Shown: positions 1-64,000 of the stretch, one piece after another | Numbering within the stretch: position 1 is the stretch's first letter | Layout of the letters: each line of letters opens with the position of its first letter | Assembly: GCA_947572385.1 (NCBI GenBank) | Contig: CANPBX010000002.1 | Location: 1-64,000 of the forward strand | Direction: 5' to 3' | DNA: 64,000 nucleotides | Source: an uncultured Clostridia bacterium | GTDB lineage: Bacteria; Bacillota; Clostridia; Oscillospirales; Acutalibacteraceae | Position numbers and translations under genes: made by a program | The notes under the pieces: generated by a model | Told to the model about the DNA's origin: nothing | What the model saw: the letters and a program-made list of their open reading frames with translations, nothing else | Databases searched by the model: none

Positions 1-1367
1 TCCTCGTCGGTGGCGTCCAGCCGGCCATAGCGGATGTTGTCCATAATGGTGCCGGAGAAGATAAAGCTGTCCTGAAGCATTATACCCATCTGGGAGCGCA
101 GGGAGTGCAGGGTCACATTCGCGATATCATGGCCGTCCAGGAGCACCTGCCCGCCGGTGAGGTTATAGAAGCGGGACAGCAGGTTTACAACCGTAGTCTT
201 ACCCGCGCCCGTGGGGCCCACCAGGGCTACGGACTCGCCGGGGTTCACGTTCAGATCAAAGTTTTCAAGGACATTCACTGTGCCGTCGTAGGAGAATATA
301 ACATCCTTAAAGGTGACCTGTCCCTTGATTGGCGGCAGCTCAGCGGCATTCGGGGCGTCGTCCACGGTTATGGGCTCATCCATCATCTCGAAGATACGCT
401 CCAGGTAGGCCACGGCGTTTATAAAGGTATTATAGAGGTTTGACAGGTTTAAAAGGGGCTGCCAGAAGCGCCAGGCGTATGAGGACAGGGCGATTATAGT
501 GCCTATCTGCATGGTGGGGCCGAGTACCGTGAGGCCCACGATATACATTGCCCCAACGACCCATACGGAGATATTGTCCACAGAAACCCAAATAAGGTTA
601 GAGGTGTACTGAGCCTTCATCCAGGTGCGGTAGCAGTTCTTATTGAGCCTGTCGTAGATTTCGGCATTCTCCTGCTCCCTGGTAAAGGCCTGTGTTATCT
701 TCATGCCGTCCAGGCTCTCGTGAAGGTAGGCGTTAAGGTTGGAGCTCTTGTTGGATACATCCTGCCAGGCCCTGCGCTGGGCGGGCTTTATTATCATCAC
801 CACTACCAGCAGCAGCGGCACGCCTGCCATAACGACCAGGGACAAACGCACATCGCAGATGAGCATAAAGATGGCGATAAGCACCAGGTTAAATATCTCT
901 AAAACAAAGTTTATGATGCCGTTTGAAAGCGCGTCGGAGACGCTGTTGATATAGTTTATAACTCTTGTAAGTATCTTTCCGTGGGGCCTGTCGTCATAAA
1001 ACTGGAACGGCAGCTTCTGCAAATGGGCAAAGAGGTCCTTGCGGATATCATAAACAATGTCCTGGCCCACGGATATCATGTACTTGCTTCTTGCCCTGCC
1101 GAACATGATGGAGGTGATAATAGCCGCCAGCATACAGACGCTGAGCAGTACGAGCTCCTTCCAGTCCTTATTGGGCACGGACACATTTATACCCCTCTGC
1201 ACCAATAGCGGGCCTACCAGGGCCGCCGCAGCTGAGACTGCGGAATAGAACAGGGACAGCACCATCTTTTTCTTGTGCCTGCCGATATATGTACCGGCCC
1301 TCAAAAGGTGTTTTATATTAAACGGGGTTTCCAGGTTCTCGTCAACGTCAAATCTGTTGCGCGCCAT
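1..1367 (-). CDS. ABC exporter half-transporter, TMD-NBD (C-terminus beyond window)
   Basis: This is the N-terminal part (about 455 residues) of a fused membrane-domain/ATPase ABC exporter subunit. The gene runs off the left edge, so the ABC signature, Walker B and switch histidine are not visible. A six-helix exporter domain (roughly residues 25-320) is followed by an ATPase domain with Walker A (GPTGAGKTT) and a Q-loop (MLQDSFIFSG). Its ATG directly abuts the TGA of the upstream ABC gene, so the two are translationally coupled and probably form a heterodimer. The substrate is unknown; multidrug or lipid export is typical of this family. By analogy with the degenerate partner, this subunit should carry the canonical catalytic residues, but that part is off the window. 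Confidence 0.93.
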   Translation of the reverse strand, partial: MARNRFDVDENLETPFNIKHLLRAGTYIGRHKKKMVLSLFYSAVSAAAALVGPLLVQRGINVSVPNKDWKELVLLSVCMLAAIITSIMFGRARSKYMISVGQDIVYDIRKDLFAHLQKLPFQFYDDRPHGKILTRVINYINSVSDALSNGIINFVLEIFNLVLIAIFMLICDVRLSLVVMAGVPLLLVVVMIIKPAQRRAWQDVSNKSSNLNAYLHESLDGMKITQAFTREQENAEIYDRLNKNCYRTWMKAQYTSNLIWVSVDNISVWVVGAMYIVGLTVLGPTMQIGTIIALSSYAWRFWQPLLNLSNLYNTFINAVAYLERIFEMMDEPITVDDAPNAAELPPIKGQVTFKDVIFSYDGTVNVLENFDLNVNPGESVALVGPTGAGKTTVVNLLSRFYNLTGGQVLLDGHDIANVTLHSLRSQMGIMLQDSFIFSGTIMDNIRYGRLDATDE

Positions 1368-3137
1368 TCAGCCCACCTCCTTCTCAGCTTCATCCTGTCC
1401 GTTCTGTAGGAGGAATACCTCCCTATAGTACCCGGGCTTCCGAGACAGCTCCTGGTGAGTGCCAATGTCCGTGATACGCCCGTTCTCAATAACAACTACC
1501 TTGTCAGCCCGCTTGGTGGTGGATATGCGCTGGGCGACGATTATCTTCGTGCAGGGGAAGTCAAGGCCTGCAAGCTGCCCCTGTATGTACTTCTCGGTCT
1601 CCAGGTCAACGGCGCTGGTGGTGTCGTCCAGTATCAGTATGCTCGGCCGCACAGCCAAGGCTCTTGCCAGGGCTATCCTCTGCTTCTGCCCACCTGAAAG
1701 GCCGGTGCCGCGCTCCCCTATCACCGTATCGAAGCCCTCGGTCAGCTTTTCGGCAAAGTCCACATCCGCCATCTTCGCATAGCGCTTCACCTCTTCCTCG
1801 GGCATGGAGCTGTCGCCGTAGGCTATATTGCCGTCCACCGAGTCCGAGAACAGGAACACATCCTGGGTGGCAATGCCTATAGACGAGCGCAGGGACTGCA
1901 GATCATACCGTCTTACCGGCACTCCGTCTATGGACACCTCTCCGCTCGTCACATCCGCAAAGCGGGGTATAAGGCTTATAAGGGATGTCTTGCCGGCGCC
2001 TGTGGGGCCCATGATGGCTACGGTCTCCCCGGGGTTTACCGTGAGGTCAATGTCCCTGAGCACCTCGTTTCCGTGGAGCCTGAGGCCCGCGGATTTAAAC
2101 TGTATCTCCCCCTTAATGCGGCCCTTAGGCTTTACTGCATCCGGCCTTGACACTACGGTGGACTTGGCGTAGTACAGCTCGATTATCTTGCCGCAGCTGG
2201 CAAAGAAGCGCTGGAGGTCGTTAAGGTGCATACCCAGCATGCGCATGGGGTCAGAGAGGGTCCAGGTCAGGCCGTTGAACATTGTAAAGGTGCCTATGGT
2301 TATCCTGCCGTTGATAAGGAAAATGCCCCCCACCAACAGTACGGCTATAGACAGCGACTGGCTCAGGGTCTCTATATATGGGCTGAACTTCAGCCATAGC
2401 AATGATGACGTCTTGTTGGCCTCCCTATAGGCCTGGTTCTTCTCATCAAAGCGCTCTATCTCGTAGTCCTCCCGGGCGAAGGCCTTTACCACCCGGTTGC
2501 CGGCGATGTTCTCCTGGGCGGCGGTGTTGAGGCTTGAGAGCTTTTCCCGCACGTCTACATACAGGGGGCGCACCCGCTTTGAGAACATATAGGTCAGGAA
2601 GAAGATAAACGGGGTCACGGCCAGCATGGTCAGGGCGAACTGCCAGTCGGTGACTAAAAATGTGATGGCCGTGGTGAAGAAAAGCACCGTGCAGCTTATA
2701 AGCTGGCGTATGACCCAGCAGACCGCGTGGCGTATCATGTCCATGTCGCCGGTGAGACGGGTCATCAGGTCACCGGTGCGGTAGGTCCCGTAGAAGGCCT
2801 GGTCCTGCTCCTGCATGTTCTTGTACAGATCCCGGCGCAGCTCGTAAATAAGCTTCTGGGAGCAAGTCTCATACATCATTATCTGCAGATACCCGTACCC
2901 CGTGCGGAACAGCACAAAGCCCACCAGTATTGCTACGAGCACGATCAGCTCGTGCATGGCCTCCGGGGTCACTACGCCCGATTCCTGCAAAGGGTTGAAC
3001 ACTGTGTCCATTATCCTGGCGGTTATCATGGAGTTGCCCAGGGCCAGGACAGCCAGGGCGGCGGTGGAAAACAGGGCGAACACATACCGGCGGTGGCTGC
3101 CCGCCATGCGTGCCCATACCCATCTCAGCTGGAACAT
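1368..3137 (-). CDS. ABC exporter half-transporter with degenerate nucleotide site
   Basis: This 589-residue fused TMD-NBD exporter subunit has a transmembrane region over about residues 17-320, Walker A at 377-385, signature LSGGQ at 480-484 and Walker B at about 500-505. Two catalytic positions are non-canonical. Asp505 replaces the usual Glu after Walker B, and Gln536 replaces the switch-loop His (IIVAQRIST). This is the known signature of the degenerate half of heterodimeric exporters of the BmrCD, LmrCD and TM287/288 type. The start has a strong GAGGAGGG ribosome site 8 nt upstream. It is the first gene of a two-gene operon and its stop abuts the start of the partner. The transported substrate cannot be read from the sequence. 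Confidence 0.93.
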   Translation of the reverse strand: MFQLRWVWARMAGSHRRYVFALFSTAALAVLALGNSMITARIMDTVFNPLQESGVVTPEAMHELIVLVAILVGFVLFRTGYGYLQIMMYETCSQKLIYELRRDLYKNMQEQDQAFYGTYRTGDLMTRLTGDMDMIRHAVCWVIRQLISCTVLFFTTAITFLVTDWQFALTMLAVTPFIFFLTYMFSKRVRPLYVDVREKLSSLNTAAQENIAGNRVVKAFAREDYEIERFDEKNQAYREANKTSSLLWLKFSPYIETLSQSLSIAVLLVGGIFLINGRITIGTFTMFNGLTWTLSDPMRMLGMHLNDLQRFFASCGKIIELYYAKSTVVSRPDAVKPKGRIKGEIQFKSAGLRLHGNEVLRDIDLTVNPGETVAIMGPTGAGKTSLISLIPRFADVTSGEVSIDGVPVRRYDLQSLRSSIGIATQDVFLFSDSVDGNIAYGDSSMPEEEVKRYAKMADVDFAEKLTEGFDTVIGERGTGLSGGQKQRIALARALAVRPSILILDDTTSAVDLETEKYIQGQLAGLDFPCTKIIVAQRISTTKRADKVVVIENGRITDIGTHQELSRKPGYYREVFLLQNGQDEAEKEVG

Positions 3138-3198
3138 TCTAAAATCCCTCCTCTGCTTTTAGCAGGGCCCCTTCCGGGGCGTTTATAAAACTTCAACC

Positions 3199-3226
3199 AT
3201 TTTAGCTAAAGTAGAAAAAAATGCAA
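3199..3226 (-). promoter_or_regulatory. Predicted promoter of the ABC exporter pair
   Basis: Read on the minus strand, TTGCAT (3226-3221) and TAAAAT (3204-3199) are separated by 16 bp in an AT-rich gap. The -10 ends about 60 bp upstream of the ABC start at 3137. No operator is evident. Confidence 0.5.
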
Positions 3227-3305
3227 GAGGTTTTGCAAAAAAATTTATTTTTCAGCAGGTTGGCAAGTTTTTGCCCACTAAAGTTTTTTCTTATGGGCAT
3301 AATTG

Positions 3306-3340
3306 GATCCCCGCCCTCCATCTATAGGAAAGCGGGGATC
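3306..3340 (-). terminator. Inverted repeat downstream of thrS
   Basis: The 9-bp perfect arms GATCCCCGC and GCGGGGATC flank a 17-nt loop just past the thrS stop. No T-run follows directly on either strand, so this is a weak or non-canonical terminator, or only an mRNA 3' end stabiliser. Confidence 0.4.
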
Positions 3341-3360
3341 TTCACTTGATCAAGCAGATG

Positions 3361-5265
3361 TTATTTTAACTCTTTCGTCTCTATCTCCTTCTGGGCCATG
3401 TCAATAAACGCCTGTGCGTCCATAAGCCCCAGGTCGCCCTCCCTGCGGTGGCGCACTGAAATCCCTGCGGACTCGATCTCCTTGTCGCCAACCACCAGCA
3501 TGTATGGGGTCTGATGCACCTGGGCCTCGCGGATCTTGTAGCCGGTCTTCTCGCTCCTAAGGTCGCACTCTACTCTCAGCCCGGCCTCCTCCAGCTTTGA
3601 GGTGAGGGCCTTGGCATAGCCGTGGTGCCGCTCGGAAATGGGCAGGACCACCGCCTGGACGGGGCTGAGCCACAGGGGGAACTTGCCCGCCAGATGCTCG
3701 GTGATAACGCCGATAAAGCGCTCGATGGAGCCCAGCACCACCCGGTGTATCATCACCGGCCGGTGCTTCTGGCCGTCCTCGCCGGTGTACTCCAGCTGGA
3801 AGCGCTCGGGCAGCTGGCTGTCAAGCTGTATGGTCCCGCACTGCCAGGTACGGCCCAGGGAGTCGGCGATGTGGAAATCGAGCTTCGGGCCGTAGAAGGC
3901 GCCGTCGCCCTCGTTTATCACGAAGTCCTTGCCCATGGCGGTAATGGCCTGCTTTAATATATCCTGGTTCTTCTCCCACTCCTCCACGGTGCCGATATGG
4001 TCCTCGGGCATAGTCGAGAGCTCGATGGTGTAGTTGAGGCCGAAGGTGGAGTATACCTCGTCAAACAGGCGCACGGTCTCCTGGATAACGTCCAGCATCT
4101 GGTCCGGGGTCATAAAGATGTGCGCGTCGTCCTGGGTGAAGCAGCGCACCCGGAACAGGCCGTGCAGGGTGCCGGAGAGCTCGTGGCGGTGGACAAGGCC
4201 CAGTTCTCCCACCCTCATGGGCAGCTCCCTGTAGGAATGGGGCTCGTTCGCGTAGACAAGCATACCGCCGGGGCAGTTCATGGGCTTTATGCCGAAATTT
4301 GTCTCGTCGATAACGGTGGTGTACATATTGTCCTTATAGTGCTCCCAGTGGCCGCTGCGCTCCCAGAGCTGGCGGTTGAGCATGATGGGGGTGCTTATCT
4401 CCATATAGCCGTACTTCTTGTGGACCGCCCGCCAGTAGTCGATAAGCAGGTTCTTCAGCACCATGCCCTTGGACAGGAAGAAGGGGAAGCCCGGGCCCTC
4501 GTCCCGGAGCATGAAGAGGCCCTGTTCCCGGCCTATTTTGCGGTGGTCCCGCTTCTTGGCCTCCTCCAGCATCTGTAAATGCTCCTCAAGCTGGCTTGCC
4601 TTGGGGAAGGAGATGCCGTAAATTCTGGTGAGCATTTTCTTTGTGGAGTCCCCCCGCCAGTAGGCCCCGGTTATGGAGGTGAGCTTCACGGCCCTTACCC
4701 CGCCGGTGCTCATCAGGTGGGGACCGGCGCACAGGTCGCAGAAGTCCCCCTGCTCATAGAAGCTTATCTTCTCGCCGTTCCCGCTGTGCTCCTCGATAAG
4801 CTCCTGCTTGTACTCCTGGCCGGACATCTTCTCCATGGCGGCAGACGGCTCCAGCTCGAAGCGGGTAAGCGACCTGTTCTCCTTGATTATCTTCTTTATC
4901 TCCTCTTCTATCCTGGGAAGGTCGTCGGGGGAGATGGGGGCGGGCAGGTCGAAGTCGTAGTAGAAACCGTTGTCAATGGCCGGGCCGATAGCAAATTTAG
5001 TGCCCGGGTACAGCCGGCCCACGGCCTGGGCCAGTATATGGGAGGTGGTATGCCAGTAGGCCTTCTTGCCGTCCTGGTCGTCGAAGGTGAGTATCTCCAG
5101 TTTGCAGTCCTCTGTGATGGGCGTGCGCAGGTCGCATACTGCGTCGTCAACTCTAGCGGCGCAGGCAGACTTATACAGCCCCATGCCGATGGACTTTGCT
5201 ACCTCAGCGGGGGTCACCCCCCTCTCGAACTCCTTTGGCTGGCCCTTTAGGTCAATGGTGATCAT
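3361..5265 (-). CDS. thrS: Threonyl-tRNA synthetase
   Basis: This class II synthetase charges tRNA-Thr with threonine. The 634-residue product starts at MITIDLKGQ, where AAAGGAG lies 9 nt upstream; a longer reading would begin inside the leader terminator. The order is an N-terminal TGS domain (about 1-64), the tRNA-SAD editing domain, the catalytic core with the MNCPGGM zinc-ligand motif and the RVRCFTQDDAHIF segment, and a C-terminal anticodon-binding domain. The length is normal for the family. The gene is monocistronic and sits behind a T-box leader, so expression should rise when tRNA-Thr is uncharged. Confidence 0.98.
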   Translation of the reverse strand: MITIDLKGQPKEFERGVTPAEVAKSIGMGLYKSACAARVDDAVCDLRTPITEDCKLEILTFDDQDGKKAYWHTTSHILAQAVGRLYPGTKFAIGPAIDNGFYYDFDLPAPISPDDLPRIEEEIKKIIKENRSLTRFELEPSAAMEKMSGQEYKQELIEEHSGNGEKISFYEQGDFCDLCAGPHLMSTGGVRAVKLTSITGAYWRGDSTKKMLTRIYGISFPKASQLEEHLQMLEEAKKRDHRKIGREQGLFMLRDEGPGFPFFLSKGMVLKNLLIDYWRAVHKKYGYMEISTPIMLNRQLWERSGHWEHYKDNMYTTVIDETNFGIKPMNCPGGMLVYANEPHSYRELPMRVGELGLVHRHELSGTLHGLFRVRCFTQDDAHIFMTPDQMLDVIQETVRLFDEVYSTFGLNYTIELSTMPEDHIGTVEEWEKNQDILKQAITAMGKDFVINEGDGAFYGPKLDFHIADSLGRTWQCGTIQLDSQLPERFQLEYTGEDGQKHRPVMIHRVVLGSIERFIGVITEHLAGKFPLWLSPVQAVVLPISERHHGYAKALTSKLEEAGLRVECDLRSEKTGYKIREAQVHQTPYMLVVGDKEIESAGISVRHRREGDLGLMDAQAFIDMAQKEIETKELK

Positions 5266-5292
5266 AGCTTTTCTCCTTTCTGCCGGGACAGT

Positions 5293-5346
5293 AAAAAGCC
5301 GCCCCAGCGTAAGAGCCCGCATAAAGCAGGGCCCTCCCCTGGGGCG
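5293..5346 (-). terminator. Leader terminator of the thrS T-box
   Basis: On the minus strand CGCCCCAG pairs with CTGGGGCG around an inner partial stem and is followed by a T5 run. It lies between the T-box sequence and the thrS ribosome site, as expected for the terminator half of a T-box switch. Confidence 0.8.
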
Positions 5347-5581
5347 ACGCAAGCCTTCACTGTGAAAAATTTAAGGCGCACCGCGGTTCCACCCGGATTC
5401 AAGACCTTACTGGCGCAAAGTCTCCTCTAAGGCCTGTAACGGGGCCGTCCGTCTGTCCTTTCGGCAGCTGCTCCAAGGCGGTACCGAAACCACGCCCGCC
5501 GCCCGCGCTCTCAGCCCTTGGCGCGTGCTCTCTGGCGCGGGGAAAAATAGTTCCGGCGTCCTCTTCTCCGCATTTTTATTA
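5293..5581 (-). promoter_or_regulatory. T-box leader (tRNA-Thr sensing) of thrS
   Basis: The minus strand carries the conserved T-box core GGGTGGAACCGCGG (complement at 5381-5394), preceded by about 190 nt of structured leader and followed by a terminator. The variable base in TGGA would pair with a U discriminator base. I infer a threonine specifier because the leader serves thrS. An ACC lies in a plausible specifier position, but I did not fold Stem I. Confidence 0.9.
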
Positions 5582-5587
5582 CCTAAG

Positions 5588-5616
5588 ATTATAGCGTTGC
5601 CGGCGGAAAATGTCAA
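5588..5616 (-). promoter_or_regulatory. Predicted promoter of the thrS leader
   Basis: TTGACA (5616-5611) and TATAAT (5593-5588) are both perfect consensus hexamers at 17-bp spacing on the minus strand. The -35 overlaps the last codons of the upstream methyltransferase gene. Confidence 0.85.
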
Positions 5617-6266
5617 GAGTTTTTGCGCTTTGGCAGAAGATAGTATCTGACGGAGGATCCCCGGCTGTCGTCAAAGGTCTCAAGCTTTACCTTGAATCCC
5701 GCCTCCTCAAAAAGATACCCGGACACCGGGTGGTTATACACCGCCCAGATATCCCTGTTTCTCCTCTCCTGGCTCTCCAGCATAAATTCTATCACCTTCT
5801 CAAATACCGGCGGGCCGAAGGGGTTAAAAAAGTAAAACAGGTCATAGTCGTCGTAGTCGCTGTACTCCATGGCGTTGCCATAGATGACCTGGGCGTTGAG
5901 CTTCAGCTTTTCCATGTTCCTGCGGCCTATTTTCAGCAGGTCCTGGTCCAATTCCAGGCCCGCTACTTTTTTATATCCCATCTGGGCGGCACATTTCAGG
6001 CACATGCCCTTGCCGCAGCCTAGGTCGATAAAGCCGGTCTTCGTCGGTTCCAGTGGAACAGTGCCTAAAATCCGGCGCATTTCCTTCTCGTCGGTCATGC
6101 TGTAGCCGTGATAGTGCTCTACATTGCGCTGCAACTCCCCTACATATACCATGCTGAAGTCCAGGCCGCGAAGTTTCTCTCCTATGTAGTTGACGAAAAA
6201 CTTCGCCCAGCGCCTTGTACGCACGGTGAACTTATAATTGCCTGTCGGTATACTTTGATTACCCAT
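5613..6266 (-). CDS. Class I SAM-dependent methyltransferase
   Basis: The 217-residue protein has a Rossmann-type SAM-binding motif I (FIDLGCGKGMCL, about residues 79-90), an acidic residue at the end of strand beta2 (LELDQD) and an NPFG motif in the motif IV region. The N-terminal 60 residues look basic and may form a substrate-binding cap. The substrate is unknown. AGGAGG precedes the ATG by 10 nt. The gene has its own consensus promoter and is divergent from the XRE repressor, whose operator lies in the shared intergenic region, so the repressor might also control it. Confidence 0.85.
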   Translation of the reverse strand: MGNQSIPTGNYKFTVRTRRWAKFFVNYIGEKLRGLDFSMVYVGELQRNVEHYHGYSMTDEKEMRRILGTVPLEPTKTGFIDLGCGKGMCLKCAAQMGYKKVAGLELDQDLLKIGRRNMEKLKLNAQVIYGNAMEYSDYDDYDLFYFFNPFGPPVFEKVIEFMLESQERRNRDIWAVYNHPVSGYLFEEAGFKVKLETFDDSRGSSVRYYLLPKRKNS

Positions 6267-6313
6267 TGCTTGTCAGCCTCCTCGTTTTCTTTGTGCCTCA
6301 TCATTTCCCATTT

Positions 6314-6342
6314 AGTATACACCAGGCAATGGAAAAAGTCAA
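6314..6342 (-). promoter_or_regulatory. Predicted promoter of the methyltransferase gene
   Basis: On the minus strand TTGACT (6342-6337) and TATACT (6319-6314) are separated by exactly 17 bp. It sits about 50 bp upstream of the ATG at 6266 and about 17 bp from the edge of the XRE inverted repeat. Confidence 0.8.
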
Positions 6343-6358
6343 CTATTTCGGTATAAAA

Positions 6359-6406
6359 TCCTGTAATAGTGGAACAGAATCCTGTAGAGTGTCCACTATT
6401 ACAGGA
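6359..6406. promoter_or_regulatory. Candidate operator of the XRE repressor
   Basis: A perfect 15-bp inverted repeat, TCCTGTAATAGTGGA (6359-6373) and its complement (6392-6406), flanks an 18-nt spacer. The spacer contains a third partial half-site: AATCCTGTA occurs at both 6357 and 6378. It lies 16 bp before the XRE start codon, which suggests autorepression. It could also act as an RNA hairpin near the ribosome site. Confidence 0.65.
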
Positions 6407-6421
6407 CAAAGGAGCGGTAAA

Positions 6422-6724
6422 ATGTATATGCCTGAAATTGGGGAGAGAATAAAGCAGCTTCGCATGCAGAGAGGTATTTCCCAGGTACAACTGGCCCAGC
6501 ACCTGGGAATATCGAAATCCGTAGTGAGCTCATATGAAAACGCCGTGCACTTCCCTCCATATGATATACTGCTAAAGATGGCCTGGCTTTTCGGGGTGAG
6601 CACGGACTATATATTGGGGGCAGCGGGCAACCGTGCGCTTAATGTGGACGGACTCACCGAGGTCCAGATCGAGGCGGTAATGAGGATAGTTGACGAGCTC
6701 AGGGGGGTAAACCGGGAGAAATGA
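6422..6724 (+). CDS. XRE-family helix-turn-helix repressor
   Basis: The 100-residue protein has a Cro/C1-type helix-turn-helix over about residues 6-62 (IGERIKQLRMQRGISQVQLAQ, then the recognition helix at KSVVSSYENAV), ending in the typical GVSTDYILG. A short C-terminal tail may mediate dimerisation. The start is MYMPEIGE: AAGGAG lies 7 nt upstream, whereas a longer in-frame reading would cross the operator palindrome. The target genes are not known. Autoregulation is the simplest inference from the upstream inverted repeat. It is followed by a bidirectional terminator. Confidence 0.9.
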   Translation: MYMPEIGERIKQLRMQRGISQVQLAQHLGISKSVVSSYENAVHFPPYDILLKMAWLFGVSTDYILGAAGNRALNVDGLTEVQIEAVMRIVDELRGVNREK

Positions 6725-6750
6725 AAAGGGAGCCTTCCGGCTCCCTTTTT
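6724..6750. terminator. Bidirectional terminator between XRE gene and ABC pair
   Basis: GGGAGCC-TTCC-GGCTCCC is flanked by A4 on the left and T5 on the right, so it can stop transcription from both convergent units. Confidence 0.9.
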
Positions 6751-6765
6751 CCGTGCTATTTTGAT

Positions 6766-8676
6766 TTACTCCAGCTCAAAGGCCCCGGTATAAAGCTGAT
6801 AATACTTCCCGTGTTGTGCGATCAGCTCCTCATGGGTCCCCCGCTCAATTATCCGCCCCAGCTCCAGCACCATAATGCTGTCGGAGTTCTGGACAGTCGA
6901 GAGCCTGTGGGCGATAACAAACACCGTTCGCCCCTGCATAAGCCCATCCATGCCTCTCTGCACCAGCCGCTCTGTGCGGGTGTCGATGGATGATGTGGCC
7001 TCGTCCAGAACCATGACCGGCGGGTCGGCTACGGCTGCCCGCGCAATGCTCAGAAGCTGGCGCTGGCCCTGGGAAAGGCTGCCCCCGTCGCCGGTGAGTT
7101 CCGTGTCGTAGCCCTCGGGCAGGCGCCGGATAAAGCCGTCGGCGTTGGCAAGCCTTGCCGCGGCCTCTACCTCCTCGTCCGTCGCGTCCAGCTTGCCGTA
7201 GCGGATATTCTCCCTTACAGTGCCGGTAAAGAGGTTGGTTTCCTGGAGCACCACTCCCAGGGAGCGGCGCAGGTCCGGCTTCCTTATCTTGTTGATATTT
7301 ATTCCGTCATAGCGTATCTTTCCATCGGCTATATCGTAAAAGCGGTTGATAAGGTTGGTGATCGTTGTCTTTCCGGCTCCTGTGGCGCCGACAAAGGCGA
7401 TCTTCTTTCCGGGCTGGGCATCGATGTCTATGTTGTGCAGGACCAGCTTCTCCTCGCTGTAGCCGAAGTCCACGTCCAGCAGCTCCACCTCGCCGGTGAG
7501 CCTTGTATAGGTGACGGTGCCGTCCTCCTTATGAGGGTGCTTCCAGGCCCAGGTGCCGGTGCGCTCGAGGGTCTCTGTGAGCACGCCGTCCACCTCTTTG
7601 GCGTTCACCAGGGTGACATAGCCCTCGTCCTGCTCGGGCTCTTCGTCCATCATCTCGAAGATCCGCTCTGCGCCCGCCAGGGCCATGACGATAGTGTTGA
7701 ACTGCTGGGCTACCTGTCCGATGGGCATTGTGAAGCTGCGGCTAAGCTGCAGGAAGGCCGCTATCCCTCCAAGTGTCAGGCCGCCCACGCCGCCTATAGC
7801 CAAGGCGCCTCCCGCTATTGCAATGAGTGCATACTGCAGATGCCCCAGGTTGTTCATCACAGGGCCCATAATATTGGCAAAGCTGTTGGCCCGGGCCGAG
7901 TCGCTTCTGAGCTGGTCGTTCAGCCTGTCGAAACCGGCCTTGGCGTGCTCCTCATGGCAGAATACCTTTATCACCTTCTGGCCGGTCACCATCTCCTCTA
8001 TGAAGCCGTTGATCGCGCCAAGGGACTTCTGCTGGCGCACGAAATACTTGCCAGACATGCCGCCTATCTTCCCGGTAAGCACCAGCATAAGGGCAACTAC
8101 CACCAGCACAAGCGCCGTCAGCGGTATGCTCGTGCTCACCATGGCGATGAATACCGACACCAGGGTTATCACCGTGTTGAATAGCTGCGGTATGCTCTGG
8201 GAAATAAGCATACGCAGGGTGTCGGTGTCGTTGGTGTACCGGCTCATGATATCGCCGTGGGTATGGGTATCAAAGTATTTTATAGGAAGGTGCTGCATAT
8301 GGGAGAAGAGGTCGTCCCTTATGTCCTTCAGTATACCCTGGGAGACGTTCACCATCAGCCAGTTATAGGTAAACGTGGTGGCAACTCCTATCAGGTATAT
8401 CAGCGCCATAGTGCCAATGGCCTTTAAAAGGCCGGTGAATACCGGGGGTTCCATAGCGAGCAGGGGCTCGATATAATCGTCTATCAGGGTCTTTAAGAAC
8501 ATGGAGCCCATGACCCCCGCAAGAGCGCTGATAAGTATACAGACCAGCACCACTGCCATGCGTATCCTGTTGGGGGCATCCATATAGCTGAGAAGTCGCT
8601 TGATGACCTTCCCCTGATTCTTCGGCTTTGGCCTGTTCTTGGCGTAGGCTGCGCCCATTGGTCCTCTAGGAGGCAT
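6766..8676 (-). CDS. ABC exporter half-transporter, canonical ATPase site
   Basis: This 636-residue fused TMD-NBD subunit is the second gene of a MarR-ABC-ABC operon. Six transmembrane helices are followed by an ATPase domain with Walker A (GATGAGKTT), signature LSQGQ, Walker B with the catalytic Glu (VMVLDEATSSID) and the switch His (VFVIAHRLST). An insertion of about 40 residues precedes the ATPase domain (around VTLVNAKEVDG...EDGTVTYTRL), a feature seen in the larger partner of some heterodimers. The ATG overlaps the upstream ABC gene by 11 nt with AAAGGAG 9 nt before it. Substrate unknown; drug or peptide export is plausible given the MarR control. Confidence 0.94.
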   Translation of the reverse strand: MPPRGPMGAAYAKNRPKPKNQGKVIKRLLSYMDAPNRIRMAVVLVCILISALAGVMGSMFLKTLIDDYIEPLLAMEPPVFTGLLKAIGTMALIYLIGVATTFTYNWLMVNVSQGILKDIRDDLFSHMQHLPIKYFDTHTHGDIMSRYTNDTDTLRMLISQSIPQLFNTVITLVSVFIAMVSTSIPLTALVLVVVALMLVLTGKIGGMSGKYFVRQQKSLGAINGFIEEMVTGQKVIKVFCHEEHAKAGFDRLNDQLRSDSARANSFANIMGPVMNNLGHLQYALIAIAGGALAIGGVGGLTLGGIAAFLQLSRSFTMPIGQVAQQFNTIVMALAGAERIFEMMDEEPEQDEGYVTLVNAKEVDGVLTETLERTGTWAWKHPHKEDGTVTYTRLTGEVELLDVDFGYSEEKLVLHNIDIDAQPGKKIAFVGATGAGKTTITNLINRFYDIADGKIRYDGININKIRKPDLRRSLGVVLQETNLFTGTVRENIRYGKLDATDEEVEAAARLANADGFIRRLPEGYDTELTGDGGSLSQGQRQLLSIARAAVADPPVMVLDEATSSIDTRTERLVQRGMDGLMQGRTVFVIAHRLSTVQNSDSIMVLELGRIIERGTHEELIAQHGKYYQLYTGAFELE

Positions 8677-10399
8677 TCGCGGTCTCTCCTTTCTGCTGGG
8701 ATTCGTAGACCTCCCTATAGATGGGGCTGGTCTCTAAAAGCTCCTCATGGGTGCCGGCGTCGGCGATCCTGCCGCCGTCCAGCACGATTATCTGGTCGGC
8801 GTCCTGGACAGAGCTGACGCGCTGGGCGATAATGAGCTTGGTGGTGTCGGGTATCTCCTTTTTGAAGGCCTCCCGTATCAGCGCGTCGGTATGGGTGTCA
8901 ACAGCGCTTGTGGAGTCGTCAAGTATAAGTATCTTCGGCTTCTTTAACAGCGCCCGGGCAATACACAGCCTCTGCTTCTGCCCGCCGGACACATTGGTGC
9001 CACCCTGCTCGATGTAGGTGTCGTAGCCGTCGGGGAACTCCCTTATAAATCCGTCGGCCTGGGCCAGCCTGCACACCCTCTCGATATCCTCGTCAGTAGC
9101 GTTTTCATCGCCCCATCTCAGGTTATCCTTTATGGTGCCGGAGAACAGCTCGTTCTTTTGCAGGACCATGGCGACCTCCTCGCGAAGGGCCTCCACGTTA
9201 TAGTCCCGCACATCCTCGCCGCCGACTAAGACCTGGCCGCCTGTAACGTCGTAGAGCCTGGGTATCATCTGCACAAGGCTGGACTTGCCGCTGCCTGTGC
9301 CGCCAAGGATACCCACCGTCTGCCCGGACTTTATATCGAGGTTTATCCCCGACAGGCAGGCGCGCCCGGAGCGCTTATAGTTGAAGTCCACGTCTTTAAA
9401 CTGTATTGAGCCGTCCTTAACGGTGGTAAGGTTTTTCTCTCCGCTCAGTATATCGCTCTGTTCGTCAAGGATCTCCACCACGCGCACAGCCGAGGCCCTG
9501 GACATGGTGCCCATTACCAGTATCATCGTGAGCATCATCAGGGACATGAGTACCTGCATGGCGTAGCTCATCATGCTCATGAGCTGACCGGTAGTCATAC
9601 TTGAGCCAACTATCAGCTTCGCGCCAAACCACGATATCAGCAGGATTATTCCGTACATACAGAACTGCATTAAGGGGGAGTTGAAGGCAAGTATCTTCTC
9701 CGCAAGGGCTGAATCATGGCGGAGCTTTTCGGAGGAGTCCACAAACTTTTCGGTTTCATGGTCCTCACGCACAAAGGCCTTTACCACCCTTATGCCCCTG
9801 AGGTTCTCCTGCACCACTGTGTTCATGCGGTCATAATGCTTGAACATGCGGGTAAATGCCGGGTGGGCCTTCATAGAGATAAACGCGAGGCCCGCACCCA
9901 GAACCGGTATTGCCGCCAGGAACAGCAGGGCCAGCCGGGCGTTCACCCAAAAGGCCATTATCATGGAGAAGATAAGGGTGGAAGGGGCGCGTACGGCAAT
10001 GCGTATCAGCATTTGAAAGGTGTTCTGGATATTAGTCACGTCGGTGGTGAGCCTGGTCACGATACTGCCGGTTGAAAACTTGTCGATATTGCTGAAGGAG
10101 TACTTCTGCACAGCATAGTACATATCCTGCCTTAGGTTCCTGGCAAAGCCAGTTGAGGCCCTTGCCCCGAAGAAGCCTGACAGCACCCCGAAGGCCAGGG
10201 ACACTATGGCGCAAAGCACCAAAAGCAGCCCTGTCTTCCAGATAACTCCCATATCCCCAGCGTTGATGCCGTTGTCAATAAGCCCCGCCATGAGCACAGG
10301 GATTATGACCTCCATCACTACCTCCATTGCAGCGGTCAAAGGGGTCAGCACCGTGTCCCGTTTGTATTCCCGGATTGCGCGGGAAAGCTTGCGTATCAT
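8666..10399 (-). CDS. ABC exporter half-transporter, degenerate ATPase site
   Basis: This 577-residue fused TMD-NBD subunit has Walker A at about 366-373 (GGTGSGKS), signature VSGGQ at 470-474, Asp495 in place of the catalytic Glu (LILDDSTSAVD) and Gln526 in place of the switch His (LIIAQRVSS). It pairs with the downstream canonical subunit to give a heterodimer with one degenerate and one consensus site, the same logic as the pair at 1-3137. It begins 83 bp after the MarR gene and is presumably cotranscribed with it. Confidence 0.94.
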   Translation of the reverse strand: MIRKLSRAIREYKRDTVLTPLTAAMEVVMEVIIPVLMAGLIDNGINAGDMGVIWKTGLLLVLCAIVSLAFGVLSGFFGARASTGFARNLRQDMYYAVQKYSFSNIDKFSTGSIVTRLTTDVTNIQNTFQMLIRIAVRAPSTLIFSMIMAFWVNARLALLFLAAIPVLGAGLAFISMKAHPAFTRMFKHYDRMNTVVQENLRGIRVVKAFVREDHETEKFVDSSEKLRHDSALAEKILAFNSPLMQFCMYGIILLISWFGAKLIVGSSMTTGQLMSMMSYAMQVLMSLMMLTMILVMGTMSRASAVRVVEILDEQSDILSGEKNLTTVKDGSIQFKDVDFNYKRSGRACLSGINLDIKSGQTVGILGGTGSGKSSLVQMIPRLYDVTGGQVLVGGEDVRDYNVEALREEVAMVLQKNELFSGTIKDNLRWGDENATDEDIERVCRLAQADGFIREFPDGYDTYIEQGGTNVSGGQKQRLCIARALLKKPKILILDDSTSAVDTHTDALIREAFKKEIPDTTKLIIAQRVSSVQDADQIIVLDGGRIADAGTHEELLETSPIYREVYESQQKGETANAS

Positions 10400-10482
10400 T
10401 TTTGTTATCAGTCCTTTCCCATTGTATAAATGCAGCTACAGTAAACCCGCCTGAAAGTCCTGCGTTTACTATACTATGGCGC

Positions 10483-10950
10483 TCAGCCCTCAAGGGACTT
10501 GCGTATCTTTTCACATAGGCCTATAAAGGTCTCCTTCTCCTCCGGCGTCAGCCCTGAGGAGAGCCTTGCCTCTATTGCGGCTATGGTCTGCTGGAATTTC
10601 TCCTGGCGGGCTACGGCCTTTTCCGTGAGCTCTATCTTCTTGAGCCTGGCGTCCCAGGGCACAGGGCTGCGGGTTATCATGCCGTCCTTCTCCATGGCCT
10701 GTAAGATCCCGGTCATGGTGGAGCGCCGCACGGAGAACTGCTGCTGCAGGTCCCGCTGAAAAATATCCTGGTCCCTATTGTCATAAAGAAAGCCTATGAG
10801 CCAGCCGTACACCCCTGCGCCGGAGTGCCCGCCGTCCTCGCCCACATACTGGTGGGTGAGCCAGCGTATCATATGGGACAGGCCGGTTATCTGAAACCCT
10901 ACTTCGTCCCTATGCTCGATCCGGTGCAGCTTGCCGCAGTCTTTTCCCAT
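10483..10950 (-). CDS. MarR-family transcriptional regulator
   Basis: The 155-residue winged-helix protein has a recognition helix region around RDLQQQFSVRRSTMTGILQAMEKDGMITRS (about residues 68-97), a wing (DARLKKIELTEKA) and terminal dimerisation helices. It is the first gene of an operon with two ABC exporter genes, an arrangement typical of drug- or stress-inducible efflux. A consensus promoter with a 16-bp perfect palindrome lies directly upstream, so autorepression relieved by a ligand is the likely mode. The ligand is unknown. The ATG has GGAGGAAAT just upstream. Confidence 0.92.
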   Translation of the reverse strand: MGKDCGKLHRIEHRDEVGFQITGLSHMIRWLTHQYVGEDGGHSGAGVYGWLIGFLYDNRDQDIFQRDLQQQFSVRRSTMTGILQAMEKDGMITRSPVPWDARLKKIELTEKAVARQEKFQQTIAAIEARLSSGLTPEEKETFIGLCEKIRKSLEG

Positions 10951-10997
10951 TTCCTCCCTCCTCTCTCTTAGGTAGTTAGTGAACAGTTAGTTCTTGT

Positions 10998-11030
10998 ACT
11001 GTTAGCAACCGAACTGTTAGCATGCTAACA
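10998..11030. promoter_or_regulatory. Candidate MarR operator cluster
   Basis: TGTTAGCATGCTAACA (11015-11030) is a perfect 16-bp palindrome at the expected transcription start. The 10-mer ACTGTTAGCA occurs at 10998-11007 and again at 11013-11022, giving a second half-site 15 bp away. Its overlap with the -10 would block RNA polymerase. Confidence 0.75.
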
Positions 11031-11058
11031 TTATACCTCCTGCTTTTTCAAAAGTCAA
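11030..11058 (-). promoter_or_regulatory. Predicted promoter of the MarR-ABC-ABC operon
   Basis: On the minus strand TTGACT (11058-11053) and TATAAT (11035-11030) are separated by 17 bp. The last base of the -10 is the first base of the palindromic operator. Confidence 0.85.
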
Positions 11059-11085
11059 GGGGTTACCTGGAATTTTTCGATAACC

Positions 11086-11122
11086 AAAAGGGAGCCGGCT
11101 CAATTAGCCCGGCTCCCTTTTT
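11086..11122 (-). terminator. Terminator downstream of the nucleoside phosphorylase gene
   Basis: GGGAGCCGG pairs with CCGGCTCCC around a 10-nt loop, with A4 on one side and T5 on the other. It lies just past the stop of the minus-strand gene ending at 11140 and before the MarR promoter region. Confidence 0.85.
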
Positions 11123-11139
11123 CACTTAATACCCAGCAG

Positions 11140-11925
11140 TCACCCGATCGCCAGATCCACACAGGCCTCTATAAAATCGGCCTGCCTGCTCCTAAAATCC
11201 AGATCCCCCCAAGCCCAGGGCGGGCTCTCCTGAGAGAGGGGGTGCTTATCCGAAGCCATCAAAGCCACAGCGCACCTCATACCAAAATAATTGCAGACGC
11301 TGACAATAGCCGACGACTCCATATCCACTCCAGAGTAGCCCATCCCACGCCAGAGGGCTTCCTTATAGTAGGTCTGCCGGTAAGGGGCATCTGTGGTGAC
11401 TATATCCCTGTGCTTTACAATAAAGCCCCGCGCTGTAAGGAGATCAGCCGTGTGATCTCCTTACAGCGCGGGGCTTTGGGGTACGGCGCGCTCCTGCCCG
11501 AAGGAGTAGTGGTGAGAGGTGCCCTCCTCAATAAGCAGCCGCTCCGGCAGCAGCACATCACAGACGTTCACATCCTCCCCAAAGGCCCCGCAGAGCCCTA
11601 CCACCAGCAGCTCCTCCACCCCCAGGGCGTGGACCGTCTCCACACAGCACCCGGCCTGGGGCGCGCCACGGCCGCCGTCGAAGAAGCAGACATTATCAAA
11701 GCCCTCTATCATATAGACGGGGCTGTGGACGATGAAGCCCGGAAGCTCCTCCATGATCAGGCGGGTCTCGAAGCGCTCCAGAAGCACCGGCAGGCCCCGG
11801 CCCAGGCAGAAGGCCACCCCGCGCCTTGGCAGGGGAGATACGCTTGTGGTGACGTGCTTGCTCTCCGCGTGCTGCCTGGCGGTGAAAACAGGCGGGGTCC
11901 TGTCCCCACCAAAGAACCATTGCAT
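11140..11925 (-). pseudogene. Nucleoside phosphorylase-family gene with in-frame stop
   Basis: The full frame would encode about 261 residues of the purine/uridine nucleoside phosphorylase superfamily. The N-terminal part (11925 to about 11436) contains the VVGLCGAFGEDV core strand, and the C-terminal part (from about 11435) contains VTTDAPY and VDMESSAI, the family's nucleoside-binding acidic motif. Both parts are in the same frame, with one TAA after the QSPAL residues that normally precede a helix. The stop lies inside a perfect 25-bp inverted repeat, so it may be a template-switch mutation rather than slow decay. Without readthrough, only a 154-residue fragment lacking the VDMESSA motif would be made. 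The gene is in operon with the RHH regulator 16 bp upstream. A sequencing or assembly error cannot be excluded. Confidence 0.8.
11422..11477. repeat. Perfect 25-bp inverted repeat inside the phosphorylase gene
   Basis: The arms 11422-11446 and 11453-11477 are exact reverse complements separated by 6 nt. The repeat is GC-rich and lies wholly inside coding sequence. On the minus strand the first arm supplies the premature TAA, while the second arm encodes LLTARGF in normal family context, so the first arm looks like a copy of the second. Confidence 0.97.
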
Positions 11926-11941
11926 AGTTTCTCGCTCCTTT

Positions 11942-12355
11942 TTACAGATTATAGTGTTCCCGAACCTCCGGCGCGCAGGAGACCTTGCCCCGGATATTTA
12001 TGCCGCTTATGGCGGCGAAGACCTTTTCGGCGGGGATATCGGGTGCAATGGACAGCACGCCGTAGCCGGTGATGCTTCTGGGCTTGCCGGAGCGGAGTAT
12101 CTCGTCCACCTCCGGCCCGGTCAGCCGGGACACGCCCATGAACCAGTAGCCGCTCTCAAGCTTCTTGCCGCTCTCCTCAGAGGCCCGCTGAATGTTTGCT
12201 TCGTTCCGGGCTATGGCCTCTCGCAAGGCCTGATTTATGAAGTCGCTACGGTTGAAGTAATGGCCGTTATCCACTAAAAGGTCGATGGCGGCAAGAGTTG
12301 AAACGTTGATATTCACGGAAACTTTTTCTGTGAGACTGCCGTTGCTTGTAGTCAT
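11942..12355 (-). CDS. Ribbon-helix-helix (CopG-type) regulator
   Basis: The 137-residue protein has an N-terminal ribbon-helix-helix motif (VSVNINVSTLAAIDLLV, then FNRSDFINQALREAI, about residues 11-51) and a C-terminal domain of about 80 residues. The C-terminal domain may sense a ligand, as in NikR-like proteins, but I see no clear nickel-ligand pattern. It is immediately upstream of the disrupted nucleoside phosphorylase gene and divergent from the DUF4317 gene. Three copies of the half-site TATGCTC lie just downstream of its own promoter, indicating autoregulation. Confidence 0.88.
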   Translation of the reverse strand: MTTSNGSLTEKVSVNINVSTLAAIDLLVDNGHYFNRSDFINQALREAIARNEANIQRASEESGKKLESGYWFMGVSRLTGPEVDEILRSGKPRSITGYGVLSIAPDIPAEKVFAAISGINIRGKVSCAPEVREHYNL

Positions 12356-12378
12356 GATTACTGTCTCCCTTTCTGTAG

Positions 12379-12409
12379 TATGCTCCCAATATGCTCTAAC
12401 TGGAGCATA
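12379..12409. promoter_or_regulatory. Candidate RHH operator, three half-sites
   Basis: TATGCTC occurs at 12379 and 12390, and its complement GAGCATA at 12403. The last two form an inverted repeat with a 6-nt centre. The cluster sits just after the -10 of the RHH gene, where RHH dimers commonly bind tandem half-sites. Confidence 0.7.
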
Positions 12410-12412
12410 TTT

Positions 12413-12441
12413 ATGATATCATAGCCGGGCCACACTGTCAA
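12413..12441 (-). promoter_or_regulatory. Predicted promoter of the RHH-phosphorylase operon
   Basis: On the minus strand TTGACA (12441-12436) and TATCAT (12418-12413) are separated by 17 bp. The half-site cluster follows directly. Confidence 0.85.
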
Positions 12442-12451
12442 GAGGTTTTTC

Positions 12452-12480
12452 TTGCTTTTCTCGTGACTTTGCGTTACAAT
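12452..12480 (+). promoter_or_regulatory. Predicted promoter of the DUF4317 gene
   Basis: TTGCTT (12452-12457) and TACAAT (12475-12480) are at 17-bp spacing, 47 bp before the ATG at 12527. Confidence 0.7.
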
Positions 12481-12526
12481 GTACACGTCACTCTTTAAAA
12501 ACATAAAATAAAGCGAGGATAAATAC

Positions 12527-13669
12527 ATGAACGAAAAAGAAATTGCGGAGATACGCCGCAGATTTAATCCCGAGCGCAACAATATCACAGCCATACACGG
12601 CTGCTATGTCAGCGGGCAGGGGGAGATAGTCTCCCGCTTTGGGCAGTCCCTGGCGAGCGCCGCCCAGGAGGAGACCGAGAGCATTCTTTCCGTCTTAAAG
12701 CGCAGCTTATCCGGCACTCTTGGCAGACAGCTGAACGACATAGTTTTCGATACCCAGCAGGTGGTGGACAGCAAGGAGCACCGCCTCCTTATGGCCCTCA
12801 GAGACAGCGGCCTTAAAGACGAGGGCCTGACGGAGGCCTTCTATCAGCGGGTGATAGAGAGCCTTACCATGGAAGGACCCTATCTCATTCTCCTGGCCCA
12901 CGACAAATACGACGTGCCCTATAAAGCCAGGGATGGCGCGCCCAACCCGGACGGCTCCTGCGATGTGTTCACCTATGTGCTTTGCAGCATATGCCCGGTG
13001 AAGGAAACAAAGCCCGCCCTTCGCTATGACGTGCCGGAGAGCATCATCTGCAATCGTGACGTGGACTGGCTCATATCTCCGCCGGAGCTGGGCTTTATGT
13101 TCCCCGCCTTTGACGACAGGGCCGCCAATATCTATAACGCCCTGTACTACACCCGCAAGACCGACGACAACCATCCCGAGTTTATAGAGGGCTTCTTTAA
13201 TGTAGAGCCTTCCATGCCCGCCGATATGCAGCACGAGACCTTCAAGGAAGTGCTTGTGGAGTCCCTTGAGGAGGAGTGCAGCTATAACGTGGTGCAGGAG
13301 CTCCAGGGGCGGCTCACGGAGCTGGTGGAGGAGCATAAGGCCAGCAAGAACCCCGAACCCCTCACTGTCTCAAAAAATACCCTGGGCCGTATGCTCGAGG
13401 CCTGCGGCGTGGCGCCGGAGAAGACCGAGGCCTTCAGGGAGAAATTCGACGAAGCCTTCGACGGCGGGGCGCTGAGCCCGGGAAACCTTATAAGCACCAA
13501 GGAAATGGTGATAGAAGCCCCCAACGTTACTATAAAGGTCGCCCCGGAGTACGGAGACCTGATAGAGACCAGGACAATAGACGGCCGCAGGTACATAATG
13601 GTCCGCGTTGAGGGGGACATCGAGTTCAACGGCTTAAATGTGCAGTTCGAGGGCCCGGAGCAGGAGTGA
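12527..13669 (+). CDS. DUF4317 family protein
   Basis: I recognise this 380-residue soluble protein as the Clostridia-wide DUF4317 family from its start (MNEKEIAEIRRRFNP), the CYVSGQGEIVSRFGQSL segment and the PEYGDLIETRTIDGRRYIMV segment near the C-terminus. No catalytic motif is known to me and there is no signal peptide or membrane segment. It is monocistronic with a clear promoter and ends one base before the stop of the convergent rsmI gene. Function unknown. Confidence 0.85.
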   Translation: MNEKEIAEIRRRFNPERNNITAIHGCYVSGQGEIVSRFGQSLASAAQEETESILSVLKRSLSGTLGRQLNDIVFDTQQVVDSKEHRLLMALRDSGLKDEGLTEAFYQRVIESLTMEGPYLILLAHDKYDVPYKARDGAPNPDGSCDVFTYVLCSICPVKETKPALRYDVPESIICNRDVDWLISPPELGFMFPAFDDRAANIYNALYYTRKTDDNHPEFIEGFFNVEPSMPADMQHETFKEVLVESLEEECSYNVVQELQGRLTELVEEHKASKNPEPLTVSKNTLGRMLEACGVAPEKTEAFREKFDEAFDGGALSPGNLISTKEMVIEAPNVTIKVAPEYGDLIETRTIDGRRYIMVRVEGDIEFNGLNVQFEGPEQE

Positions 13670-14515
13670 TCACTCCCGGGTCAGGGCCTTATATATCTCC
13701 GCCTTGCGCAGGCCAGTATCCTTTGCGGCAAGCCTCGCGGCCTCTGAGGGGGGCGTGCCCTCCTCCATGAGCCCGCGGGCCATGCTCACTGCTTCCCCGA
13801 TGGTATAGGCGGGCTCCTCTAATAGCGGTGGCTCGGCCCCGGCTATCACCAGCACATACTCCCCCCTGGGCTCGTGCTCCCTATAGTGGGCGGCGGCCTC
13901 CCTTAAAGTGGTGCGCCAGACCTCCTCGTGTACCTTTGTCAGCTCCCTTACAACGGCAATTTCCCTCTCCCCCCCAAAGAGCTTCTCAAAATCAGAGAGC
14001 GTCCGACGGAGCTTATGGGGGGCCTCATAGAATATCATGGTGCGCAGCTCGCCTTTTACCTGCTCCATATGCAGGCGGCGGCTGCGCTTGTTCATAGAGA
14101 GAAAGCCTTCAAAGGTAAACCGTCCCGTCGGCAGGCCGCTTACCGCCAGGGCCGATACAGCCGCCGTAGGGCCGGGGACCACATAGACCGGGATACCCGC
14201 CTCCCTACAGGCGGCAATAAGGGTCTCGCCCGGGTCTGAGACAGCTGGCATTCCCGCGTCGGACACCAGGGCGCAGGTCTCACCCTCCCGCAGACGGGCT
14301 ATTATCGTCTCCCCCCGGCTGAGCTTATTGTGCTCGAAATAGCTTATAAGGGGCTTATGCTGTATGTCAAAACGGTTGAGAAGCCCCAGGGTGACCCTGG
14401 TGTCTTCGGCGGCAATGAAGTCCGCCTCCATAAGGGTCTCCCTGGCCCTGGGAGAAAAATCCCCCAAGTTTCCTATAGGTGTGCCCACCACGTAAAGCGC
14501 GCCTTTTTCAAGCAT
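13670..14515 (-). CDS. rsmI: 16S rRNA C1402 2'-O-methyltransferase
   Basis: RsmI methylates the 2'-hydroxyl of C1402 in the 16S rRNA decoding centre. The 281-residue product begins MLEKGALYVVGTPIGNLGD, carries the tetrapyrrole-methylase fold motifs AAEDTR and LVSDAGMPAVSDPG, and has the family C-terminal helical extension. The start at 14515 has AAAGGAG 7 nt upstream and overlaps the end of the upstream methyltransferase gene by 8 nt, so the two are coupled. This yabB-yabC order matches the Bacillus subtilis cluster. Confidence 0.96.
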   Translation of the reverse strand: MLEKGALYVVGTPIGNLGDFSPRARETLMEADFIAAEDTRVTLGLLNRFDIQHKPLISYFEHNKLSRGETIIARLREGETCALVSDAGMPAVSDPGETLIAACREAGIPVYVVPGPTAAVSALAVSGLPTGRFTFEGFLSMNKRSRRLHMEQVKGELRTMIFYEAPHKLRRTLSDFEKLFGGEREIAVVRELTKVHEEVWRTTLREAAAHYREHEPRGEYVLVIAGAEPPLLEEPAYTIGEAVSMARGLMEEGTPPSEAARLAAKDTGLRKAEIYKALTRE

Positions 14516-15263
14516 CTTCCTGCTCCTTTCCGCTGTTTTCATCTGTAAGATAATCTCCGTAAATTCGCCTCATCTCCTGGCTGTACCCGCCGCGGCTGTC
14601 CGTTATAAACAGGTTTTCCTGGACACTGAGCCCGGTCCCGCCGCCCTTCCGGCATTCCAGCAGCAGGAGATACGGCTCCCTGCCCGGCCTCTGCTGTACC
14701 AGCCGCATACGCTTTGGCTCAAGGCCCCGATCATGGAAGACAGCCATAGCCTCAGCCAAGCGCGACGCCGGCAGGCACAGGCAGAGCCTCCCGCCGTGCC
14801 GGAGGGAATAGCCTGCGGCGGCTGCCAGGTCAGCCAGCTGGAACGAGGCGCTGTGCCGCGCCCGCTCCCTATGTGGGTCCCGGCTGACGGCCCCGCTGCC
14901 GGGGGGGAAGTAGGGAGGGTTGCTTGCAGCAAGGTCCAGGGCCTGGTGGGGCAGCACCCTCCTATAGTCCCTGATATCCCCCTGTACAGGGGTGATCAGC
15001 CCCTCCATGCAGTTACCCTTCACAGAGGCCCTCATAAGCTCCAGGGCCTCCCCCTGCACGTCCAGCGCCAGTATGGACTTTGGCTTCGCCCGGTACCCCC
15101 ACAGCAGGGGTATTACCCCGCAGCCGCTGCCAAGGTCCGCGCAGGCGCTGTTCTTTTTTGGCATGGAGAAATCAGCCAGCAGCAGGGTGTCTGTGCTGAA
15201 GCCGCACCCTTTTGCCGCAAGCACCTTTAGCTGCCGGCCCAGCGGCTCCCAGTGAGCGTCCAT
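14508..15263 (-). CDS. tRNA1(Val) A37 N6-methyltransferase-like protein
   Basis: The 251-residue class I methyltransferase has a SAM motif (ADLGSGCGVIPLLW, about residues 41-54) and an SNPPYF motif typical of N6-adenine methylation, resembling YabB/TrmN6. The start MDAHWEPLG is chosen because AAAGGAG lies 8 nt upstream. It precedes and overlaps rsmI. The tRNA substrate is inferred from the family, not shown by the sequence. Confidence 0.88.
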   Translation of the reverse strand: MDAHWEPLGRQLKVLAAKGCGFSTDTLLLADFSMPKKNSACADLGSGCGVIPLLWGYRAKPKSILALDVQGEALELMRASVKGNCMEGLITPVQGDIRDYRRVLPHQALDLAASNPPYFPPGSGAVSRDPHRERARHSASFQLADLAAAAGYSLRHGGRLCLCLPASRLAEAMAVFHDRGLEPKRMRLVQQRPGREPYLLLLECRKGGGTGLSVQENLFITDSRGGYSQEMRRIYGDYLTDENSGKEQEDA

Positions 15264-15293
15264 GTACACAGCTCCTTTCCGCAGTAATATCAC

Positions 15294-15327
15294 AAAAAAG
15301 CGAAGCCCAAGGTTTTCAGGCTTCGCT
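15294..15327 (-). terminator. Terminator downstream of the ferredoxin gene
   Basis: On the minus strand AGCGAAGCC pairs with GGCTTCGCT, followed by a T6 run. It separates the ferredoxin gene from the methyltransferase/rsmI pair. Confidence 0.9.
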
Positions 15328-15348
15328 TCTTGTGGGTATGTTTTGGCC

Positions 15349-15618
<270 letters not shown>

Positions 15619-16482
15619 TTATTCTAAATCTTTAAGCTGCTCCAGTTCCTTCCGGTCTATCTTTACACGGCCGTCGCGCAGCAGCTTTACCTGGTCAACG
15701 GTGTATACCTTCGGTGCGGCATCCGGATCCTTGTCAAGGCGCACGGTGAGCTTTCTGGTGAGCAGGTTCTGGTCTATCACAACGCCCTTGCCGTCCGGCG
15801 TGGACACAATGGCGTTCACCTTCGGCGTGTTTTTCAGCAGATCCTGATAGGCCTCCTGCTCATACTTCAAGCAGCACATGAGCCTGCCGCAGGCCCCGGA
15901 TATTTTAACAGGGTTTAAGGAGAGCCCCTGCTCCTTCGCCATTTTTATGGACACCGGCTGAAAGCCGCCTAGGAACGAGCCGCAGCAGAAGGGCCTGCCG
16001 CATATGCCGATGCCCCCCAGCATTTTCGCCTCATCCCTCACTCCTATCTGCCTGAGCTCTATCCTTGTGCGGAACATACCCGCCAGATCCTTCACAAGCT
16101 CCCTAAAGTCCACCCTGCCGTCGGCGGTGAAGTAAAAAAGTATCTTGCTGTTGTCAAAGGTATATTCCACATCCACCAGCTTCATCTCAAGCCCTCTGGC
16201 GGCTATGCGCTTCTCACAGGCCTTAAACGCCGATTTCTCCTTCCTGTGGTTCTCCTCCACCACCAGAAGGTCCTCCGGAGTCGCCTGGCGTATGAGCTTT
16301 CTGAGGGGCTGTACGATAGCCGAGTCCCGCACCTCGGTGTTCTCCATGGCGACCTCGCCGCACTCAACGCCCCTGGCAGTCTCCACTATAGCCATGCTGC
16401 CCTTTTTGAGGTTCTCTCCGCCCGGGTCGAAATAATACACTTTGCCGGTGCTCTTAAATCGCACCCCTATCACTTCTGCCAT
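15619..16482 (-). CDS. ricT: RicT/YaaT-type PSP1 domain protein
   Basis: The 287-residue protein of the PSP1/YaaT family has the conserved cysteine-rich segment GICGRPFCCGSF and CGRLMCCLKYE (about residues 158-207). In Bacillus subtilis RicT acts with RicA and RicF as an Fe-S-carrying complex that aids RNase Y-dependent mRNA maturation and sporulation. Here it follows holB with a 27-bp gap, as in Bacillus. RNase Y itself is encoded at 46,984. ricA and ricF are not visible in the window. Confidence 0.94.
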   Translation of the reverse strand: MAEVIGVRFKSTGKVYYFDPGGENLKKGSMAIVETARGVECGEVAMENTEVRDSAIVQPLRKLIRQATPEDLLVVEENHRKEKSAFKACEKRIAARGLEMKLVDVEYTFDNSKILFYFTADGRVDFRELVKDLAGMFRTRIELRQIGVRDEAKMLGGIGICGRPFCCGSFLGGFQPVSIKMAKEQGLSLNPVKISGACGRLMCCLKYEQEAYQDLLKNTPKVNAIVSTPDGKGVVIDQNLLTRKLTVRLDKDPDAAPKVYTVDQVKLLRDGRVKIDRKELEQLKDLE

Positions 16483-16509
16483 TTATCTTCTCCTAACATA
16501 TCATGTCTA

Positions 16510-17496
16510 TTAAACGTCTCCCTGCCGCAGGCCAGCACAGTAAAATGTGAGCAGCAGGCCGGAATTCCCGTTGCGCTCCAGCATTTGCAAGGCCTCGTCG
16601 GTGAGCTCCTTCATAGCCATGAGCCGCCGCTGGGAAAAACCCCGCAGGGCCTCCGCAGCCTCCGGGGCTCCGCCCAGCAGGGAGCTCCCGCCGGCGTTGA
16701 GAACAAAGGCGTCCCGGAATATCAAACTCAGCCTCCCGAGAGTCTCGCCGAAGAGGGCCCTGTCCCTCTGCAGCGGGGCCGCCGCCTTTAGGAGCTTATG
16801 CCCCGGGCCGCTTATAGCCGAGACCATCTCACCGGCGATCATAAACGCCCGGGTCGCTTCCGACCCATCCATGGCCTCCTGCATCCGGCCCAGGTTCCCT
16901 CCCAGGCGTCTGGAGAGCTCCAGCGCCGCATCCGGCTCCACTCCTTTTTTTTCGCTGAGCCAGCCTGCGGCCTCACCTATCTCCGGCGGGTAAAGGCTAA
17001 ATATCTGCGTGCGGGAGCGTATAGTGGGCAGGACCGCCTCAACTGTCGGGCACAGCAGTATAAACACCGCGCTGTCCGGAGGCTCCTCTATGAGCTTCAG
17101 GAGCTTATTCTGGGCAGCTACAGCTGTCTTTGAAGCATTTCCCGAAAGCCGCACGATATAGACATTATGCTGCGCCTCCTCGGGCATTCGGTAGGCGTCC
17201 TCAAGCATGGCCCTCGCCGCGTCCACACCTAGATCCCCCGAGGCCCCGCCGCCTTCCACCGTCCTGATATCAGGATGGCTCCCGGCGTCCGCCCTTATAC
17301 AGCTGGGGCATATCCCACACGGCGCGTGCTCCTTGTCCCTGCACACAAGGGACTTTGCAATAAGGGCGGCAAGGGTCCGCTTGCCGGTCCCCCTCTCCCC
17401 CGCAAAAAGCAGGGCATGGGGAAAACGCCCGGCGGAAAAGGCTCGGGACAGGGCCTCTTTCACCGGGGCGTTTCCTAAAAATCCCGGAAATTCCAT
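16510..17496 (-). CDS. holB: DNA polymerase III delta-prime subunit
   Basis: The 328-residue AAA+ clamp-loader subunit has a Walker A-like loop (GERGTGKRT, about 33-41), a CGICPSC zinc segment and the NKLLKLIEEPP helix followed by TIRSRTQ. Delta-prime works with the gamma/tau and delta subunits to load the beta sliding clamp. Its ATG overlaps the darA stop by one base (TGATG). The position between darA and ricT is conserved in Firmicutes. Confidence 0.95.
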   Translation of the reverse strand: MEFPGFLGNAPVKEALSRAFSAGRFPHALLFAGERGTGKRTLAALIAKSLVCRDKEHAPCGICPSCIRADAGSHPDIRTVEGGGASGDLGVDAARAMLEDAYRMPEEAQHNVYIVRLSGNASKTAVAAQNKLLKLIEEPPDSAVFILLCPTVEAVLPTIRSRTQIFSLYPPEIGEAAGWLSEKKGVEPDAALELSRRLGGNLGRMQEAMDGSEATRAFMIAGEMVSAISGPGHKLLKAAAPLQRDRALFGETLGRLSLIFRDAFVLNAGGSSLLGGAPEAAEALRGFSQRRLMAMKELTDEALQMLERNGNSGLLLTFYCAGLRQGDV

Positions 17497-17819
17497 CAGA
17501 CCTTCTCGAAACGGTCCACGTTCAGCACAAAGATCGTGGAGCCGCCCACGGTAACCTCGACCGGGAAGGAGGAGTACATACCCACCTCCATTGTGGAGGA
17601 GTGGGGTACGATCTGGGTGCGGCGGCTGCTGTACTTGGAGATTATGCCGATAACATCATCCACCTTCTCATCGTCCACGCCGGAGATAAAGGTGGTGTTG
17701 CCTGCCATCAGAAAGCCGCCGGTGGTGGCAAGCTTCGTGACGGAAAAGCCCTCACGGGTCAGGGCCGAGGACACGGCGCCGCTGTCGTCGTTGCTGACGA
17801 TTGCAAGGATAAGTTTCAT
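17496..17819 (-). CDS. darA: Cyclic-di-AMP receptor, PII-like
   Basis: The 107-residue PII-like protein matches the DarA/PstA (YaaQ) family across its length, from MKLILAIVSNDDSGAV through TTGGFLMAGNTTFISGV to the basic RRTQIVPHS segment. These proteins bind the second messenger c-di-AMP; the downstream target is not settled. It heads the darA-holB-ricT run. Confidence 0.95.
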   Translation of the reverse strand: MKLILAIVSNDDSGAVSSALTREGFSVTKLATTGGFLMAGNTTFISGVDDEKVDDVIGIISKYSSRRTQIVPHSSTMEVGMYSSFPVEVTVGGSTIFVLNVDRFEKV

Positions 17820-17909
17820 AATAGAGCTCCCCTTTCTGGTATAGAGGTCATTTTCATCTATTTTACCATAAACCCGGGGGAAAATCTAGTCCCAATCAGA
17901 AATTTAACA

Positions 17910-18638
17910 TCAATTTACTCCACAGGCAAGCAGCTCGGCCTTCTCCCGGCTCATCCCGGAGTATTTCACCATCAGGCCCACCACCTGCCGCTGGCGCTGG
18001 CGGGCCAGGTCCGGGTTTTCATTGAGGTCGTATACAGATGGGGCGTTGGGGATGCCCGCGAGCAGCGTGGATTCATAATCCGTCATCTCAGAGGGGGCCT
18101 TGTCAAAGTATGTGCGGCTGGCCTCCCCCACGCTGTAGCAGCCGCTGCCAAAGTAAATGCTGTTTACATACAGCTCCAGTATCTCCTCCTTGGAGAGCTT
18201 GCTCTCCAGGGCCCATGCCATGAACACCTCTGCGACCTTCCTGGTGAGCTCCTTCTCCTGGGTGAAGTATAAATTCTTCGCCAGCTGCTGTGTGATCGTG
18301 CTGCCGCCCTCCACAAAGGACATGGCCTTTATGTCATTATACACCGCCCGGCCTATGGCTATATAGTCTACGCCGCCGTGCTCATAAAACCTATGGTCCT
18401 CAGCGGCGATAACTGCGTCCAGATATGTGTCCGGCAGCTGTGAGAGCTCTGTAAAGCTGTCCTTTGAGCGTATCTCTCCGACTGCAGTCATAATGGGCTT
18501 CTGTTCCAGGGCCCCGGTGTAAATATAGTAGCCCTTTAGGGTAACGCCCCCGGCGGCCACAATGCATACGGCAAAGAATATCAAAATTATATTGCGGGTC
18601 ATTTTAAGTGCTGCGTGTTTCTTTTTTATTGCGGTCAT
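17910..18638 (-). CDS. Monofunctional peptidoglycan glycosyltransferase (GT51)
   Basis: The 242-residue membrane-anchored protein has one N-terminal transmembrane helix (about 14-36) and a GT51 domain with AAEDHRFYEHGG (catalytic Glu) and EGGSTITQQLAKN, then KEEILELYVNSIYFG and YESTLLAGIPNAPS. It polymerises lipid II into glycan strands. There is no transpeptidase domain. The start is at MTAIKKKH because GGGAG lies 8 nt upstream; a start 18 nt earlier is possible. Confidence 0.92.
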   Translation of the reverse strand: MTAIKKKHAALKMTRNIILIFFAVCIVAAGGVTLKGYYIYTGALEQKPIMTAVGEIRSKDSFTELSQLPDTYLDAVIAAEDHRFYEHGGVDYIAIGRAVYNDIKAMSFVEGGSTITQQLAKNLYFTQEKELTRKVAEVFMAWALESKLSKEEILELYVNSIYFGSGCYSVGEASRTYFDKAPSEMTDYESTLLAGIPNAPSVYDLNENPDLARQRQRQVVGLMVKYSGMSREKAELLACGVN

Positions 18639-18748
18639 TGCAAGGACTCCCTTCATTTTTGATGGCTATATTCTATCAGGCCTTCCTTGCGAAATTCTTA
18701 CGGAAATTCTTTCGGATTATTTGCCGTGTCTTACATCTTCTGTAAGGT

Positions 18749-19771
18749 TTACTTTTTTAACAGGAAAATGCCCGCCTTCTTGCCAGAAACAAGTATGTCG
18801 TACCTCTCGGCAAGCATAAGCTCCGGAGTGCCATTCAGCGCATGAAGCAGCGCCTCCTTTGCCGCAGTCAGCAGGACGATACAGCCGCCGGGCTTCAGGC
18901 ATTGGGACATCCCCATAAGCGTCCTTGAGTAAAACTCGTCAATGGACATGCCTACCTCCTGATATATCCCCCAGGGAGGGTCGGTTATAAATGCGTCCAC
19001 TGTCCCGGGCACAAAGGCCTCTGTGAGCTTTAGGGCATCTTGTCCTTTTATATGCACATTCTTCCGGCGTGGGAGCTTCCGGCGGGAAGATCCCACCATC
19101 CTGCTGTCTGTGTCAAAGGCAAAGATCTCAGCGAAGGGAAAGCGCTTGCACCGCTGAAGCGGTATGGCCCCGTGGCCGCAGAAGGGGTCAACGATTATAT
19201 CCCCGGGCTTTGGCTCCGAGAGCCAGCAGAGCATATAGCACAGCTCCGGGTGCAGTTCTCCGGCGGCGAGAAGCTTGTCATAGGACTTATGCCGCGTAAG
19301 GCGTTTTAGAAGCCACCCCTGTCCATCGGCCCGGACCATGGCCCAGAACTCACTGTCCGGCAGGGAACGGTCGAGCTTCAGGCCGCTCTCAATGCGAAGC
19401 CTGTCCTCCACGGCGCCCCGGGCCTTCTTTGGCACGGAGACAAGCTGCCCGCAGCAGGAGCTGACCAGCCGGAATGTGCGGGCGCCCTTGGGATTGTCCC
19501 GGCAGGCAGGCCAGTCGGCGGGGGCGCCTGGTACAGCGCGGAGAAATCCCGCAAGTCCCTCGGGGTCGGGCGCGGCAGGAGCGGTGTACAGCACCCGGAA
19601 GATATTATTAAAGCAAAACAGATTCAAGTCGCTGTATGGCACGGATGTGGTAAAGTCCACAGAGCCTCCGGACAGGATGGGGCCCTCCAAGTCCTTCAGC
19701 CTTCGGCCCAGTATTTTTGCGCAGAGCTCCTCCGCCCCGGGGACGCACAGGCCAAGATAGCGGTATTTCAT
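18749..19771 (-). CDS. TRM11-like RNA N2-guanine methyltransferase family protein
   Basis: The 340-residue methyltransferase has the VDPFCGHGAIPLQ SAM-binding motif and the catalytic TDPPWG motif expected of guanine-N2 tRNA/rRNA methylases, with a variable N-terminal half that may hold a THUMP-like RNA-binding region. The start MKYRYLGL has AGGAGG 7 nt upstream. It is divergent from a DtxR-type regulator gene across a short AT-rich promoter region with an inverted repeat. The exact RNA target is unknown. Confidence 0.82.
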   Translation of the reverse strand: MKYRYLGLCVPGAEELCAKILGRRLKDLEGPILSGGSVDFTTSVPYSDLNLFCFNNIFRVLYTAPAAPDPEGLAGFLRAVPGAPADWPACRDNPKGARTFRLVSSCCGQLVSVPKKARGAVEDRLRIESGLKLDRSLPDSEFWAMVRADGQGWLLKRLTRHKSYDKLLAAGELHPELCYMLCWLSEPKPGDIIVDPFCGHGAIPLQRCKRFPFAEIFAFDTDSRMVGSSRRKLPRRKNVHIKGQDALKLTEAFVPGTVDAFITDPPWGIYQEVGMSIDEFYSRTLMGMSQCLKPGGCIVLLTAAKEALLHALNGTPELMLAERYDILVSGKKAGIFLLKK

Positions 19772-19789
19772 ATGAGATCCTCCTGAAGC

Positions 19790-19818
19790 TTGAAATATGT
19801 ATGGAGATATACTATAAT
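19790..19818 (+). promoter_or_regulatory. Predicted promoter of the DtxR-type gene
   Basis: TTGAAA (19790-19795) and TATAAT (19813-19818) are at 17-bp spacing, about 45 bp before the start codon. Confidence 0.8.
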
Positions 19819-19835
19819 AATATAGACAGTATATC
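19806..19835. promoter_or_regulatory. Inverted repeat over the DtxR promoter
   Basis: GATATACT (19806-19813) and AGTATATC (19828-19835) are perfect 8-bp arms spanning the -10. This is a candidate autoregulatory site. It does not match the MntR box I remember, so binding is unproven. Confidence 0.5.
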
Positions 19836-19862
19836 ACATAAGCAGAGAGGATGGGAGCCCCA

Positions 19863-20228
19863 GTGAAAAAAATTCAGGAATCTGCGGAAAATTATCTTGA
19901 GACTATACTTATACTCTACGAGCGAAAGGGCGCTGTGCGCTCCATTGACATAGCGTCTGAGATGGAGTTCAGCAAGCCCAGCGTCAGCGTTGCCATGAAG
20001 CACCTGCGGGAGAGGGGCTGCATAACCGTGGACCAGGATGGATATATCACCCTCACTGAGGAGGGCCGTTCCATAGCAGAAGGGGTATATGAACGGCACC
20101 TGCTCTTTACCCGCTGGCTCACCTCCCTTGGCGTGCCGGATGACGTGGCGGCAGAGGACGCCTGCAGGATAGAGCATGTAATAAGCGAGGAGACATTCAG
20201 GGCCATCCAGAAGCACGTGGACGGATAA
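19863..20228 (+). CDS. DtxR/MntR-family metal-dependent regulator
   Basis: The protein of about 121 residues begins VKKIQESAENYLETILILYE and has an N-terminal winged helix (SIDIASEMEFSKPSVSVAMKHL) and a dimerisation/metal segment (ERHLLFTRWL...EDACRIEHVISEE), where E, H and E residues sit where DtxR proteins bind Mn or Fe. It lacks the SH3-like third domain, as in MntR. I chose the GTG at 19863, with GGGAG 5 nt upstream. The ATG at 19851 has its AGAGAGG directly abutting and seems too close, but it cannot be excluded. No metal transporter gene is adjacent. Confidence 0.88.
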   Translation: MKKIQESAENYLETILILYERKGAVRSIDIASEMEFSKPSVSVAMKHLRERGCITVDQDGYITLTEEGRSIAEGVYERHLLFTRWLTSLGVPDDVAAEDACRIEHVISEETFRAIQKHVDG

Positions 20229-20281
20229 GGCCGCACCTCCTTTTGCGCCCGGGCATAGACTGGGTAGAAGGAGGTGAGCGC

Positions 20282-20848
20282 TTGCCTATAAGAATTTTTA
20301 TAGACCAGGGCCATAACCCCAGCGGCGTCAACGCCGGGGCAGAGGGCAACGGGCTTCGGGAACAGGACGTGACCTATGTGGTGGGCCAGTCCCTTGCGGG
20401 AATGCTTCGGGACGATCCCCGCTTTGTCGTAAGGCTCTCAAGGAATACCCCCACCGAGAGCCTGGGCACCAGCAACAGCACAAGCCTTGCCGCCCGGGTG
20501 CGCATGGCGAACTCCTGGCCCGCCAACTATTTTATCAGCATACACTGCAACTCAAACCCTAACCCGGCTATCAACGGCTCCGAGGTATATGTGTACCAGG
20601 AGGGCACCCAGGCTTTCTGGCTGGGGCAGCACATCATACAGGGACTCGTGCAGGAGGCTGGCACCAGGGATAACGGCGTGCGGGTAAATTCCTCGCTGTA
20701 TGTGCTCAGAAGGACCACCATGCCCGCGGTGCTGGTGGAGCTTGGGTATCTGTCGAACCCCGGGGACGCCATGAAGCTGCGGGACGACCCAAGGTCCTTC
20801 GCCCGGGGCATCTATCAGGGTATGCTCAGCTATTTTGGGTTTACCTAA
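20282..20848 (+). CDS. N-acetylmuramoyl-L-alanine amidase (Amidase_3), no signal peptide
   Basis: The 188-residue zinc amidase cleaves the MurNAc to L-Ala bond. Zinc ligands and catalytic residues are visible: His11 (IDQGHNPSG), Glu27, His88 (SIHCN) and a C-terminal Glu in LVELGYLSN. The start is the TTG at 20282: AAGGAGG lies 8 nt upstream, while a reading from 20243 has no such site. There is no signal peptide or wall-binding domain, which resembles mother-cell lysis amidases such as CwlC and suggests a sporulation role or release by lysis. Confidence 0.9.
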   Translation: MPIRIFIDQGHNPSGVNAGAEGNGLREQDVTYVVGQSLAGMLRDDPRFVVRLSRNTPTESLGTSNSTSLAARVRMANSWPANYFISIHCNSNPNPAINGSEVYVYQEGTQAFWLGQHIIQGLVQEAGTRDNGVRVNSSLYVLRRTTMPAVLVELGYLSNPGDAMKLRDDPRSFARGIYQGMLSYFGFT

Positions 20849-20860
20849 GGCGCGCAAAAC

Positions 20861-20900
20861 AAAAAGCTTATCCCCTCATCACTGGGGGGATAGGCTTTTT
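20861..20900. terminator. Bidirectional terminator between amidase and small-protein operon
   Basis: AAAAAGC-T-TATCCCC pairs with GGGGATA-GGCTTTTT around a short loop, with A and T runs on both sides. It can end the amidase mRNA and the convergent trio mRNA. Confidence 0.9.
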
Positions 20901-20929
20901 ATTGGGAGTGACGAAAACTTATTGTCTCT

Positions 20930-21082
20930 TTAGCGGGCCATGGGGGACAGCACCCAGAACATAGCCCGTTCCTTCTGGCCTGTTACCTGGAACGCGCCGG
21001 CCCTCTCCTGCACGAAGCGCTCATAATTTTCCACCTGGCGGCGGTTCATTGTATCGCGGATGATATTGTTGATCTTTTTCAT
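20930..21082 (-). CDS. Small protein of tandem paralog trio, copy A (50 aa)
   Basis: The 50-residue ORF begins MKKINNIIRDTMNRRQ and has the family core QERAGAFQVT followed by GQKERAMFW near its C-terminus. AAAGGAG lies 9 nt before the ATG. The core matches copy B with five synonymous and only three amino-acid-changing codons in 19, the pattern expected of a selected protein. There is no signal peptide or hydrophobic segment; the protein is probably cytoplasmic and helical. It is the last gene of the trio before the terminator. I do not recognise the family and assign no function. Confidence 0.82.
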   Translation of the reverse strand: MKKINNIIRDTMNRRQVENYERFVQERAGAFQVTGQKERAMFWVLSPMAR

Positions 21083-21155
21083 GGTGATATCTCCTTTCAG
21101 GCTGTATCTATTTTACTTCAGTTACTTCATTTTATCTTGATTTCACTTGCGGCTT

Positions 21156-21314
21156 TCAGGCGTTCATAGACCAGAACATGGCCTGCTCCTTCTGCCCTGT
21201 GACCTGGAAGACTCCGGCCTTCTCCTGGATGAATCGCTCATAGCTCTCGCTCTGGCGGCGGGTAACGGACTCACGGATGTTCTCGATGATGCTCTTCTTA
21301 TGATCGTATTTCAT
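21156..21314 (-). CDS. Small protein of tandem paralog trio, copy B (52 aa)
   Basis: The 52-residue ORF begins MKYDHKKSIIENIRE and has the family core QEKAGVFQVT followed by GQKEQAMFW, ending SMNA. AAAGGAG lies 8 nt upstream of the ATG; a longer in-frame reading would start inside the spacer without a ribosome site. Spacing to copies A and C is 73 and 63 bp with no terminator between, so the three genes are probably cotranscribed. Family and function unrecognised. Confidence 0.85.
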   Translation of the reverse strand: MKYDHKKSIIENIRESVTRRQSESYERFIQEKAGVFQVTGQKEQAMFWSMNA

Positions 21315-21377
21315 AATTATCTCTCCTTTGAATTTATAAATATTTTCCAAAAAATGTGTAAACGCTTTGTAAAGTTA

Positions 21378-21557
21378 CTACCGGGCCAGCAGACTCTGAC
21401 TCCAGAACATCGCCTGTTCCTTAGTCTCGGTCACCTGAAACACTCCGGCCCTCTCCTGCATGAACTGCTCAAAGCTCTCGGCCTGACGGTGAGCCATATA
21501 TATGTGGTTTAGGGCGTTCCTTCCGGTCTTCATGATGTTGTTAATGCTGTTCTTCAT
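21378..21557 (-). CDS. Small protein of tandem paralog trio, copy C (59 aa)
   Basis: The 59-residue ORF begins MKNSINNIMKTGRNALN and has the core QERAGVFQVT followed by ETKEQAMFW, ending SQSLLAR. GAGGAG lies about 8 nt upstream of the ATG. It is the promoter-proximal and most divergent member, with about 8 extra N-terminal residues and E-T replacing G-Q in the core. Upstream lie two copies of a 16-bp promoter element, the distal one a perfect consensus promoter, so the operon should be strongly transcribed. Function unknown. Confidence 0.82.
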   Translation of the reverse strand: MKNSINNIMKTGRNALNHIYMAHRQAESFEQFMQERAGVFQVTETKEQAMFWSQSLLAR

Positions 21558-21609
21558 ATAAAACTCTCCTCTCAGTATTTGTGCTTTCCGTGTTTCTCTT
21601 GAGCTGTGG

Positions 21610-21728
21610 CTATATTATAAATCAAACGCTTGTCGGGTTCAGCCCTCAATTCCGCAATAAGTGTTGAGTTTATAATTCTGTTCTCTGGAGCTTTCTGTCC
21701 CCGACCTTGTGACTATATTATAAATCAA
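21610..21728. repeat. 16-bp promoter element repeated 103 bp apart
   Basis: CTATATTATAAATCAA occurs exactly at 21610-21625 and 21713-21728. On the minus strand each copy carries TATAAT with a TTGATT just before it. The distal copy has a TTGACA at 17 bp; the proximal copy has only CTGAAC there. The pair may be tandem promoters or repeated binding sites for a regulator. Confidence 0.75.
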
Positions 21729-21745
21729 GTTTATAAAGTTGTCAA
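21717..21745 (-). promoter_or_regulatory. Predicted promoter of the small-protein trio
   Basis: On the minus strand TTGACA (21745-21740) and TATAAT (21722-21717) match both consensus hexamers exactly at 17-bp spacing. The mRNA would start near 21710, giving a leader of about 150 nt before copy C. Confidence 0.85.
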
Positions 21746-21812
21746 GGGTTTTTATAAAGAAATTTTCAAAAATTTTTGCAAATTTATAAATACACAAAAT
21801 ATCCGTCTCCGC

Positions 21813-21841
21813 TTGACAATACCCGCCAGCCATGGTATACT
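21813..21841 (+). promoter_or_regulatory. Predicted promoter of the leuA leader
   Basis: TTGACA (21813-21818) and TATACT (21836-21841) are at 17-bp spacing, with the T-box leader starting just downstream. Confidence 0.85.
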
Positions 21842-21847
21842 AATTAT

Positions 21848-22137
21848 GCATAATATCCTCAAAAACTGTGACGGGAAGAAATCGGTGCTTCCGGCCTTTC
21901 AGAGAGCCTGCGGACGGTGCGAGCAGGCAGCAGGACCGCCGCGTATACTGTTCCCCGAGTTGCCGCGCCCAACGCCCCATATGGGGTCAGTAAGTGCCGC
22001 CGTGTGGCGTCGTTACCCGCCCGGCCTTGTCAGAGGCACTGAGCAGTAAGAGCGGCCTGGCTGCTTTTACGAAATCCTGGGTGGTACCGCGAGTTTTTCG
22101 CCCCGGGCGCTTTGTAAAAAGCGTTCGGGGCTTTTCA
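21848..22137 (+). promoter_or_regulatory. T-box leader (tRNA-Leu sensing) of leuA
   Basis: The T-box core TGGGTGGTACCGCG lies at 22078-22091, preceded by about 230 nt of GC-rich structured leader with a long Stem I region, and followed by a terminator. The TGGT bulge would pair with an A discriminator base, as in tRNA-Leu. The leucine specificity is inferred from the downstream gene; I did not identify the specifier codon. Confidence 0.9.
22099..22136 (+). terminator. Leader terminator of the leuA T-box
   Basis: GCCCCG and CGCTTT pair with AAGCG and CGGGGC in a stem ending in T4. It lies between the T-box and the leuA ribosome site. Confidence 0.85.
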
Positions 22138-22191
22138 TTTCCCCCGGAGAACTACCAATCAATATTATATTTATAGAAAGAAGGATTTTAA

Positions 22192-23871
22192 ATGAACCTT
22201 GGCTACCGCAAATACAGACCCTTCGAGCCCATAAAGCTTCCCGAGCGCACCTGGCCCGACAAGGCCATCACCAAGGCCCCGGCTTGGTGCAGCGTCGACC
22301 TGCGCGACGGCAACCAGGCCCTTATCAACCCCATGAATCTGGAGCAGAAGCTGGAGTTTTTCCGGCTCTTATGCGATATCGGCTTTAAGGAGATAGAGAT
22401 TGGCTTCCCCTCTGCCTCTGAAACAGAGTACGAGATACTGCGCACCCTTATCGATCAGGGCCTTATCCCGGACGACGTAACTATCCAGGTGCTTGTCCAG
22501 GCGAGGGAACACCTTATCAGGAAGACCTTTGAGGCCATAGACGGCGCAAAGAATGTAATAGTCCACTTCTACAACTCCACCTCCACCCTCCAGCGCCGTG
22601 TTGTGTTCAACACCGATATGCATGGGGTCATAGATATTGCTGTGAACGGCGCAAAGCTTATCCGCAAGCTCACCGAGGAGATCACCGCCAACTCCGATAT
22701 AAATATAAGGTATGAGTACTCCCCCGAGAGCTTTTCCGGCACAGAGATGGACAACGCCGTGCTTATCTGCGACAGGGTGCTTGAGGAGCTGGGCGCGACC
22801 CCGGATAATAAGGTCATAATAAACCTTCCCAACACCGTGGAGATGTGCACCCCCAACACCTACGCCGACCAGATAGAGTATTGCTGCAGTCACATGAAGC
22901 ATAGGGACAGCGCCATTATAAGCCTGCACCCCCATAACGACCGGGGCACTGCCACCGCCGCCACAGAGCTTGGGATAATGGCCGGGGCCGAGCGGGTGGA
23001 GGGCACCATCTTCGGCAACGGCGAACGCACCGGCAACTCTGATATTATGAACCTTGCCATGAACATGTATTCACAGGGAGTCGATCCTGAGCTTGATTTC
23101 AGCCATATGAACCACATTAGAGAGGTTTACGAGCGCTGTACTGAGCTGAATGTACATCCCAGGCACCCCTACGCGGGACAGCTTGTGTTCACAGCCTTCA
23201 GCGGATCCCACCAGGATGCAATAAATAAAGGCGTCAACGCCATGCAGAAGGAGCAGAACCCCTACTGGGAGGTGCCCTACCTGCCCATAGACCCTGCGGA
23301 CCTGGGGCGCCAGTATGAGCCCATAGTGCGCATAAACAGCCAGTCCGGCAAGGGCGGCGCAGCTTTTGTGATGCACCAGAGCTTCGGTTATGTGCTCCCG
23401 AAGGCCATGCACCCGGAATTCGGCAAGCTTGTGAAAAAGGTCTGTGACGAGAAGGGCCGGGAGATAAGCGCCCAGGAGGTCTTTGATATCTTTAAGAACG
23501 AGTATCTGGACGTGCATGAGCCCTACGACCTTATCAGCTATAAAATATTCGAGGAGGACGGCGGCGACGGCAAGGTCATAGTTGACTTTGAGGGCACTAT
23601 CCGCCACGACGAGATGACCCGTGCCGTCTCCGGCAAGGGCAACGGTCCTATCGACGCCTTCTTCAGCGCCATAAAAGCCGTTGGCCTTGAGCACTACGAG
23701 TTTGTCAGCTACAGCGAGCACGCCATCTCCGGGGGCGCTGACTCCCAGGCAGTCTCATACATTGAGCTTGAGCATGAGGGGGAGAGGCTATTCGGCGTCG
23801 GCGTAGACAGCAATATCAGCATTGCCTCTATTAAGGGGATGATCTGCGCCATTAACCGCAATCTTCGCTGA
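22192..23871 (+). CDS. leuA: 2-isopropylmalate synthase
   Basis: LeuA condenses acetyl-CoA with 2-oxoisovalerate, the first committed step of leucine synthesis. The 559-residue protein has the DRE-TIM metallolyase start motif (SVDLRDGNQALINP), the HPHNDRGTATAA metal-ligand motif, a linker, and a C-terminal LeuA allosteric domain (IDAFFSAIKAVGLEHYEF through IASIKGMICAINR). It resembles the longer actinobacterial-type LeuA. AAGGA lies 6 nt upstream of the ATG. Feedback by leucine is expected at the protein level, and tRNA-Leu charging controls the leader. Confidence 0.97.
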   Translation: MNLGYRKYRPFEPIKLPERTWPDKAITKAPAWCSVDLRDGNQALINPMNLEQKLEFFRLLCDIGFKEIEIGFPSASETEYEILRTLIDQGLIPDDVTIQVLVQAREHLIRKTFEAIDGAKNVIVHFYNSTSTLQRRVVFNTDMHGVIDIAVNGAKLIRKLTEEITANSDINIRYEYSPESFSGTEMDNAVLICDRVLEELGATPDNKVIINLPNTVEMCTPNTYADQIEYCCSHMKHRDSAIISLHPHNDRGTATAATELGIMAGAERVEGTIFGNGERTGNSDIMNLAMNMYSQGVDPELDFSHMNHIREVYERCTELNVHPRHPYAGQLVFTAFSGSHQDAINKGVNAMQKEQNPYWEVPYLPIDPADLGRQYEPIVRINSQSGKGGAAFVMHQSFGYVLPKAMHPEFGKLVKKVCDEKGREISAQEVFDIFKNEYLDVHEPYDLISYKIFEEDGGDGKVIVDFEGTIRHDEMTRAVSGKGNGPIDAFFSAIKAVGLEHYEFVSYSEHAISGGADSQAVSYIELEHEGERLFGVGVDSNISIASIKGMICAINRNLR

Positions 23872-23899
23872 TAAAAATCTGCTTTGAGGGGAGATCATA

Positions 23900-25360
23900 A
23901 TGGACAAGCAACTGACTATCTGGATAGTTATAGGGGTATACGCCATATTCATGCTGGCTGTAGGCATACTGTACTCCCGCAAGGGTAACGACATGGCTTC
24001 ATTCACAGTGGGCGGAAGGAGCGCCGGGGCGTGGATATCCGCCCTCTCATACGGCACTGCATATTTCTCGGCGGTAATGTTCATCGGCTACTCCGGGGGC
24101 TCCGGCTGGAGCTATGGGCTATGGAGCGTGCTGGTGGGTATTGGCAACGCGGTGTTCGGCTCATTGCTGGCCTGGCTTGTCTTGGCAGACCGCACCAGGG
24201 AGTATACCAGAAAGCACGACATCCGGTCCATGCCCCAGCTATTTGAGACCCGCTTCGGGAGCTCCAAAATGCGGCTCTTCGCCTGCGCGGTCATCTTCGT
24301 CTTCTTGATCCCCTACTCGGCCTCAGTGTATAAGGGCCTCACCAGCGTCTGTTCGGTGATACTCGGCATAGATGAGCAGGTCTGCATGATAATAATTGCC
24401 ATCGCTTCGGCGCTGCTGCTGGTGCTTGGCGGGTATATAGCCACGCTGAAAGCCGACTTTGTCCAGGGCTTCGTGATGATGATAGGCGTTACGGCGCTGA
24501 TAGTGCTGGTAGTGCTCTCACCCCAGGTGGGCGGGCTAAGCAGCGGGCTCTCAAATATGACGGAGTATATGAGATCCCACCAAATGCTGCCCCTTAGCGG
24601 CAAGTCTGCGGTGGCTCTTATCTCCACACTGATCATGACAAGCTTCGGCACTTGGGGCCTGCCCCAGATGGTGCATAAATACTACGGCATCAGGGACAGG
24701 CAGGAGGTAAGGCGGGGCACAGTGATCTCCACCGTCTTCGCCCTCCTGGTTGCCGGCGGCGGGTACTTTATCGGCTCGCTGTCCCACCTGTTTTTTGGCG
24801 ACACCATGCCCCAGGGCGGCAAGGATTTCCTTGTGCCACTTATGCTTGACCAGGCCGGCCTGCCGGACCTGCTGGTGGGCGTGATACTGGTGCTGCTAAT
24901 ATCGGCCTCGGTATCCACCCTCTCAAGCATTACCCTCACGGCCTGCTCCACCGTGTCTATGGACCTGGTGAAGCCCACTATCGCCAAGAAAATAAGCGAG
25001 AAGGACCTTGCCGCCCTCACTCGTATCCTATGCCTAGCATTCGTAGTGGTAAGCTACTTCATCGCCAACTACCCCACGCCCATACTTGAAATGATGTCCT
25101 ATTCCTGGGGAATAATCTCCGGCTCCTTCTTAGCTCCCTATCTACTCTCCCTATATTGGAAGGGCATTAACCGCGCCGGGGCCTGGGCCGGTATGCTGGG
25201 CGGCTTTCTGACCGCCTTCCTGCCTGCTGCAATATCCGGCTTCACCACGCCGGACGGCCCTCTGTACGCCTGCCTTGCCATGGGGATATCCTTCGCCCTG
25301 TGCTTTGTGGTCAGCAAGCTTACTGCCGGTAAGCAGACGGCAGGGTCGGATACCCAATGA
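23900..25360 (+). CDS. Sodium:solute symporter family protein
   Basis: The 486-residue membrane protein has about 13 hydrophobic segments and the SSS-family pattern (GGRSAGAWISALSYGTAYFSAV near the N-terminus; SASVSTLSSITLTACSTVSMDL in the core). SSS transporters couple uptake of a small organic solute such as proline, pantothenate or a sugar acid to Na+. The substrate cannot be told from sequence here. It follows leuA by 28 bp with a good ribosome site (GAGGGGAG) and may be cotranscribed. Its stop overlaps the start of an anion-permease remnant. Confidence 0.92.
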   Translation: MDKQLTIWIVIGVYAIFMLAVGILYSRKGNDMASFTVGGRSAGAWISALSYGTAYFSAVMFIGYSGGSGWSYGLWSVLVGIGNAVFGSLLAWLVLADRTREYTRKHDIRSMPQLFETRFGSSKMRLFACAVIFVFLIPYSASVYKGLTSVCSVILGIDEQVCMIIIAIASALLLVLGGYIATLKADFVQGFVMMIGVTALIVLVVLSPQVGGLSSGLSNMTEYMRSHQMLPLSGKSAVALISTLIMTSFGTWGLPQMVHKYYGIRDRQEVRRGTVISTVFALLVAGGGYFIGSLSHLFFGDTMPQGGKDFLVPLMLDQAGLPDLLVGVILVLLISASVSTLSSITLTACSTVSMDLVKPTIAKKISEKDLAALTRILCLAFVVVSYFIANYPTPILEMMSYSWGIISGSFLAPYLLSLYWKGINRAGAWAGMLGGFLTAFLPAAISGFTTPDGPLYACLAMGISFALCFVVSKLTAGKQTAGSDTQ

Positions 25361-25555
25361 AAGAAAAGATCACCCGCTTCATTAAGCAGGAGGCTGTGCT
25401 CTGTGGCGCGCTTATCCTGGCATCTGTCCTTATGATCCTTGCGCCTCCTGGCAGGGCAGGAAATAAGGGCACGGCTGCTGGCCCCCGCCGTAGTGCTCCA
25501 GACCATAGCTGCAAACCTTGGGAGTATGTTCACGCCTGTGGGCGACCCATCACAG
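25357..25555 (+). pseudogene. Remnant of an SLC13/ArsB-type anion permease
   Basis: An ATG overlapping the symporter stop (ATGA) opens a frame reading KITRFIKQEAVLCGALILASVLMILAPP, like the first helix of SLC13-type anion permeases. Around 25441 the homology jumps by a frame to LLAPAVVLQTIAANLGSMFTPVGDP, a late loop of the same family. Several hundred residues are missing between, so this is a deletion-frameshift remnant. IS5-like sequence follows directly. The family call rests on remembered motifs and is moderately confident. Confidence 0.65.
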
Positions 25556-25920
25556 CTATCCAGGAAGATACCGAGGTGGCAGAAGTGCCGGAGCATATCC
25601 GCGCTGATTTTGCTCTGCGGTGCTGTACATAGTGGAAAATGGGCGCAAATGGAGGAGCCAGCCCAAAGAATACGGAGATCGGCACGTGATCTATGTCCGG
25701 ATAGGCCACGAGGCGAAAAAAGTGTTTTGGAACGGATATTTCTGCGGTTGCGGCAGCTGGAGATCATTCAAATCCAAGTCAATGTGATAGGTTTGGACTC
25801 CGACTGCATTAAGGTTCATCCGGACGGAATGGGCGCTCTGAAAAAACGGAGCTCGATCCATCGGAAAAACACGGGGCGGATGGAACACCAAACTTTATAT
25901 GGTTGCCGCGTCTGATTTGC
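25556..25920 (+). mobile_element. Decayed IS5-family transposase fragment
   Basis: Across three frames the stretch reads EVPEHIRADF, then LYIVENGRKWRSQPKEYGD and HVIYVRIGHEAKKVF, then IIQIQVNVIGLDS and CIKVHPDGMGALKK, followed by a degraded tail. This is the order seen in IS5-type transposases, whose DDE aspartate falls in the VxLDSTCIKVH segment. Frameshifts and stops are present and no terminal inverted repeats or target duplication are obvious, so it is inactive. It may have been involved in deletion of the upstream permease gene. Confidence 0.72.
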
Positions 25921-26039
25921 TTTTGTTGTGGATACACTTATGTGAACATATCCTGACATCTTGGATATCTCCCCATCCCGTTTTGCTGTGTTTATCTGAA
26001 AAAGCCTTCCACAAGGCAGACTTTTTCGGCATGATGGAA

Positions 26040-26072
26040 CCGCCGCCAGAGTAAGCTCTGGCGGCGGTTTTC
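26040..26072 (+). terminator. Rho-independent terminator
   Basis: CCGCCGCCAGAG-TAAG-CTCTGGCGGCGG is followed by TTTTC. It presumably ended the ancestral symporter-permease transcript. Confidence 0.88.
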
Positions 26073-26145
26073 CCGAAAGAATTACGGATAGTCCGGCTGT
26101 GTACAGAAGTTCCGCATTATGCCGGACTGGTGGATCGGGGCGGGC

Positions 26146-26397
26146 TCAGGTGGTTTCTACGCGCAAAAAGGTCTCACCATCAACTTCGGTGCTCCAGCCT
26201 AGGATCTCGATATCCCCCTCAGGTCCAGGCAGCTCGCGGCAGACCGGGTGGTAGGTCTTTCCGTCGCTGCCCTCAGCTATGCCCCGGAGGTTGTCGAAAA
26301 GCAGGGTGACGCCGTTATCCAGGTGGATCTTGCGGCAGAAATTTACGGGCTCGCTTTGGCTTTCTTTGAAGTAAACAGGTATGGCTTTGATAGGCAT
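26146..26397 (-). CDS. Hypothetical 83-residue protein
   Basis: I do not recognise this small soluble protein. It is rich in beta-prone and charged residues (KAIPVYFKESQSEPVNFCRKIHL at the N-terminus; IEILGWSTEVDGETFLRVETT at the C-terminus) with two cysteines. GAGGGAG lies 9 nt before the ATG and a consensus-spaced promoter with a 9-bp inverted repeat lies upstream, so it is very likely expressed and perhaps regulated. Confidence 0.72.
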   Translation of the reverse strand: MPIKAIPVYFKESQSEPVNFCRKIHLDNGVTLLFDNLRGIAEGSDGKTYHPVCRELPGPEGDIEILGWSTEVDGETFLRVETT

Positions 26398-26416
26398 AAA
26401 TTTTCACTCCCTCAAT

Positions 26417-26457
26417 ATCGGTAAATTTATTTTACCTTATCTTTTACCGATTTTCAA
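26417..26457 (-). promoter_or_regulatory. Promoter with inverted repeat for the 83-residue protein
   Basis: On the minus strand TTGAAA (26457-26452) and TAAAAT (26434-26429) are at 17-bp spacing. ATCGGTAAA (26417-26425) and TTTACCGAT (26443-26451) are perfect 9-bp arms that enclose the -10, a likely operator. The regulator is unknown. Confidence 0.7.
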
Positions 26458-26523
26458 TAGGGAAAGAGAAATAAAGGAAAATAAATGTAAAAAATTGAAA
26501 AATCAGGGCTTTGCCGCCCTGTC

Positions 26524-26552
26524 TTGCAATTTTGGCGTAAATATTTTATACT
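26524..26552 (+). promoter_or_regulatory. Predicted promoter of the DUF1275 gene
   Basis: TTGCAA (26524-26529) and TATACT (26547-26552) are at 17-bp spacing, 41 bp before the ATG. Confidence 0.8.
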
Positions 26553-26593
26553 TACCCTGTGAAAAACTAGGCTGTAGGGAGTGTTTACATATT

Positions 26594-27310
26594 ATGAAAG
26601 CTGATTTAAAGAAGGACTACCTTGCCTGTGAGCAGAAAACGATCTACGCCCTGCTGATGGCAGGCGCCGGTATGATGGGTGCCTATACCTATGTCCTGCG
26701 CGGGGGAGTGTTCTGCAACGCCCAGACCGCCAATGTGGTGGTTATGGCAATAAGCTTCGGGAAGGGCGACTGGCTGGACGGGCTCTATTTTTTGATACCC
26801 ATATCGGCGTACCTGCTGGGCGCCTTTGTGTCGGAGATACTGCCGTCGCCGGTGAGGAAGCTGGGCTTTCTGCGCTTTGATACCTGCCTGATCATCTTTG
26901 AAACTGCGGTCCTTTTTATCATAGGCTTTATCCCATTGTCAGTACCCCACCAGGTGGTACAGGTCATTGTCAATTTTATTGCGTCAATGCAGTATAACAC
27001 CTTCCGCCAGGCTGAGGGCATTCCAATGGCAACGACCTTCTGCACAAACCATATCCGGCAGATAGGTGTAGGGCTGGCAAAGGCGGTGGGCAAAAAGGAT
27101 GGTGCGGCTATGCGCCGGGGGCTTATCCACGCCGGGATGGTATTTGCTTTCTTTTCCGGCGCGGCTGTGCTGACCTTCTTATGCCCGTTTTTGAAGGAGA
27201 GGGCGATATGGGCCATACTTTTGCCAATGGGCTTTGTGCTGGTAAAACTCATCCGGGCGGACCTGGGGGCCGAGCGTGATATGCTGGACCGCAAGCCATC
27301 CGGGCACTAG
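26594..27310 (+). CDS. DUF1275 (YoaK-type) membrane protein
   Basis: The 238-residue integral membrane protein has about six transmembrane segments and the YoaK/DUF1275 family pattern (AGAGMMGAYTYVLRGGVFCNAQTANVV near the N-terminus, ASMQYNTFRQ and TNHIRQIG in the centre). Its function is not established in the family. The start MKADLKKDY lies downstream of a clear promoter; an earlier in-frame start would lie upstream of that promoter. The ribosome site AGGGAG is about 12 nt away, slightly long. Confidence 0.88.
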   Translation: MKADLKKDYLACEQKTIYALLMAGAGMMGAYTYVLRGGVFCNAQTANVVVMAISFGKGDWLDGLYFLIPISAYLLGAFVSEILPSPVRKLGFLRFDTCLIIFETAVLFIIGFIPLSVPHQVVQVIVNFIASMQYNTFRQAEGIPMATTFCTNHIRQIGVGLAKAVGKKDGAAMRRGLIHAGMVFAFFSGAAVLTFLCPFLKERAIWAILLPMGFVLVKLIRADLGAERDMLDRKPSGH

Positions 27311-27341
27311 CCGCCGTACAGCAGCGGTTGGCCGGAGGTAC

Positions 27342-27370
27342 TTGAAAATCTTGCGGATCTGCGCTATACT
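27342..27370 (+). promoter_or_regulatory. Predicted promoter of purC and following genes
   Basis: TTGAAA (27342-27347) and TATACT (27365-27370) are at 17-bp spacing, 28 bp before the purC ATG. No purine riboswitch is visible in the short leader. Confidence 0.82.
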
Positions 27371-27398
27371 GGTAAAAAACTGAAAGGGTGGTTGTAAA

Positions 27399-28247
27399 AT
27401 GGAAAAAATCATCAGCGGCAAGGTGCGCGAGGTCTATGAGGTTTCGGAGGACCGGCTTGCCATCGTCACCACGGACCGCATCTCTGCCTTCGACGTGATA
27501 CTCCCCACGCCTATTACAGACAAGGGCAGGGTGCTCAATTCCCTGTCTTCGTTCTGGTTCGGCTACACAAAGGATATCGTCAAAAATCATATGGTCTCTG
27601 AGGATCTTAAGGATATGCCTGAGGAGCTGCGGGGCCCGGAGTTCGAAGGGCGCACGATACTTGTAAAGAAGCTTAAAATGCTCCCCTTTGAGTTCATTGT
27701 CAGGGGATACCTCTTCGGCTCCATGTGGAAGGAGTACCAAAAGACCGGCGGCTTCTGCGGCACAAAATTCCCGGAGGGTATGCAGCAGGCCCAGAAGCTT
27801 CCCGAGCCCATCCTCACCCCCTCCATCAAGGCCGAGGAGGGCCATGACGTGAACGTGTCCTTCGAGTATATGGAGGAGAAGCTGGGCCATGATATGGCCA
27901 AGAAGGTGTGCGATACGGCCATGGCCCTCTATAAGCGGGCATATGACTACGCCTATGAGCGGGGTATAATAATTGCCGACACCAAGTTCGAGTTTGGCCT
28001 GGACGAGAACGGCGAGCTGGTAGTTGGCGACGAGGTCCTGACCCCGGACAGCAGCCGGTTCTGGAGCAGGGATGCCTATAAAACCGGTACTTCACCCGAG
28101 AGCTTTGACAAGCAGTACGTCAGGGACTGGCTGACTGAGAACGGGCTCGACGGCAAGACCCCGCCACCGGAGCTGCCGGAGGAGGTTGTCAGGAGGACCC
28201 GGGAGAAGTATCTGGAGTGCAGGGAGCGGCTGGTAGGCAAACAGTGA
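27399..28247 (+). CDS. purC: SAICAR synthase (phosphoribosylaminoimidazole-succinocarboxamide synthase)
   Basis: PurC joins CAIR and aspartate with ATP in step 8 of de novo purine synthesis. The 282-residue protein carries the family motifs SGKVREVYE, TDRISAFDVILP, EFIVRGYLFGS and IIADTKFEFG near the C-terminal third. The length is normal for the PurC family. It stands apart from other pur genes here and heads a run of overlapping genes (metallophosphoesterase, two-component system, S66 peptidase). Confidence 0.97.
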   Translation: MEKIISGKVREVYEVSEDRLAIVTTDRISAFDVILPTPITDKGRVLNSLSSFWFGYTKDIVKNHMVSEDLKDMPEELRGPEFEGRTILVKKLKMLPFEFIVRGYLFGSMWKEYQKTGGFCGTKFPEGMQQAQKLPEPILTPSIKAEEGHDVNVSFEYMEEKLGHDMAKKVCDTAMALYKRAYDYAYERGIIIADTKFEFGLDENGELVVGDEVLTPDSSRFWSRDAYKTGTSPESFDKQYVRDWLTENGLDGKTPPPELPEEVVRRTREKYLECRERLVGKQ

Positions 28248-28804
28248 TATGCTTTTTCGCCTTCAGCGACCTGCACCACGGAGAGGTGGAGAACGACGGC
28301 AGGCGTGTAGCAGAGCTGACGGCCCGGGCCAGAGAGCTGAGGCCGGACTTCATGATCTCCCTGGGGGATCTGTGCCCGCCGGAGGAACTGGACTGCGGCA
28401 AAAGCTGTATGGTATTTTCACACCACAGCCTGATAAACGATTTCCCGGGGCGCGGGGTGTGCGGGCAGGCCGGAGTCCGGGAGAGGTTCCGGGGCAGGGA
28501 CGTGCTGCTCTGTATGAACGGCAACGACCATGGCGATGACTTCAGGGTAGCGGAGGGCGTGCCCTATTATCTTGTGAACTCTGCCAGCTATATGTGGTAC
28601 GAAAGCATAGTCCGCTATAAAAACGCACTGAGTGTCTGTGTGGAGATAGACGGGCGGGAGCTGCGGATCTTAGGCATGGAAAGCGGGTATATTACGGAAA
28701 CGCCCGAGGATGAGAAGCTGGGCGAACGCATATGGAACGGCGTTGGGATCGAGCCAAGGACAAGCTCATATACAATAAAAAGGCAGAAAACAGGAAAGGA
28801 GTGA
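28244..28804 (+). CDS. Metallophosphoesterase, apparently internally deleted
   Basis: The 186-residue calcineurin-like phosphoesterase starts at a GTG overlapping the purC stop (GTGA). It keeps motif I (FSDLHH, Asp9/His11), motif II (SLGDLC, about 39-44) and a late HSLINDFPGRG segment. The usual GNHD motif and roughly 90 residues expected between SLGDLC and the HSL segment are absent. The C-terminal GHxH metal motif reads GNDHGD, with Asn where His is expected. The frame is open, so the protein may be made but is probably inactive. The missing length is judged from memory of related proteins, not an alignment. Confidence 0.75.
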   Translation: MICFFAFSDLHHGEVENDGRRVAELTARARELRPDFMISLGDLCPPEELDCGKSCMVFSHHSLINDFPGRGVCGQAGVRERFRGRDVLLCMNGNDHGDDFRVAEGVPYYLVNSASYMWYESIVRYKNALSVCVEIDGRELRILGMESGYITETPEDEKLGERIWNGVGIEPRTSSYTIKRQKTGKE

Positions 28805-28811
28805 CACCGCT

Positions 28812-29498
28812 ATCTACCGCATATTAGTAGTGGACGACGAGGAGAAAATACGCACCCTTATCCGCAAGTACGCGGAGTTTGAGGGCCATAAGGTCACAGA
28901 GGCCGAAAACGGCATGCAGGCGGTGGAGCTCTGCCGCCGGGACCCGGGGGCCTTCGACATCATCGTTATGGACGTGATGATGCCGGAGCTGGACGGGTTT
29001 TCCGCCGCCGCCGAGATAAAGAAGATATCCCCCGCGCCGGTGCTGATGCTTTCGGCCCGGGGGGAGGAGTACGACAAGATCCACGGCTTTGAGCTGGGGG
29101 CGGACGACTATGTTGTGAAGCCGTTCTCCCCCAAGGAGCTGATGATGCGGGTGAACGCCATTATGAACAGGGTGCGCCCTGCTGTGAGCCAGCCAAGGCA
29201 GACGGAGAGCTTTGAAGGGCTCACGGTGGACTTAGGGGCCAGAACTGTGGCGGTGGACGGCGAGCGGGTAGAGCTCTCGCCCAAGGAGTATGACCTGCTC
29301 ACGTACCTGATGAAAAACCGGGGGCTGGCGCTGACCAGGGAGCAGCTGCTCACGAATGTCTGGGGCTATGACTTCTATGGGGACGACCGCACCTTGGACA
29401 CCCATATAAAGCTCTTGCGGCGCAGGCTTGGGCCCTATAGCAAGTTTATTGTGACCATCAGGGGCGTTGGGTACAGGTTTGAGGCCCAGGAGCCATGA
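28812..29498 (+). CDS. OmpR/PhoB-family response regulator, possible ATC start
   Basis: The receiver domain has an acidic pocket (VVDDEE), phospho-acceptor Asp54 (IIVMDVMMP), a conserved Ser (MLSARG) and Lys103 (VVKPFS). The C-terminal winged helix runs from VELSPKEYDLL to VTIRGVGYRF. The first receiver beta strand (YRILVVDDEE) lies upstream of any standard start codon: the first GTG (28830) would remove it. An ATC at 28812 sits 10 nt after AAAGGAG, exactly where ATG is expected, so I annotate it as a candidate non-standard start. If only the GTG is used, the product begins at 28830 and is 222 residues long. It forms an operon with the kinase gene, which overlaps it by 4 nt. Confidence 0.9.
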   Translation: MYRILVVDDEEKIRTLIRKYAEFEGHKVTEAENGMQAVELCRRDPGAFDIIVMDVMMPELDGFSAAAEIKKISPAPVLMLSARGEEYDKIHGFELGADDYVVKPFSPKELMMRVNAIMNRVRPAVSQPRQTESFEGLTVDLGARTVAVDGERVELSPKEYDLLTYLMKNRGLALTREQLLTNVWGYDFYGDDRTLDTHIKLLRRRLGPYSKFIVTIRGVGYRFEAQEP

Positions 29499-30895
29499 GG
29501 GCGAAAAGGCGCACAGGGGTGCGTTTCCAGATGGCTGTCGGCTTCGGCATATTCGCGCTGGTGACGGTGGCGCTGCTGTGGGTGTTCCAGATATTCCTGC
29601 TCACGCCCTTTTACCAGGCGATAAAGACAACAGAGGCCAAGCGGATCTCGGAGCAGGTGGCGCGCAAGCTTGACAGCGACGAGCTTATGCCCGCCGCCTA
29701 TGAGCTCTGCGCCGATACAGGGGCAAGCATTTTCATCAGCGACGAGCTGGGCAGGGAGTATGTGGGCTATAAGTACGGATTTACCACAGAGAGCCTGGCC
29801 TATGGGCTAAGCCCTATGGAGCGGGCCGCCCTTTTTGAGAAGGTCAACCTGCTTGGAGGGGAGTACACCCGGATATTCAGCGAGAGGCTCCTGCTGTACG
29901 CCGTGACCGCGCGCACTCCGGAGGGTAATCACAGGCTTGTGATTATCGAGACGGAGATAACCCCCCTGGCATCTACGGTGGAGACGCTTACAGTACAGCT
30001 TTTGTGCCTGACGCTGATACTGCTGCCGCTGGGAATAACACTTGCGGTGGTGATTTCCCGGCGTATAGCAAAGCCCATCACGGAGATAACCGAGTCCGCG
30101 AAGCGGCTGGGCGGCGGGGACTATTCCGTGCGCTTTGAGGGCAGGGGATCCATGGAGGTGAGCGGCCTTGCGGACACCCTGAACTTTGCCGCGGACGAGC
30201 TGTCAAAAACCGACGGCCTCAGGCGGGAGCTTTTGGCAAATGTCTCCCACGACCTGCGCACGCCCCTCACCATGATAAAAGGCTATGCCGAGGTCATGCG
30301 GGACCTGCCGGGGGAGAGTACGCCTGAGAACGTGCAGATAATCATAGACGAGGCAGGAAGGCTCAACGACCTTGTAAATGACCTTTTGGATTTGTCCAGG
30401 CTTGAGGCTGGGGTGCTGGAGCTGCAGAAGGAGCGTTTTGACCTTACCGGGAGCATTAGGGAGATACTCACCCGCTATGACAAGCTTGCGGATTTTAAGT
30501 TTCCCTTTGAGCCGGAGGAAGAGGCATATATCACGGCGGACAAGCTGAAGATATCCCAGGTGGTGTATAACCTGGTGAATAACGCCGTGAACTATGCCGG
30601 GGAGGACAAGACCGTCTCGCTCACCCAGGAGGTGCTGGACGGTAACGTGCGTATATCCGTGACGGACACCGGCGAGGGCATTCCGGCTGATAAGCTCCAG
30701 GACATTTGGGACAGGTACTATAAGGTGGACCGGGAGCATAGGCGGGCCCAGGTGGGCACAGGGCTGGGGCTGTCAATAGTGAAGAACGTGCTTGACTTGC
30801 ACGGCGGCAGCTATGGGGTCATAAGCGAGCTGGGGAAGGGCAGCACCTTCTGGTTCCAGCTGCCTATGGATAGAGAAAGGGATGATGGAAAATGA
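29495..30895 (+). CDS. Sensor histidine kinase
   Basis: The 466-residue membrane kinase has a transmembrane helix (about 13-37), an extracytoplasmic sensor of about 125 residues, a second helix (about 163-187), a HAMP domain (SRRIAKPITEITESAKRL), the phospho-acceptor His252 (VSHDLRTPLTM) and an HATPase domain with N (NLVNNAVNYA), G1 (DTGEGIP) and G2 (GTGLGLSI) boxes. It should phosphorylate the response regulator encoded just upstream (ATGA overlap). The signal is unknown. The last gene of the run, an S66 peptidase, suggests a link to the cell envelope. Confidence 0.95.
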   Translation: MRAKRRTGVRFQMAVGFGIFALVTVALLWVFQIFLLTPFYQAIKTTEAKRISEQVARKLDSDELMPAAYELCADTGASIFISDELGREYVGYKYGFTTESLAYGLSPMERAALFEKVNLLGGEYTRIFSERLLLYAVTARTPEGNHRLVIIETEITPLASTVETLTVQLLCLTLILLPLGITLAVVISRRIAKPITEITESAKRLGGGDYSVRFEGRGSMEVSGLADTLNFAADELSKTDGLRRELLANVSHDLRTPLTMIKGYAEVMRDLPGESTPENVQIIIDEAGRLNDLVNDLLDLSRLEAGVLELQKERFDLTGSIREILTRYDKLADFKFPFEPEEEAYITADKLKISQVVYNLVNNAVNYAGEDKTVSLTQEVLDGNVRISVTDTGEGIPADKLQDIWDRYYKVDREHRRAQVGTGLGLSIVKNVLDLHGGSYGVISELGKGSTFWFQLPMDRERDDGK

Positions 30896-31812
30896 GAGCA
30901 AAGCCACTTAGCAGGGGCGGCGTTATCGGTATGTGCTCACCTAGCCACGTGCCGCTGTACGAGGCAGCGCCCGGGCAGGAGATACCCTGGTCCAGAGAGT
31001 ATAAGAATATAGTCGCGGGCATGGAGGCGGAGGGCTTCTCCGTGGTGCAGGCAGATAATATGTATAAGGACACCTGGGGCTTCCTGGCCTCCGACGAGGA
31101 GCGGGGCGCGGACCTGAACCAGCTTGCCGCCGACAAAAGCGTTGAGTATATCCTCTTTGGCGGCGGCGAGGGCGCGCCGGAGGTGCTGCCTTATCTGGAT
31201 TTTGAGATGTTCAAAAAGAACCCTAAGCGCATTTGTAGCTACAGCGACGGCACCAGCATACTCAACGCCATCTGGGCCAACACCGGCCTTGAGACCTACT
31301 ACGGCCAGAACCCCGCCGTGTTCACCGGCTGGACGGACTACAATAAGCGCCACTTTGAGGGGCATATTTTAAGCGACAACATGACCGCCCACGAGAAGAA
31401 CTCAGAGTGGATAACCTGTACCGGCGGGGCCGGGGAGGGCGTCTTGGTGGGCGGCTACACCATGAACTTTGCGCTGCTGCTGGGCACAGAATATTTCCCG
31501 GTGGACAATACCGAGCCCCATATACTGTTCCTTGAGGACCACGAGAAGTTCGGCGGGCCGGACCATGTGAGCGCCCTGCTGGGGTATATCGAGCAGAGCG
31601 ATTTCATGAGGTCCGTCAAAGGGCTAATCTTCGGAAACTTTTGCGACAGGCCCTGCCCGGAGCTGTACGCCCGCGTGAAGGTGCTGGGGGAGCGGCACCA
31701 TATACCCACGGTGTACTGCGACGACTTTGGCCACGGGGAGAACCACGCCATACTGCCCATTGGGAGAAGGGCGCGGCTGGACGCGGACAGGGGAGAACTT
31801 TGCTATCTGTAA
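30892..31812 (+). CDS. S66-family peptidase (LD-carboxypeptidase / MccF-like)
   Basis: The 306-residue serine peptidase of family S66 has the nucleophile region SYSDGTSILNAI, a LEDHEKFGG segment with the catalytic Glu, and FGHGENH with the catalytic His. S66 enzymes are LD-carboxypeptidases that trim peptidoglycan tetrapeptides or MccF-type enzymes that cleave microcin C-like toxins; the long LEDHE/GHGENH style is closer to the MccF branch, in my judgement. It overlaps the kinase stop by 4 nt, so it belongs to the same transcript. Confidence 0.9.
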   Translation: MRAKPLSRGGVIGMCSPSHVPLYEAAPGQEIPWSREYKNIVAGMEAEGFSVVQADNMYKDTWGFLASDEERGADLNQLAADKSVEYILFGGGEGAPEVLPYLDFEMFKKNPKRICSYSDGTSILNAIWANTGLETYYGQNPAVFTGWTDYNKRHFEGHILSDNMTAHEKNSEWITCTGGAGEGVLVGGYTMNFALLLGTEYFPVDNTEPHILFLEDHEKFGGPDHVSALLGYIEQSDFMRSVKGLIFGNFCDRPCPELYARVKVLGERHHIPTVYCDDFGHGENHAILPIGRRARLDADRGELCYL

Positions 31813-31871
31813 ACTTTTCCGTGATATTGCCGAAGTATATATGAGACCATTTTTTAGCGAGGTAATTTTCT

Positions 31872-32285
31872 ATGGCTATGAATGTTAATAATGTTAGCAG
31901 GATATCCCCAATGAAGACCATGCGCTGGGCAAAGTCAAAGGGCGAGACTTCGGAAGCTCCCGATGCTCCCGGAAAGGAGCCGGAAGGCGGGCTCTCCCCT
32001 ATAGAGAAGGCCCTGCAAGGCACCACCAAGGAGGAGGTGACCGCCTGGATGGATAAATGGCAGGCCCAGCACCCCCTGGAGATAAACTGGAACGCCACTG
32101 TGGACCCGGACGGCAGCGCCTACAGCAAGGCGTACTTTGAGTCCATGAGTACCCAGCTTGAGAGCATAGGTGCGGGAGAAAAGGTCCCCACCGAGAGCAT
32201 CCAGGAAAACGCGCGGGCATACGCCAACAGCGTGGTGGATAAGCTTATAGAGGAATATAAAAAGGCACACGGTATTATACTATAA
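31872..32285 (+). CDS. Hypothetical 137-residue protein
   Basis: I do not recognise this protein. An N-terminal part (SRISPMKTMRWAKSKGE) is followed by an acidic proline-rich linker (EAPDAPGKEPEGG) and a helical C-terminal part with many charged residues. It has no signal peptide, membrane segment or cysteines. It follows the S66 gene by 59 bp and precedes mrp by 32 bp. A start at the second ATG (31878) is equally plausible. Confidence 0.65.
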   Translation: MAMNVNNVSRISPMKTMRWAKSKGETSEAPDAPGKEPEGGLSPIEKALQGTTKEEVTAWMDKWQAQHPLEINWNATVDPDGSAYSKAYFESMSTQLESIGAGEKVPTESIQENARAYANSVVDKLIEEYKKAHGIIL

Positions 32286-32317
32286 AATATTATCGAAAAT
32301 AAGGAGAATCAAAAACC

Positions 32318-33157
32318 ATGAGCGAAAACATCGAAAACTGCACACACGACTGTTCCTCCTGCGGGGCGGACTGCCCCTCCCGTCAGGACCCGGAGAGCCT
32401 GATCGAGCCCCAGAACGCATTGAGCAACGTGAAGAAGGTTATCGGCGTTGTCAGCGGCAAGGGGGGCGTGGGCAAGTCCCTGGTGACTTCTATGCTGGCC
32501 ACCACCCTGCGGCGGCGGGAGTGCTCGGTGGGTATACTGGACGCGGACATCACCGGGCCCAGCATACCAAAGTGCTTCGGCTTAAAGGGCCGGGCCACGG
32601 CGGATGAGAACGGTATGTACCCCATCATCACCAAGACCGGGATAAAGGTCATGAGCATAAACCTGCTTTTGGAGGAGGAGACCGCGCCGGTGGTATGGCG
32701 GGGGCCGGTTATAGCCGGGGCCATCAAGCAGTTCTGGACGGACGTTGTGTGGGGGGACGTGGATTATATGTTCGTGGATATGCCCCCCGGGACCGGAGAC
32801 GTGCCGCTGACGGTGTTCCAGTCGCTGCCGTTGGCGGGTATCATCATCGTGGCCTCGCCCCAGGAGCTGGTGGGGATGATAGTCTCCAAGGCTGTGGAGA
32901 TGGCGAAGCTGATGGAGGTGCCTGTGCTGGGGCTTGTGGAGAACATGAGCTATTTCAAGTGCCCGGACTGCGGCAAGGAGATAAAGGTATTTGGAGAGAG
33001 CCATATTGACGAGGTTGCGGCCAAGTACGCCCTCCCGGTGCTTGGGAAGCTGCCCATAGACCCGACGCTGGCCAGCGCCTGTGACCGAGGAATAATCGAG
33101 CTGTTCGGCGGAGACTGGCTGGAGGGCGCCGCAGACGCTATCGAGGAGCAGGGGTAA
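32318..33157 (+). CDS. Mrp/ApbC-family Fe-S cluster carrier ATPase
   Basis: The 279-residue P-loop protein has a deviant Walker A (VSGKGGVGKS, about residues 45-54), DADITGPS, VDMPPGTGD and a C-terminal cluster-binding CPDCG motif (YFKCPDCGKE). Dimeric Mrp/NBP35 proteins hold a labile [4Fe-4S] cluster between the CxxC motifs and deliver it to apoproteins. A cysteine-rich N-terminus (CTHDCSSCGADC) recalls the NBP35-type extension. Its TAA lies in the left arm of an inverted-repeat element. Confidence 0.93.
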   Translation: MSENIENCTHDCSSCGADCPSRQDPESLIEPQNALSNVKKVIGVVSGKGGVGKSLVTSMLATTLRRRECSVGILDADITGPSIPKCFGLKGRATADENGMYPIITKTGIKVMSINLLLEEETAPVVWRGPVIAGAIKQFWTDVVWGDVDYMFVDMPPGTGDVPLTVFQSLPLAGIIIVASPQELVGMIVSKAVEMAKLMEVPVLGLVENMSYFKCPDCGKEIKVFGESHIDEVAAKYALPVLGKLPIDPTLASACDRGIIELFGGDWLEGAADAIEEQG

Positions 33158-33370
33158 AAGTTTCGTCCACCTTTTCAAAGGTGGCAGGGTGTGGGGCGGC
33201 GCCCCACGACCTTTGCGACTGAGCGAAGCAAAGAAGTCAAATCATAATAAAAAATTAGGACTTTTCCTTTTGGGAAAGTCCTAATTTTTTATTATGTTTA
33301 TGGCCTCCGGCAAGACCGTGGGACTCTGTCCCACACCCTGCCACTTTTGAAAAAGTGGACAAAACTTTTA
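33155..33370. repeat. Composite inverted-repeat element between convergent genes
   Basis: Arms 33156-33195 and 33330-33369 match in 37 of 40 positions as reverse complements. Each arm contains two hairpins: CCACCTTT with AAAGGTGG and a GTGGG-rich one on the left, and mutated versions on the right. A long central stem-loop lies between. The outermost bases (TAAAAG) supply the stop codon of each flanking gene, so the element exactly fills the intergenic gap. A related one-armed version lies at 56,811. Confidence 0.85.
33243..33296. terminator. Strong bidirectional terminator
   Basis: Perfect 22-bp arms (33243-33264 and 33275-33296) have an inner TCC/GGG extension, giving about 25 paired bases. 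The outer half of each arm is A/T rich, so both strands end in T runs. It separates the convergent mrp and DUF2007 genes. Confidence 0.92.
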
Positions 33371-33610
33371 CTCTGTCCCCCCAAAAAGCTCCTCCAATAT
33401 CTCCCCGGCCTGGGCCGCCTTTTCGGCTGCCACATAGACCTTCAGCCGCTCCCTCATGCCGGTCTTCATGACAAGCCCCGCTCCATGCACAGGCACCGCA
33501 GCACAGGGAACGTCGTTGTCCTTCAAAGCCTGCATGAGCATTTCGGCCCACATAGCGTCCTTCTCCGCAAGAAGCTCAAAGCCGGTCTCCTGTGAATTTA
33601 CATTTTCCAT
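33368..33610 (-). CDS. DUF2007-like small protein
   Basis: The 80-residue protein resembles the DUF2007 'putative signal transducing protein' family: an N-terminal part with MLMQALKDNDVPCAAVP and a C-terminal KVYVAAEKAAQAGEILEELF. The family has a small ferredoxin-like fold with unknown role. AAAGGAG lies 6 nt upstream. The stop overlaps the right arm of the inverted-repeat element. Confidence 0.72.
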   Translation of the reverse strand: MENVNSQETGFELLAEKDAMWAEMLMQALKDNDVPCAAVPVHGAGLVMKTGMRERLKVYVAAEKAAQAGEILEELFGGTE

Positions 33611-33642
33611 TGTAAACTCCTTTCATGGTAAAAGGGATTTAT

Positions 33643-34293
33643 TCACTCAACACTAACGTCCGCGCCCATCTCAACGGCCACATCAGAGGACGCAGCGCCC
33701 TCCACGCCCTCAACGCCGGGGGCGGCGGCTTCATTCTGCTGCTCCTCCTCTTCCTTCTTGAGCTCAGACTTCACCTTTTTATTGTCCGGGTCCTCCAGCA
33801 TCCGAAGGGCCATCGCCATCATATAGAGCTTCGGGTCGTTTTCCAGCAGGTACTTCTCGTCTTTGGGAGGCACCTTATGCCCCTTCTGGATGTTTTTCGC
33901 TATTTTGGAGCAGCGCTTCATCTTGTCCAGGGCCTCCTTCATGGCCTCCGCCTGCTTCTCGGACTGCTCGGCCATCTGGGCATTCTGCTCCCGAAGGCTC
34001 GACAGCATCTGCTTCATCGACTTCATAGCGCTGAGCTTGTCTTTAAGCTTCTGGTCGGCGGGAGAGAGCTCCTTGGGTCCGGCGATCTCCTCCTGGGGCT
34101 GTTGTTCCTCGGCTTTCGGGGGCTCCTTGCCCTGCAGGACAGCAAGGGCCTCCTCTGAGAGCTCAAGCCGGTCTTCCCTCTGCTGCTGGCGGCGCCCGGC
34201 CTTAGCCACGGGCTCGGCGCGCTGGGACTCTGACGCGGCCTGCGGGACAGCGGTGCCCCTTGGGGCCGGTGCGGACGGTATCTTCATTGCCAT
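33643..34293 (-). CDS. Hypothetical coiled-coil protein
   Basis: The 216-residue protein has low-complexity, highly charged ends (PAPRGTAVPQAASES; EEEEQQNEAAAP) and a long central helical region (about residues 75-150) rich in K, E, Q and M with heptad-like spacing, probably coiled coil. Two motifs, DRLELSEEALAVLQ and LLENDPKLYMMAMALRMLEDPDN, might be conserved. It has no signal peptide. The start at 34293 has AAAGGGGG 7 nt upstream. Function unknown. Confidence 0.7.
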   Translation of the reverse strand: MAMKIPSAPAPRGTAVPQAASESQRAEPVAKAGRRQQQREDRLELSEEALAVLQGKEPPKAEEQQPQEEIAGPKELSPADQKLKDKLSAMKSMKQMLSSLREQNAQMAEQSEKQAEAMKEALDKMKRCSKIAKNIQKGHKVPPKDEKYLLENDPKLYMMAMALRMLEDPDNKKVKSELKKEEEEQQNEAAAPGVEGVEGAASSDVAVEMGADVSVE

Positions 34294-34354
34294 AATATAA
34301 CCCCCTTTGACTTTATAATCGGCAAAAGAAACCATAAATTAAGTAAAAGAGGGA

Positions 34355-34383
34355 TTTAAAATTCGGCGGGACTGTGATATAAT
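34355..34383 (+). promoter_or_regulatory. Predicted promoter of pyk
   Basis: TTTAAA (34355-34360) and TATAAT (34378-34383) are at 17-bp spacing; the -10 is perfect and the -35 weak. Confidence 0.65.
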
Positions 34384-34420
34384 GGTGGAAACATAAAAAA
34401 GTATGAGAGGAGCTCCCAAC

Positions 34421-36166
34421 ATGACCAGAAAGACCAAGATTATCTGCACCCTCGGACCCGCAACCCAGGAGGAATCGGTACTGCGCAAACTAATGCTCTC
34501 GGGCATGAACGCCGCGCGCTTTAATTTTTCCCACCTGGACCATAAGGACGCCAGGGCTAAGCTGGACATGGTGGAGCGCCTTAGGGACGAGCTGAAGCTG
34601 CCCATCGCCACGCTGCTTGACACCAAAGGCCCGGAGATAAGGGTGGGCACGTTTAAGGACGGCCCAATCCAGCTCCGCGCAGGGGACACATTCACGCTTA
34701 CTACAAGGGAAGTGGAGGGCACCTCAGATATAGTCTCCATTACCTATAAGGACCTGCCGAAAGACCTGGCCCCCGGCGCAAGGGTGCTCATAGATGACGG
34801 CCTGGTGGAGATGAAGGCCCAGCAGGTCAGCGACACGGATATAGTCTGCACAGTGATAAACGGCGGAAAGGTCTCAAACCATAAGGGAATAAACGTCCCC
34901 GGGACAAAGCTCTCCATGCCGTTTATCAGCGAGCGGGACCGGGCGGATATAATCTTCGGAATCGAGAACGGCTTTGACTTTATCGCGGCCTCCTTTACCC
35001 GCACCGCAGAGGATATACTGGAGATACGCCAGATATTAAAAGAGTATAAATGCCATAAGATAAATATTATTGCAAAGATAGAGAATATGGAGGGCGTCAA
35101 TAATATAGACAATATCCTGCGGGTGGCAGACGGCATAATGGTGGCCCGGGGGGATATGGGCGTGGAGATACCCTTTGAGGACGTGCCTGTGCTGCAAAAG
35201 CAGCTGATACAGAAGTCCTACCTTGCGGGAAAGCAGGTGGTGACGGCGACTCAGATGCTGGACTCGATGATGAAAAACCCCCGTCCAACCAGGGCCGAGG
35301 CTACGGACGTTGCCAACGCCATATACGACGGCACCAGCTGCATAATGCTCTCCGGCGAGACCGCCGCCGGGGACTACCCGGTGGAGGCGTTGGAGACCAT
35401 GGTGCGCATTGCAGAGAAGGCCGAGGAGAGCATTGACTATATCCACAGGTTTAATTCCCGGGACAACAGCGACATTGCATTTGATGTGACGAACGCAATC
35501 TCCCACGCTACCTGTACCACCGCCCACGACCTGGGGGCCCGGGCCATTATCACCGTTACAAAGTCAGGCGTGACGGCAAGGCAGCTCTCCAAGTTCAGGC
35601 CCCTATACCCGATAGTTGGATGTACCACAGAGGAGCATGTCTGCCGCCAGCTAAACCTGTCCTGGGGCGTGACTCCGTTGCTGATAGACGAGGAGAACGA
35701 CACCGACGCGCTGTTCGACCACGCCGTGGACGCCGCCCAGAGGGCGGGGGTGGTCCATAGCGGGGATATAGTGGTGATAACCGCAGGCATGCCCCTGGGA
35801 GTCTCCGGCACAACCAATATGATGAAGGTACATGTGGTGGGCCATGTGCTGCTGACAGGCACGGGCGTTACGGAGAGGTCAGTGTCGGCAAGGCTCTGTG
35901 TGTGCAAGCACCTTGAGGATATCCCCGCCCGCTTCAGGGACGGCGATATCTTAGTTGTGCCTGAGACGGACAATACCATTGTGGAGTACCTGCGCCGGGC
36001 CTCGGGCATCATCACCGAGCAGCCGGGCATGAATACACATGCCGCCATAGCGGGCCTTGCTATGGATAAGCCTGTTATCACCGGGGCCGAGCACGCCACG
36101 CGCATACTGACAGGCGGCGCGGTAGTTACCTTGGACGCTAAGACCGGGAGGGTGAGCGTATGCTGA
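34421..36166 (+). CDS. pyk: Pyruvate kinase with C-terminal PEP-utiliser domain
   Basis: This enzyme transfers phosphate from PEP to ADP in the last step of glycolysis. The 581-residue protein has the barrel motifs TKIICTLGPAT, DTKGPEIR, IIAKIENMEGV, MVARGDMGVE and MLSGETAAGDYP, an allosteric C domain, and an extra C-terminal domain of about 110 residues with GMNTHAAIAG, like the PEP-utiliser domain of Bacillus-type kinases that keeps the TH pair. The start at MTRKTKIICT has AGGAG 8 nt upstream; the ATG 18 nt earlier overlaps that site. Confidence 0.97.
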   Translation: MTRKTKIICTLGPATQEESVLRKLMLSGMNAARFNFSHLDHKDARAKLDMVERLRDELKLPIATLLDTKGPEIRVGTFKDGPIQLRAGDTFTLTTREVEGTSDIVSITYKDLPKDLAPGARVLIDDGLVEMKAQQVSDTDIVCTVINGGKVSNHKGINVPGTKLSMPFISERDRADIIFGIENGFDFIAASFTRTAEDILEIRQILKEYKCHKINIIAKIENMEGVNNIDNILRVADGIMVARGDMGVEIPFEDVPVLQKQLIQKSYLAGKQVVTATQMLDSMMKNPRPTRAEATDVANAIYDGTSCIMLSGETAAGDYPVEALETMVRIAEKAEESIDYIHRFNSRDNSDIAFDVTNAISHATCTTAHDLGARAIITVTKSGVTARQLSKFRPLYPIVGCTTEEHVCRQLNLSWGVTPLLIDEENDTDALFDHAVDAAQRAGVVHSGDIVVITAGMPLGVSGTTNMMKVHVVGHVLLTGTGVTERSVSARLCVCKHLEDIPARFRDGDILVVPETDNTIVEYLRRASGIITEQPGMNTHAAIAGLAMDKPVITGAEHATRILTGGAVVTLDAKTGRVSVC

Positions 36167-36306
36167 GAGCATAAGGATTTGAAAATAAAACATTTGCAGG
36201 TAGGAAGCTGATATGACTGATACTGAGACGATCTTGGGGCAGCTTGACAGGCGGAGATTCGCGTGTCCGTGCCAAGACCTCCGCATAAACACAGAGGGAG
36301 CTGAAT

Positions 36307-36879
36307 ATGGGCAAAGACGCATTTACCGGCGGCGTGGACCCCGGCGGGCTTTGGACGAAAAATGACATACGGATCTTGATCTGCTATATCCTCTCAAGCG
36401 TAGATGCGCCCCTTTCAGGGGAGGATATATCCGGCATACTGCAGGGGAAAGCCCTGGCGAACTATTTTGAAACCGGCGACGCCTTGGCGGGGCTTGAAGG
36501 GCTTGGGCATATCCGCAGCACCCAAGAGGGCTATGTGATAGAGCCGACGGGCAGGGAGATAGCCGGAAGCCTTGATACGGGCCTGCCGCTGACGGTGAGG
36601 GATAAGGCGCTGGAGGCGGCGGTGTCACTGCTGGCGAGGGCCAGGGCTGAGAGGGAGAATAGGGTGGAGACAGAGGACCTGGAGAATGGCTGCAGGGTGA
36701 GGTGCCGCATTTCAGGCGGTGGAGGCGGCGATTTGATGGAGCTGGGGATATATGTGCCCGACCGCGCCCAGGCCAGGATCATCGAGGAGAATTTCTATAA
36801 GGACCCTGAGGGCATATACCAGCTGCTGCTGGCGGCCCTGACCGGTGATAAGGATTTCGCCCGGGAATATTTGAGCTAA
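36307..36879 (+). CDS. DUF4364 family protein
   Basis: The 190-residue protein matches the DUF4364 family of Clostridia (WTKNDIRILICYILS near the start, EGYVIEPTGREIAG and MELGIYVPDRAQARIIEENFYKDPEGIY later). The N-terminal half looks like a winged helix (SGEDISGILQGKALANYFETGDALAGLEGLGHI), so a regulatory role is plausible but unproven. GAGGGAG lies 5 nt before the ATG. It sits between pyk and an alpha-galactosidase, consistent with a sugar-related context only by position. Confidence 0.85.
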   Translation: MGKDAFTGGVDPGGLWTKNDIRILICYILSSVDAPLSGEDISGILQGKALANYFETGDALAGLEGLGHIRSTQEGYVIEPTGREIAGSLDTGLPLTVRDKALEAAVSLLARARAERENRVETEDLENGCRVRCRISGGGGGDLMELGIYVPDRAQARIIEENFYKDPEGIYQLLLAALTGDKDFAREYLS

Positions 36880-36901
36880 AAAACTTAGAAGGAGCATTAC
36901 T

Positions 36902-39097
36902 ATGCCGATCAAATTTGACCCGAAAACAAACATTTTCAAGCTGGACACAGATGTGTCCACATACGCATTCATGGCCTATGAGCAGGGGTATCTGGTGCAC
37001 CTGTACTATGGGCCTAAGGTGCCCGACACGGATCTATCCCACCTGATGTACAGAGGCTGGTACGATTCCCTGTCCCCGCGCAACCCCAAGGTGCAGGATA
37101 AGCGCTTCTCACTGGACTCCATTCCCCAGGAGTTTCCGGGCAACAGCACCGGGGACTTCCGGATCTCGGCTATCGAGGCTGTGGCCCCGGCAGGGGATCG
37201 TGTAACTGATCTGCGCTATGCGGGCTATAAGATCCACCCTGGCAAGCCGGAGCTGTATGCCGTTGAGGGGCTGAAGCTGCCCGCCGCATTTGCCGGTGAA
37301 GGCGAGGCCGAGACCCTGGAGATAGAGATGCTCGACAGCCTGACCGGGCTTAAAGCCTGGCTGAGCTACACCGTGTTCAGCAAAAACGGCGCTATGGCGC
37401 GGAGCATGAGGGTCGAGAACACCGGCAGCAGCGCCCTGGAGCTGGAGCGGGCATACAGCATGTGCTTGGAGCTGCTAGGTATGGACTATGATATGGTGCA
37501 TATGTACGGGCGCTGGGCCAAGGAGAACACGGTTACACGGCACCCGCTCATGCACGGCATACAGGGCATACGCTCCAAGAGGGGCATGACCGGGCCGAAC
37601 CATAACCCCTTCATGGCGTTGGCGAGAAAGGGCGCGGATGAGGATCAGGGCGAGGCAATTGGCGTGAGCCTGGTCTACAGCGGCAACTTTTCTATTGAAA
37701 CTGAGGTCGACACCCTGGGCTGCCCGAGGGTCCTGGCGGGGATCGACCCCGGCAGCTTTAGCTGGCACCTGGAGCCGGGAGAGGTTTTCCAGACCCCAGA
37801 GGCCATCATGGTGTTCAGCGCCGAGGGCCTTGGCGGCATGAGCCGCAGCTTCCACAGGCTCTTTATGGACAACCTTATGCGCAGCCAGTGGACCCATAAG
37901 AAGCGCCCCCTGCTTATCAACAGCTGGGAGGCGGCGGTGTTTGACTTTGACGACGAGCTTCTGGTGGACTTTGCCAGGGAGGCAAAGAAGCTGGGCGTGG
38001 ACATGCTGGTAATGGACGACGGCTGGTTTGGCACAAGGAGCGACGACACCCAGGCGCTGGGCGACTGGCAGGTGAACGAGAGCAAGCTCAAGGGCGGTAT
38101 AGGAAGCCTGGTGGAGCGGGTGAACGCCGAGGGGCTTAGCTTTGGTATATGGTATGAGCCGGAGATGGTGAATCCGAACAGCGATCTGTACCGTGCCCAT
38201 CCGGACTGGATAATAAAGGCCCAGGGGCGCGAGGGCAGCTTGAGCAGGAATCAGTGCGTGCTGGATATGACCCGTAAGGAGGTCAGGGACAATATCTTCG
38301 GCCAGATATCAGAGGTCGTGGGCAAGAACAATATACAGTACATAAAATGGGACTGCAACCGCAATATATCAGAGGCCGGCAATGCTGTGCTGCCAAGGGA
38401 GCGGCAGGGGGAGTTCTTCCACCGGTATGTGCTGGGAGTCTATGAGCTGATGGACCGTGTGACCAGCACATGGCCCCATATACTTTTGGAGAACTGCTCC
38501 AGCGGCGGCGGGCGCTTTGACCCCGGAATGCTCTACTATTCCCCGCAGATTTGGACCAGCGACAATACCGACCCGATCGAGCGGCTGACTATCCAGATGG
38601 GCGCGTCCCTCTGCTATCCCCCGGCCTGCATGGGGGCCCATGTGTCCGCAAACCCGCGCACAGGCTTTGAGACCAAGGGCAATGTGGCTATTATGGGCAC
38701 CCACGGCTTTGAGCTGGACCCCTGTAAGATGACCGTGGAGGAGAAGGAGTGGGCCAAGAAACAGGTGGCGGACTACCATAAGTACTATGACCTGACCCAT
38801 TACGGCGACCTGTACAGGCTGACGGATCCGGCGGCTGACCCCTTCTTCTGCGACTGGGAGATGGTGAGCCGTGATAAGGGAGAGGTGCTGTTTACCCGCG
38901 TGGTCATGCGCAAGCCTGAAAACTACTATCAGATGAGGCGGCTCAAGGGGCTGGATCCGGAGAAAATGTACAGGGACGAGGAGAGCGGCAGGGTATGCTC
39001 CGGCGCGCTGCTGATGGCGGCTGGCCTTGACCTGTCACAGCCATGGCCGGGTCAGGAGGACGGCTCCAGCGTTACCGTCCACCTGACAGCAGAATAA
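36902..39097 (+). CDS. Alpha-galactosidase, GH36
   Basis: The 731-residue retaining glycosidase hydrolyses alpha-1,6-galactosides such as raffinose and melibiose. An N-terminal beta-sandwich precedes a TIM barrel with LLINSWEAAVFDFD and MDDGWFG. The nucleophile is Asp484 (YIKWDCNRN) and the acid/base is Asp554 (WTSDNTDPIER), matching GH36 subgroup I. LLENCSSGGGRFD is also typical. There is no signal peptide, so it is cytoplasmic and needs an importer not seen here. AGAAGGAG lies 7 nt upstream. It follows DUF4364 by 22 bp. Confidence 0.96.
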   Translation: MPIKFDPKTNIFKLDTDVSTYAFMAYEQGYLVHLYYGPKVPDTDLSHLMYRGWYDSLSPRNPKVQDKRFSLDSIPQEFPGNSTGDFRISAIEAVAPAGDRVTDLRYAGYKIHPGKPELYAVEGLKLPAAFAGEGEAETLEIEMLDSLTGLKAWLSYTVFSKNGAMARSMRVENTGSSALELERAYSMCLELLGMDYDMVHMYGRWAKENTVTRHPLMHGIQGIRSKRGMTGPNHNPFMALARKGADEDQGEAIGVSLVYSGNFSIETEVDTLGCPRVLAGIDPGSFSWHLEPGEVFQTPEAIMVFSAEGLGGMSRSFHRLFMDNLMRSQWTHKKRPLLINSWEAAVFDFDDELLVDFAREAKKLGVDMLVMDDGWFGTRSDDTQALGDWQVNESKLKGGIGSLVERVNAEGLSFGIWYEPEMVNPNSDLYRAHPDWIIKAQGREGSLSRNQCVLDMTRKEVRDNIFGQISEVVGKNNIQYIKWDCNRNISEAGNAVLPRERQGEFFHRYVLGVYELMDRVTSTWPHILLENCSSGGGRFDPGMLYYSPQIWTSDNTDPIERLTIQMGASLCYPPACMGAHVSANPRTGFETKGNVAIMGTHGFELDPCKMTVEEKEWAKKQVADYHKYYDLTHYGDLYRLTDPAADPFFCDWEMVSRDKGEVLFTRVVMRKPENYYQMRRLKGLDPEKMYRDEESGRVCSGALLMAAGLDLSQPWPGQEDGSSVTVHLTAE

Positions 39098-39140
39098 GTT
39101 TGGGCGGTCCTGAGGGCAATAAACATAGTCCCAAAAACTA

Positions 39141-39169
39141 TTGACATTTCTCTTAAAATGCGCTATTAT
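39141..39169 (+). promoter_or_regulatory. Predicted promoter of the cytidylate-kinase-like gene
   Basis: TTGACA (39141-39146) and TATTAT (39164-39169) are at 17-bp spacing. The 18-mer covering the -10 (39156-39173) is identical to one at the spoIIE promoter (61251-61268). Confidence 0.8.
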
Positions 39170-39256
39170 ATTTATAGAGAAACTATCCAGATTTCAACTG
39201 AAATATAGTCGATTCCTGGAGCATACCAACAAATCAATGCAAAAGGAGGAATTTAT

Positions 39257-39874
39257 ATGTTGCCAGTTATCACTATTTCCCGTCAGTTCGGCAGCGGCGG
39301 CCACGAGGTAGGGGAGAAGCTTGCCCGCCAGCTGGACGTCCCCTTCTATGACAAGGCCCTCATAGCCATGGCCGCAAAGCAGAGCGGCCTCTCCGAGGAG
39401 GTCTTTGCCAACGCCGACGAGAAGGCCACCAGCAGCCTGCTCTATTCAATGGTAATGGGCAGCTACTCCTTCGGCGCAAGAGTTCCCGGCATTAACGAAA
39501 TGCCCATTAACGACAAGCTCTTTATCATCCAGTCCGACATTATCAAGAAGGCCGCCGCTGAGGGCCCCTGCGTGATAATCGGGCGCTGTGCGGACTACAT
39601 CCTTCGGGAGCATGAGAACTGCCTGAACGTGTTCGTGCATGCTTCCAAGGAGGAGAGGGTGCGCCGTTCTGTCGCTAAAAAGGACTGCGAGGAGCGCAAG
39701 GCCTCAGACTTTGTCACAAAGAAGGATAAGCAGCGTGCCAACTACTATAACTTCTACTCCAACAAGCGCTGGGACGATTTGCAGAACTATGATATCACTA
39801 TCGACACCTCAAGGTTTACAGTTGACGAGGCCGTGGAGCTCTTAATGGACGCGGCAAAGCGGCTGGACCGCTGA
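39257..39874 (+). CDS. Cytidylate kinase-like family protein
   Basis: The 205-residue P-loop protein of the Cytidylate_kin2 group has a nucleotide loop ISRQFGSGGHEVGEKLA (about residues 7-23), the IIGRCADYIL segment and an NYYNFYSNKRWDD segment near the end. These are nucleotide kinase homologs common in Clostridia whose true substrate is not established. AAAGGAGG precedes the ATG by 9 nt. It is followed by an ApbE gene after 3 nt. Confidence 0.9.
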   Translation: MLPVITISRQFGSGGHEVGEKLARQLDVPFYDKALIAMAAKQSGLSEEVFANADEKATSSLLYSMVMGSYSFGARVPGINEMPINDKLFIIQSDIIKKAAAEGPCVIIGRCADYILREHENCLNVFVHASKEERVRRSVAKKDCEERKASDFVTKKDKQRANYYNFYSNKRWDDLQNYDITIDTSRFTVDEAVELLMDAAKRLDR

Positions 39875-39877
39875 GCC

Positions 39878-40933
39878 ATGCTGACAGATGAACGCAAGGC
39901 CCGCCTGCCCCTGGGTAAGCGGGCCATACTATTGGGTATGGTATTTGCGCTGCTGCTGGCGGGGCTGATCATATGGCAGTTTTTGAGCAGGGAGCGTGAG
40001 TATGAGCTGACGGCCTTTGCCATGGGCTCCTATGTACAGCAGACTGTCTGGGGCCGGGAGCCGGAGACGGCTGGGGCTGAGGCCGTGCAGGGGATAGAGG
40101 AGCTTGAGCGGGAGATATCCTGGCGGCGGGATGGGAGCGTTGCCCTTATCAACAGCCGGGCCGGAGGAGAGCCCGTTGCCCTCAGTGAGAGTACGGCTGA
40201 GCTACTCGCTGAGATGCGGGAGCTCTCTGACAGGAGCGGCGGGGCGCTGGATATAACTCTTGGGCCGGTGACAAGACTCTGGGATTTTGACAACGGACCA
40301 AAGCTGCCCCGGGAAGATGAGCTGAGAGATGCGCTGGCACTTACCGGCTGGCGGGAGCTGGAGCTTACTCCGGATCGTGCCGCCAAGCTGGAGCGGGAAG
40401 GGATGGCCCTGGACCTGGGGGCCGTGGGCAAAGGCGCAGCCTGCGATACGGCCCTGGAGGGATATCAGATCTACAGGATCCGGGCCGCGGTCATTGCCGT
40501 TGGCGGGAGCGTGGGGCTCTATGGGCAGAAGCCAGGCGGCGGTGACTGGAATGTGGGAGTCCGGGACCCGAAGGGCTCCGGCAGCCTGGGGGTGCTGAAC
40601 CTGCCGGGTGGGTTTGTGTCTACTTCCGGGAGCTATGAAAAGTATTTTGAGCAGGACGGCAGGAGATACTGCCATCTGTTAGACCCCCGCACAGGATATC
40701 CGGCTGAGAGCGGGCTAGTGTCGGTGACAGTCTGGTGCCCGCCGGGAATGGATGTGAAGTATCCCGGGGCGCTGAGCGACGGACTGGCTACGGCCTGCTT
40801 TGTGCTGGGGCTGGAGGATGGCATGGAGCTTTTGGAGAGCTACGGCGCGGAGGGGATATTTATTACTGAAGATAGCGATATCACTGTAACCAAAGGCCTT
40901 GAGGGGCGGTTTACCCTGGGGGAGGGCGGCTGA
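39878..40933 (+). CDS. apbE: FAD:protein FMN transferase (ApbE family)
   Basis: The enzyme covalently attaches FMN to threonine in target flavoproteins. The 351-residue protein has an N-terminal membrane anchor (about residues 15-34), so its active site faces outward. ApbE motifs follow: FAMGSYVQQTVWG, DITLGPVTRLWDF, ALDLGAVGKGAACD, and HLLDPRTGYPAESGLVSVTV with the Mg-binding ALSDGLATACFVLG segment. It overlaps the next gene by one base. It starts 3 nt after the kinase stop without a strong ribosome site, suggesting coupling. Confidence 0.95.
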   Translation: MLTDERKARLPLGKRAILLGMVFALLLAGLIIWQFLSREREYELTAFAMGSYVQQTVWGREPETAGAEAVQGIEELEREISWRRDGSVALINSRAGGEPVALSESTAELLAEMRELSDRSGGALDITLGPVTRLWDFDNGPKLPREDELRDALALTGWRELELTPDRAAKLEREGMALDLGAVGKGAACDTALEGYQIYRIRAAVIAVGGSVGLYGQKPGGGDWNVGVRDPKGSGSLGVLNLPGGFVSTSGSYEKYFEQDGRRYCHLLDPRTGYPAESGLVSVTVWCPPGMDVKYPGALSDGLATACFVLGLEDGMELLESYGAEGIFITEDSDITVTKGLEGRFTLGEGG

Positions 40934-41322
40934 TGGAGAGGCGGCTTTTTAACCCCAGGGAGTGGTCTGTCTTGCTGATAGTGGCGCTGGCGGCGGTCAT
41001 ATGGCTGGCGCTCTCCCGGAGCGGGCCAGGAGGTACCAGGGCCATAGTCGAGAGGGGCGGAGAGATAGTCCTGAGCCGGGAGCTGGAGGGCTTGAAAGCC
41101 CCTGAGACTGTGGAGATAGAGGGAGAGAACGGCGTGTCCCTGAGAGTGGAGCTCTCGGAGGAGGGGGCTCGGGTCTCAGAGACGAACTGCGCTGACAGAA
41201 CCTGCCAGCGCACCGGGCTCATAACCCGGGCGGGGGAGAGCGCCGTGTGCCTTCCAGGTAGGATAGTGCTGTGGCTGGAGGGCCCGAAAACAGGGCGGAA
41301 ATTGGACGCGGAGACCTATTAG
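40933..41322 (+). CDS. NusG domain II-containing membrane-anchored protein
   Basis: The 129-residue protein has an N-terminal transmembrane helix (about residues 11-28) and an extracytoplasmic NusG-II-like domain with a CxxxxCxxxG pattern (NCADRTCQRTGLI) and VCLPGRIVLWLEG near the end. Such proteins recur between ApbE and Gx-transporter genes. I recall EetA of flavin-based extracellular electron transfer loci as having this domain, so a flavin-linked envelope role is plausible. It overlaps both neighbours by one base. Confidence 0.85.
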   Translation: MERRLFNPREWSVLLIVALAAVIWLALSRSGPGGTRAIVERGGEIVLSRELEGLKAPETVEIEGENGVSLRVELSEEGARVSETNCADRTCQRTGLITRAGESAVCLPGRIVLWLEGPKTGRKLDAETY

Positions 41323-41333
41323 TGGAGGAAAAA

Positions 41334-41852
41334 GTGAGGAAAAAGGCTGGATTCGCGGCACTTTCGGGCCTGCTGGCGGCGCTGGCGCTGACCTTCTCAA
41401 TGCTGGAGGGTATGCTGCCCCCCCTGCCGGGAATGCCGCCGGGGGCGAAGCTAGGGCTATCAAATGTAGTCATGATGTACGCCGCCGGGAGTTTGGGGCT
41501 GCCCTGGGCCATGGCACTGGCGGTGATAAAGGGAGGATTTGCCTTGCTGACCCGGGGGGTGACGGCAGGGGCCATGAGCCTTTCGGGAGGGCTTCTGAGC
41601 ACAGCCTGTGCATGGGCGGTGCTAAAAAAGACCCGGGCCAGCTTTGCGCTTACAGGGATGTGCGGGGCCATGGCGCATAATGCCGGGCAGGTGCTGGTGG
41701 CCTTCTGGATGATGGGCCCGGCAGTGCTGGGCTATGGGCCGGTGCTCATACTGGCGTCGCTGGCGACCGGTGCGCTCACCGGCGCGGTGCTGAGGGTCAG
41801 CCTTCCGCAGATGGAGAGGGTGAGCGGTTTTTTGGTTGGGAAAAGGCCATAG
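41334..41852 (+). CDS. Gx transporter family membrane protein
   Basis: The 172-residue membrane protein with about five hydrophobic segments belongs to the Gx transporter family (also labelled heptaprenyl diphosphate synthase component I): MLEGMLPPLPGMPPGAKLGLSNVVMMYA and MSLSGGLLSTACAW are family-like. The GTG at 41334 has GGAGG 5 nt upstream and is preferred over the GTG at 41322. It is the last gene of the ApbE module. I recall EetB of flavin-based electron transfer loci as a relative. Confidence 0.86.
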   Translation: MRKKAGFAALSGLLAALALTFSMLEGMLPPLPGMPPGAKLGLSNVVMMYAAGSLGLPWAMALAVIKGGFALLTRGVTAGAMSLSGGLLSTACAWAVLKKTRASFALTGMCGAMAHNAGQVLVAFWMMGPAVLGYGPVLILASLATGALTGAVLRVSLPQMERVSGFLVGKRP

Positions 41853-41857
41853 TAAAA

Positions 41858-41891
41858 GGGCCCCGGCTATATAGCCAGGGCCCTCTTTTTT
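41858..41891. terminator. Bidirectional terminator
   Basis: GGGCCC-C-GGCTATATAGCC-A-GGGCCC is flanked by A4 and T6. It serves the ApbE module (plus) and the SLH gene (minus). Confidence 0.92.
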
Positions 41892-41895
41892 GTGC

Positions 41896-43386
41896 TTATA
41901 AATCCTTTGCGTTATACAGGAAGGTCACGATATGTCCACGGTTGCAGGGGGTGTTGGGGCCGAACTTATTATTTCCAATACCCTGGGTAATATTGTTCTC
42001 AACGGCCCAGCTTATAGCTTTCCTGAAGTCGGAGCTTGACGGCATATCGGAGAAGGCGGCTTCCGTCTTGGGCTCCGGCCTGCCCGCCGCGCGCCAGATA
42101 AAGGTCATTGCCTCGGCGCGGGTGCACCCCTTGGCAGGGCTGAACTGGCCCTTTCCGTTGCCCATGGTGATATTGTTCTCAACAGCCCAGCTTATGGCCC
42201 GCTGGAACTCCTCGGACTTTGGCATGTCGGTGAACTGGTCTGTTATGCTCACCTGTGGGCTGCCCTTGGAGCGGTACAGGAAGGTGACTATCTGCTCGCG
42301 CTTGCAGGTCTGGGAAGGGGCGAATTTGCCGCCGCCAATACCGCTGGTTATGCCGTTTTCAACGGCCCACTTTACCGCTTCGGCGTAGTAAGCGCCGGGT
42401 TTTACGTCGGTGAAGCCGGTGGATGGGGTCGTCTTAAAGTGGATGGTGGCATCCTTAAACTGATACTCAGAGCCTGTGAAATTTATCTGTTTCCACTGCT
42501 CTTTTGTGCCTCCGTAGTAGACATCCTTAACGGTACAGTCATCGCTGAACGCATAATATATTTCTTTAACGCTTGAGGGGATAGTAAGGCTTGCCAGAGA
42601 GGTGCATCCACCAAATGCTGAGCCCTTAATTTCCTTAACCCCATCCTGAAGCTTTATGTCCGTCAGGCTTTCGCAACCATAAAACGCAACGTTGCGTATT
42701 ATGGTAACGCCGCTGGGCACGGTAAATGTCGCAGAGGATCTGCCGGCAGGATATGAAATTAGCTCCTTCATGTCCTTAGTGTATAAGACGCCGTCCACGC
42801 TCGTGTACGTAGCATTATCAAGATCCACAGATATTTCGGATAGTTTCTTACAGCCAAAAAACGGAGAGATGGGTATACTTGTAACGCTGGCTGGGAGAGC
42901 AATAGAGACGATATTATCGTTATTATCATGAAACGCGACTCTATCAAGTATAGTAGTAACTCCATCGGGAATAACGAGTTTCCCTTCGTTTGGAGTAAGT
43001 TTAGGAGGGCTATATAGCAGGGTTTTCATATCCTTGGAGTACAAAACTCCGTCTACGCTTGCAAAAGTCGAGTTGCCGGGGTCCACAATTATCTCGGCGA
43101 TAGAGTCGCAGCCGTAAAAGGGCCCTAACCAAAGGACATCACTTTCTAAAAATAAGAACGTAACGCTTGCCGGGATAGTGACAGAGGTAACATTTGTGAT
43201 TCCCTCAAAGGCGATTCCCGAGATGGATGTAACTCCGTCAGGGACGACAACATCACCACCGGGACCATTGTACTTTGTAAGCACGCCGTCCTCGATAACG
43301 AAATCGTCCTCCGCCGCAAACGTGAACACGGGCAGGGCACCCACCAGCAGGCAGAGTGCCAGCAGAATGGATAGAACTTTTTTCAT
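41896..43386 (-). CDS. Surface protein with leucine-rich repeats and three SLH domains
   Basis: The 496-residue secreted protein has a signal peptide (MKKVLSILLALCLLVGALPVFTFA), then BspA-like LRR_5 repeats (VVPDGVTSISGIAFEG, VVIPDGVTTI, FTVPSGVTIIRNVAFYGCESL, and others) to about residue 310, and three SLH repeats at the C-terminus (FTDVKPGAYYAEAVKWAVENG, then FTDMPKSEEFQRAISWAVENN, then FSDMPSSSDFRKAISWAVENN). SLH repeats bind pyruvylated wall polymers, so it is displayed on the surface. AAAGGAAG lies 7 nt upstream; a longer reading runs through a palindromic leader and lacks the signal peptide start. Confidence 0.93.
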   Translation of the reverse strand: MKKVLSILLALCLLVGALPVFTFAAEDDFVIEDGVLTKYNGPGGDVVVPDGVTSISGIAFEGITNVTSVTIPASVTFLFLESDVLWLGPFYGCDSIAEIIVDPGNSTFASVDGVLYSKDMKTLLYSPPKLTPNEGKLVIPDGVTTILDRVAFHDNNDNIVSIALPASVTSIPISPFFGCKKLSEISVDLDNATYTSVDGVLYTKDMKELISYPAGRSSATFTVPSGVTIIRNVAFYGCESLTDIKLQDGVKEIKGSAFGGCTSLASLTIPSSVKEIYYAFSDDCTVKDVYYGGTKEQWKQINFTGSEYQFKDATIHFKTTPSTGFTDVKPGAYYAEAVKWAVENGITSGIGGGKFAPSQTCKREQIVTFLYRSKGSPQVSITDQFTDMPKSEEFQRAISWAVENNITMGNGKGQFSPAKGCTRAEAMTFIWRAAGRPEPKTEAAFSDMPSSSDFRKAISWAVENNITQGIGNNKFGPNTPCNRGHIVTFLYNAKDL

Positions 43387-43595
43387 TTTTTCTACTTCCT
43401 TTCGGATAAAGTATTCTGCGCAAACAAAAAGTGCGCAGCCCGAGAGCCACGCACCTGCAAAACACATGGCTCTTGCTGCGACACAAGTTTTCACAATAAA
43501 AGCCAAACGTTTGTGTGAAAATAAAGCCTGTGTATTTGCCATTGGCAAACACCCAAACGTGTGGCTTTTTATATTCAACTTGTGTCGCAAGTCAA
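43387..43595 (-). promoter_or_regulatory. Palindromic leader and promoter of the SLH gene
   Basis: On the minus strand TTGACT (43595-43590) and TATAAA (43573-43568) are at 16-bp spacing. The spacer holds AACTTGTGTCGCA, whose exact complement recurs at 43477-43489. Inside lie 20-nt arms (43498-43517 and 43550-43569) matching at 18 positions and a central TTTGCCA/TGGCAAA pair, so the DNA from 43477 to 43589 could form a long cruciform. Closer to the gene, CTGCGCA/TGCGCAG and GAGCCA/TGGCTC form further hairpins. It may be a MITE or a regulatory RNA. Confidence 0.65.
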
Positions 43596-43651
43596 TCATA
43601 CCACACCTGCCAAAAAATGTAAAGCAAAATGAGAAAATTTACGCTTCCCTA

Positions 43652-43680
43652 TTGACATTTCAGGTAACAGGGCATATAAT
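43652..43680 (+). promoter_or_regulatory. Predicted promoter of the metal-efflux operon
   Basis: TTGACA (43652-43657) and TATAAT (43675-43680) match consensus exactly at 17-bp spacing; the ArsR-type operator follows 1 bp later. Confidence 0.88.
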
Positions 43681-43681
43681 A

Positions 43682-43703
43682 CATATGAACAGTTGCTCAT
43701 ATG
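43682..43703. promoter_or_regulatory. ArsR/SmtB-type operator
   Basis: The 22-bp imperfect palindrome has outer arms CATATGA and TCATATG around an ACAGTTGC centre (18 of 22 symmetric positions). It has the TGAACA-type half-site of zinc/cadmium-responsive ArsR-family operators and covers the transcription start of the operon. Confidence 0.82.
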
Positions 43704-43717
43704 AAAGGATGATGAAA

Positions 43718-44065
43718 ATGGAGCCACAGCCGGCCTATACCCACGTGCACCAGGAGACCGTGCGGAGGGTCAACGAGATAATGCCCGGCGAGGAGGAGCT
43801 TTTCGACCTGGCGGAGCTTTTCAAGGTCTTCGGAGACTCAACGAGGATAAGGATACTGTATGTGCTATTTGAGTCTGATATGTGCGTGTGCGGGATAGCG
43901 GAGCTATTGGGGATGACTCAGTCGGCTATCTCCCACCAGCTTGCGGTGCTGAAAAAGGCAAAGCTGGTGCGGTACAGAAGGGAGGGAAAGACTATTTTTT
44001 ACTCCCTGTCGGACGACCACGTGCGCACGATCCTTGACCAGGGCATGGAGCATATAGAGGAGTGA
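43718..44065 (+). CDS. ArsR/SmtB-family metal-responsive repressor
   Basis: The 115-residue winged-helix repressor has FKVFGDSTRIRILYVLFE, an SDMCVCGIAELLGMTQSAISHQLAVLKKAKLV recognition region and a C-terminal DDHVRTILDQGMEHIEE helix whose Asp/His pattern fits the alpha5 zinc site of CzrA/SmtB. A CVC pair in the helix-3 region could add a CadC/ArsR-like thiol site. The N-terminus holds HVH. The start at 43718 has AAAGGA 8 nt upstream; an earlier ATG (43685) overlaps the operator. It probably represses the downstream efflux genes until Zn, Cd or Pb binds. Confidence 0.92.
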   Translation: MEPQPAYTHVHQETVRRVNEIMPGEEELFDLAELFKVFGDSTRIRILYVLFESDMCVCGIAELLGMTQSAISHQLAVLKKAKLVRYRREGKTIFYSLSDDHVRTILDQGMEHIEE

Positions 44066-44074
44066 GGTTATAGG

Positions 44075-44527
44075 ATGGAGACAAGGCTTATTGACAGTTT
44101 CACCGATGAAAGCTTTAGGGAGAGCTTCATGCTCTACTTCGGGGAGCTGGGAATAACGGTCCGGGACTGGGAGGGGCTTTTCCGGGAGATGGACACGGCC
44201 GGCCGGGGGAACCTGGCGTATCTGCGCACAGACGGCGGTAAGGCTGTGGGGTTCATACAGTTCTGCCCCATGGAGTGCGCCGGATGGTTCATGACAAAGA
44301 CCCTGGGTTTTATCCGGGAGTTCTGGATAGCCCCGGAGTACCGGGGGCGGGGCTGCGGCTCGGAGCTCCTGGGGATTGCGGAGGGGTACTTTATGGAGCG
44401 CGGAGTTACCTCTATAGCGCTGACCACGGACACCGCCCCCGGTTTCTACATTAAGCAGGGCTATAGGCACGACCCGGGCGTTGCCGCCAAAAACGGCGAC
44501 CCGGTATATATAAAGCACCTATACTGA
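44075..44527 (+). CDS. GNAT-family N-acetyltransferase
   Basis: The 150-residue GNAT protein has the acetyl-CoA loop region FWIAPEYRGRGCGSELLGIAEGYF (about residues 86-109) and a C-terminal PGFYIKQGYRHDP. The substrate is unknown. Its place inside a metal-efflux operon, 9 bp after the repressor gene, is unusual; it may have been captured, or may modify a metal-chelating or stress metabolite. Confidence 0.88.
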   Translation: METRLIDSFTDESFRESFMLYFGELGITVRDWEGLFREMDTAGRGNLAYLRTDGGKAVGFIQFCPMECAGWFMTKTLGFIREFWIAPEYRGRGCGSELLGIAEGYFMERGVTSIALTTDTAPGFYIKQGYRHDPGVAAKNGDPVYIKHLY

Positions 44528-44564
44528 ACTGCATAAAATATTTGAGAATGAGAGGATAATTTAC

Positions 44565-44783
44565 ATGACAAAGCGTTTCAAGCTCATTGACTTAGACTGC
44601 GCGAACTGCGCCGCGAAAATGGAGACTGCCATCAAAAAGCTGGACGGCGTGGAGGACGCGGCGGTGAGTTTCATGATGCAGAAGCTGACGGTTACCGCCG
44701 ACGAGGGCAGGTTTGAGGAGATAATGGACCAGATAGAGAAGACCTGCAAGAAGGTGGAGCCGGACTGCCGGATAGTGCGGTGA
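44565..44783 (+). CDS. Heavy-metal-associated (HMA) domain protein
   Basis: The 72-residue ferredoxin-like HMA domain has the metal site LDCANCAAKME (CxxC, Cys12 and Cys15). The Asp directly before the first Cys is typical of Zn/Cd/Pb-type HMA domains. It is encoded separately just upstream of a P-type ATPase that lacks its own HMA domain, so it probably hands metal to that pump or is the detached regulatory domain. Confidence 0.92.
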   Translation: MTKRFKLIDLDCANCAAKMETAIKKLDGVEDAAVSFMMQKLTVTADEGRFEEIMDQIEKTCKKVEPDCRIVR

Positions 44784-44795
44784 GGTGGCAAGGCT

Positions 44796-46649
44796 ATGAC
44801 TAAGAGACAAAAGACCATGCTCCTGCGCATTATAATAGGAGCCGTGCTGCTGATAGCCGCAGTGCTTGTGCCATATGAAGGGCCATGGCGGTTTGCACTG
44901 TTCCTGCCGGCCTACTTCACGGTGGGCTGGGACGTGCTCTGGCGGGCGGCGAGGAATATTGCCAACGGCCAGGTGTTCGATGAAAATTTCCTGATGGCCC
45001 TGGCGACGGTGGGGGCGTTCTGCACAGGCTTCTTTGGGGAGGGCGAGTACCCCGAGGCAGTGTTTGTCATGCTTTTCTATCAGGTTGGGGAGCTGTTTCA
45101 GGGGTATGCCGTGGGAAAGTCCAGGCGCTCCATATCCTCGCTGATGGATCTGCGCCCGGACTATGCAAATCTGGAGACAGACGGCGAAGTGGCTCAGGTC
45201 GACCCGGAGGATGTGTCTGTGGGCGGGATCATAGTTGTGAAGCCGGGTGAGAAGATCCCCTTAGACGGAACGGTGATAGAGGGCAGCAGCACATTGAATA
45301 CTGCCGCCCTGACCGGCGAGAGTATGCCCCGCAGCGTGGGCGCAGGGGAGAGCGTGCCCAGCGGCTGCGTAAACCTTTCGGGGGTACTGAGGATAAGGGT
45401 CGAGAAGGAGTTCGGAGAGTCTACAGTTGCGAAGATCCTGGACCTGGTGGAGAATGCATCAAGCAAAAAGGCCAGGGCAGAGAATTTTATAACCCGCTTT
45501 GCCAAGTACTACACCCCGGCGGTTGTGATAGGCGCGGTGCTGCTGGCAGTGATACCGCCGCTGTTTATGGGCGGCTGGGGCCAGTGGGTACAGCGCGCGC
45601 TCACCTTCCTGGTCGTGTCCTGCCCCTGCGCCCTGGTGATATCTGTGCCGCTGAGCTTTTTCGGCGGCATAGGAGGAGCCTCAAGGCATGGTATACTTAT
45701 AAAGGGCGGCAACTATATGGAGGCCCTGGCTGCCGCGGATACGGTGGTATTTGACAAGACGGGCACATTGACTCAGGGTGTGTTTAAGGTAACTGAGATA
45801 CGCCCCGCAGGTATGGATGAAAAGGAGCTGCTGGAGCTGGCGGCATTGGCTGAGAGCTGGTCCGACCACCCCATATCCCGCTCCCTGAAAGAGGCATGGG
45901 GAGGTGAGCCGGACCGTTCCCGGGTGGGCGAAGCCGAGGAGCTTTCCGGCAGGGGAGTGCGGGTGCAGGTGGACGGCAGGACCGTCTGCGCCGGAAACAG
46001 GCGGCTCATGGAAGAGATAGGAGCCCAGTGCCCTGAGAGCCCCTCTGTAGGTACAGTAGTGCATGTGGCAGTGGATGGAGCTTACGCGGGACATATGATC
46101 ATATCCGACCAGCTGAAGGCCGACTCAAAAGAAGCTATAAAGGAGCTCAGGGAGCGGAGCATAAAAACTGTAATGCTCACCGGGGACAGCAAAGCCGCCG
46201 GCGAGGCCGCAGCCAGGGAGCTGGGTATAGACCAGGTACACACAGAGCTGATGCCTGCCGGAAAGGTAGGCATGGTGGAGAAGCTGCTGGAGGGAAGGAC
46301 CGGGCGTGGCAGGCTGGCCTTTGTTGGGGACGGCATAAACGACGCGCCGGTGCTCTCCCGGGCCGATGTGGGGATAGCCATGGGAGCGCTGGGCTCGGAC
46401 GCAGCTATTGAGGCCGCCGACGTAGTGCTTATGGATGACAAGCCGTCAAAGCTGAGCCTAGCCATACGCATATCCCGCAGGACCATTGCCATTGTGAAGG
46501 AAAATATATGGTTTGCCCTGGGGGTGAAGGGGCTGGTGCTGCTGCTGACAGCTCTGGGGGTTACAGGCATGTGGCTGGCAGTGTTTGCCGATGTGGGCGT
46601 GATGGTCCTGGCGGTGCTCAACGCTACCAGGGCGCTTAGCACAAGATAG
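44796..46649 (+). CDS. Zn/Cd/Pb-type P1B ATPase efflux pump without N-terminal HMA
   Basis: The 617-residue heavy-metal P-type ATPase has the actuator motif TGES, transmembrane CPC (VVSCPCALVIS), the phosphorylation motif DKTGTLTQG, an HP dipeptide in SDHPISRSL and the hinge GDGINDAPVLSRADVGIAMG. The CPC site with an ATPase of this length and an ArsR partner points to P1B-2 (ZntA/CadA-like) specificity; a conserved Lys/Asp in the last helices (VKGLVLL, FADVGVMVLAVLNA) supports this. It exports divalent metals. The HMA domain normally at its N-terminus is encoded by the preceding gene. Confidence 0.94.
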   Translation: MTKRQKTMLLRIIIGAVLLIAAVLVPYEGPWRFALFLPAYFTVGWDVLWRAARNIANGQVFDENFLMALATVGAFCTGFFGEGEYPEAVFVMLFYQVGELFQGYAVGKSRRSISSLMDLRPDYANLETDGEVAQVDPEDVSVGGIIVVKPGEKIPLDGTVIEGSSTLNTAALTGESMPRSVGAGESVPSGCVNLSGVLRIRVEKEFGESTVAKILDLVENASSKKARAENFITRFAKYYTPAVVIGAVLLAVIPPLFMGGWGQWVQRALTFLVVSCPCALVISVPLSFFGGIGGASRHGILIKGGNYMEALAAADTVVFDKTGTLTQGVFKVTEIRPAGMDEKELLELAALAESWSDHPISRSLKEAWGGEPDRSRVGEAEELSGRGVRVQVDGRTVCAGNRRLMEEIGAQCPESPSVGTVVHVAVDGAYAGHMIISDQLKADSKEAIKELRERSIKTVMLTGDSKAAGEAAARELGIDQVHTELMPAGKVGMVEKLLEGRTGRGRLAFVGDGINDAPVLSRADVGIAMGALGSDAAIEAADVVLMDDKPSKLSLAIRISRRTIAIVKENIWFALGVKGLVLLLTALGVTGMWLAVFADVGVMVLAVLNATRALSTR

Positions 46650-46663
46650 AGTGAAGAGAGGGT

Positions 46664-46692
46664 AAAAGCTCCTTTTTGTAGGAGCTTTTCTC
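46664..46692 (+). terminator. Terminator of the metal-efflux operon
   Basis: AAAAGCTCC pairs with GGAGCTTTT around an 8-nt loop, followed by CTCT. Moderate T tract. Confidence 0.75.
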
Positions 46693-46743
46693 TGTGGTTT
46701 TCCCCGGGACAAAAATTTAATTCAAGAAAAATTCATATATTTC

Positions 46744-46983
46744 TTGACAAGTCCCCTACATAGTTATACAATTATACGTAGAATGCACTGGAGTGCTTGA
46801 TTTATATATTTTTTATACATTACTGAGCTCGCGGAGCTTTGTATATAAAAATTAAATAGTCCGAGAAGAGCAGCCATGCGCATTTTCCGGGGCGACCCGG
46901 ACAGGCCGGGCGGGTATCCGTCTGCGGCCAAATATTTCTTTTCTAAAATAATCAAAATATCAATCAAAAAAGGAGGTGCCCGA
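46744..46983 (+). promoter_or_regulatory. Promoter and long leader of rny
   Basis: TTGACA (46744-46749) and TACAAT (46767-46772) are at 17-bp spacing. About 205 nt of mostly AT-rich leader follows before the rny TTG, holding small hairpins (GCACT/AGTGC near 46785) and a GC-rich island (46870-46925). A long structured leader on an RNase gene could support autoregulation, but no known motif is seen. No other gene is evident here. Confidence 0.7.
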
Positions 46984-48546
46984 TTGGGCAGTATACCAGT
47001 ATGGCTGTGTATCCTTATTGCCGTTTTGACGGCGGCACTGGCTGGGGCGGCGGCGTTTTTCCTGGGAGTGAACTACCGCAAGTCCAAGGCTGAGGCGGCT
47101 ATCGGCTCGGCTGAGGAGGAGGCCAAGCGTATCGTCGGTGACGCTGTAAAGACGGCTGAGGCGAGGAAAAAGGAGATAATCCTGGAGGGTAAGGACGAGA
47201 TACACAAGCTTAGGAACGAGAGCGAAAAGGAGCTATCCGACAGGCGCAGGGAAATCCAGCACCAGGAGCGCAGGAACCTTCAGAAGGAGGAGAGCCTGGA
47301 GAAGAAGCTGGAGACCCTGGAGCGCAAGGAGGACCAGATAGACCAGCGCAACAAGAAGGCCGAGGAGCGCCTGAAGGAGGCCGAGGCCGTCAGAAAGAGC
47401 CAGTTTGACATGCTGGAGAAGATATCCGGCTTTTCCATGGAGCAGGCGAAGGAATACCTGCTGAATAACCTGGAGAATGAGCTGGTGCATGAGAAGGCTG
47501 TGAAGGTACGTGAGTATGAGCAGCAGATGAAAGAGGAGAGCGACAACGCCGCCAGGGAGATAATCGCCACAGCTATACAGCGCTGTGCGGCGGACCATGT
47601 GTCCGAGGCGGCAATAAGCGTTGTGCCTCTGCCCAATGACGAGATGAAGGGCCGGATAATCGGACGTGAGGGCAGGAACATAAGGGCTATAGAGACCCTC
47701 ACCGGCGTTGACCTTATTATAGACGATACCCCCGAGGCCATAACCCTGTCAAGCTTTGAGCCTGTGCGCCGTGAGGTTGCCAGGGTCGCCCTGGAGAAAC
47801 TTATCTCCGACGGGCGCATACATCCCACTAGGATTGAGGAGACAGTTGATAAGGCCCGCCGCGAGGTGGAGACCGCCATCAAGCAGGAGGGCGAGAGGGC
47901 CGTTCTGGAGGTGGGCGTAAACGGCGTGCACCATGAGCTGGTGAAGCTCCTGGGCAGGCTGCGCTACCGCACGAGCTATGGGCAGAATGTGCTCAACCAC
48001 TCGTTGGAGGTGGCTTACCTCTCGGGCATGATTGCCTCTGAGCTGGGGCTTAACCCCACTGTTGCCAAGAGAGCCGGGCTCCTGCATGACATAGGCAAGG
48101 CGCTGGACCATGAGATGGAGGGCTCCCATGTGCAGATAGGCGTGGAGGTGGCGAAGAAGTACAGGGAGAACGAGGCCGTTGTACACGCCATCGCCGCACA
48201 CCACGGGGACGTGGAGGCAAAGACGATAGTGGCCTGCATAGTACAGGCTGCGGACGCTATCTCAGCCGCCAGGCCCGGGGCGCGCAGGGAGAACCTGGAG
48301 AACTACATCAAGCGGCTGGAGAAGCTGGAGGAGCTGGCCTCGTCCTTCGACGGTGTGGACAGCTGCTACGCCATACAGGCCGGACGCGAGGTCAGGATAC
48401 TTGTGAAGCCGGACATTGTGAGCGACGAGGAAATGACCCTTTTGGCAAGGGAGATATGCAAGAAGATAGAGGCGGACCTGGACTATCCCGGACAGATAAA
48501 GGTGAACATGATAAGGGAGAGCAGGGCTGTGGACTACGCGAAATAA
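46984..48546 (+). CDS. rny: Ribonuclease Y
   Basis: RNase Y is the membrane-anchored endonuclease that starts mRNA decay in Firmicutes. The 520-residue protein has an N-terminal transmembrane helix (about 4-25), a long coiled coil (about 30-190), a KH domain ([15 protein letters not shown]) and an HD domain ([10 protein letters not shown], with HHGD later). The start is a TTG with AAAGGAGG 7 nt upstream and gives the family's usual length; the longer frame from 46876 would add a non-homologous tail. ymdB follows, as in Bacillus, and ricT lies elsewhere in this window. Confidence 0.96.
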
Positions 48547-48553
48547 GCTTTGG

Positions 48554-48582
48554 AGGCGCGCTGTATTCGGCGCGCCTTTCTT
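48554..48582 (+). terminator. Terminator downstream of rny
   Basis: AGGCGCGC pairs with GCGCGCCT around an 8-nt loop, followed by TTCTT. Confidence 0.78.
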
Positions 48583-48657
48583 GGCATTTTCCGGGCATGA
48601 TATAGTATAAAATGGGCTTTTCAGCTCAATTTACCAGATGGAAACGGAGACGAAGAT

Positions 48658-49431
48658 ATGGTGAATATACTCTGCGTGGGGGACGTGGTGGGCAGCGGCG
48701 GGTGCGAGTTTCTGAGAGAACGGCTTCCGGCACTGAAGAAGCTGAAGGGGATAGACCTGTGTATAGTAAACGGGGAGAACTCCGCCGACGGCAACGGCAT
48801 AACCCATAACTCGGCCACACACCTGCTGGACAGCGGCGCTGACGTGATAACAACCGGGAACCACAGCTTCAGAAGGAAGGAGAGCTTCCAGATGTACGAC
48901 ACCTGGGAGACCCTTCTGCGCCCGGCAAATTACCCGCCGGCGGCTCCGGGGAAGGGCTTCTGTGTGGTGGACCTGGGGAGGGTGCAGGTTGGGGTGATAA
49001 ACCTTATGGGCACCATGTACCTTGAGAGCCTTGAGTCGCCATTTGAGAAGCTGGACCGCATTCTGAGGGAGCCGGACCTGCCGAAGATATGCGTGCTGGA
49101 TTTTCACGCCGAGGCCACCGGGGAGAAGCGGGCCCTGGGCTTTTATGCCGACGGAAGGCTTACAGCAATGTTTGGCACCCATACCCATGTGCCCACTGCG
49201 GACGAGTGCGTGCTGCCAAAGGGCACGGGATATATAACCGACGCGGGCATGACCGGCACTATTGACTCGGTGCTGGGGGTGAAGCCGGATATCATCATCA
49301 ACAGGTACGTGACTAAGATGCCTGCCCGGTTCGACCTTGCAAAGGGGCCCTGCAGGATGGACGGCGTTATATTTACGGCGGACGAGGCCACCGGGCTCTG
49401 CGTGGGGGTGGAGAGGGTAAACATAACCTGA
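48658..49431 (+). CDS. ymdB: YmdB-type metallophosphoesterase (2',3'-cyclic nucleotide phosphodiesterase)
   Basis: The 257-residue binuclear metallophosphoesterase of the YmdB family has CVGDVVGS, IVNGENSADGNGIT, TGNHSF, DFHAEATGEK and FGTHTHVPTADE. YmdB hydrolyses 2',3'-cAMP and affects RNA decay and biofilm or sporulation choices in Bacillus. Adjacency to rny is conserved, although a terminator separates them here. All the metal motifs are intact, unlike the phosphoesterase at 28,244. Confidence 0.94.
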   Translation: MVNILCVGDVVGSGGCEFLRERLPALKKLKGIDLCIVNGENSADGNGITHNSATHLLDSGADVITTGNHSFRRKESFQMYDTWETLLRPANYPPAAPGKGFCVVDLGRVQVGVINLMGTMYLESLESPFEKLDRILREPDLPKICVLDFHAEATGEKRALGFYADGRLTAMFGTHTHVPTADECVLPKGTGYITDAGMTGTIDSVLGVKPDIIINRYVTKMPARFDLAKGPCRMDGVIFTADEATGLCVGVERVNIT

Positions 49432-49835
49432 TGGAGGTATGGTTTATGGGATTTTGGGTGTTTATGCTGGTGATGGATTTGCTAATCCCGATCACGATGG
49501 TAGCTTTCGGCACATATTTCTTGAAGAAAGCGCCCAGGGAGATAAACTCCGCCTTCGGCTACCGCACGGCCATGTCTATGAAGAACCGGGACACCTGGGA
49601 GTTCGCCCACAGGCACTGCGGCAGGGTATGGCAGGCCTGCGGGCTCATACTTGCTCCGGCCTCGGTCATACCCATACTGTTCGTACTGGGCGGGAGCGAT
49701 GACGCGGTCGGCACTGTAGGAGGGATAGTTTGTGCTGTGCAGCTGGCAGTGCTGATAGGCTCAGTCCTGCCCACGGAGAGAGCGCTGCGGAGGGCTTTCG
49801 ACGAGAATGGAGAAAGGCGCGGGGATGGAGGATGA
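49431..49835 (+). CDS. SdpI-family membrane protein
   Basis: The 134-residue membrane protein has three hydrophobic segments and the SdpI/YhfL motif GYRTAMSMKNRDTWEFAHRHCGRVW (about residues 43-67). SdpI gives immunity to the SDP cannibalism toxin in Bacillus, but many homologs have no toxin partner and none is visible here. It overlaps ymdB by one base and the next gene by 4 nt. Confidence 0.86.
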   Translation: MEVWFMGFWVFMLVMDLLIPITMVAFGTYFLKKAPREINSAFGYRTAMSMKNRDTWEFAHRHCGRVWQACGLILAPASVIPILFVLGGSDDAVGTVGGIVCAVQLAVLIGSVLPTERALRRAFDENGERRGDGG

Positions 49836-50383
49836 ATACTCTGATTTTAAACGGCTCCCCGAGACCCCAAGGCGATACGGCCGGGCTGATAGGCGTCGTC
49901 AGGGAGAGCCTTAGAGGTGAAGCCAGGGTGCTGAATGCCTACCGCTGCGATATCTCCCCATGCGTGGACTGCCGGTACTGCTGGGAGAATCACGGCTGTG
50001 CCATAAATGACAGCATGCAGGAGGTATACGCGTATATTCAGGAATGTGACAATATACTGATAGCCTCGCCAATATACTTTTCCGAGCTGACCGGGAAGCT
50101 GCTGGACGTTGCGGGCAGGCTTCAGACCTATTTCTGCGCACGGCATTTCCGGGGCGTGGAGCCGGTACCGAAGCCCAAGAAGGGTGCGGTCATACTGGTT
50201 GGAGGGGGCGATGGCAGCATGGAAAAGGCGTATGACACTGCATGTGCCCTGCTGCGGCATATGAACTGCCAAGAGATATTGGGAGCGGTGGTATCGCACA
50301 ACACCAACCGGCAGCCTGCCGTGCAGGATATGAAGGCAACACAGGGGGCAAGGGGCATTGCGGAATTCTTCAACGGCGGATAA
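49832..50383 (+). CDS. Flavodoxin/NADPH-dependent FMN reductase family protein
   Basis: The 183-residue flavodoxin-fold protein has the FMN phosphate loop NGSPRPQGDT (about residues 6-15), a CVDCRYCWENHGCAINDSM segment typical of iron-sulfur flavoprotein-like NAD(P)H:quinone/FMN reductases, and SPIYFSELTGKLLDVAGR. It probably transfers electrons from NAD(P)H to flavin, quinone or other acceptors. The start overlaps the SdpI stop (ATGA). Confidence 0.9.
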   Translation: MNTLILNGSPRPQGDTAGLIGVVRESLRGEARVLNAYRCDISPCVDCRYCWENHGCAINDSMQEVYAYIQECDNILIASPIYFSELTGKLLDVAGRLQTYFCARHFRGVEPVPKPKKGAVILVGGGDGSMEKAYDTACALLRHMNCQEILGAVVSHNTNRQPAVQDMKATQGARGIAEFFNGG

Positions 50384-50410
50384 TAAAGCGCACAGTTTCT
50401 ACTGCCGCCC

Positions 50411-50439
50411 TTGTAATTTTGAAACTTCTGTGTTACAAT
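50411..50439 (+). promoter_or_regulatory. Predicted promoter of fakA
   Basis: TTGTAA (50411-50416) and TACAAT (50434-50439) are at 17-bp spacing, 79 bp before the ATG. Confidence 0.72.
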
Positions 50440-50517
50440 ACTCTAAAATGCTTTTTCGCGCCCCGAGAGCTCACCAGGCCGGGCGGCGTATCTATCTGAT
50501 AAGGATGTGTTATCAAA

Positions 50518-52191
50518 ATGATTCAAGGCGCTATGTTAAGGGACGCGATGATATCTGGCTCCAATAATATCGCAAAATACCGTAAGCAGGTGAACGACCT
50601 GAATATCTTCCCTGTGCCGGACGGCGATACAGGGTCCAATATGTCCATGACGATCGGCTCAGCCTGTGCGGAGCTCTTGAAGCTCTCCGACACCGTTACC
50701 GCCGGGGAGGTTGCCGGTAAAGCTGCTGCGGCTATGCTCCGTGGAGCTAGGGGCAACTCGGGGGTGATCCTCTCCCTGCTTTTCAGGGGTATCTCCAAAG
50801 GGCTCGAGGGCGTTGAGGAGGCAGGCTGCGGGGATATACTGAGGGCCCTTGACTTGGGCGTGGAGGCGGCGTATAAGGCGGTGACCCGGCCTACCGAGGG
50901 CACGATACTCACAGTTGCCAGGGTAGCGGCTGAGAGGGGCAGGAAGGCATTCACTGAGGGAGCTGAGCCAGTGAACGTATGGGAGGCTGTCTGTGAGGGC
51001 GCCGCCGAAGCGCTGGAGGAGACCCCGGAGCTGCTGCCGGTCTTAAAGCGCGCTGGAGTTGTGGACGCCGGGGGCCAGGGGCTCTGCCTCATATTTGAGG
51101 GGATGCTCTGCGTGTTCCAGGGAGGGGAGATGATAGGCTCCGGGCTGACCCAGGAGGAGCGGCAGCAGGAGACTGAGGAGTTCTTCCGCTCAGCCGCCGC
51201 TGAGTTTGACAGCGAGATAACCTTCACCTATTGCACGGAGTTTGTTATAGGCCGCGACCCACAGGTGAAGAAGGATCCGATGGCCCTGAGAAAGTACCTG
51301 GAGGGTATAGGCGACTGCGTGCTGGTAGCCGATGACGAGGAGATAATAAAGGTGCATGTACACACTGAGGAGCCGGGAAACGCCCTTCAGCAGGCGCTCA
51401 CCTTTGGGCAGATACTGTCGGTGAAGATAGAGAATATGCGCGAGCAGCATAGGAAGCTCAGCGAGGCCAGGGAGGCTGAGAATGCAGAGCCCGAGGCAGC
51501 TCCTGCCCTGGAGCGCAGGGAGCCCACTGATGAGCTGGGCTTTATATCAGTTGCTGCGGGCGAGGGCTTAAAGAGCCTGTTCCTGGAGCTGGGCTGTGCC
51601 GTGGTGGTAAGCGGCGGGCAGACCATGAACCCCAGCACAGAGGATATTTTAAGCGCGGTATTGGCTACCCCGGCGAAGAAGGTGTTTGTGCTGCCGAACA
51701 ACAAGAATATACTTCTTGCCGCCCAGCAGACCATCCCGCTTGCCGAGGACAGGGAGGTCATAGTCCTGCCCACAAAGACCATCCCCCAGGGGCTCTCCGC
51801 TATGCTGGCCTTTGATCCGGACGCCGGGGTGGAGGAGAACAGGAAGGCCATGCTGGAGGCCGCGGGAAATGTTGACACCGGCCTTGTGACCTTCGCCGCC
51901 AGGGACTCGGAGTTTGGCAGCGAGGCCATTCGTAAGGGGGACATACTGGGCCTTAAGAACGGCAAGCTGGACTATATTGAGAAGGATCCGGTCTCTACCT
52001 GCGTGCGGGTGGCAAGGTCACTCACCGGCAAGCAGACCTCTTTTATAACCCTTATCTATGGCGAGGGCATAACTGAGGAGCAGGCCAGGGAGGCCAAAAG
52101 GCAGCTACAGGGCAAGGTCCACTCTGATGTGGAGATAACCCTTGTGGACGGCGGCCAGCCGGTGTACTACTTTATAATTTCAGTGGAATAA
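50518..52191 (+). CDS. fakA: Fatty acid kinase catalytic subunit (DAK2/YloV)
   Basis: The 557-residue protein has a DAK2 kinase domain (LNIFPVPDGDTGSNM, RGARGNSGVILSLLFRG, GVVDAGGQGLC) over about residues 1-200, a central DegV-associated domain (FTYCTEFVIG through VHVHTEEPGNALQQAL) and a C-terminal DhaK-like domain. FakA phosphorylates exogenous fatty acids bound to a FakB protein for phospholipid synthesis; no fakB is seen here. Its position just before recG is conserved in Firmicutes (yloV-recG). Confidence 0.94.
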   Translation: MIQGAMLRDAMISGSNNIAKYRKQVNDLNIFPVPDGDTGSNMSMTIGSACAELLKLSDTVTAGEVAGKAAAAMLRGARGNSGVILSLLFRGISKGLEGVEEAGCGDILRALDLGVEAAYKAVTRPTEGTILTVARVAAERGRKAFTEGAEPVNVWEAVCEGAAEALEETPELLPVLKRAGVVDAGGQGLCLIFEGMLCVFQGGEMIGSGLTQEERQQETEEFFRSAAAEFDSEITFTYCTEFVIGRDPQVKKDPMALRKYLEGIGDCVLVADDEEIIKVHVHTEEPGNALQQALTFGQILSVKIENMREQHRKLSEAREAENAEPEAAPALERREPTDELGFISVAAGEGLKSLFLELGCAVVVSGGQTMNPSTEDILSAVLATPAKKVFVLPNNKNILLAAQQTIPLAEDREVIVLPTKTIPQGLSAMLAFDPDAGVEENRKAMLEAAGNVDTGLVTFAARDSEFGSEAIRKGDILGLKNGKLDYIEKDPVSTCVRVARSLTGKQTSFITLIYGEGITEEQAREAKRQLQGKVHSDVEITLVDGGQPVYYFIISVE

Positions 52192-52212
52192 ACAGACTTA
52201 GAAAGATTTCCG

Positions 52213-52245
52213 GCAGGAGAGGGCCCCGGCTCTCTCCTGCTTTGC
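52213..52245 (+). terminator. Stem-loop between fakA and recG
   Basis: GCAGGAGAG pairs with CTCTCCTGC around a 10-nt loop, followed only by TTTGC, so it is a weak or partial terminator. Confidence 0.6.
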
Positions 52246-52263
52246 GGTTATGGAGGGATATGC

Positions 52264-54300
52264 TTGCCATCACTGTTTGAAACGGATATACGGAAGCTGA
52301 AGGGCGTGGGGGAAAAGCGGGCGGCCCTGTTTGCTAAGCTGGGAGCGCCGACAGTGGGAGACCTTTTGAGGCTGTACCCCAGGGACTACCAGGACTGGTC
52401 GGAGGTGACGCCTATCTCTGAGGCAGGCATAGGCGAGGTCTGCGTTGTGAGGGGAGAGGTTGTAAGCCCGCCCACAGAGCAGCGCATACGCGGGGGGAAG
52501 CTCATGCACCGCTGTACAGTTACCGACGGCGTGTCCGATATGAAGCTAACCTTCTTCAACAACAGGTATATCCCCAGCTTATTAAAAGAGGGGGAAGCCT
52601 ACCTGTTTAGGGGGAGGATAGGGGCTTCCGGCAGGACTGCTTCTATGGTCTCCCCTGAGTTTGCCCCGGCGGACAGGAGCGCGGAGATCGTGCCAATATA
52701 CCCGGCTACCCAGGGGCTCACCTCCCGGAGCGTTGCCCAGGCTGTGAGAAACGCCATGGCCCTGCTGCCGGACACCCTGGAGGACCCGCTGCCCGGGGAG
52801 ATACGGGAGAAGTATAAGCTATGCTACCTGGGCTACGCCTTGGAGAATGTGCATTTTCCGAAGACTATGGAGGATCTGGAGATCGCAAGGCGCAGGCTGG
52901 TCTTTGAGGAGTTCCTGGTTTTGCAGCTTGGGCTGATGGAGATAAAAAGCGGCTCGAGGCAGGAAAACCTGCACCCAATACCAGGCGGCTTCCCCGAAGA
53001 GTTCACAAGGCTACTGCCCTTTAAGCTCACCGGGGCCCAGCAGCGGGCGGTCACAGAGGGGATAAGGGATATGTCCGGGCCCTCTACCATGAACAGGCTG
53101 GTGCAGGGTGATGTGGGCTCGGGCAAGACAGCTGTGGCGGCGGCCCTCTGCTGGCCTGTGATAAAGGCGGGCTGGCAGGCTGCCCTTATGGCCCCCACGG
53201 AGATCTTAGCCGCCCAGCACTATAAGTCCCTCTCAGGACTGCTGGAGCCTGCCGGTGTACGCTGCGGGCTTTTGACCGGGGGCGCGGGGGCAGAGCATAA
53301 GAGGGTCCGGGAGGGGATAAGGTCCGGGGAGATAGAGCTTGCCATCGGCACCCACGCCCTTATAAGCGAAAAGGTGGAGTTTCACGAGCTGGGTCTTGTG
53401 ATAACCGACGAACAGCACCGCTTCGGCGTAAAGCAGCGCATGGCGCTGGCCCAGAAGGGGGCCTCGCCCCATATGCTGGTAATGAGCGCAACGCCCATAC
53501 CGCGGACTCTGGCATTGATGGCCTACGGCGATCTGGACGTTTCCGTGCTGGACGAGCTGCCCCCGGGCAGGCAGGAGATAGCAACTTATCTTATCGGCCC
53601 GGATAAGCGCGGCAGGGCCTTTGGCTATGTGCGGAAATTCCTGGACGAGGGGCGGCAGGGCTACCTCGTCTGCCCGCTTATCGAGGGGGATGAGAGCGGA
53701 ATGATGAGCCTTGAGGAGTACCTGCCAAGGGTCCGGGAGGCGTTCCCGGGAGTTGAGGCAGCCGCCCTTCACGGGCGCATGAAGCCTGCTGAAAAGGAGC
53801 AGGTCATGGCGGGGTTTGCCAAGGGAGACACGCGGCTCTTAGTGGCAACTACAGTAGTCGAAGTGGGCATGGACGTGCCAAACGCCGCTATAATGCTTAT
53901 TGAGAACGCCGAGAGATACGGCCTCTCCCAGCTGCACCAGCTTAGAGGGCGTATCGGGCGGGGGAGATACCAGTCGGCATGTATACTCATAAGCGCCGCC
54001 AGGAACCCGGAGAGTGTGGAGAGGCTGAAGGTGTTCAAAAGCACCAACGACGGCTTTGCCATAGCCGACGCGGACCTAAAGCTCAGGGGGCCGGGAGATT
54101 TCTTCGGACAGCGGCAGCACGGACTGCCACAGCTGAAAATAGCAAGTATGTCCATGAACATGGAGCTGTTAAAGGAGGCGCAGAAATGCGCCCGGCGGAT
54201 ATACCGCTCGGGCGCGTTAGAGGGTCGTGAGCATATGCTTTTAAGGGGGGAAATAAGGAGGCTCTTTGAGAAGACAGGGGGAGGCAGGGTAGCCCTATAG
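52264..54300 (+). CDS. recG: ATP-dependent DNA helicase RecG
   Basis: RecG remodels stalled replication forks and Holliday junctions. The 678-residue protein has the N-terminal wedge/OB domain, Walker A GDVGSGKT, the DEQH box (VITDEQHRFGVKQR), SATPIPRTL, and the C-terminal helicase lobe with TTVVEVGMDVPNA and QLRGRIGRG plus the TRG motif region. The start is a TTG with GGAGGG 7 nt upstream. The stop overlaps the stop of the convergent anti-sigma gene through a shared CTATAG. Confidence 0.97.
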   Translation: MPSLFETDIRKLKGVGEKRAALFAKLGAPTVGDLLRLYPRDYQDWSEVTPISEAGIGEVCVVRGEVVSPPTEQRIRGGKLMHRCTVTDGVSDMKLTFFNNRYIPSLLKEGEAYLFRGRIGASGRTASMVSPEFAPADRSAEIVPIYPATQGLTSRSVAQAVRNAMALLPDTLEDPLPGEIREKYKLCYLGYALENVHFPKTMEDLEIARRRLVFEEFLVLQLGLMEIKSGSRQENLHPIPGGFPEEFTRLLPFKLTGAQQRAVTEGIRDMSGPSTMNRLVQGDVGSGKTAVAAALCWPVIKAGWQAALMAPTEILAAQHYKSLSGLLEPAGVRCGLLTGGAGAEHKRVREGIRSGEIELAIGTHALISEKVEFHELGLVITDEQHRFGVKQRMALAQKGASPHMLVMSATPIPRTLALMAYGDLDVSVLDELPPGRQEIATYLIGPDKRGRAFGYVRKFLDEGRQGYLVCPLIEGDESGMMSLEEYLPRVREAFPGVEAAALHGRMKPAEKEQVMAGFAKGDTRLLVATTVVEVGMDVPNAAIMLIENAERYGLSQLHQLRGRIGRGRYQSACILISAARNPESVERLKVFKSTNDGFAIADADLKLRGPGDFFGQRQHGLPQLKIASMSMNMELLKEAQKCARRIYRSGALEGREHMLLRGEIRRLFEKTGGGRVAL

Positions 54301-56211
54301 CGTGGGAGGCTGGGAGATAGTGTCGTTCTCGCTGGTATTTGCGGAAGTCCCGCTGGAGTAAGGACTTTTTCCAAGGAGCTTTACATAGATGTCCTCACAG
54401 GCGGCTTTAAGGTCCGGGATGATCACCTCGCCGGAAAATGGGTCTATGAGCTCCAGGCGGTCGAATAAGACATAGCCGTAGGTGTTCGCAAGCTCATTGG
54501 GATAGAAAATATTCACATTGGCCTGAAGATATTCCAGGCCGGCGCCGGGGAGAGTGAAGTAATTGGTATAAACCGTGCCGTCCTCCCATTCGTTGTTTTC
54601 GCCCAGGACAAATGTGAAGCTGTGGACAACGTTACCGTTAAAGTAGCATTGTACCGCGAACTCACGGCCGCTTGCCTCTGCCGGGGCGCTTAGTGTAAAT
54701 GTGGCGAACGGGTCATATCCGTTGTTTATGGCCTCGGGCCAATTGTCCATTGGCATTAGCAGCAGGCCGTTATAGCTTGCCTCTTCAAGGCGCACTACAG
54801 TGGTTTTGGAGGCGTCACCCTTCTCGAAGCCATTCTCAAGATAGTTTTCACTGGGATATGCCATGCCGGTATAAAGGTCGATGGTAAACTCGGCGGTTAC
54901 CCGGCCTAAGGACTGCCCATCGTTGAACTCGAGGGGGAATTCGTAGAAGGTGAGCACAAGAGGGCTGCGCAGCTCCCGGGGGTCCGCCGCTTCGCCTATG
55001 GTCGTGAAGGTATAGCTCATTTCAGACAGCTCGGAGAGGCCGGGGTCAGAGCTGTTCCTACTGGACATGTTGTCTGCGCTAGGGCTGTAGACAAATTTTT
55101 CTCCGCCAGAGGTAGTGCAGGAGAGTTGGGCATAGAAGCCGAGGGGCCAGCCGCTGGATTCGCCGCATTCGGGCATTAGGTCGCCTACCATCCCGAGATA
55201 GGGGAGGCTTACATCCAGTGTAACTTTGCTGGGGGCATAGTCCACGGAGTGGAGCCTTACGGGGCCGTCGGAGGCCTGGAGGCTGAACACCCTGTTCTTG
55301 TTTGTGGAGACCGGCAGGGTAAAGGTGGTCTCAAAGTTGGAGGCCCAGCTATATATGGGGAAGCTGTCGAACTCGGCAATGGTGGTAAGGTCAGGTACGC
55401 TGAGGGTCACTGTGAGCTCGTCACCGGCTTCAATATCCCCGTCCAGCTCCGCCTGCCAGCGGGCTGTAAGCCTGCCGCTGCTGTCGGTTTTGAAGACGGG
55501 CGCAAAGGCGTCGGGGCCAAGCTCGATATACCCGCCACCGTAATCCACCAGCAGGGAGGCGTTATTCTCTCTGTAGTTCTCACCATACTCATTTTGCAGC
55601 ATGGTGCCTAAAGACAGGGACGGGGAAGCGTCCAGCCCGAACTTATCACAGACGTCGTAGAAGCTGTTCCCGGGGGAGATGGACATGTCTAAAAGCAGGG
55701 ACTTGCCGTCGCTCCAGGCGTCGTCTATAATTAGCACGCCGTCAAAGTCCCCCTTGCTGAGGACTGTTACCGGATTGAATTCCGGCTGGGGAGTGGGCCC
55801 GGCGGTGGGCTGGGGCGTGGGCCTCTCGTTCATGGCGGCGAACATGGGGCCCAGCCCGGGCATGGATTCGGTGAGCTGTGGGTTTGTAGAATTGAGCCCC
55901 AAAAGTATCACAGAGGTCACCGCCAGCGCCGCCGCTGCCGTAGCCATGCCCCTGAACAGCCTGAGTATAGGCCGCGGCTTGCTGGGCATTACATCTGGAA
56001 GGGTGCTGAGGGTCTTTTTTGTGCGAAGCTTCAGGCTCTCGGGCAGCTCGGTTACGCCATACTCCCTGGCGAGGGCGGCCTTGAAGACCCGGCTCCGGCC
56101 TATAGCTGGGCGGGGCTCACTGGGAGCGCTCTGCCGGGGCCTTTTAGGTTCGCGAGGCCTGCGCTCTGGCGTCCTTCTCTCCGGCTTCTTTGCATGCTTC
56201 ATCTCTGCCAT
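54295..56211 (-). CDS. ECF-associated membrane protein, putative anti-sigma factor
   Basis: The 638-residue protein has a basic proline-rich cytoplasmic N-terminus (about 1-85), one transmembrane helix (about 88-106), a P/T/Q linker (RPTPQPTAGPTPQPEF) and a large beta-rich extracytoplasmic region. It overlaps the ECF sigma gene by 13 nt, so it is probably the membrane-bound anti-sigma or sensor partner, similar in layout to DUF4179-type proteins. I see no zinc-binding HxxxCxxC anti-sigma motif. The external domain is unusually large. Confidence 0.78.
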   Translation of the reverse strand: MAEMKHAKKPERRTPERRPREPKRPRQSAPSEPRPAIGRSRVFKAALAREYGVTELPESLKLRTKKTLSTLPDVMPSKPRPILRLFRGMATAAAALAVTSVILLGLNSTNPQLTESMPGLGPMFAAMNERPTPQPTAGPTPQPEFNPVTVLSKGDFDGVLIIDDAWSDGKSLLLDMSISPGNSFYDVCDKFGLDASPSLSLGTMLQNEYGENYRENNASLLVDYGGGYIELGPDAFAPVFKTDSSGRLTARWQAELDGDIEAGDELTVTLSVPDLTTIAEFDSFPIYSWASNFETTFTLPVSTNKNRVFSLQASDGPVRLHSVDYAPSKVTLDVSLPYLGMVGDLMPECGESSGWPLGFYAQLSCTTSGGEKFVYSPSADNMSSRNSSDPGLSELSEMSYTFTTIGEAADPRELRSPLVLTFYEFPLEFNDGQSLGRVTAEFTIDLYTGMAYPSENYLENGFEKGDASKTTVVRLEEASYNGLLLMPMDNWPEAINNGYDPFATFTLSAPAEASGREFAVQCYFNGNVVHSFTFVLGENNEWEDGTVYTNYFTLPGAGLEYLQANVNIFYPNELANTYGYVLFDRLELIDPFSGEVIIPDLKAACEDIYVKLLGKSPYSSGTSANTSENDTISQPPTL

Positions 56212-56723
56212 TGGGAACCCGCCTCCTCTCTTAGCTCAAGTTTCTCCCTGAAATGCTTACGCCCGGTGGAGAGCCGCATTTTTGCCGCACCCTCACTGAT
56301 GGACAGAAGCTTTGCAATCTCCTTCACCGGCAAATCATTCAGATAGTAAAGTGTAAGTATCAGCCGGTCATTCTCGCTCAAGCTCTTCAGGGCCGCCTGT
56401 ATGTCAAGGGGGGTGTCCATATCGTCCTCCCTGGGCTCCTCGGGGAGGACGTCCAGTGGATAGAGCCCCTTCTGCTGGCGGAGGATATCATAGCAGCAGT
56501 TAATGACAATGCGCGTCAGCCAGGTCTTGAAGAACTTGGGTTGCCGGAGGGTGTAGAGCTTGTCGAAGGTGCGGCAGATCGCCTCCTGCACAGCGTCCTC
56601 AACATCGGCCTCCTGGTGGAGGATGGCTTTTGCGGCGCGGTACATGGAGAGCTGGTTGTCCTCGATGAGACGGACGAAAGCGGCCTTATCGCCGGATTGG
56701 GCTTTGCGCACCAGCCGGTCCAT
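56199..56723 (-). CDS. ECF-type RNA polymerase sigma factor
   Basis: The 174-residue sigma-70 family ECF factor has region 2 (YRAAKAILHQEADVEDAVQEAICRTF through FKTWLTRIVINCCYDILR) and region 4 (LSENDRLILTLYYLNDLPVKEIAKLLSISEGAAKMRLSTGR), separated by an acidic linker. GGAGGTGATG precedes the ATG. Its 3' end overlaps the membrane protein gene by 13 nt, so activity should be controlled by that protein. No typical ECF autoregulatory promoter was recognised upstream. Confidence 0.94.
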   Translation of the reverse strand: MDRLVRKAQSGDKAAFVRLIEDNQLSMYRAAKAILHQEADVEDAVQEAICRTFDKLYTLRQPKFFKTWLTRIVINCCYDILRQQKGLYPLDVLPEEPREDDMDTPLDIQAALKSLSENDRLILTLYYLNDLPVKEIAKLLSISEGAAKMRLSTGRKHFREKLELREEAGSQWQR

Positions 56724-56810
56724 GTATCCATCACCTCCATTTTAACCATTAGACTGAAGCGGCGGGCAAAAGGTAAGCCTGCCGTGAAAAATATTGCGCG
56801 AAGCGGAAAG

Positions 56811-56857
56811 AAGTTCGCCAGCCTTTCAAGGCTGCGTGGTATGGGGCAGAGCCCCAG
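56811..56857. repeat. Two-hairpin repeat, related to the 33,156 element
   Basis: CAGCCTT-TC-AAGGCTG (56819-56834) and TGGGGC-AGA-GCCCCA (56842-56856) lie in tandem after an AAGTTCG lead-in. The architecture (lead-in, TTTCAA-loop hairpin, GGGG hairpin) parallels one arm of the element at 33,156-33,195, although the stems differ. It lies between the serine dehydratase stop and the sigma gene start. Confidence 0.6.
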
Positions 56858-56889
56858 CTGATCTATCCCAAAGAATACGCCAGCCAGCA

Positions 56890-58089
56890 TTACTCCGTAT
56901 AAACCTTAGCCAGTCCGCCCTCGCTGGTCTCGCGGTACTTGCTGAACAGATCCCTCCCGGTCTCATACATGGTCCTGACTACCATGTCAAAGCTTATCTT
57001 CCTAGTATAAGTAAGAAAATTCGCCAGACTCAGGGCGTTTATGGCCCTCATCCCCGCCACAGCGTTGCGCTCGATACAGGGTATCTGAACGAGGCCCCCT
57101 ATGGGGTCGCAGGTAAGCCCCAGATGGTGCTCCATGGCTACCTCTGCCGCATACTCGATCTGATCCATATCCATATGGTATATCTCCGCCAGCCCCGCTG
57201 CCGCCATGGAGCAGGCGCTGCCAATCTCAGCCTGACAGCCGCACTCCGCTCCGGAGATGGAGGCGTTGGTCTTTATCACGTTGCCTATAAGCCCGGCCAC
57301 AGCCAGGCCCTTGAGCATGTCCCTGTCAGAGAAGCCCTGCTGCTCCTGCTTATAGAGCATAACGGCGGGCAGCACCCCGCAGGCCCCGCAGGTGGGGGCG
57401 GTGACTATAACGCCGCCCCCGGCGTTCTCCTCGCTGACGGCAAAGGCATAGGCGCAGACCTTGCGGTTCTCCCTGGTCTCCTTGCTCTCGTCCATATGGC
57501 GCTGGCGGTTAAGGTACATGGCCTTGCGCTGTACCCCCAGCCCCCCGGAGAGCTCGCCGTCCCGGCGTATACCCCGGTAGACGGCCTCCTTCATTGCCTC
57601 CCAGACGTCCCCGAGATAATCCCATATCTCCGGGCCCTCGCACTGCTCCACATACTGCCAGAGGTAGATGTCCTTCTCCCGGCAGTAATTTTTTATGTCC
57701 GTGAATTTACTCAGGGGGTACACCTTGGGCGGGTCGGCATCGGGCCGGCCCTCGAGGGCTATCTTCCCCCCGCCCACGCTCATGACCCGCCAGAGCCCCA
57801 GGCGCTCGCCCCTCTGAAAAGCCTCAAGGGTCATGGTGTTGGGGTGCGGAAGACCGGCGGTCTCCGTGTCGAAGATTATCTGGGACGGCAGGGGCTCCAA
57901 AGCCTCCTTCACCGCCACGTCCGTAAGATGTCCCCGGCCGGTTTTCGCCAGGGAACCGAACAGGGTCACTTGGAAGCTGTCCGCCCCGGGGTATGCCGCC
58001 CGAAAGCGCTGGGCGGCGAAGCTGGGCCCCATGGTGTGGGAGCTGGAGGGGCCCCGGCCTATCCTGTAGAGCTCTTTTAAAGATTCCAT
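56890..58089 (-). CDS. L-serine ammonia-lyase, iron-sulfur type
   Basis: The single-chain L-serine dehydratase deaminates serine to pyruvate. The 399-residue protein starts with the beta-domain signature RIGRGPSSSHTMGP and continues with the alpha domain: APTCGACG, ISGAECGCQAEIGSACSMAAAGL and HHLGLTCDPIGGLVQIPCIERN, whose cysteines bind the catalytic [4Fe-4S] cluster. Fused beta-alpha order is as in E. coli SdaA, but the chain is somewhat shorter (about 400 against 455 residues). The cluster is oxygen-labile, consistent with an anaerobe. Confidence 0.95.
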   Translation of the reverse strand: MESLKELYRIGRGPSSSHTMGPSFAAQRFRAAYPGADSFQVTLFGSLAKTGRGHLTDVAVKEALEPLPSQIIFDTETAGLPHPNTMTLEAFQRGERLGLWRVMSVGGGKIALEGRPDADPPKVYPLSKFTDIKNYCREKDIYLWQYVEQCEGPEIWDYLGDVWEAMKEAVYRGIRRDGELSGGLGVQRKAMYLNRQRHMDESKETRENRKVCAYAFAVSEENAGGGVIVTAPTCGACGVLPAVMLYKQEQQGFSDRDMLKGLAVAGLIGNVIKTNASISGAECGCQAEIGSACSMAAAGLAEIYHMDMDQIEYAAEVAMEHHLGLTCDPIGGLVQIPCIERNAVAGMRAINALSLANFLTYTRKISFDMVVRTMYETGRDLFSKYRETSEGGLAKVYTE

Positions 58090-58101
58090 ACGGTCCTCTC
58101 C

Positions 58102-58863
58102 TTAATTTACCAAGGTGTATTCTTTGAACCGGCGGGAGAACTCCCCGTCGGCAAGATCGGCGAAGGCTTCCGGCTGAGAGCCGGGGGAACCCAGCCCCGC
58201 CGCTTTCCAGTCCGCGGCCCATATGAGATATGGCTCCAAAGGGAGTCTGTCCCGGACCTTCATATGGCAGCCGTCCCGGAGCAGCAGGCCGTCCCGGGCC
58301 ATGAGGGCCGCGTCAAAATAGAGCCTTGCCCCGGCGAGATAGTCTATATGAGGGTCCGTGCAAAGGTGCCCCTTCTGCTTTGAGCTGACAATAAGCTCGC
58401 CGGTAACTCCGCCGCCGAACATAATATAGTCTCTGAAATCCTCCGGGTCCCCCAGGGCCGCCCCTATGGGCTCCTGTTCCCGGAGGGCTCCCCGGGCTTT
58501 AAGGGTGTTCCAGCTCAGAAGCTCTCCCTCCTTGCGGATAGAGTCCCAGCTTTCTGTAGTCGTGCTGTGCACAAGCACCCGGGGCTCCTTGGCACGAAGG
58601 TATGGGTCGTTATAGCTATGCGTGGGTTCACCGTTGCTGAACCCGGTATAATGTTCCAGCATATCCTCCCTGTCACGCCGGTCCAGGGCCAGTTCAAAGG
58701 GGATACCCATAGCTTCATGGAAGCTGAGAAAATCCCCCGCCGCCATGCGCCAGTCCGGGTGGCCGGGACGGCTCAGGCGTATGGAGTATACGCCGTCCCC
58801 CTGGTCCCCGCATATTAGCTGGAACCCGGGCTCTTCTGTTAGCTCCAGCCTGCGCCCGGGCAT
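58102..58863 (-). CDS. Uncharacterised protein, possibly ADP-ribosyltransferase-like
   Basis: I do not recognise this 253-residue soluble protein. The central part reads VLVHSTTTESWDSIRKEGELLSWNTLK and then DYIMFGGGVTGELIVSSKQKG, which resembles the H-x-[ST]...I..G start of ADP-ribosyltransferase folds (KptA, DarT and relatives), but no complete catalytic triad is obvious. The C-terminal part has RDGCHMKVRDRLPLEPYLIWAADWKAAG. It lies 12 nt upstream of the serine dehydratase gene, so it is probably cotranscribed with it. Function is open. Confidence 0.72.
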   Translation of the reverse strand: MPGRRLELTEEPGFQLICGDQGDGVYSIRLSRPGHPDWRMAAGDFLSFHEAMGIPFELALDRRDREDMLEHYTGFSNGEPTHSYNDPYLRAKEPRVLVHSTTTESWDSIRKEGELLSWNTLKARGALREQEPIGAALGDPEDFRDYIMFGGGVTGELIVSSKQKGHLCTDPHIDYLAGARLYFDAALMARDGLLLRDGCHMKVRDRLPLEPYLIWAADWKAAGLGSPGSQPEAFADLADGEFSRRFKEYTLVN

Positions 58864-58864
58864 A

Positions 58865-59866
58865 TCAGCTCACCAGCCCCACCTTGCGCATGACCTTACT
58901 GAGGGTCCGCTGGGCAATGGCCGCGGCCCTTGGGGCCTGCTCCCGATAGGTCTTCTCCAAAAATTCCTTGTCGGCGAGGAGCTCGTGATAGCGCTCCTGT
59001 ATCGGACGGAGCTCAGAGATGACGGCCTCCGCCACGGCGGGCTTGAAGTCGCCGTAGCCCTTGCCCTCGAACTCCCGCTCTATCTCCTCCATGGTCTTGC
59101 CCGTGACGGCGGCGTAGATGTTCATAAGGTTGTTGACCCCCTCCTTGCCCTCGGCAAAGCGCACTTCAGAGCCGCTGTCGGTCTTGGCCCGCTTGAACTT
59201 GCGCAGGATGGTGTCCGGGTCGTCCAGTACGGAGATGTTGCCGTTCTGATTCTCGTCGGACTTTGACATCTTGCTCAAGGGGTTCTGCAGGGACATGACC
59301 CTGGCCCCATGCTTTGGTATCAGGGGCTCGGGCACGGTGAAGGTGTCGCCATATATTCCGTTGAAGCGCTCGGCGATATCCCTTGCTATCTCCACGTGCT
59401 GCTTCTGGTCGGCCCCCACCGGGACGAAATCCGCCTGATACAGCAGTATATCTGCCGCCATCAGGCAGGGGTAGGTGAAGAGCCCGGCATTGATATTGTC
59501 GGCGTGCTTGGCGGACTTATCCTTGAACTGGGTCATCCTGGAGAGCTCCCCGAACTGGGTGTAGCAGTTTAAAAGCCATGCGAGCTGGCTGTGCTGGGGC
59601 ACCTGGCTCTGGATGAAAAAGACGGTCTTCTCCGTGTCCAGGCCCATGGCTAACAGCCAGGCGTATGCCTCCTTGGTATATTTCCTAAGCTCTGCGGGCA
59701 CCTGGCGCACAGTGAGGGCGTGCAGGTCCGCAAGGGCATATACGCACTGGTAGCCCTCGTCCTGAAGCTTGATGTGGTTTCTAAGGGCCCCAAGATAGTT
59801 GCCCAGGGTAAAGGTGCCCGTGCACTGGTACATACTTAATATACGCTTTTTCTCTTGATTTTCCAT
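58865..59866 (-). CDS. trpS: Tryptophanyl-tRNA synthetase
   Basis: The class I synthetase charges tRNA-Trp. The 333-residue protein has the HIGH-equivalent TGTFTLGNYLGAL (T replaces the first H, as in many Firmicutes TrpS), a KMSKS loop (LSKMSKSDEN) and the VPVGADQKQHVEIARDIAERFN substrate region. The start MENQEKKR has GGGAG 8 nt upstream. Unlike thrS here, no T-box leader precedes it; only 35 bp separate it from the aminotransferase gene, so cotranscription is likely. Confidence 0.96.
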   Translation of the reverse strand: MENQEKKRILSMYQCTGTFTLGNYLGALRNHIKLQDEGYQCVYALADLHALTVRQVPAELRKYTKEAYAWLLAMGLDTEKTVFFIQSQVPQHSQLAWLLNCYTQFGELSRMTQFKDKSAKHADNINAGLFTYPCLMAADILLYQADFVPVGADQKQHVEIARDIAERFNGIYGDTFTVPEPLIPKHGARVMSLQNPLSKMSKSDENQNGNISVLDDPDTILRKFKRAKTDSGSEVRFAEGKEGVNNLMNIYAAVTGKTMEEIEREFEGKGYGDFKPAVAEAVISELRPIQERYHELLADKEFLEKTYREQAPRAAAIAQRTLSKVMRKVGLVS

Positions 59867-59901
59867 TGATATGTCTCCCAACTCAATAAATTTTCTGTGC
59901 T

Positions 59902-61092
59902 TTACCTTGCCATTTCCCGGGCGGTTTCTCCCAATATCTTTACTCCTTCGCTCAGCTGCTCATCCGTGGGGGTGGAGAAGTTGATGCGGAAGCTCCGGCA
60001 GCTCTCGCTCTCGTCGGTAAGAAAAGCCGTGCCCGGCACAACGCAGACCTTGCGCTCTGTTCCGCGCCTTACAAAGTCCAGCATATCTATATTTTCCGGC
60101 AGTGTGCACCAGGCGAACAGGCCACCCTCGAAGGGGCTCCAGGTGATAAGCGGGGCAAAGTGCTCCTCCATGGCCTTTATAAGCACCGAGGACTTGCGGC
60201 GGTATATACCCCGCAGGCGGTCAAGGTGGGCCTCATAGTCCGTTTCCGTCATAAAGCGGTGGCAGACTATCTGTGCCCATATATTGGAATGGACGTCCTC
60301 GCCCTGCTTGCAGACCACCATCTTCTGTATCACGGGCTTCGGGCCTATGGCGTAGCCCACGCGCATACCCGGGGAGACCACCTTTGAGAAGGAGCCTGCG
60401 TACATGACTATTCCCGCCTCGTCCAGGGATTTGATGCTGGGGATGTTTTCACCCTCAAAGCACAGGTCGCCGTAGGGGTTGTCCTCTAAGATAAGCACAT
60501 TATGGTCACGGCAGAGCTCGTAGACTCTTTTGCGCTTTTCATAGCTCATGGTGATACCCGATGGATTCTGGAAGTTTGGTATAGTATATAGGTACTTGAT
60601 ATTCTTTTCCGTATCAAGCGCTTTCTCAAGCCCCTCAATACTAATGCCGTCAGGCTCCATGGGTATGCCGCAGAGCCTTGCACGGTATGAGCGGAATGTG
60701 TTCAGGGAGCCGATGAAGCTGGGGGCCTCGCAGAGGACGGTGTCGCCCTCGTTTAAAAGGGTCTTGGTGAGCAGGTCCATCACCTGCTGTGCGCCGCTGG
60801 TTATGAGTATATCGTCGTCGCCGGAGCCGACATTGTGCTTCTTGCCCATATACATCATAAGGTGCTGGCGAAGGGGGGTATAGCCCTCGGTGACGCTGTA
60901 CTGCAGGGCCTCAATGGGAGCGTCCTCCAGGAGAGCCCCGGATATCTTTCTGATGTCCTCATAGGGGAACGCGTCCGGGGCGGGGTTGCCCGCTGAGAGA
61001 GGGATCATGCCCGGGGCCGAGGAGTTTTTTAGTATCTCCCTTATGGCCGATGGCTTTAACGACTTCACTCGGTCGGAGAATTGATATTCCAT
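59902..61092 (-). CDS. PLP-dependent aminotransferase, class I/II
   Basis: The 396-residue fold-type I aminotransferase resembles the 2-aminoadipate/MocR-like aromatic aminotransferase group: LSAGNPAPDAFP, TSGAQQVMDLL, TIPNFQNPSGITMS, LEDNPYGDLCFEG and the PLP-lysine segment GSFSKVVSPGMRVGY. Substrates may be aromatic, branched or aminoadipate amino acids; the sequence does not settle it. It is the first gene of a minus-strand run with trpS. Confidence 0.92.
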   Translation of the reverse strand: MEYQFSDRVKSLKPSAIREILKNSSAPGMIPLSAGNPAPDAFPYEDIRKISGALLEDAPIEALQYSVTEGYTPLRQHLMMYMGKKHNVGSGDDDILITSGAQQVMDLLTKTLLNEGDTVLCEAPSFIGSLNTFRSYRARLCGIPMEPDGISIEGLEKALDTEKNIKYLYTIPNFQNPSGITMSYEKRKRVYELCRDHNVLILEDNPYGDLCFEGENIPSIKSLDEAGIVMYAGSFSKVVSPGMRVGYAIGPKPVIQKMVVCKQGEDVHSNIWAQIVCHRFMTETDYEAHLDRLRGIYRRKSSVLIKAMEEHFAPLITWSPFEGGLFAWCTLPENIDMLDFVRRGTERKVCVVPGTAFLTDESESCRSFRINFSTPTDEQLSEGVKILGETAREMAR

Positions 61093-61132
61093 GGCTTTTG
61101 ACCTCGCTTTTCTCTTGTAAAGTTTTTTCTTA

Positions 61133-61161
61133 ATTATATTCTAATATATATGAAAAGTCAA
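61133..61161 (-). promoter_or_regulatory. Predicted promoter of the aminotransferase gene
   Basis: On the minus strand TTGACT (61161-61156) and TATAAT (61138-61133) are at 17-bp spacing. Confidence 0.83.
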
Positions 61162-61231
61162 CGGTGAGGGACAGGGAGAAACTGTGCTTGACATAATACT
61201 TGATAAAATACCAGAAACCCCTGTTGTGGTT

Positions 61232-61264
61232 GCGACAGATATTTTCCTTTAAATGCGCTATTAT
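61232..61264 (+). promoter_or_regulatory. Candidate Spo0A-type promoter of spoIIE
   Basis: The -10 TATTAT (61259-61264) has no -35 at 17 bp but has GCGACA (61232-61237) at 21 bp, the unusual spacing of Spo0A-activated sigma-A promoters such as Bacillus spoIIE and spoIIG. TGCGACA is one base from the complement of the TGTCGAA 0A box, and GTCGACA at about 61290 is a second near match. Confidence 0.5.
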
Positions 61265-61342
61265 ATTTGCACGGCCCATATGAAAGGGTCGACATAATCA
61301 CTATACATAATATATGTATGTAAAAGTCGGATGAGGTGTAAA

Positions 61343-63694
61343 ATGATGGAACGTGTAAAGGTAAGAGCATGGATCGAGACAATAGGGGAGCAGCTGCATA
61401 CGGAGCATATGAGAAAGGCCCTTACTGCTGCGGGGAGCTTTCTTCTGGGGTTGATATGCTCAAGGGGGCTCATGTTCGGCAAGTACGCCCCGTTCGGCAT
61501 AGCGGCAGTGGCGGCGGCACCCAGAGAAGGGCTCTGGGCCGGGGCCATGGGGGCGTTTCTTGGGTATCTGCTGCCCTCGCCGGTGTATGTGCCTGCAAGA
61601 TACGCAGCGGCTTTAGTGGCAGTTACAGCCATACGCTGGGCGCTCTCTGAGCTGAAGACAGTGAACTCCCACCAGCTGTTTGCACCGGCTGCGGCATTCC
61701 TGCCCCTGCTGCTCACAGGTATGACCATGGTGTTTTTAAACGGCTCAGTGAGCTATACGGCGGCGCTGTATGTTGCGGAGTCATTTCTGGGGGCGGGGAG
61801 CTCGTTCTTCCTGAAAAGGACGGCAAACATCATAATGGGGCTGGCCGGTGAGCCCCGGGAGGGGCCCAGGAGCAGGGCAGTGTTTGACACCGGGGACATA
61901 GCGGCGGTGTCGGTGAGCATGGGAATCATACTGCTGGCCTTTTCGGATGTGAGCATCATGGGCGTGTCCGTCGGGAGGATACTGCTGGTGCTTTTGGTGC
62001 TATGCTGCGCCCGGGCGGGGGGCATAGCGGGGGGCGCTGTGGCGGGAGTGGCTGCCGGGGCAATACAGGGCCTGGCTACGGCAGGGCTCTCCTACCTCTC
62101 CGGGGCCTATGGGCTCGGAGGGCTGATGGCGGGGGTGTTTGCGCCTATGGGCGCCGTGGCTGCCGCTGCGGCGTTTATAATCTCCCATGGCGTGGCCTCG
62201 CTGCAGGTGGGGGCCGGAGGCACACAGATCTTTACAGGTTCAATAGAGGTGGCGGTAGCTACGGTCGCTTATATGCTCATCCCCAGGAGCAGACGGCTGG
62301 GGGAACTGTTCGGGGTGAGGCCGGACACCCTCTCGGGCGGGGCGCTCAGGGGCAATATAGTCATGCGGCTGAGATACGCGGCCCAGGCTCTTTTGAGCGT
62401 GTCTGACTCTGTGGACGAGATATCAAAGAAGCTCAGCGTGGTGTGCGCGCCCAATTTACAGGGAGTCTACAATAAGTCCACTGAGACGATATGCGCTGGG
62501 TGCGGCATGAGCGGGGTGTGCTGGAGAAAGTATAAGGATGAGACCCTGGACAACTTCGCCCAGCTCTACAGGCCGCTGAAGGAAAAGGAGCGTCTTGAGA
62601 CCAGCGATTTTACAAAGGAATTCTCCGGGCGCTGCTGCCGGGTAGGGGAGATGCGGGACGAGGTGAACAAAAACTACGCCCGCTATCTTATGAAGGAGGC
62701 GGCGGAGCTGAGGGCCGCCCAGGTTCGGGAGGTGGTTGAGGGGCATTTCCATACCACTGCCGGGATCCTGGAGGAGATGGCCGGGGAGTTCTCCATGTAC
62801 CAGCGCTTCGACGATGAAGCGGCGGGAAGGGTCGCCGCTATCCTTAGGGAGAGCGGGGTAACGCCTTTGGAGGTCTGCTGCCGGGTGGACAGGTTTGGAC
62901 GCATGACAGTTGAAGCGGAGATAAGCAGGGAGCGGCAGAAGCGGCTGAACAGGGCTGCGTTCACAAGGGAGGTCTCTGAGGCCTGCGGCAGGGTGTTCGC
63001 GCCGCCATGCGTCAGCAGCGCAGAGGACAGGTGCAGGATACAGATGTGCCAGCGGCCCCAGCTCCAGATAGGCCGGGGATTCTCTCAATACTGCGCCGGG
63101 GGCGGGGCCTTCTGCGGGGACAGCACCAATGTGTTCTATGACGGCTGCGGAAGGCTGATAGCCGTGCTCAGCGACGGCATGGGCACAGGTGGGCGTGCAG
63201 CCGTTGACGGGGCCATGACCTCGGCTATGGCGGAGAGCCTGTTAAAGGCGGGAATAGGCTTTGACAGTATGCTTGAGACGGTGAATTCCGCGCTGATCGC
63301 AAAATCCGGGGACGAGTCCCTGGCTACTATGGACGTGGCCTGCATTGATCTGTTTTCGGGAAAAGCCGAGTTTTTTAAGGCCGGGGCGGCCTGCACCGTG
63401 CTGAGAAGGGGCAGGCATAGTGAGCTCATAGAGGCCTCGAGCGTTCCGGTGGGGATCATGCCGGGGGTAGAGTTTGCCGAAGCCGAGAGAGAGGTGGACG
63501 TGGGGGATATAGTCGTGATGGTCTCCGACGGTGTTGTAGCCGCCGGAAGCGAGTGGCTGATTGACCTTGTAATGGCCTGGGACGAGGAGGAAAACCCGAA
63601 TCTTTTGGCCCAGAGGATAACCGACGAGGCCCGCAGGCGCAGGAGCGACGGGCATGAGGACGATGTGACGGCGCTGGTGCTGGTGGTGCAGTAG
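61343..63694 (+). CDS. spoIIE: Stage II sporulation protein E (PP2C phosphatase)
   Basis: SpoIIE dephosphorylates SpoIIAA at the polar septum and so activates sigma-F in the forespore. The 783-residue protein has an N-terminal region with about ten transmembrane segments (about 35-320), a regulatory linker with a cysteine cluster (CAGCGMSGVCWRKY), and a C-terminal PP2C domain (LSDGMGTGGRAAVDGA, MDVACIDLFSGKAEFFKAGAA, VVMVSDGVVAAGSEW and a final GHEDDVTALVLVV). GAGGTG lies 4-5 nt before the ATG chosen. The length fits the family. Confidence 0.96.
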   Translation: MMERVKVRAWIETIGEQLHTEHMRKALTAAGSFLLGLICSRGLMFGKYAPFGIAAVAAAPREGLWAGAMGAFLGYLLPSPVYVPARYAAALVAVTAIRWALSELKTVNSHQLFAPAAAFLPLLLTGMTMVFLNGSVSYTAALYVAESFLGAGSSFFLKRTANIIMGLAGEPREGPRSRAVFDTGDIAAVSVSMGIILLAFSDVSIMGVSVGRILLVLLVLCCARAGGIAGGAVAGVAAGAIQGLATAGLSYLSGAYGLGGLMAGVFAPMGAVAAAAAFIISHGVASLQVGAGGTQIFTGSIEVAVATVAYMLIPRSRRLGELFGVRPDTLSGGALRGNIVMRLRYAAQALLSVSDSVDEISKKLSVVCAPNLQGVYNKSTETICAGCGMSGVCWRKYKDETLDNFAQLYRPLKEKERLETSDFTKEFSGRCCRVGEMRDEVNKNYARYLMKEAAELRAAQVREVVEGHFHTTAGILEEMAGEFSMYQRFDDEAAGRVAAILRESGVTPLEVCCRVDRFGRMTVEAEISRERQKRLNRAAFTREVSEACGRVFAPPCVSSAEDRCRIQMCQRPQLQIGRGFSQYCAGGGAFCGDSTNVFYDGCGRLIAVLSDGMGTGGRAAVDGAMTSAMAESLLKAGIGFDSMLETVNSALIAKSGDESLATMDVACIDLFSGKAEFFKAGAACTVLRRGRHSELIEASSVPVGIMPGVEFAEAEREVDVGDIVVMVSDGVVAAGSEWLIDLVMAWDEEENPNLLAQRITDEARRRRSDGHEDDVTALVLVVQ

Positions 63695-63717
63695 GGCGTC
63701 ATACAGCCTCCGGGGGA

Positions 63718-63753
63718 CCGGGGGCTTCCCCTTTAGGGGATACTGGGCCCCCT
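63718..63753 (+). terminator. Hairpin downstream of spoIIE
   Basis: CCCC-TTTA-GGGG lies inside GGGGGC/GCCCCC-type outer arms just after the spoIIE stop. No T-run follows, so terminator function is uncertain. Confidence 0.35.
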
Positions 63754-63800
63754 TCAGGGAGTGCCGGCAGGAAATTTGTAAAATTTTTTTGAAAAAACAC

Positions 63801-63829
63801 TTGCAAAATACAAGGTCTTGTGGTAAGAT
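63801..63829 (+). promoter_or_regulatory. Predicted promoter of the unit leaving the window
   Basis: TTGCAA (63801-63806) and TAAGAT (63824-63829) are at 17-bp spacing in an AT-rich gap after spoIIE. Confidence 0.65.
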
Positions 63830-63895
63830 AAGCGAGTACGATTGCCAAATGGGTATTTAATGCCCTGATATGCGTTGAAGCGGGAGGTTGCGGCT

Positions 63896-63970
63896 ATGGG
63901 TCCAGGACATGGACTTGAGTTTGCGTTGCAGACTCGGCCGGTCATTTCCGTGGAGTATGTCCGATTTTAA
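63896..63970 (+). CDS. Possible 24-residue leader peptide
   Basis: The ATG at 63896 with GGGAGG 8 nt upstream opens a 24-codon frame (MGPGHGLEFALQTRPVISVEY and three more residues) ending at TAA 63970. A second ATG with AAGGA follows 18 bp later in the same frame. It may be a short leader ORF, or the remains of a longer start region. No family is recognised. Confidence 0.35.
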   Translation: MGPGHGLEFALQTRPVISVEYVRF

Positions 63971-63988
63971 ACCGGGCGAAGGAATCTG

Positions 63989-64000
63989 ATGGGTGCGGGA
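63989..64000 (+). CDS. Start of a gene running off the window
   Basis: An ATG with AAGGA 7 nt upstream begins a frame (MGAG...) cut by the window edge. tilS often follows spoIIE in Firmicutes, but four codons cannot identify it. Confidence 0.3.

Follow-up and report, generated by a model that had tools for sequence, protein, structure and literature searches.

Three small genes of an Acutalibacter species lie in tandem behind a consensus promoter that is shared with other small-protein arrays of the genus; their proteins are under purifying selection, the number of copies varies between genomes, and the 3' untranslated region (UTR) carries a conserved element. We tentatively favour the view that the trio is this species' version of a genus-wide, promoter-defined small-protein operon, a repressible burst module that may combine RNA-binding proteins with a regulatory 3' RNA. 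The window referred to below is the whole stretch of DNA analysed, 64,000 nucleotides in length, and the features discussed are collected in Table 1. Orphan small proteins are common and usually offer no starting point. In this case, several families of gut Clostridia that can hardly be aligned are linked by one conserved promoter, which defines a regulon that can be searched for; in one species, the promoter is also found ahead of a gene for an ABC-type permease.

Three tandem genes under purifying selection

A preliminary description of the locus, made from the sequence alone, had reported three consecutive minus-strand ORFs with good ribosome-binding sites, and these are indeed present. The shared C-terminal core that it had pointed out is confirmed as RRQ..[SN][YF]E.F.QE[RK]AG.FQVT..KE.AMFW across copies A, B and C, with copy A carrying HRQ at the RRQ position; these three are the only copies of the family in their own genome. 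The claim that the protein is under selection also holds. Between the genome of the window and its nearest genome, G009, which supplied the orthologs, pooled dS is 0.143 and pooled dN 0.029 (ratio 0.20), while 16 cores compared in 120 pairs, which are not independent of one another, give a pS of 0.60 and a pN of 0.155. In the 19 codons of the A/B core, the count of three amino-acid-changing codons was correct, while the synonymous ones number six, not five. It is highly improbable that the ORFs are spurious and that the locus is an RNA gene with untranslated frames, as the related locus L116, which has no recognised ORF, might suggest: this would leave unexplained the low dN/dS, a pN far below pS, and Shine-Dalgarno (SD) sequences and open frames that are kept over many species.

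Table 1. Positions in the window of the genes, promoter elements and 3' features of the array
Feature	Position	Strand	Details
Intrinsic terminator hairpin and T run	20860..20897	-	amidase gene converges from the other strand
Conserved 3' UTR element AAGTTTTCGTCACTCCC	20904..20920	-	17 nt, C-rich end predicted unpaired
Small-protein gene, copy C	20930..21082	-	50 aa, SD AAAGGAG
Small-protein gene, copy B	21156..21314	-	52 aa from its ATG, SD AAAGGAGAG
Weak second promoter match	21291..21371	-	R2 13.7 bits, E 0.0033; A/B intergenic region into the start of copy B
Small-protein gene, copy A	21378..21557	-	59 aa, SD GAGAGGAGAG
-10-like stretch TTGATTTATAATA, second copy in leader	21613..21625	-	no good -35 ahead (by eye)
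Conserved promoter	21714..21796	-	TTGACA-17-TATAAT among TTTATAAA boxes
-10 TATAAT	21717-21722	-	spacer 17 bp
TTTATAAA box inside spacer	21730-21737	-	+8 from -35
-35 TTGACA	21740-21745	-	
TTTATAAA box next to -35	21751-21758	-	-13 from -35
Distal TTTATAAA box	21783-21790	-	-45 from -35

The proteins are hydrophilic, with GRAVY values of -0.60, -0.95 and -0.76 for copies A, B and C, respectively, values at odds with the hydrophobic, membrane-spanning toxin of a type I toxin-antitoxin system. The proteins of the arrays, about 55 residues long, are mostly basic, with a median pI of 9.87 (range 6.13-11.36) over 103 family proteins, 16 of 119 proteins having been excluded as chimeras, proteins with altered ends, duplicates or members of other families; not all of them are basic, as the pI in the window family goes down to 6.1. 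The predicted fold consists of one long and one short helix (mean pLDDT 69 for copy B of the window and 75 for its relative P0009). The structure models of the window family contain no beta-hairpin; such a hairpin in the proteins of other array types is our own reading of their sequences.

That the proteins belong to no recognised family was well founded, the copies passing no Pfam or NCBIfam cut-off. A scan of 99 family members at E 0.5 matched 27 Pfam families, with a best E of 0.0016 among the matches listed, and DUF1127 was not among the best 25 of the 27, nor was it found when the window copies were scanned singly against Pfam. RNA-binding families gave no credible match for the array-family proteins. 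In PHROGs, copy A had no match, while copy C and the relative P0007 reached best E values of 0.12 and 0.16; the PADLOC models of anti-phage defence returned no family for four proteins, copies A and C included, and the PDB sequences no match at E up to 10. Nothing credible was found in Pfam, NCBIfam, PHROGs, PADLOC or the PDB sequences for the window array or for the other arrays described below.

The promoter of the array

The consensus promoter described ahead of the trio is present. R2, a sequence model derived from nine promoters of other array types alone, ranks it as the best site in the 64 kb (54.6 bits, E 5.6e-16). Four of the six occurrences of TTTATAAA in the window are in the array locus, and the boxes are spaced at approximately 21 and 29-33 bp, close to two and three turns of the helix. 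The stretch TTGATTTATAATA is repeated, at 21613 and 21716. The proposal of a single operon ending at a bidirectional terminator was correct as regards the promoter and a terminator capable of acting on both strands; the second promoter-like site, before copy B, implies that the operon may have an internal start, and this site is a possible promoter of copy B.

The leader shows no sign of a structured 5' element or riboswitch, since its fold is no better than that of shuffled sequences (z +0.94), and a match to alpha_tmRNA (E 0.00023) is below the gathering score of that model. Between the two upstream boxes (window 21759-21782) lies an A/T-rich near-palindrome, AAATTTTTGAAAATTT, which may resemble a CodY box. 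Furthermore, in the arrays of G000, G003, G007, G009, G011 and G026, TTTATAAA is found a few bases before the SD of many, though not all, copies.

One promoter before different arrays across the genus

The 29 genomes of the genus were searched for two TTTATAAA boxes 13-33 bp apart, a promoter being called strict when TTGACA lies between the boxes. Paired boxes occur at 39 places in 16 genomes and the strict promoter at 17 places in 14 genomes. Six of these 17 precede window-type arrays, while the remaining 11 are found in eight genomes without the window family. Eight of the 11, one per genome, precede arrays in which other small proteins, of 49-71 aa, are encoded in tandem (sequence examples are ..SRRATAFERFAGEFADTHVSYQNINGFILP.., ..ADVFYVNVNGISAPVCR, ..RFANEQVDNDKAFLNVNGYVMSVRLPY and ..ANYAVVKGGLSPFQNGFFVA), and the other three, which have no array behind them, precede an ABC-type permease gene, the L116 unit and a likely gene-less stretch before the array of G006. 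The existence of a tandemly amplified, selected family of tiny genes behind a consensus promoter is supported, and diversification goes beyond what had been envisaged, with several sequence families behind the same promoter.

The architecture of the promoter is constant: in each of the 17 strict promoters the spacer measures 17 bp, one box lies at -13/-14 and another at +8 relative to the -35, and the -10 reads TATAAT in 15, TATACT in one and TATCAT in one. The distal box, at -43 to -46, is present in all 14 array promoters and in none of the three others (p 0.0015). Every one of the 14 genomes with a strict promoter has an array; arrays occur in 17 of the 29 genomes, and 12 have neither array nor strict promoter. 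The three array genomes without a strict promoter are G001 and G020, in both of which the contig ends inside the array, and G005, in which one box is shifted and the promoter and array, at the ends of two contigs, are joined by inference only. Since the other arrays were found via the promoter, the agreement between promoter and arrays is partly built in by ascertainment; its independent part is that six of the seven window-type arrays have the strict promoter, the seventh array being cut, and that eight of the 11 foreign places lead to arrays.

The proteins of the two groups may be related. An hhalign comparison of the window family with the other arrays gave a probability of 70% and an E of 4e-5 over 28 columns. 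A profile of 24 other-array proteins matches 12 of the 29 genomes (E 0.01), namely ten with arrays, G026 with a solo copy and G011 with a copy in a phage-like element; in 394 genomes of the order, few of which are from the genus, this second profile had a single match, to a genus member (E 0.001). The promoter itself gave no convincing site beyond the genus: six of 398 genomes of the taxonomic family matched, and of the two outside the genus, one site is apparently inside a coding gene and the other is unclear.

Two of the promoters without arrays deserve a separate mention. At L152 (G012 C398, 376-1228), a promoter lacking the distal box is followed by a short leader and an ABC permease gene (BPD_transp_1), which is a hint of a nutrient-linked regulon. 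At L116 (G027 C20, 442-602), the promoter is separated from a terminator by approximately 120 nt in which no ORF was recognised, and the unit is a candidate stand-alone small RNA.

Distribution of the window's family

Tandem copies of the window family occur in seven of the 29 Acutalibacter genomes (E 0.01), with two or three copies per array. Homologs that keep the core thus exist in other strains, and the array copies of these relatives are in frame. The protein database, searched with a profile, yielded 116 clusters, all of which lack a precomputed Pfam domain. Six family loci are in named records, three from Acutalibacter sp. isolates (1XD8-36 twice and 1XD8-33) and three from MAGs whose titles read Clostridiaceae, Oscillospiraceae or Clostridia. 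In wider sets, each containing few members of the genus, five of 300 genomes of the taxonomic family and nine of 394 of the order matched; in each set only three matches, all to genus members, are credible, and the others seem to be due to chance. Eight loci with weak matches in other genera or families do not extend this range: by eye, six resemble the N-termini of sugar kinases (KdgK-type) and the remaining two are unrelated ORFs. The window family was found only in the genus Acutalibacter among the genomes searched.

The copies appear to recombine, to judge from the sequence of copy 2 in G003, which begins like B and ends like C, and some database sequences (P0084, P0020) look like hybrids of neighbouring copies. 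In G007 and G026, an extra, diverged small gene stands in front of the array. A further database entry, P0116 (94 aa), joins what appears by eye to be a KduI-like N-terminus to the second half of the family core, and is either an assembly chimera or a real rearrangement. The open-access literature on small proteins or sRNAs of Acutalibacter, or on tandem paralogous small proteins in Oscillospiraceae, yielded no description of such a system.

Genomic neighbourhood

Pfam assigns the six neighbours of the array to Amidase_3, an iron-dependent repressor, LeuA, a sodium:solute symporter (SSF), a methyltransferase and a transglycosylase. The statement that nothing telling adjoins the genes was right in that inspection by eye of the ORFs of 18-25 kb revealed no recognisable gene for peptide export, for a processing enzyme or for a receptor; to it should be added the Amidase_3 gene, which is convergent in all seven array genomes. 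This gene is present in 27 of the 29 genus genomes (E 1e-40), and the array lies downstream of it, converging on it. Seven of these 27 genomes have a window-type array beside the gene, and in the other 20, of which 637-1100 bp downstream were covered, there is none. In a single-gene tree of moderate support (26 of the 27 amidases, G008 being left out), one branch (support 88/87) parts the seven array genomes from those with other-type arrays; it also holds two array-less genomes. Two RNA leaders were also seen in the window on the plus strand: a T-box leader of leuA at 21859-22108, which, at 75.1 bits against an Rfam gathering score of 93, is missed by a scan at the gathering score, and an S10-Clostridia ribosomal protein leader at 63866-63979 (40.2 bits).

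Peptide signals, stress proteins and sporulation proteins, all among the roles first suggested, are unsupported, given the gene content of 18-25 kb and the lack of any matched family. Leaderless multi-peptide bacteriocins are tandem paralogous small basic proteins without a signal peptide, and the array proteins are likewise tandem, paralogous, small, cationic, without a signal peptide and variable between species. Nonetheless, we consider it very unlikely that the trio encodes secreted peptides, whether tandem leaderless bacteriocins or pheromone precursors: no peptide transporter (ABC type included), immunity or processing gene was recognised beside the window array, judging from the Pfam assignments of the six neighbours, the proteins are hydrophilic, and their core is conserved across species and not diversified within the family.

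A conserved element in the 3' UTR

Between the last stop codon and the terminator, AAGTTTT(T)CGTCACTCCC occurs once per genome in all seven family genomes. The exact element is in none of the other 22 genomes of the genus, its distribution being that of the proteins (the same seven of 29). Over six genomes (G009, being almost a duplicate of the window, was excluded), 17 of 17 aligned columns are invariant, the T run differing by one, whereas invariance in the amidase gene is limited to 12 of 63 fourfold sites (Fisher p 5e-10); the terminator stems that follow change in sequence between species. The terminator region (20864-20932) folds with a z of -3.69. The C-rich end is predicted to be unpaired, with a mean probability of 0.86-0.94, the value for CACTCCC in the window being 0.86; in 11 other loci, the C-rich motif ranges from 0.41 to 0.96 and is not well exposed everywhere. 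An invariant, C-rich 3' element that is predicted to be unpaired is how a base-pairing RNA would look.

The window element ends in GUCACUCCC, which is predicted to be unpaired, and its pairing with SD sequences is only weakly above that of shuffled sequences (p 0.052). Pairing is weakly above shuffles in the six loci of the window type (p 0.03-0.13) and has p values of 0.05-0.06 in two other loci, while in nine of the 17 loci it is not above shuffles (p 0.14-0.86). Anti-SD mimicry as a common principle is not supported, being weak in eight loci and absent in nine. The motif CUCCUCCUC occurs in G006 and in G027 C32. Nor do the searches support a single 3' element common to all arrays: R3, a model of the 3' element of the other types, has no hits in the window at E 10 and none in 13 loci at E 1, from which it follows that no RNA part is shared in sequence across the system, and R1, having been trained on both groups, finds both 3' elements by construction. 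An 11-nt complement of the element is found outside it at four places in three of the seven genomes. Two of these sites fall within one gene that G007 and G011 both have, on its antisense strand, the other two share nothing, and none of the four is convincing as a target in trans.

These results bear on an explanation by protein alone, in which the small proteins, working as dose-dependent adaptors or inhibitors, would bind a protein target (an enzyme or a part of the polymerase or ribosome), the 3' element serving only to stabilise or process the mRNA. The core of 30 residues, strictly conserved next to a variable N-terminus, has the look of a binding surface, solo copies (G009 C32, G026 C14) occur with neither promoter nor 3' element, and the models show no homology between the 3' elements of one group and those of the other. 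DUF1127 proteins, the nearest analogue, are reported to be able to act via protein contacts as well (PMC12501420). Proteins alone would, however, leave unexplained why 17 nucleotides of the 3' UTR are invariant while proteins and terminator stems vary, and why L116 is a transcription unit without a recognised protein gene. Because the arrays have no common 3' element, their motifs are unevenly exposed and SD pairing is weak or absent, we hold this explanation, which is possible but well short of probable, level with the one that we favour.

Relatives in phage-like elements

Single-copy relatives of the array proteins stand just before an Amidase_2 endolysin gene in two phage-like elements, at G008 C72 (E 3.6e-6) and G011 C16 (E 6.8e-4), each of which also encodes a reverse transcriptase; the latter has an identified capsid gene. 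Together with the convergence of the window array on an Amidase_3 gene, this raises the idea that the arrays originate from, or act against, a small protein encoded in the lysis region of resident phages. We regard this as unlikely. The window family was not found in viral contigs (profile A1) or, with its relative P0007, in phage or plasmid records; the phage-type protein was not found in viral contigs or plasmids, and its matches in phage records are at chance level (E 0.7). Moreover, no array motif lies at the core amidase locus in the nine other-type genomes, of ten, for which this locus was covered (G006 gave no match), and the arrays have a consensus promoter of host type. The two elements, L156 (G008 C72) and L157 (G011 C16), share RVT_1, the array-related small protein and the Amidase_2 endolysin, with a CmpB-like membrane protein and DUF4376 identified by Pfam in L157 and by eye in L156; this layout, together with a 961-aa surface-like protein, presumably resembles a diversity-generating retroelement.

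A broader proposal, which we regard as doubtful, is a promoter-defined module of protein and RNA that diversifies rapidly: within one genus, the sequence of a repressible super-promoter would stay almost unchanged, different lineages would come to have different tandem proteins behind it, and the 3' RNA would serve as a second effector; the relatives in phage-like elements would then point to a host-phage arms-race locus. If the promoter is kept while proteins are replaced, regulation, and not the product, would be the conserved heritable unit.

A model for the operon

Returning to the repressible burst module, we propose that a factor binding TTTATAAA would repress the promoter, as two of the boxes lie alongside, or overlap with, the -35 and the spacer, an arrangement that suggests a repressor. 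Release of this repressor would probably lead to a burst of product, given that the promoter is of consensus type once free. The abundant small proteins, being basic, helical and hydrophilic, may then bind RNA, and the 3' end may be released as a base-pairing regulatory RNA. The predicted properties of the proteins fit binding to RNA or to protein and prove neither; among the roles listed in the preliminary description, that of an RNA- or protein-binding regulator is the one favoured, on indirect grounds. If the proteins are abundant regulators, as predicted, the locus would serve as a control module that evolves rapidly.

Comparison with known systems

The C-rich regions of RoxS and other sRNAs of Firmicutes are reported to pair with SD sequences (PMC10433868). 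The C-rich motif of the window, predicted to be unpaired near a terminator, is similar in this respect; however, RoxS is described there as a stand-alone RNA with shown targets, whereas the window motif belongs to the 3' UTR of an operon for small proteins, and no convincing target was found for it.

The nearest precedent, by analogy, is the CcaF1-CcsR operon. The CIN1 locus of Rhodobacter sphaeroides and other alphaproteobacteria encodes CcaF1, a small RNA-binding DUF1127 protein, together with the CcsR sRNAs (PMC10253847), and the alpha-r14 sRNAs carry a CCUCCUCCC motif (PMC10746234). The two systems have in common a small-protein gene followed by an RNA part on the same transcript, a Rho-independent terminator, tandem copies and a special promoter, and the RNA part of the window has a C-rich motif predicted to be unpaired. 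They differ in that the array proteins are unrelated, with no DUF1127 among the matches listed, and in that the protein genes are in tandem in the arrays whereas the RNAs are in tandem at CIN1. The anti-SD motif is weak or missing in many array loci, and the window was not found to contain a downstream sRNA with an unpaired CCUCCUCCC anti-SD motif. Finally, the array hosts are Clostridia, not alphaproteobacteria, and RNA binding is here a prediction. If the proteins and the 3' RNA do cooperate, the arrays would be an independent counterpart, in Firmicutes, of the protein-sRNA operons of alphaproteobacteria.
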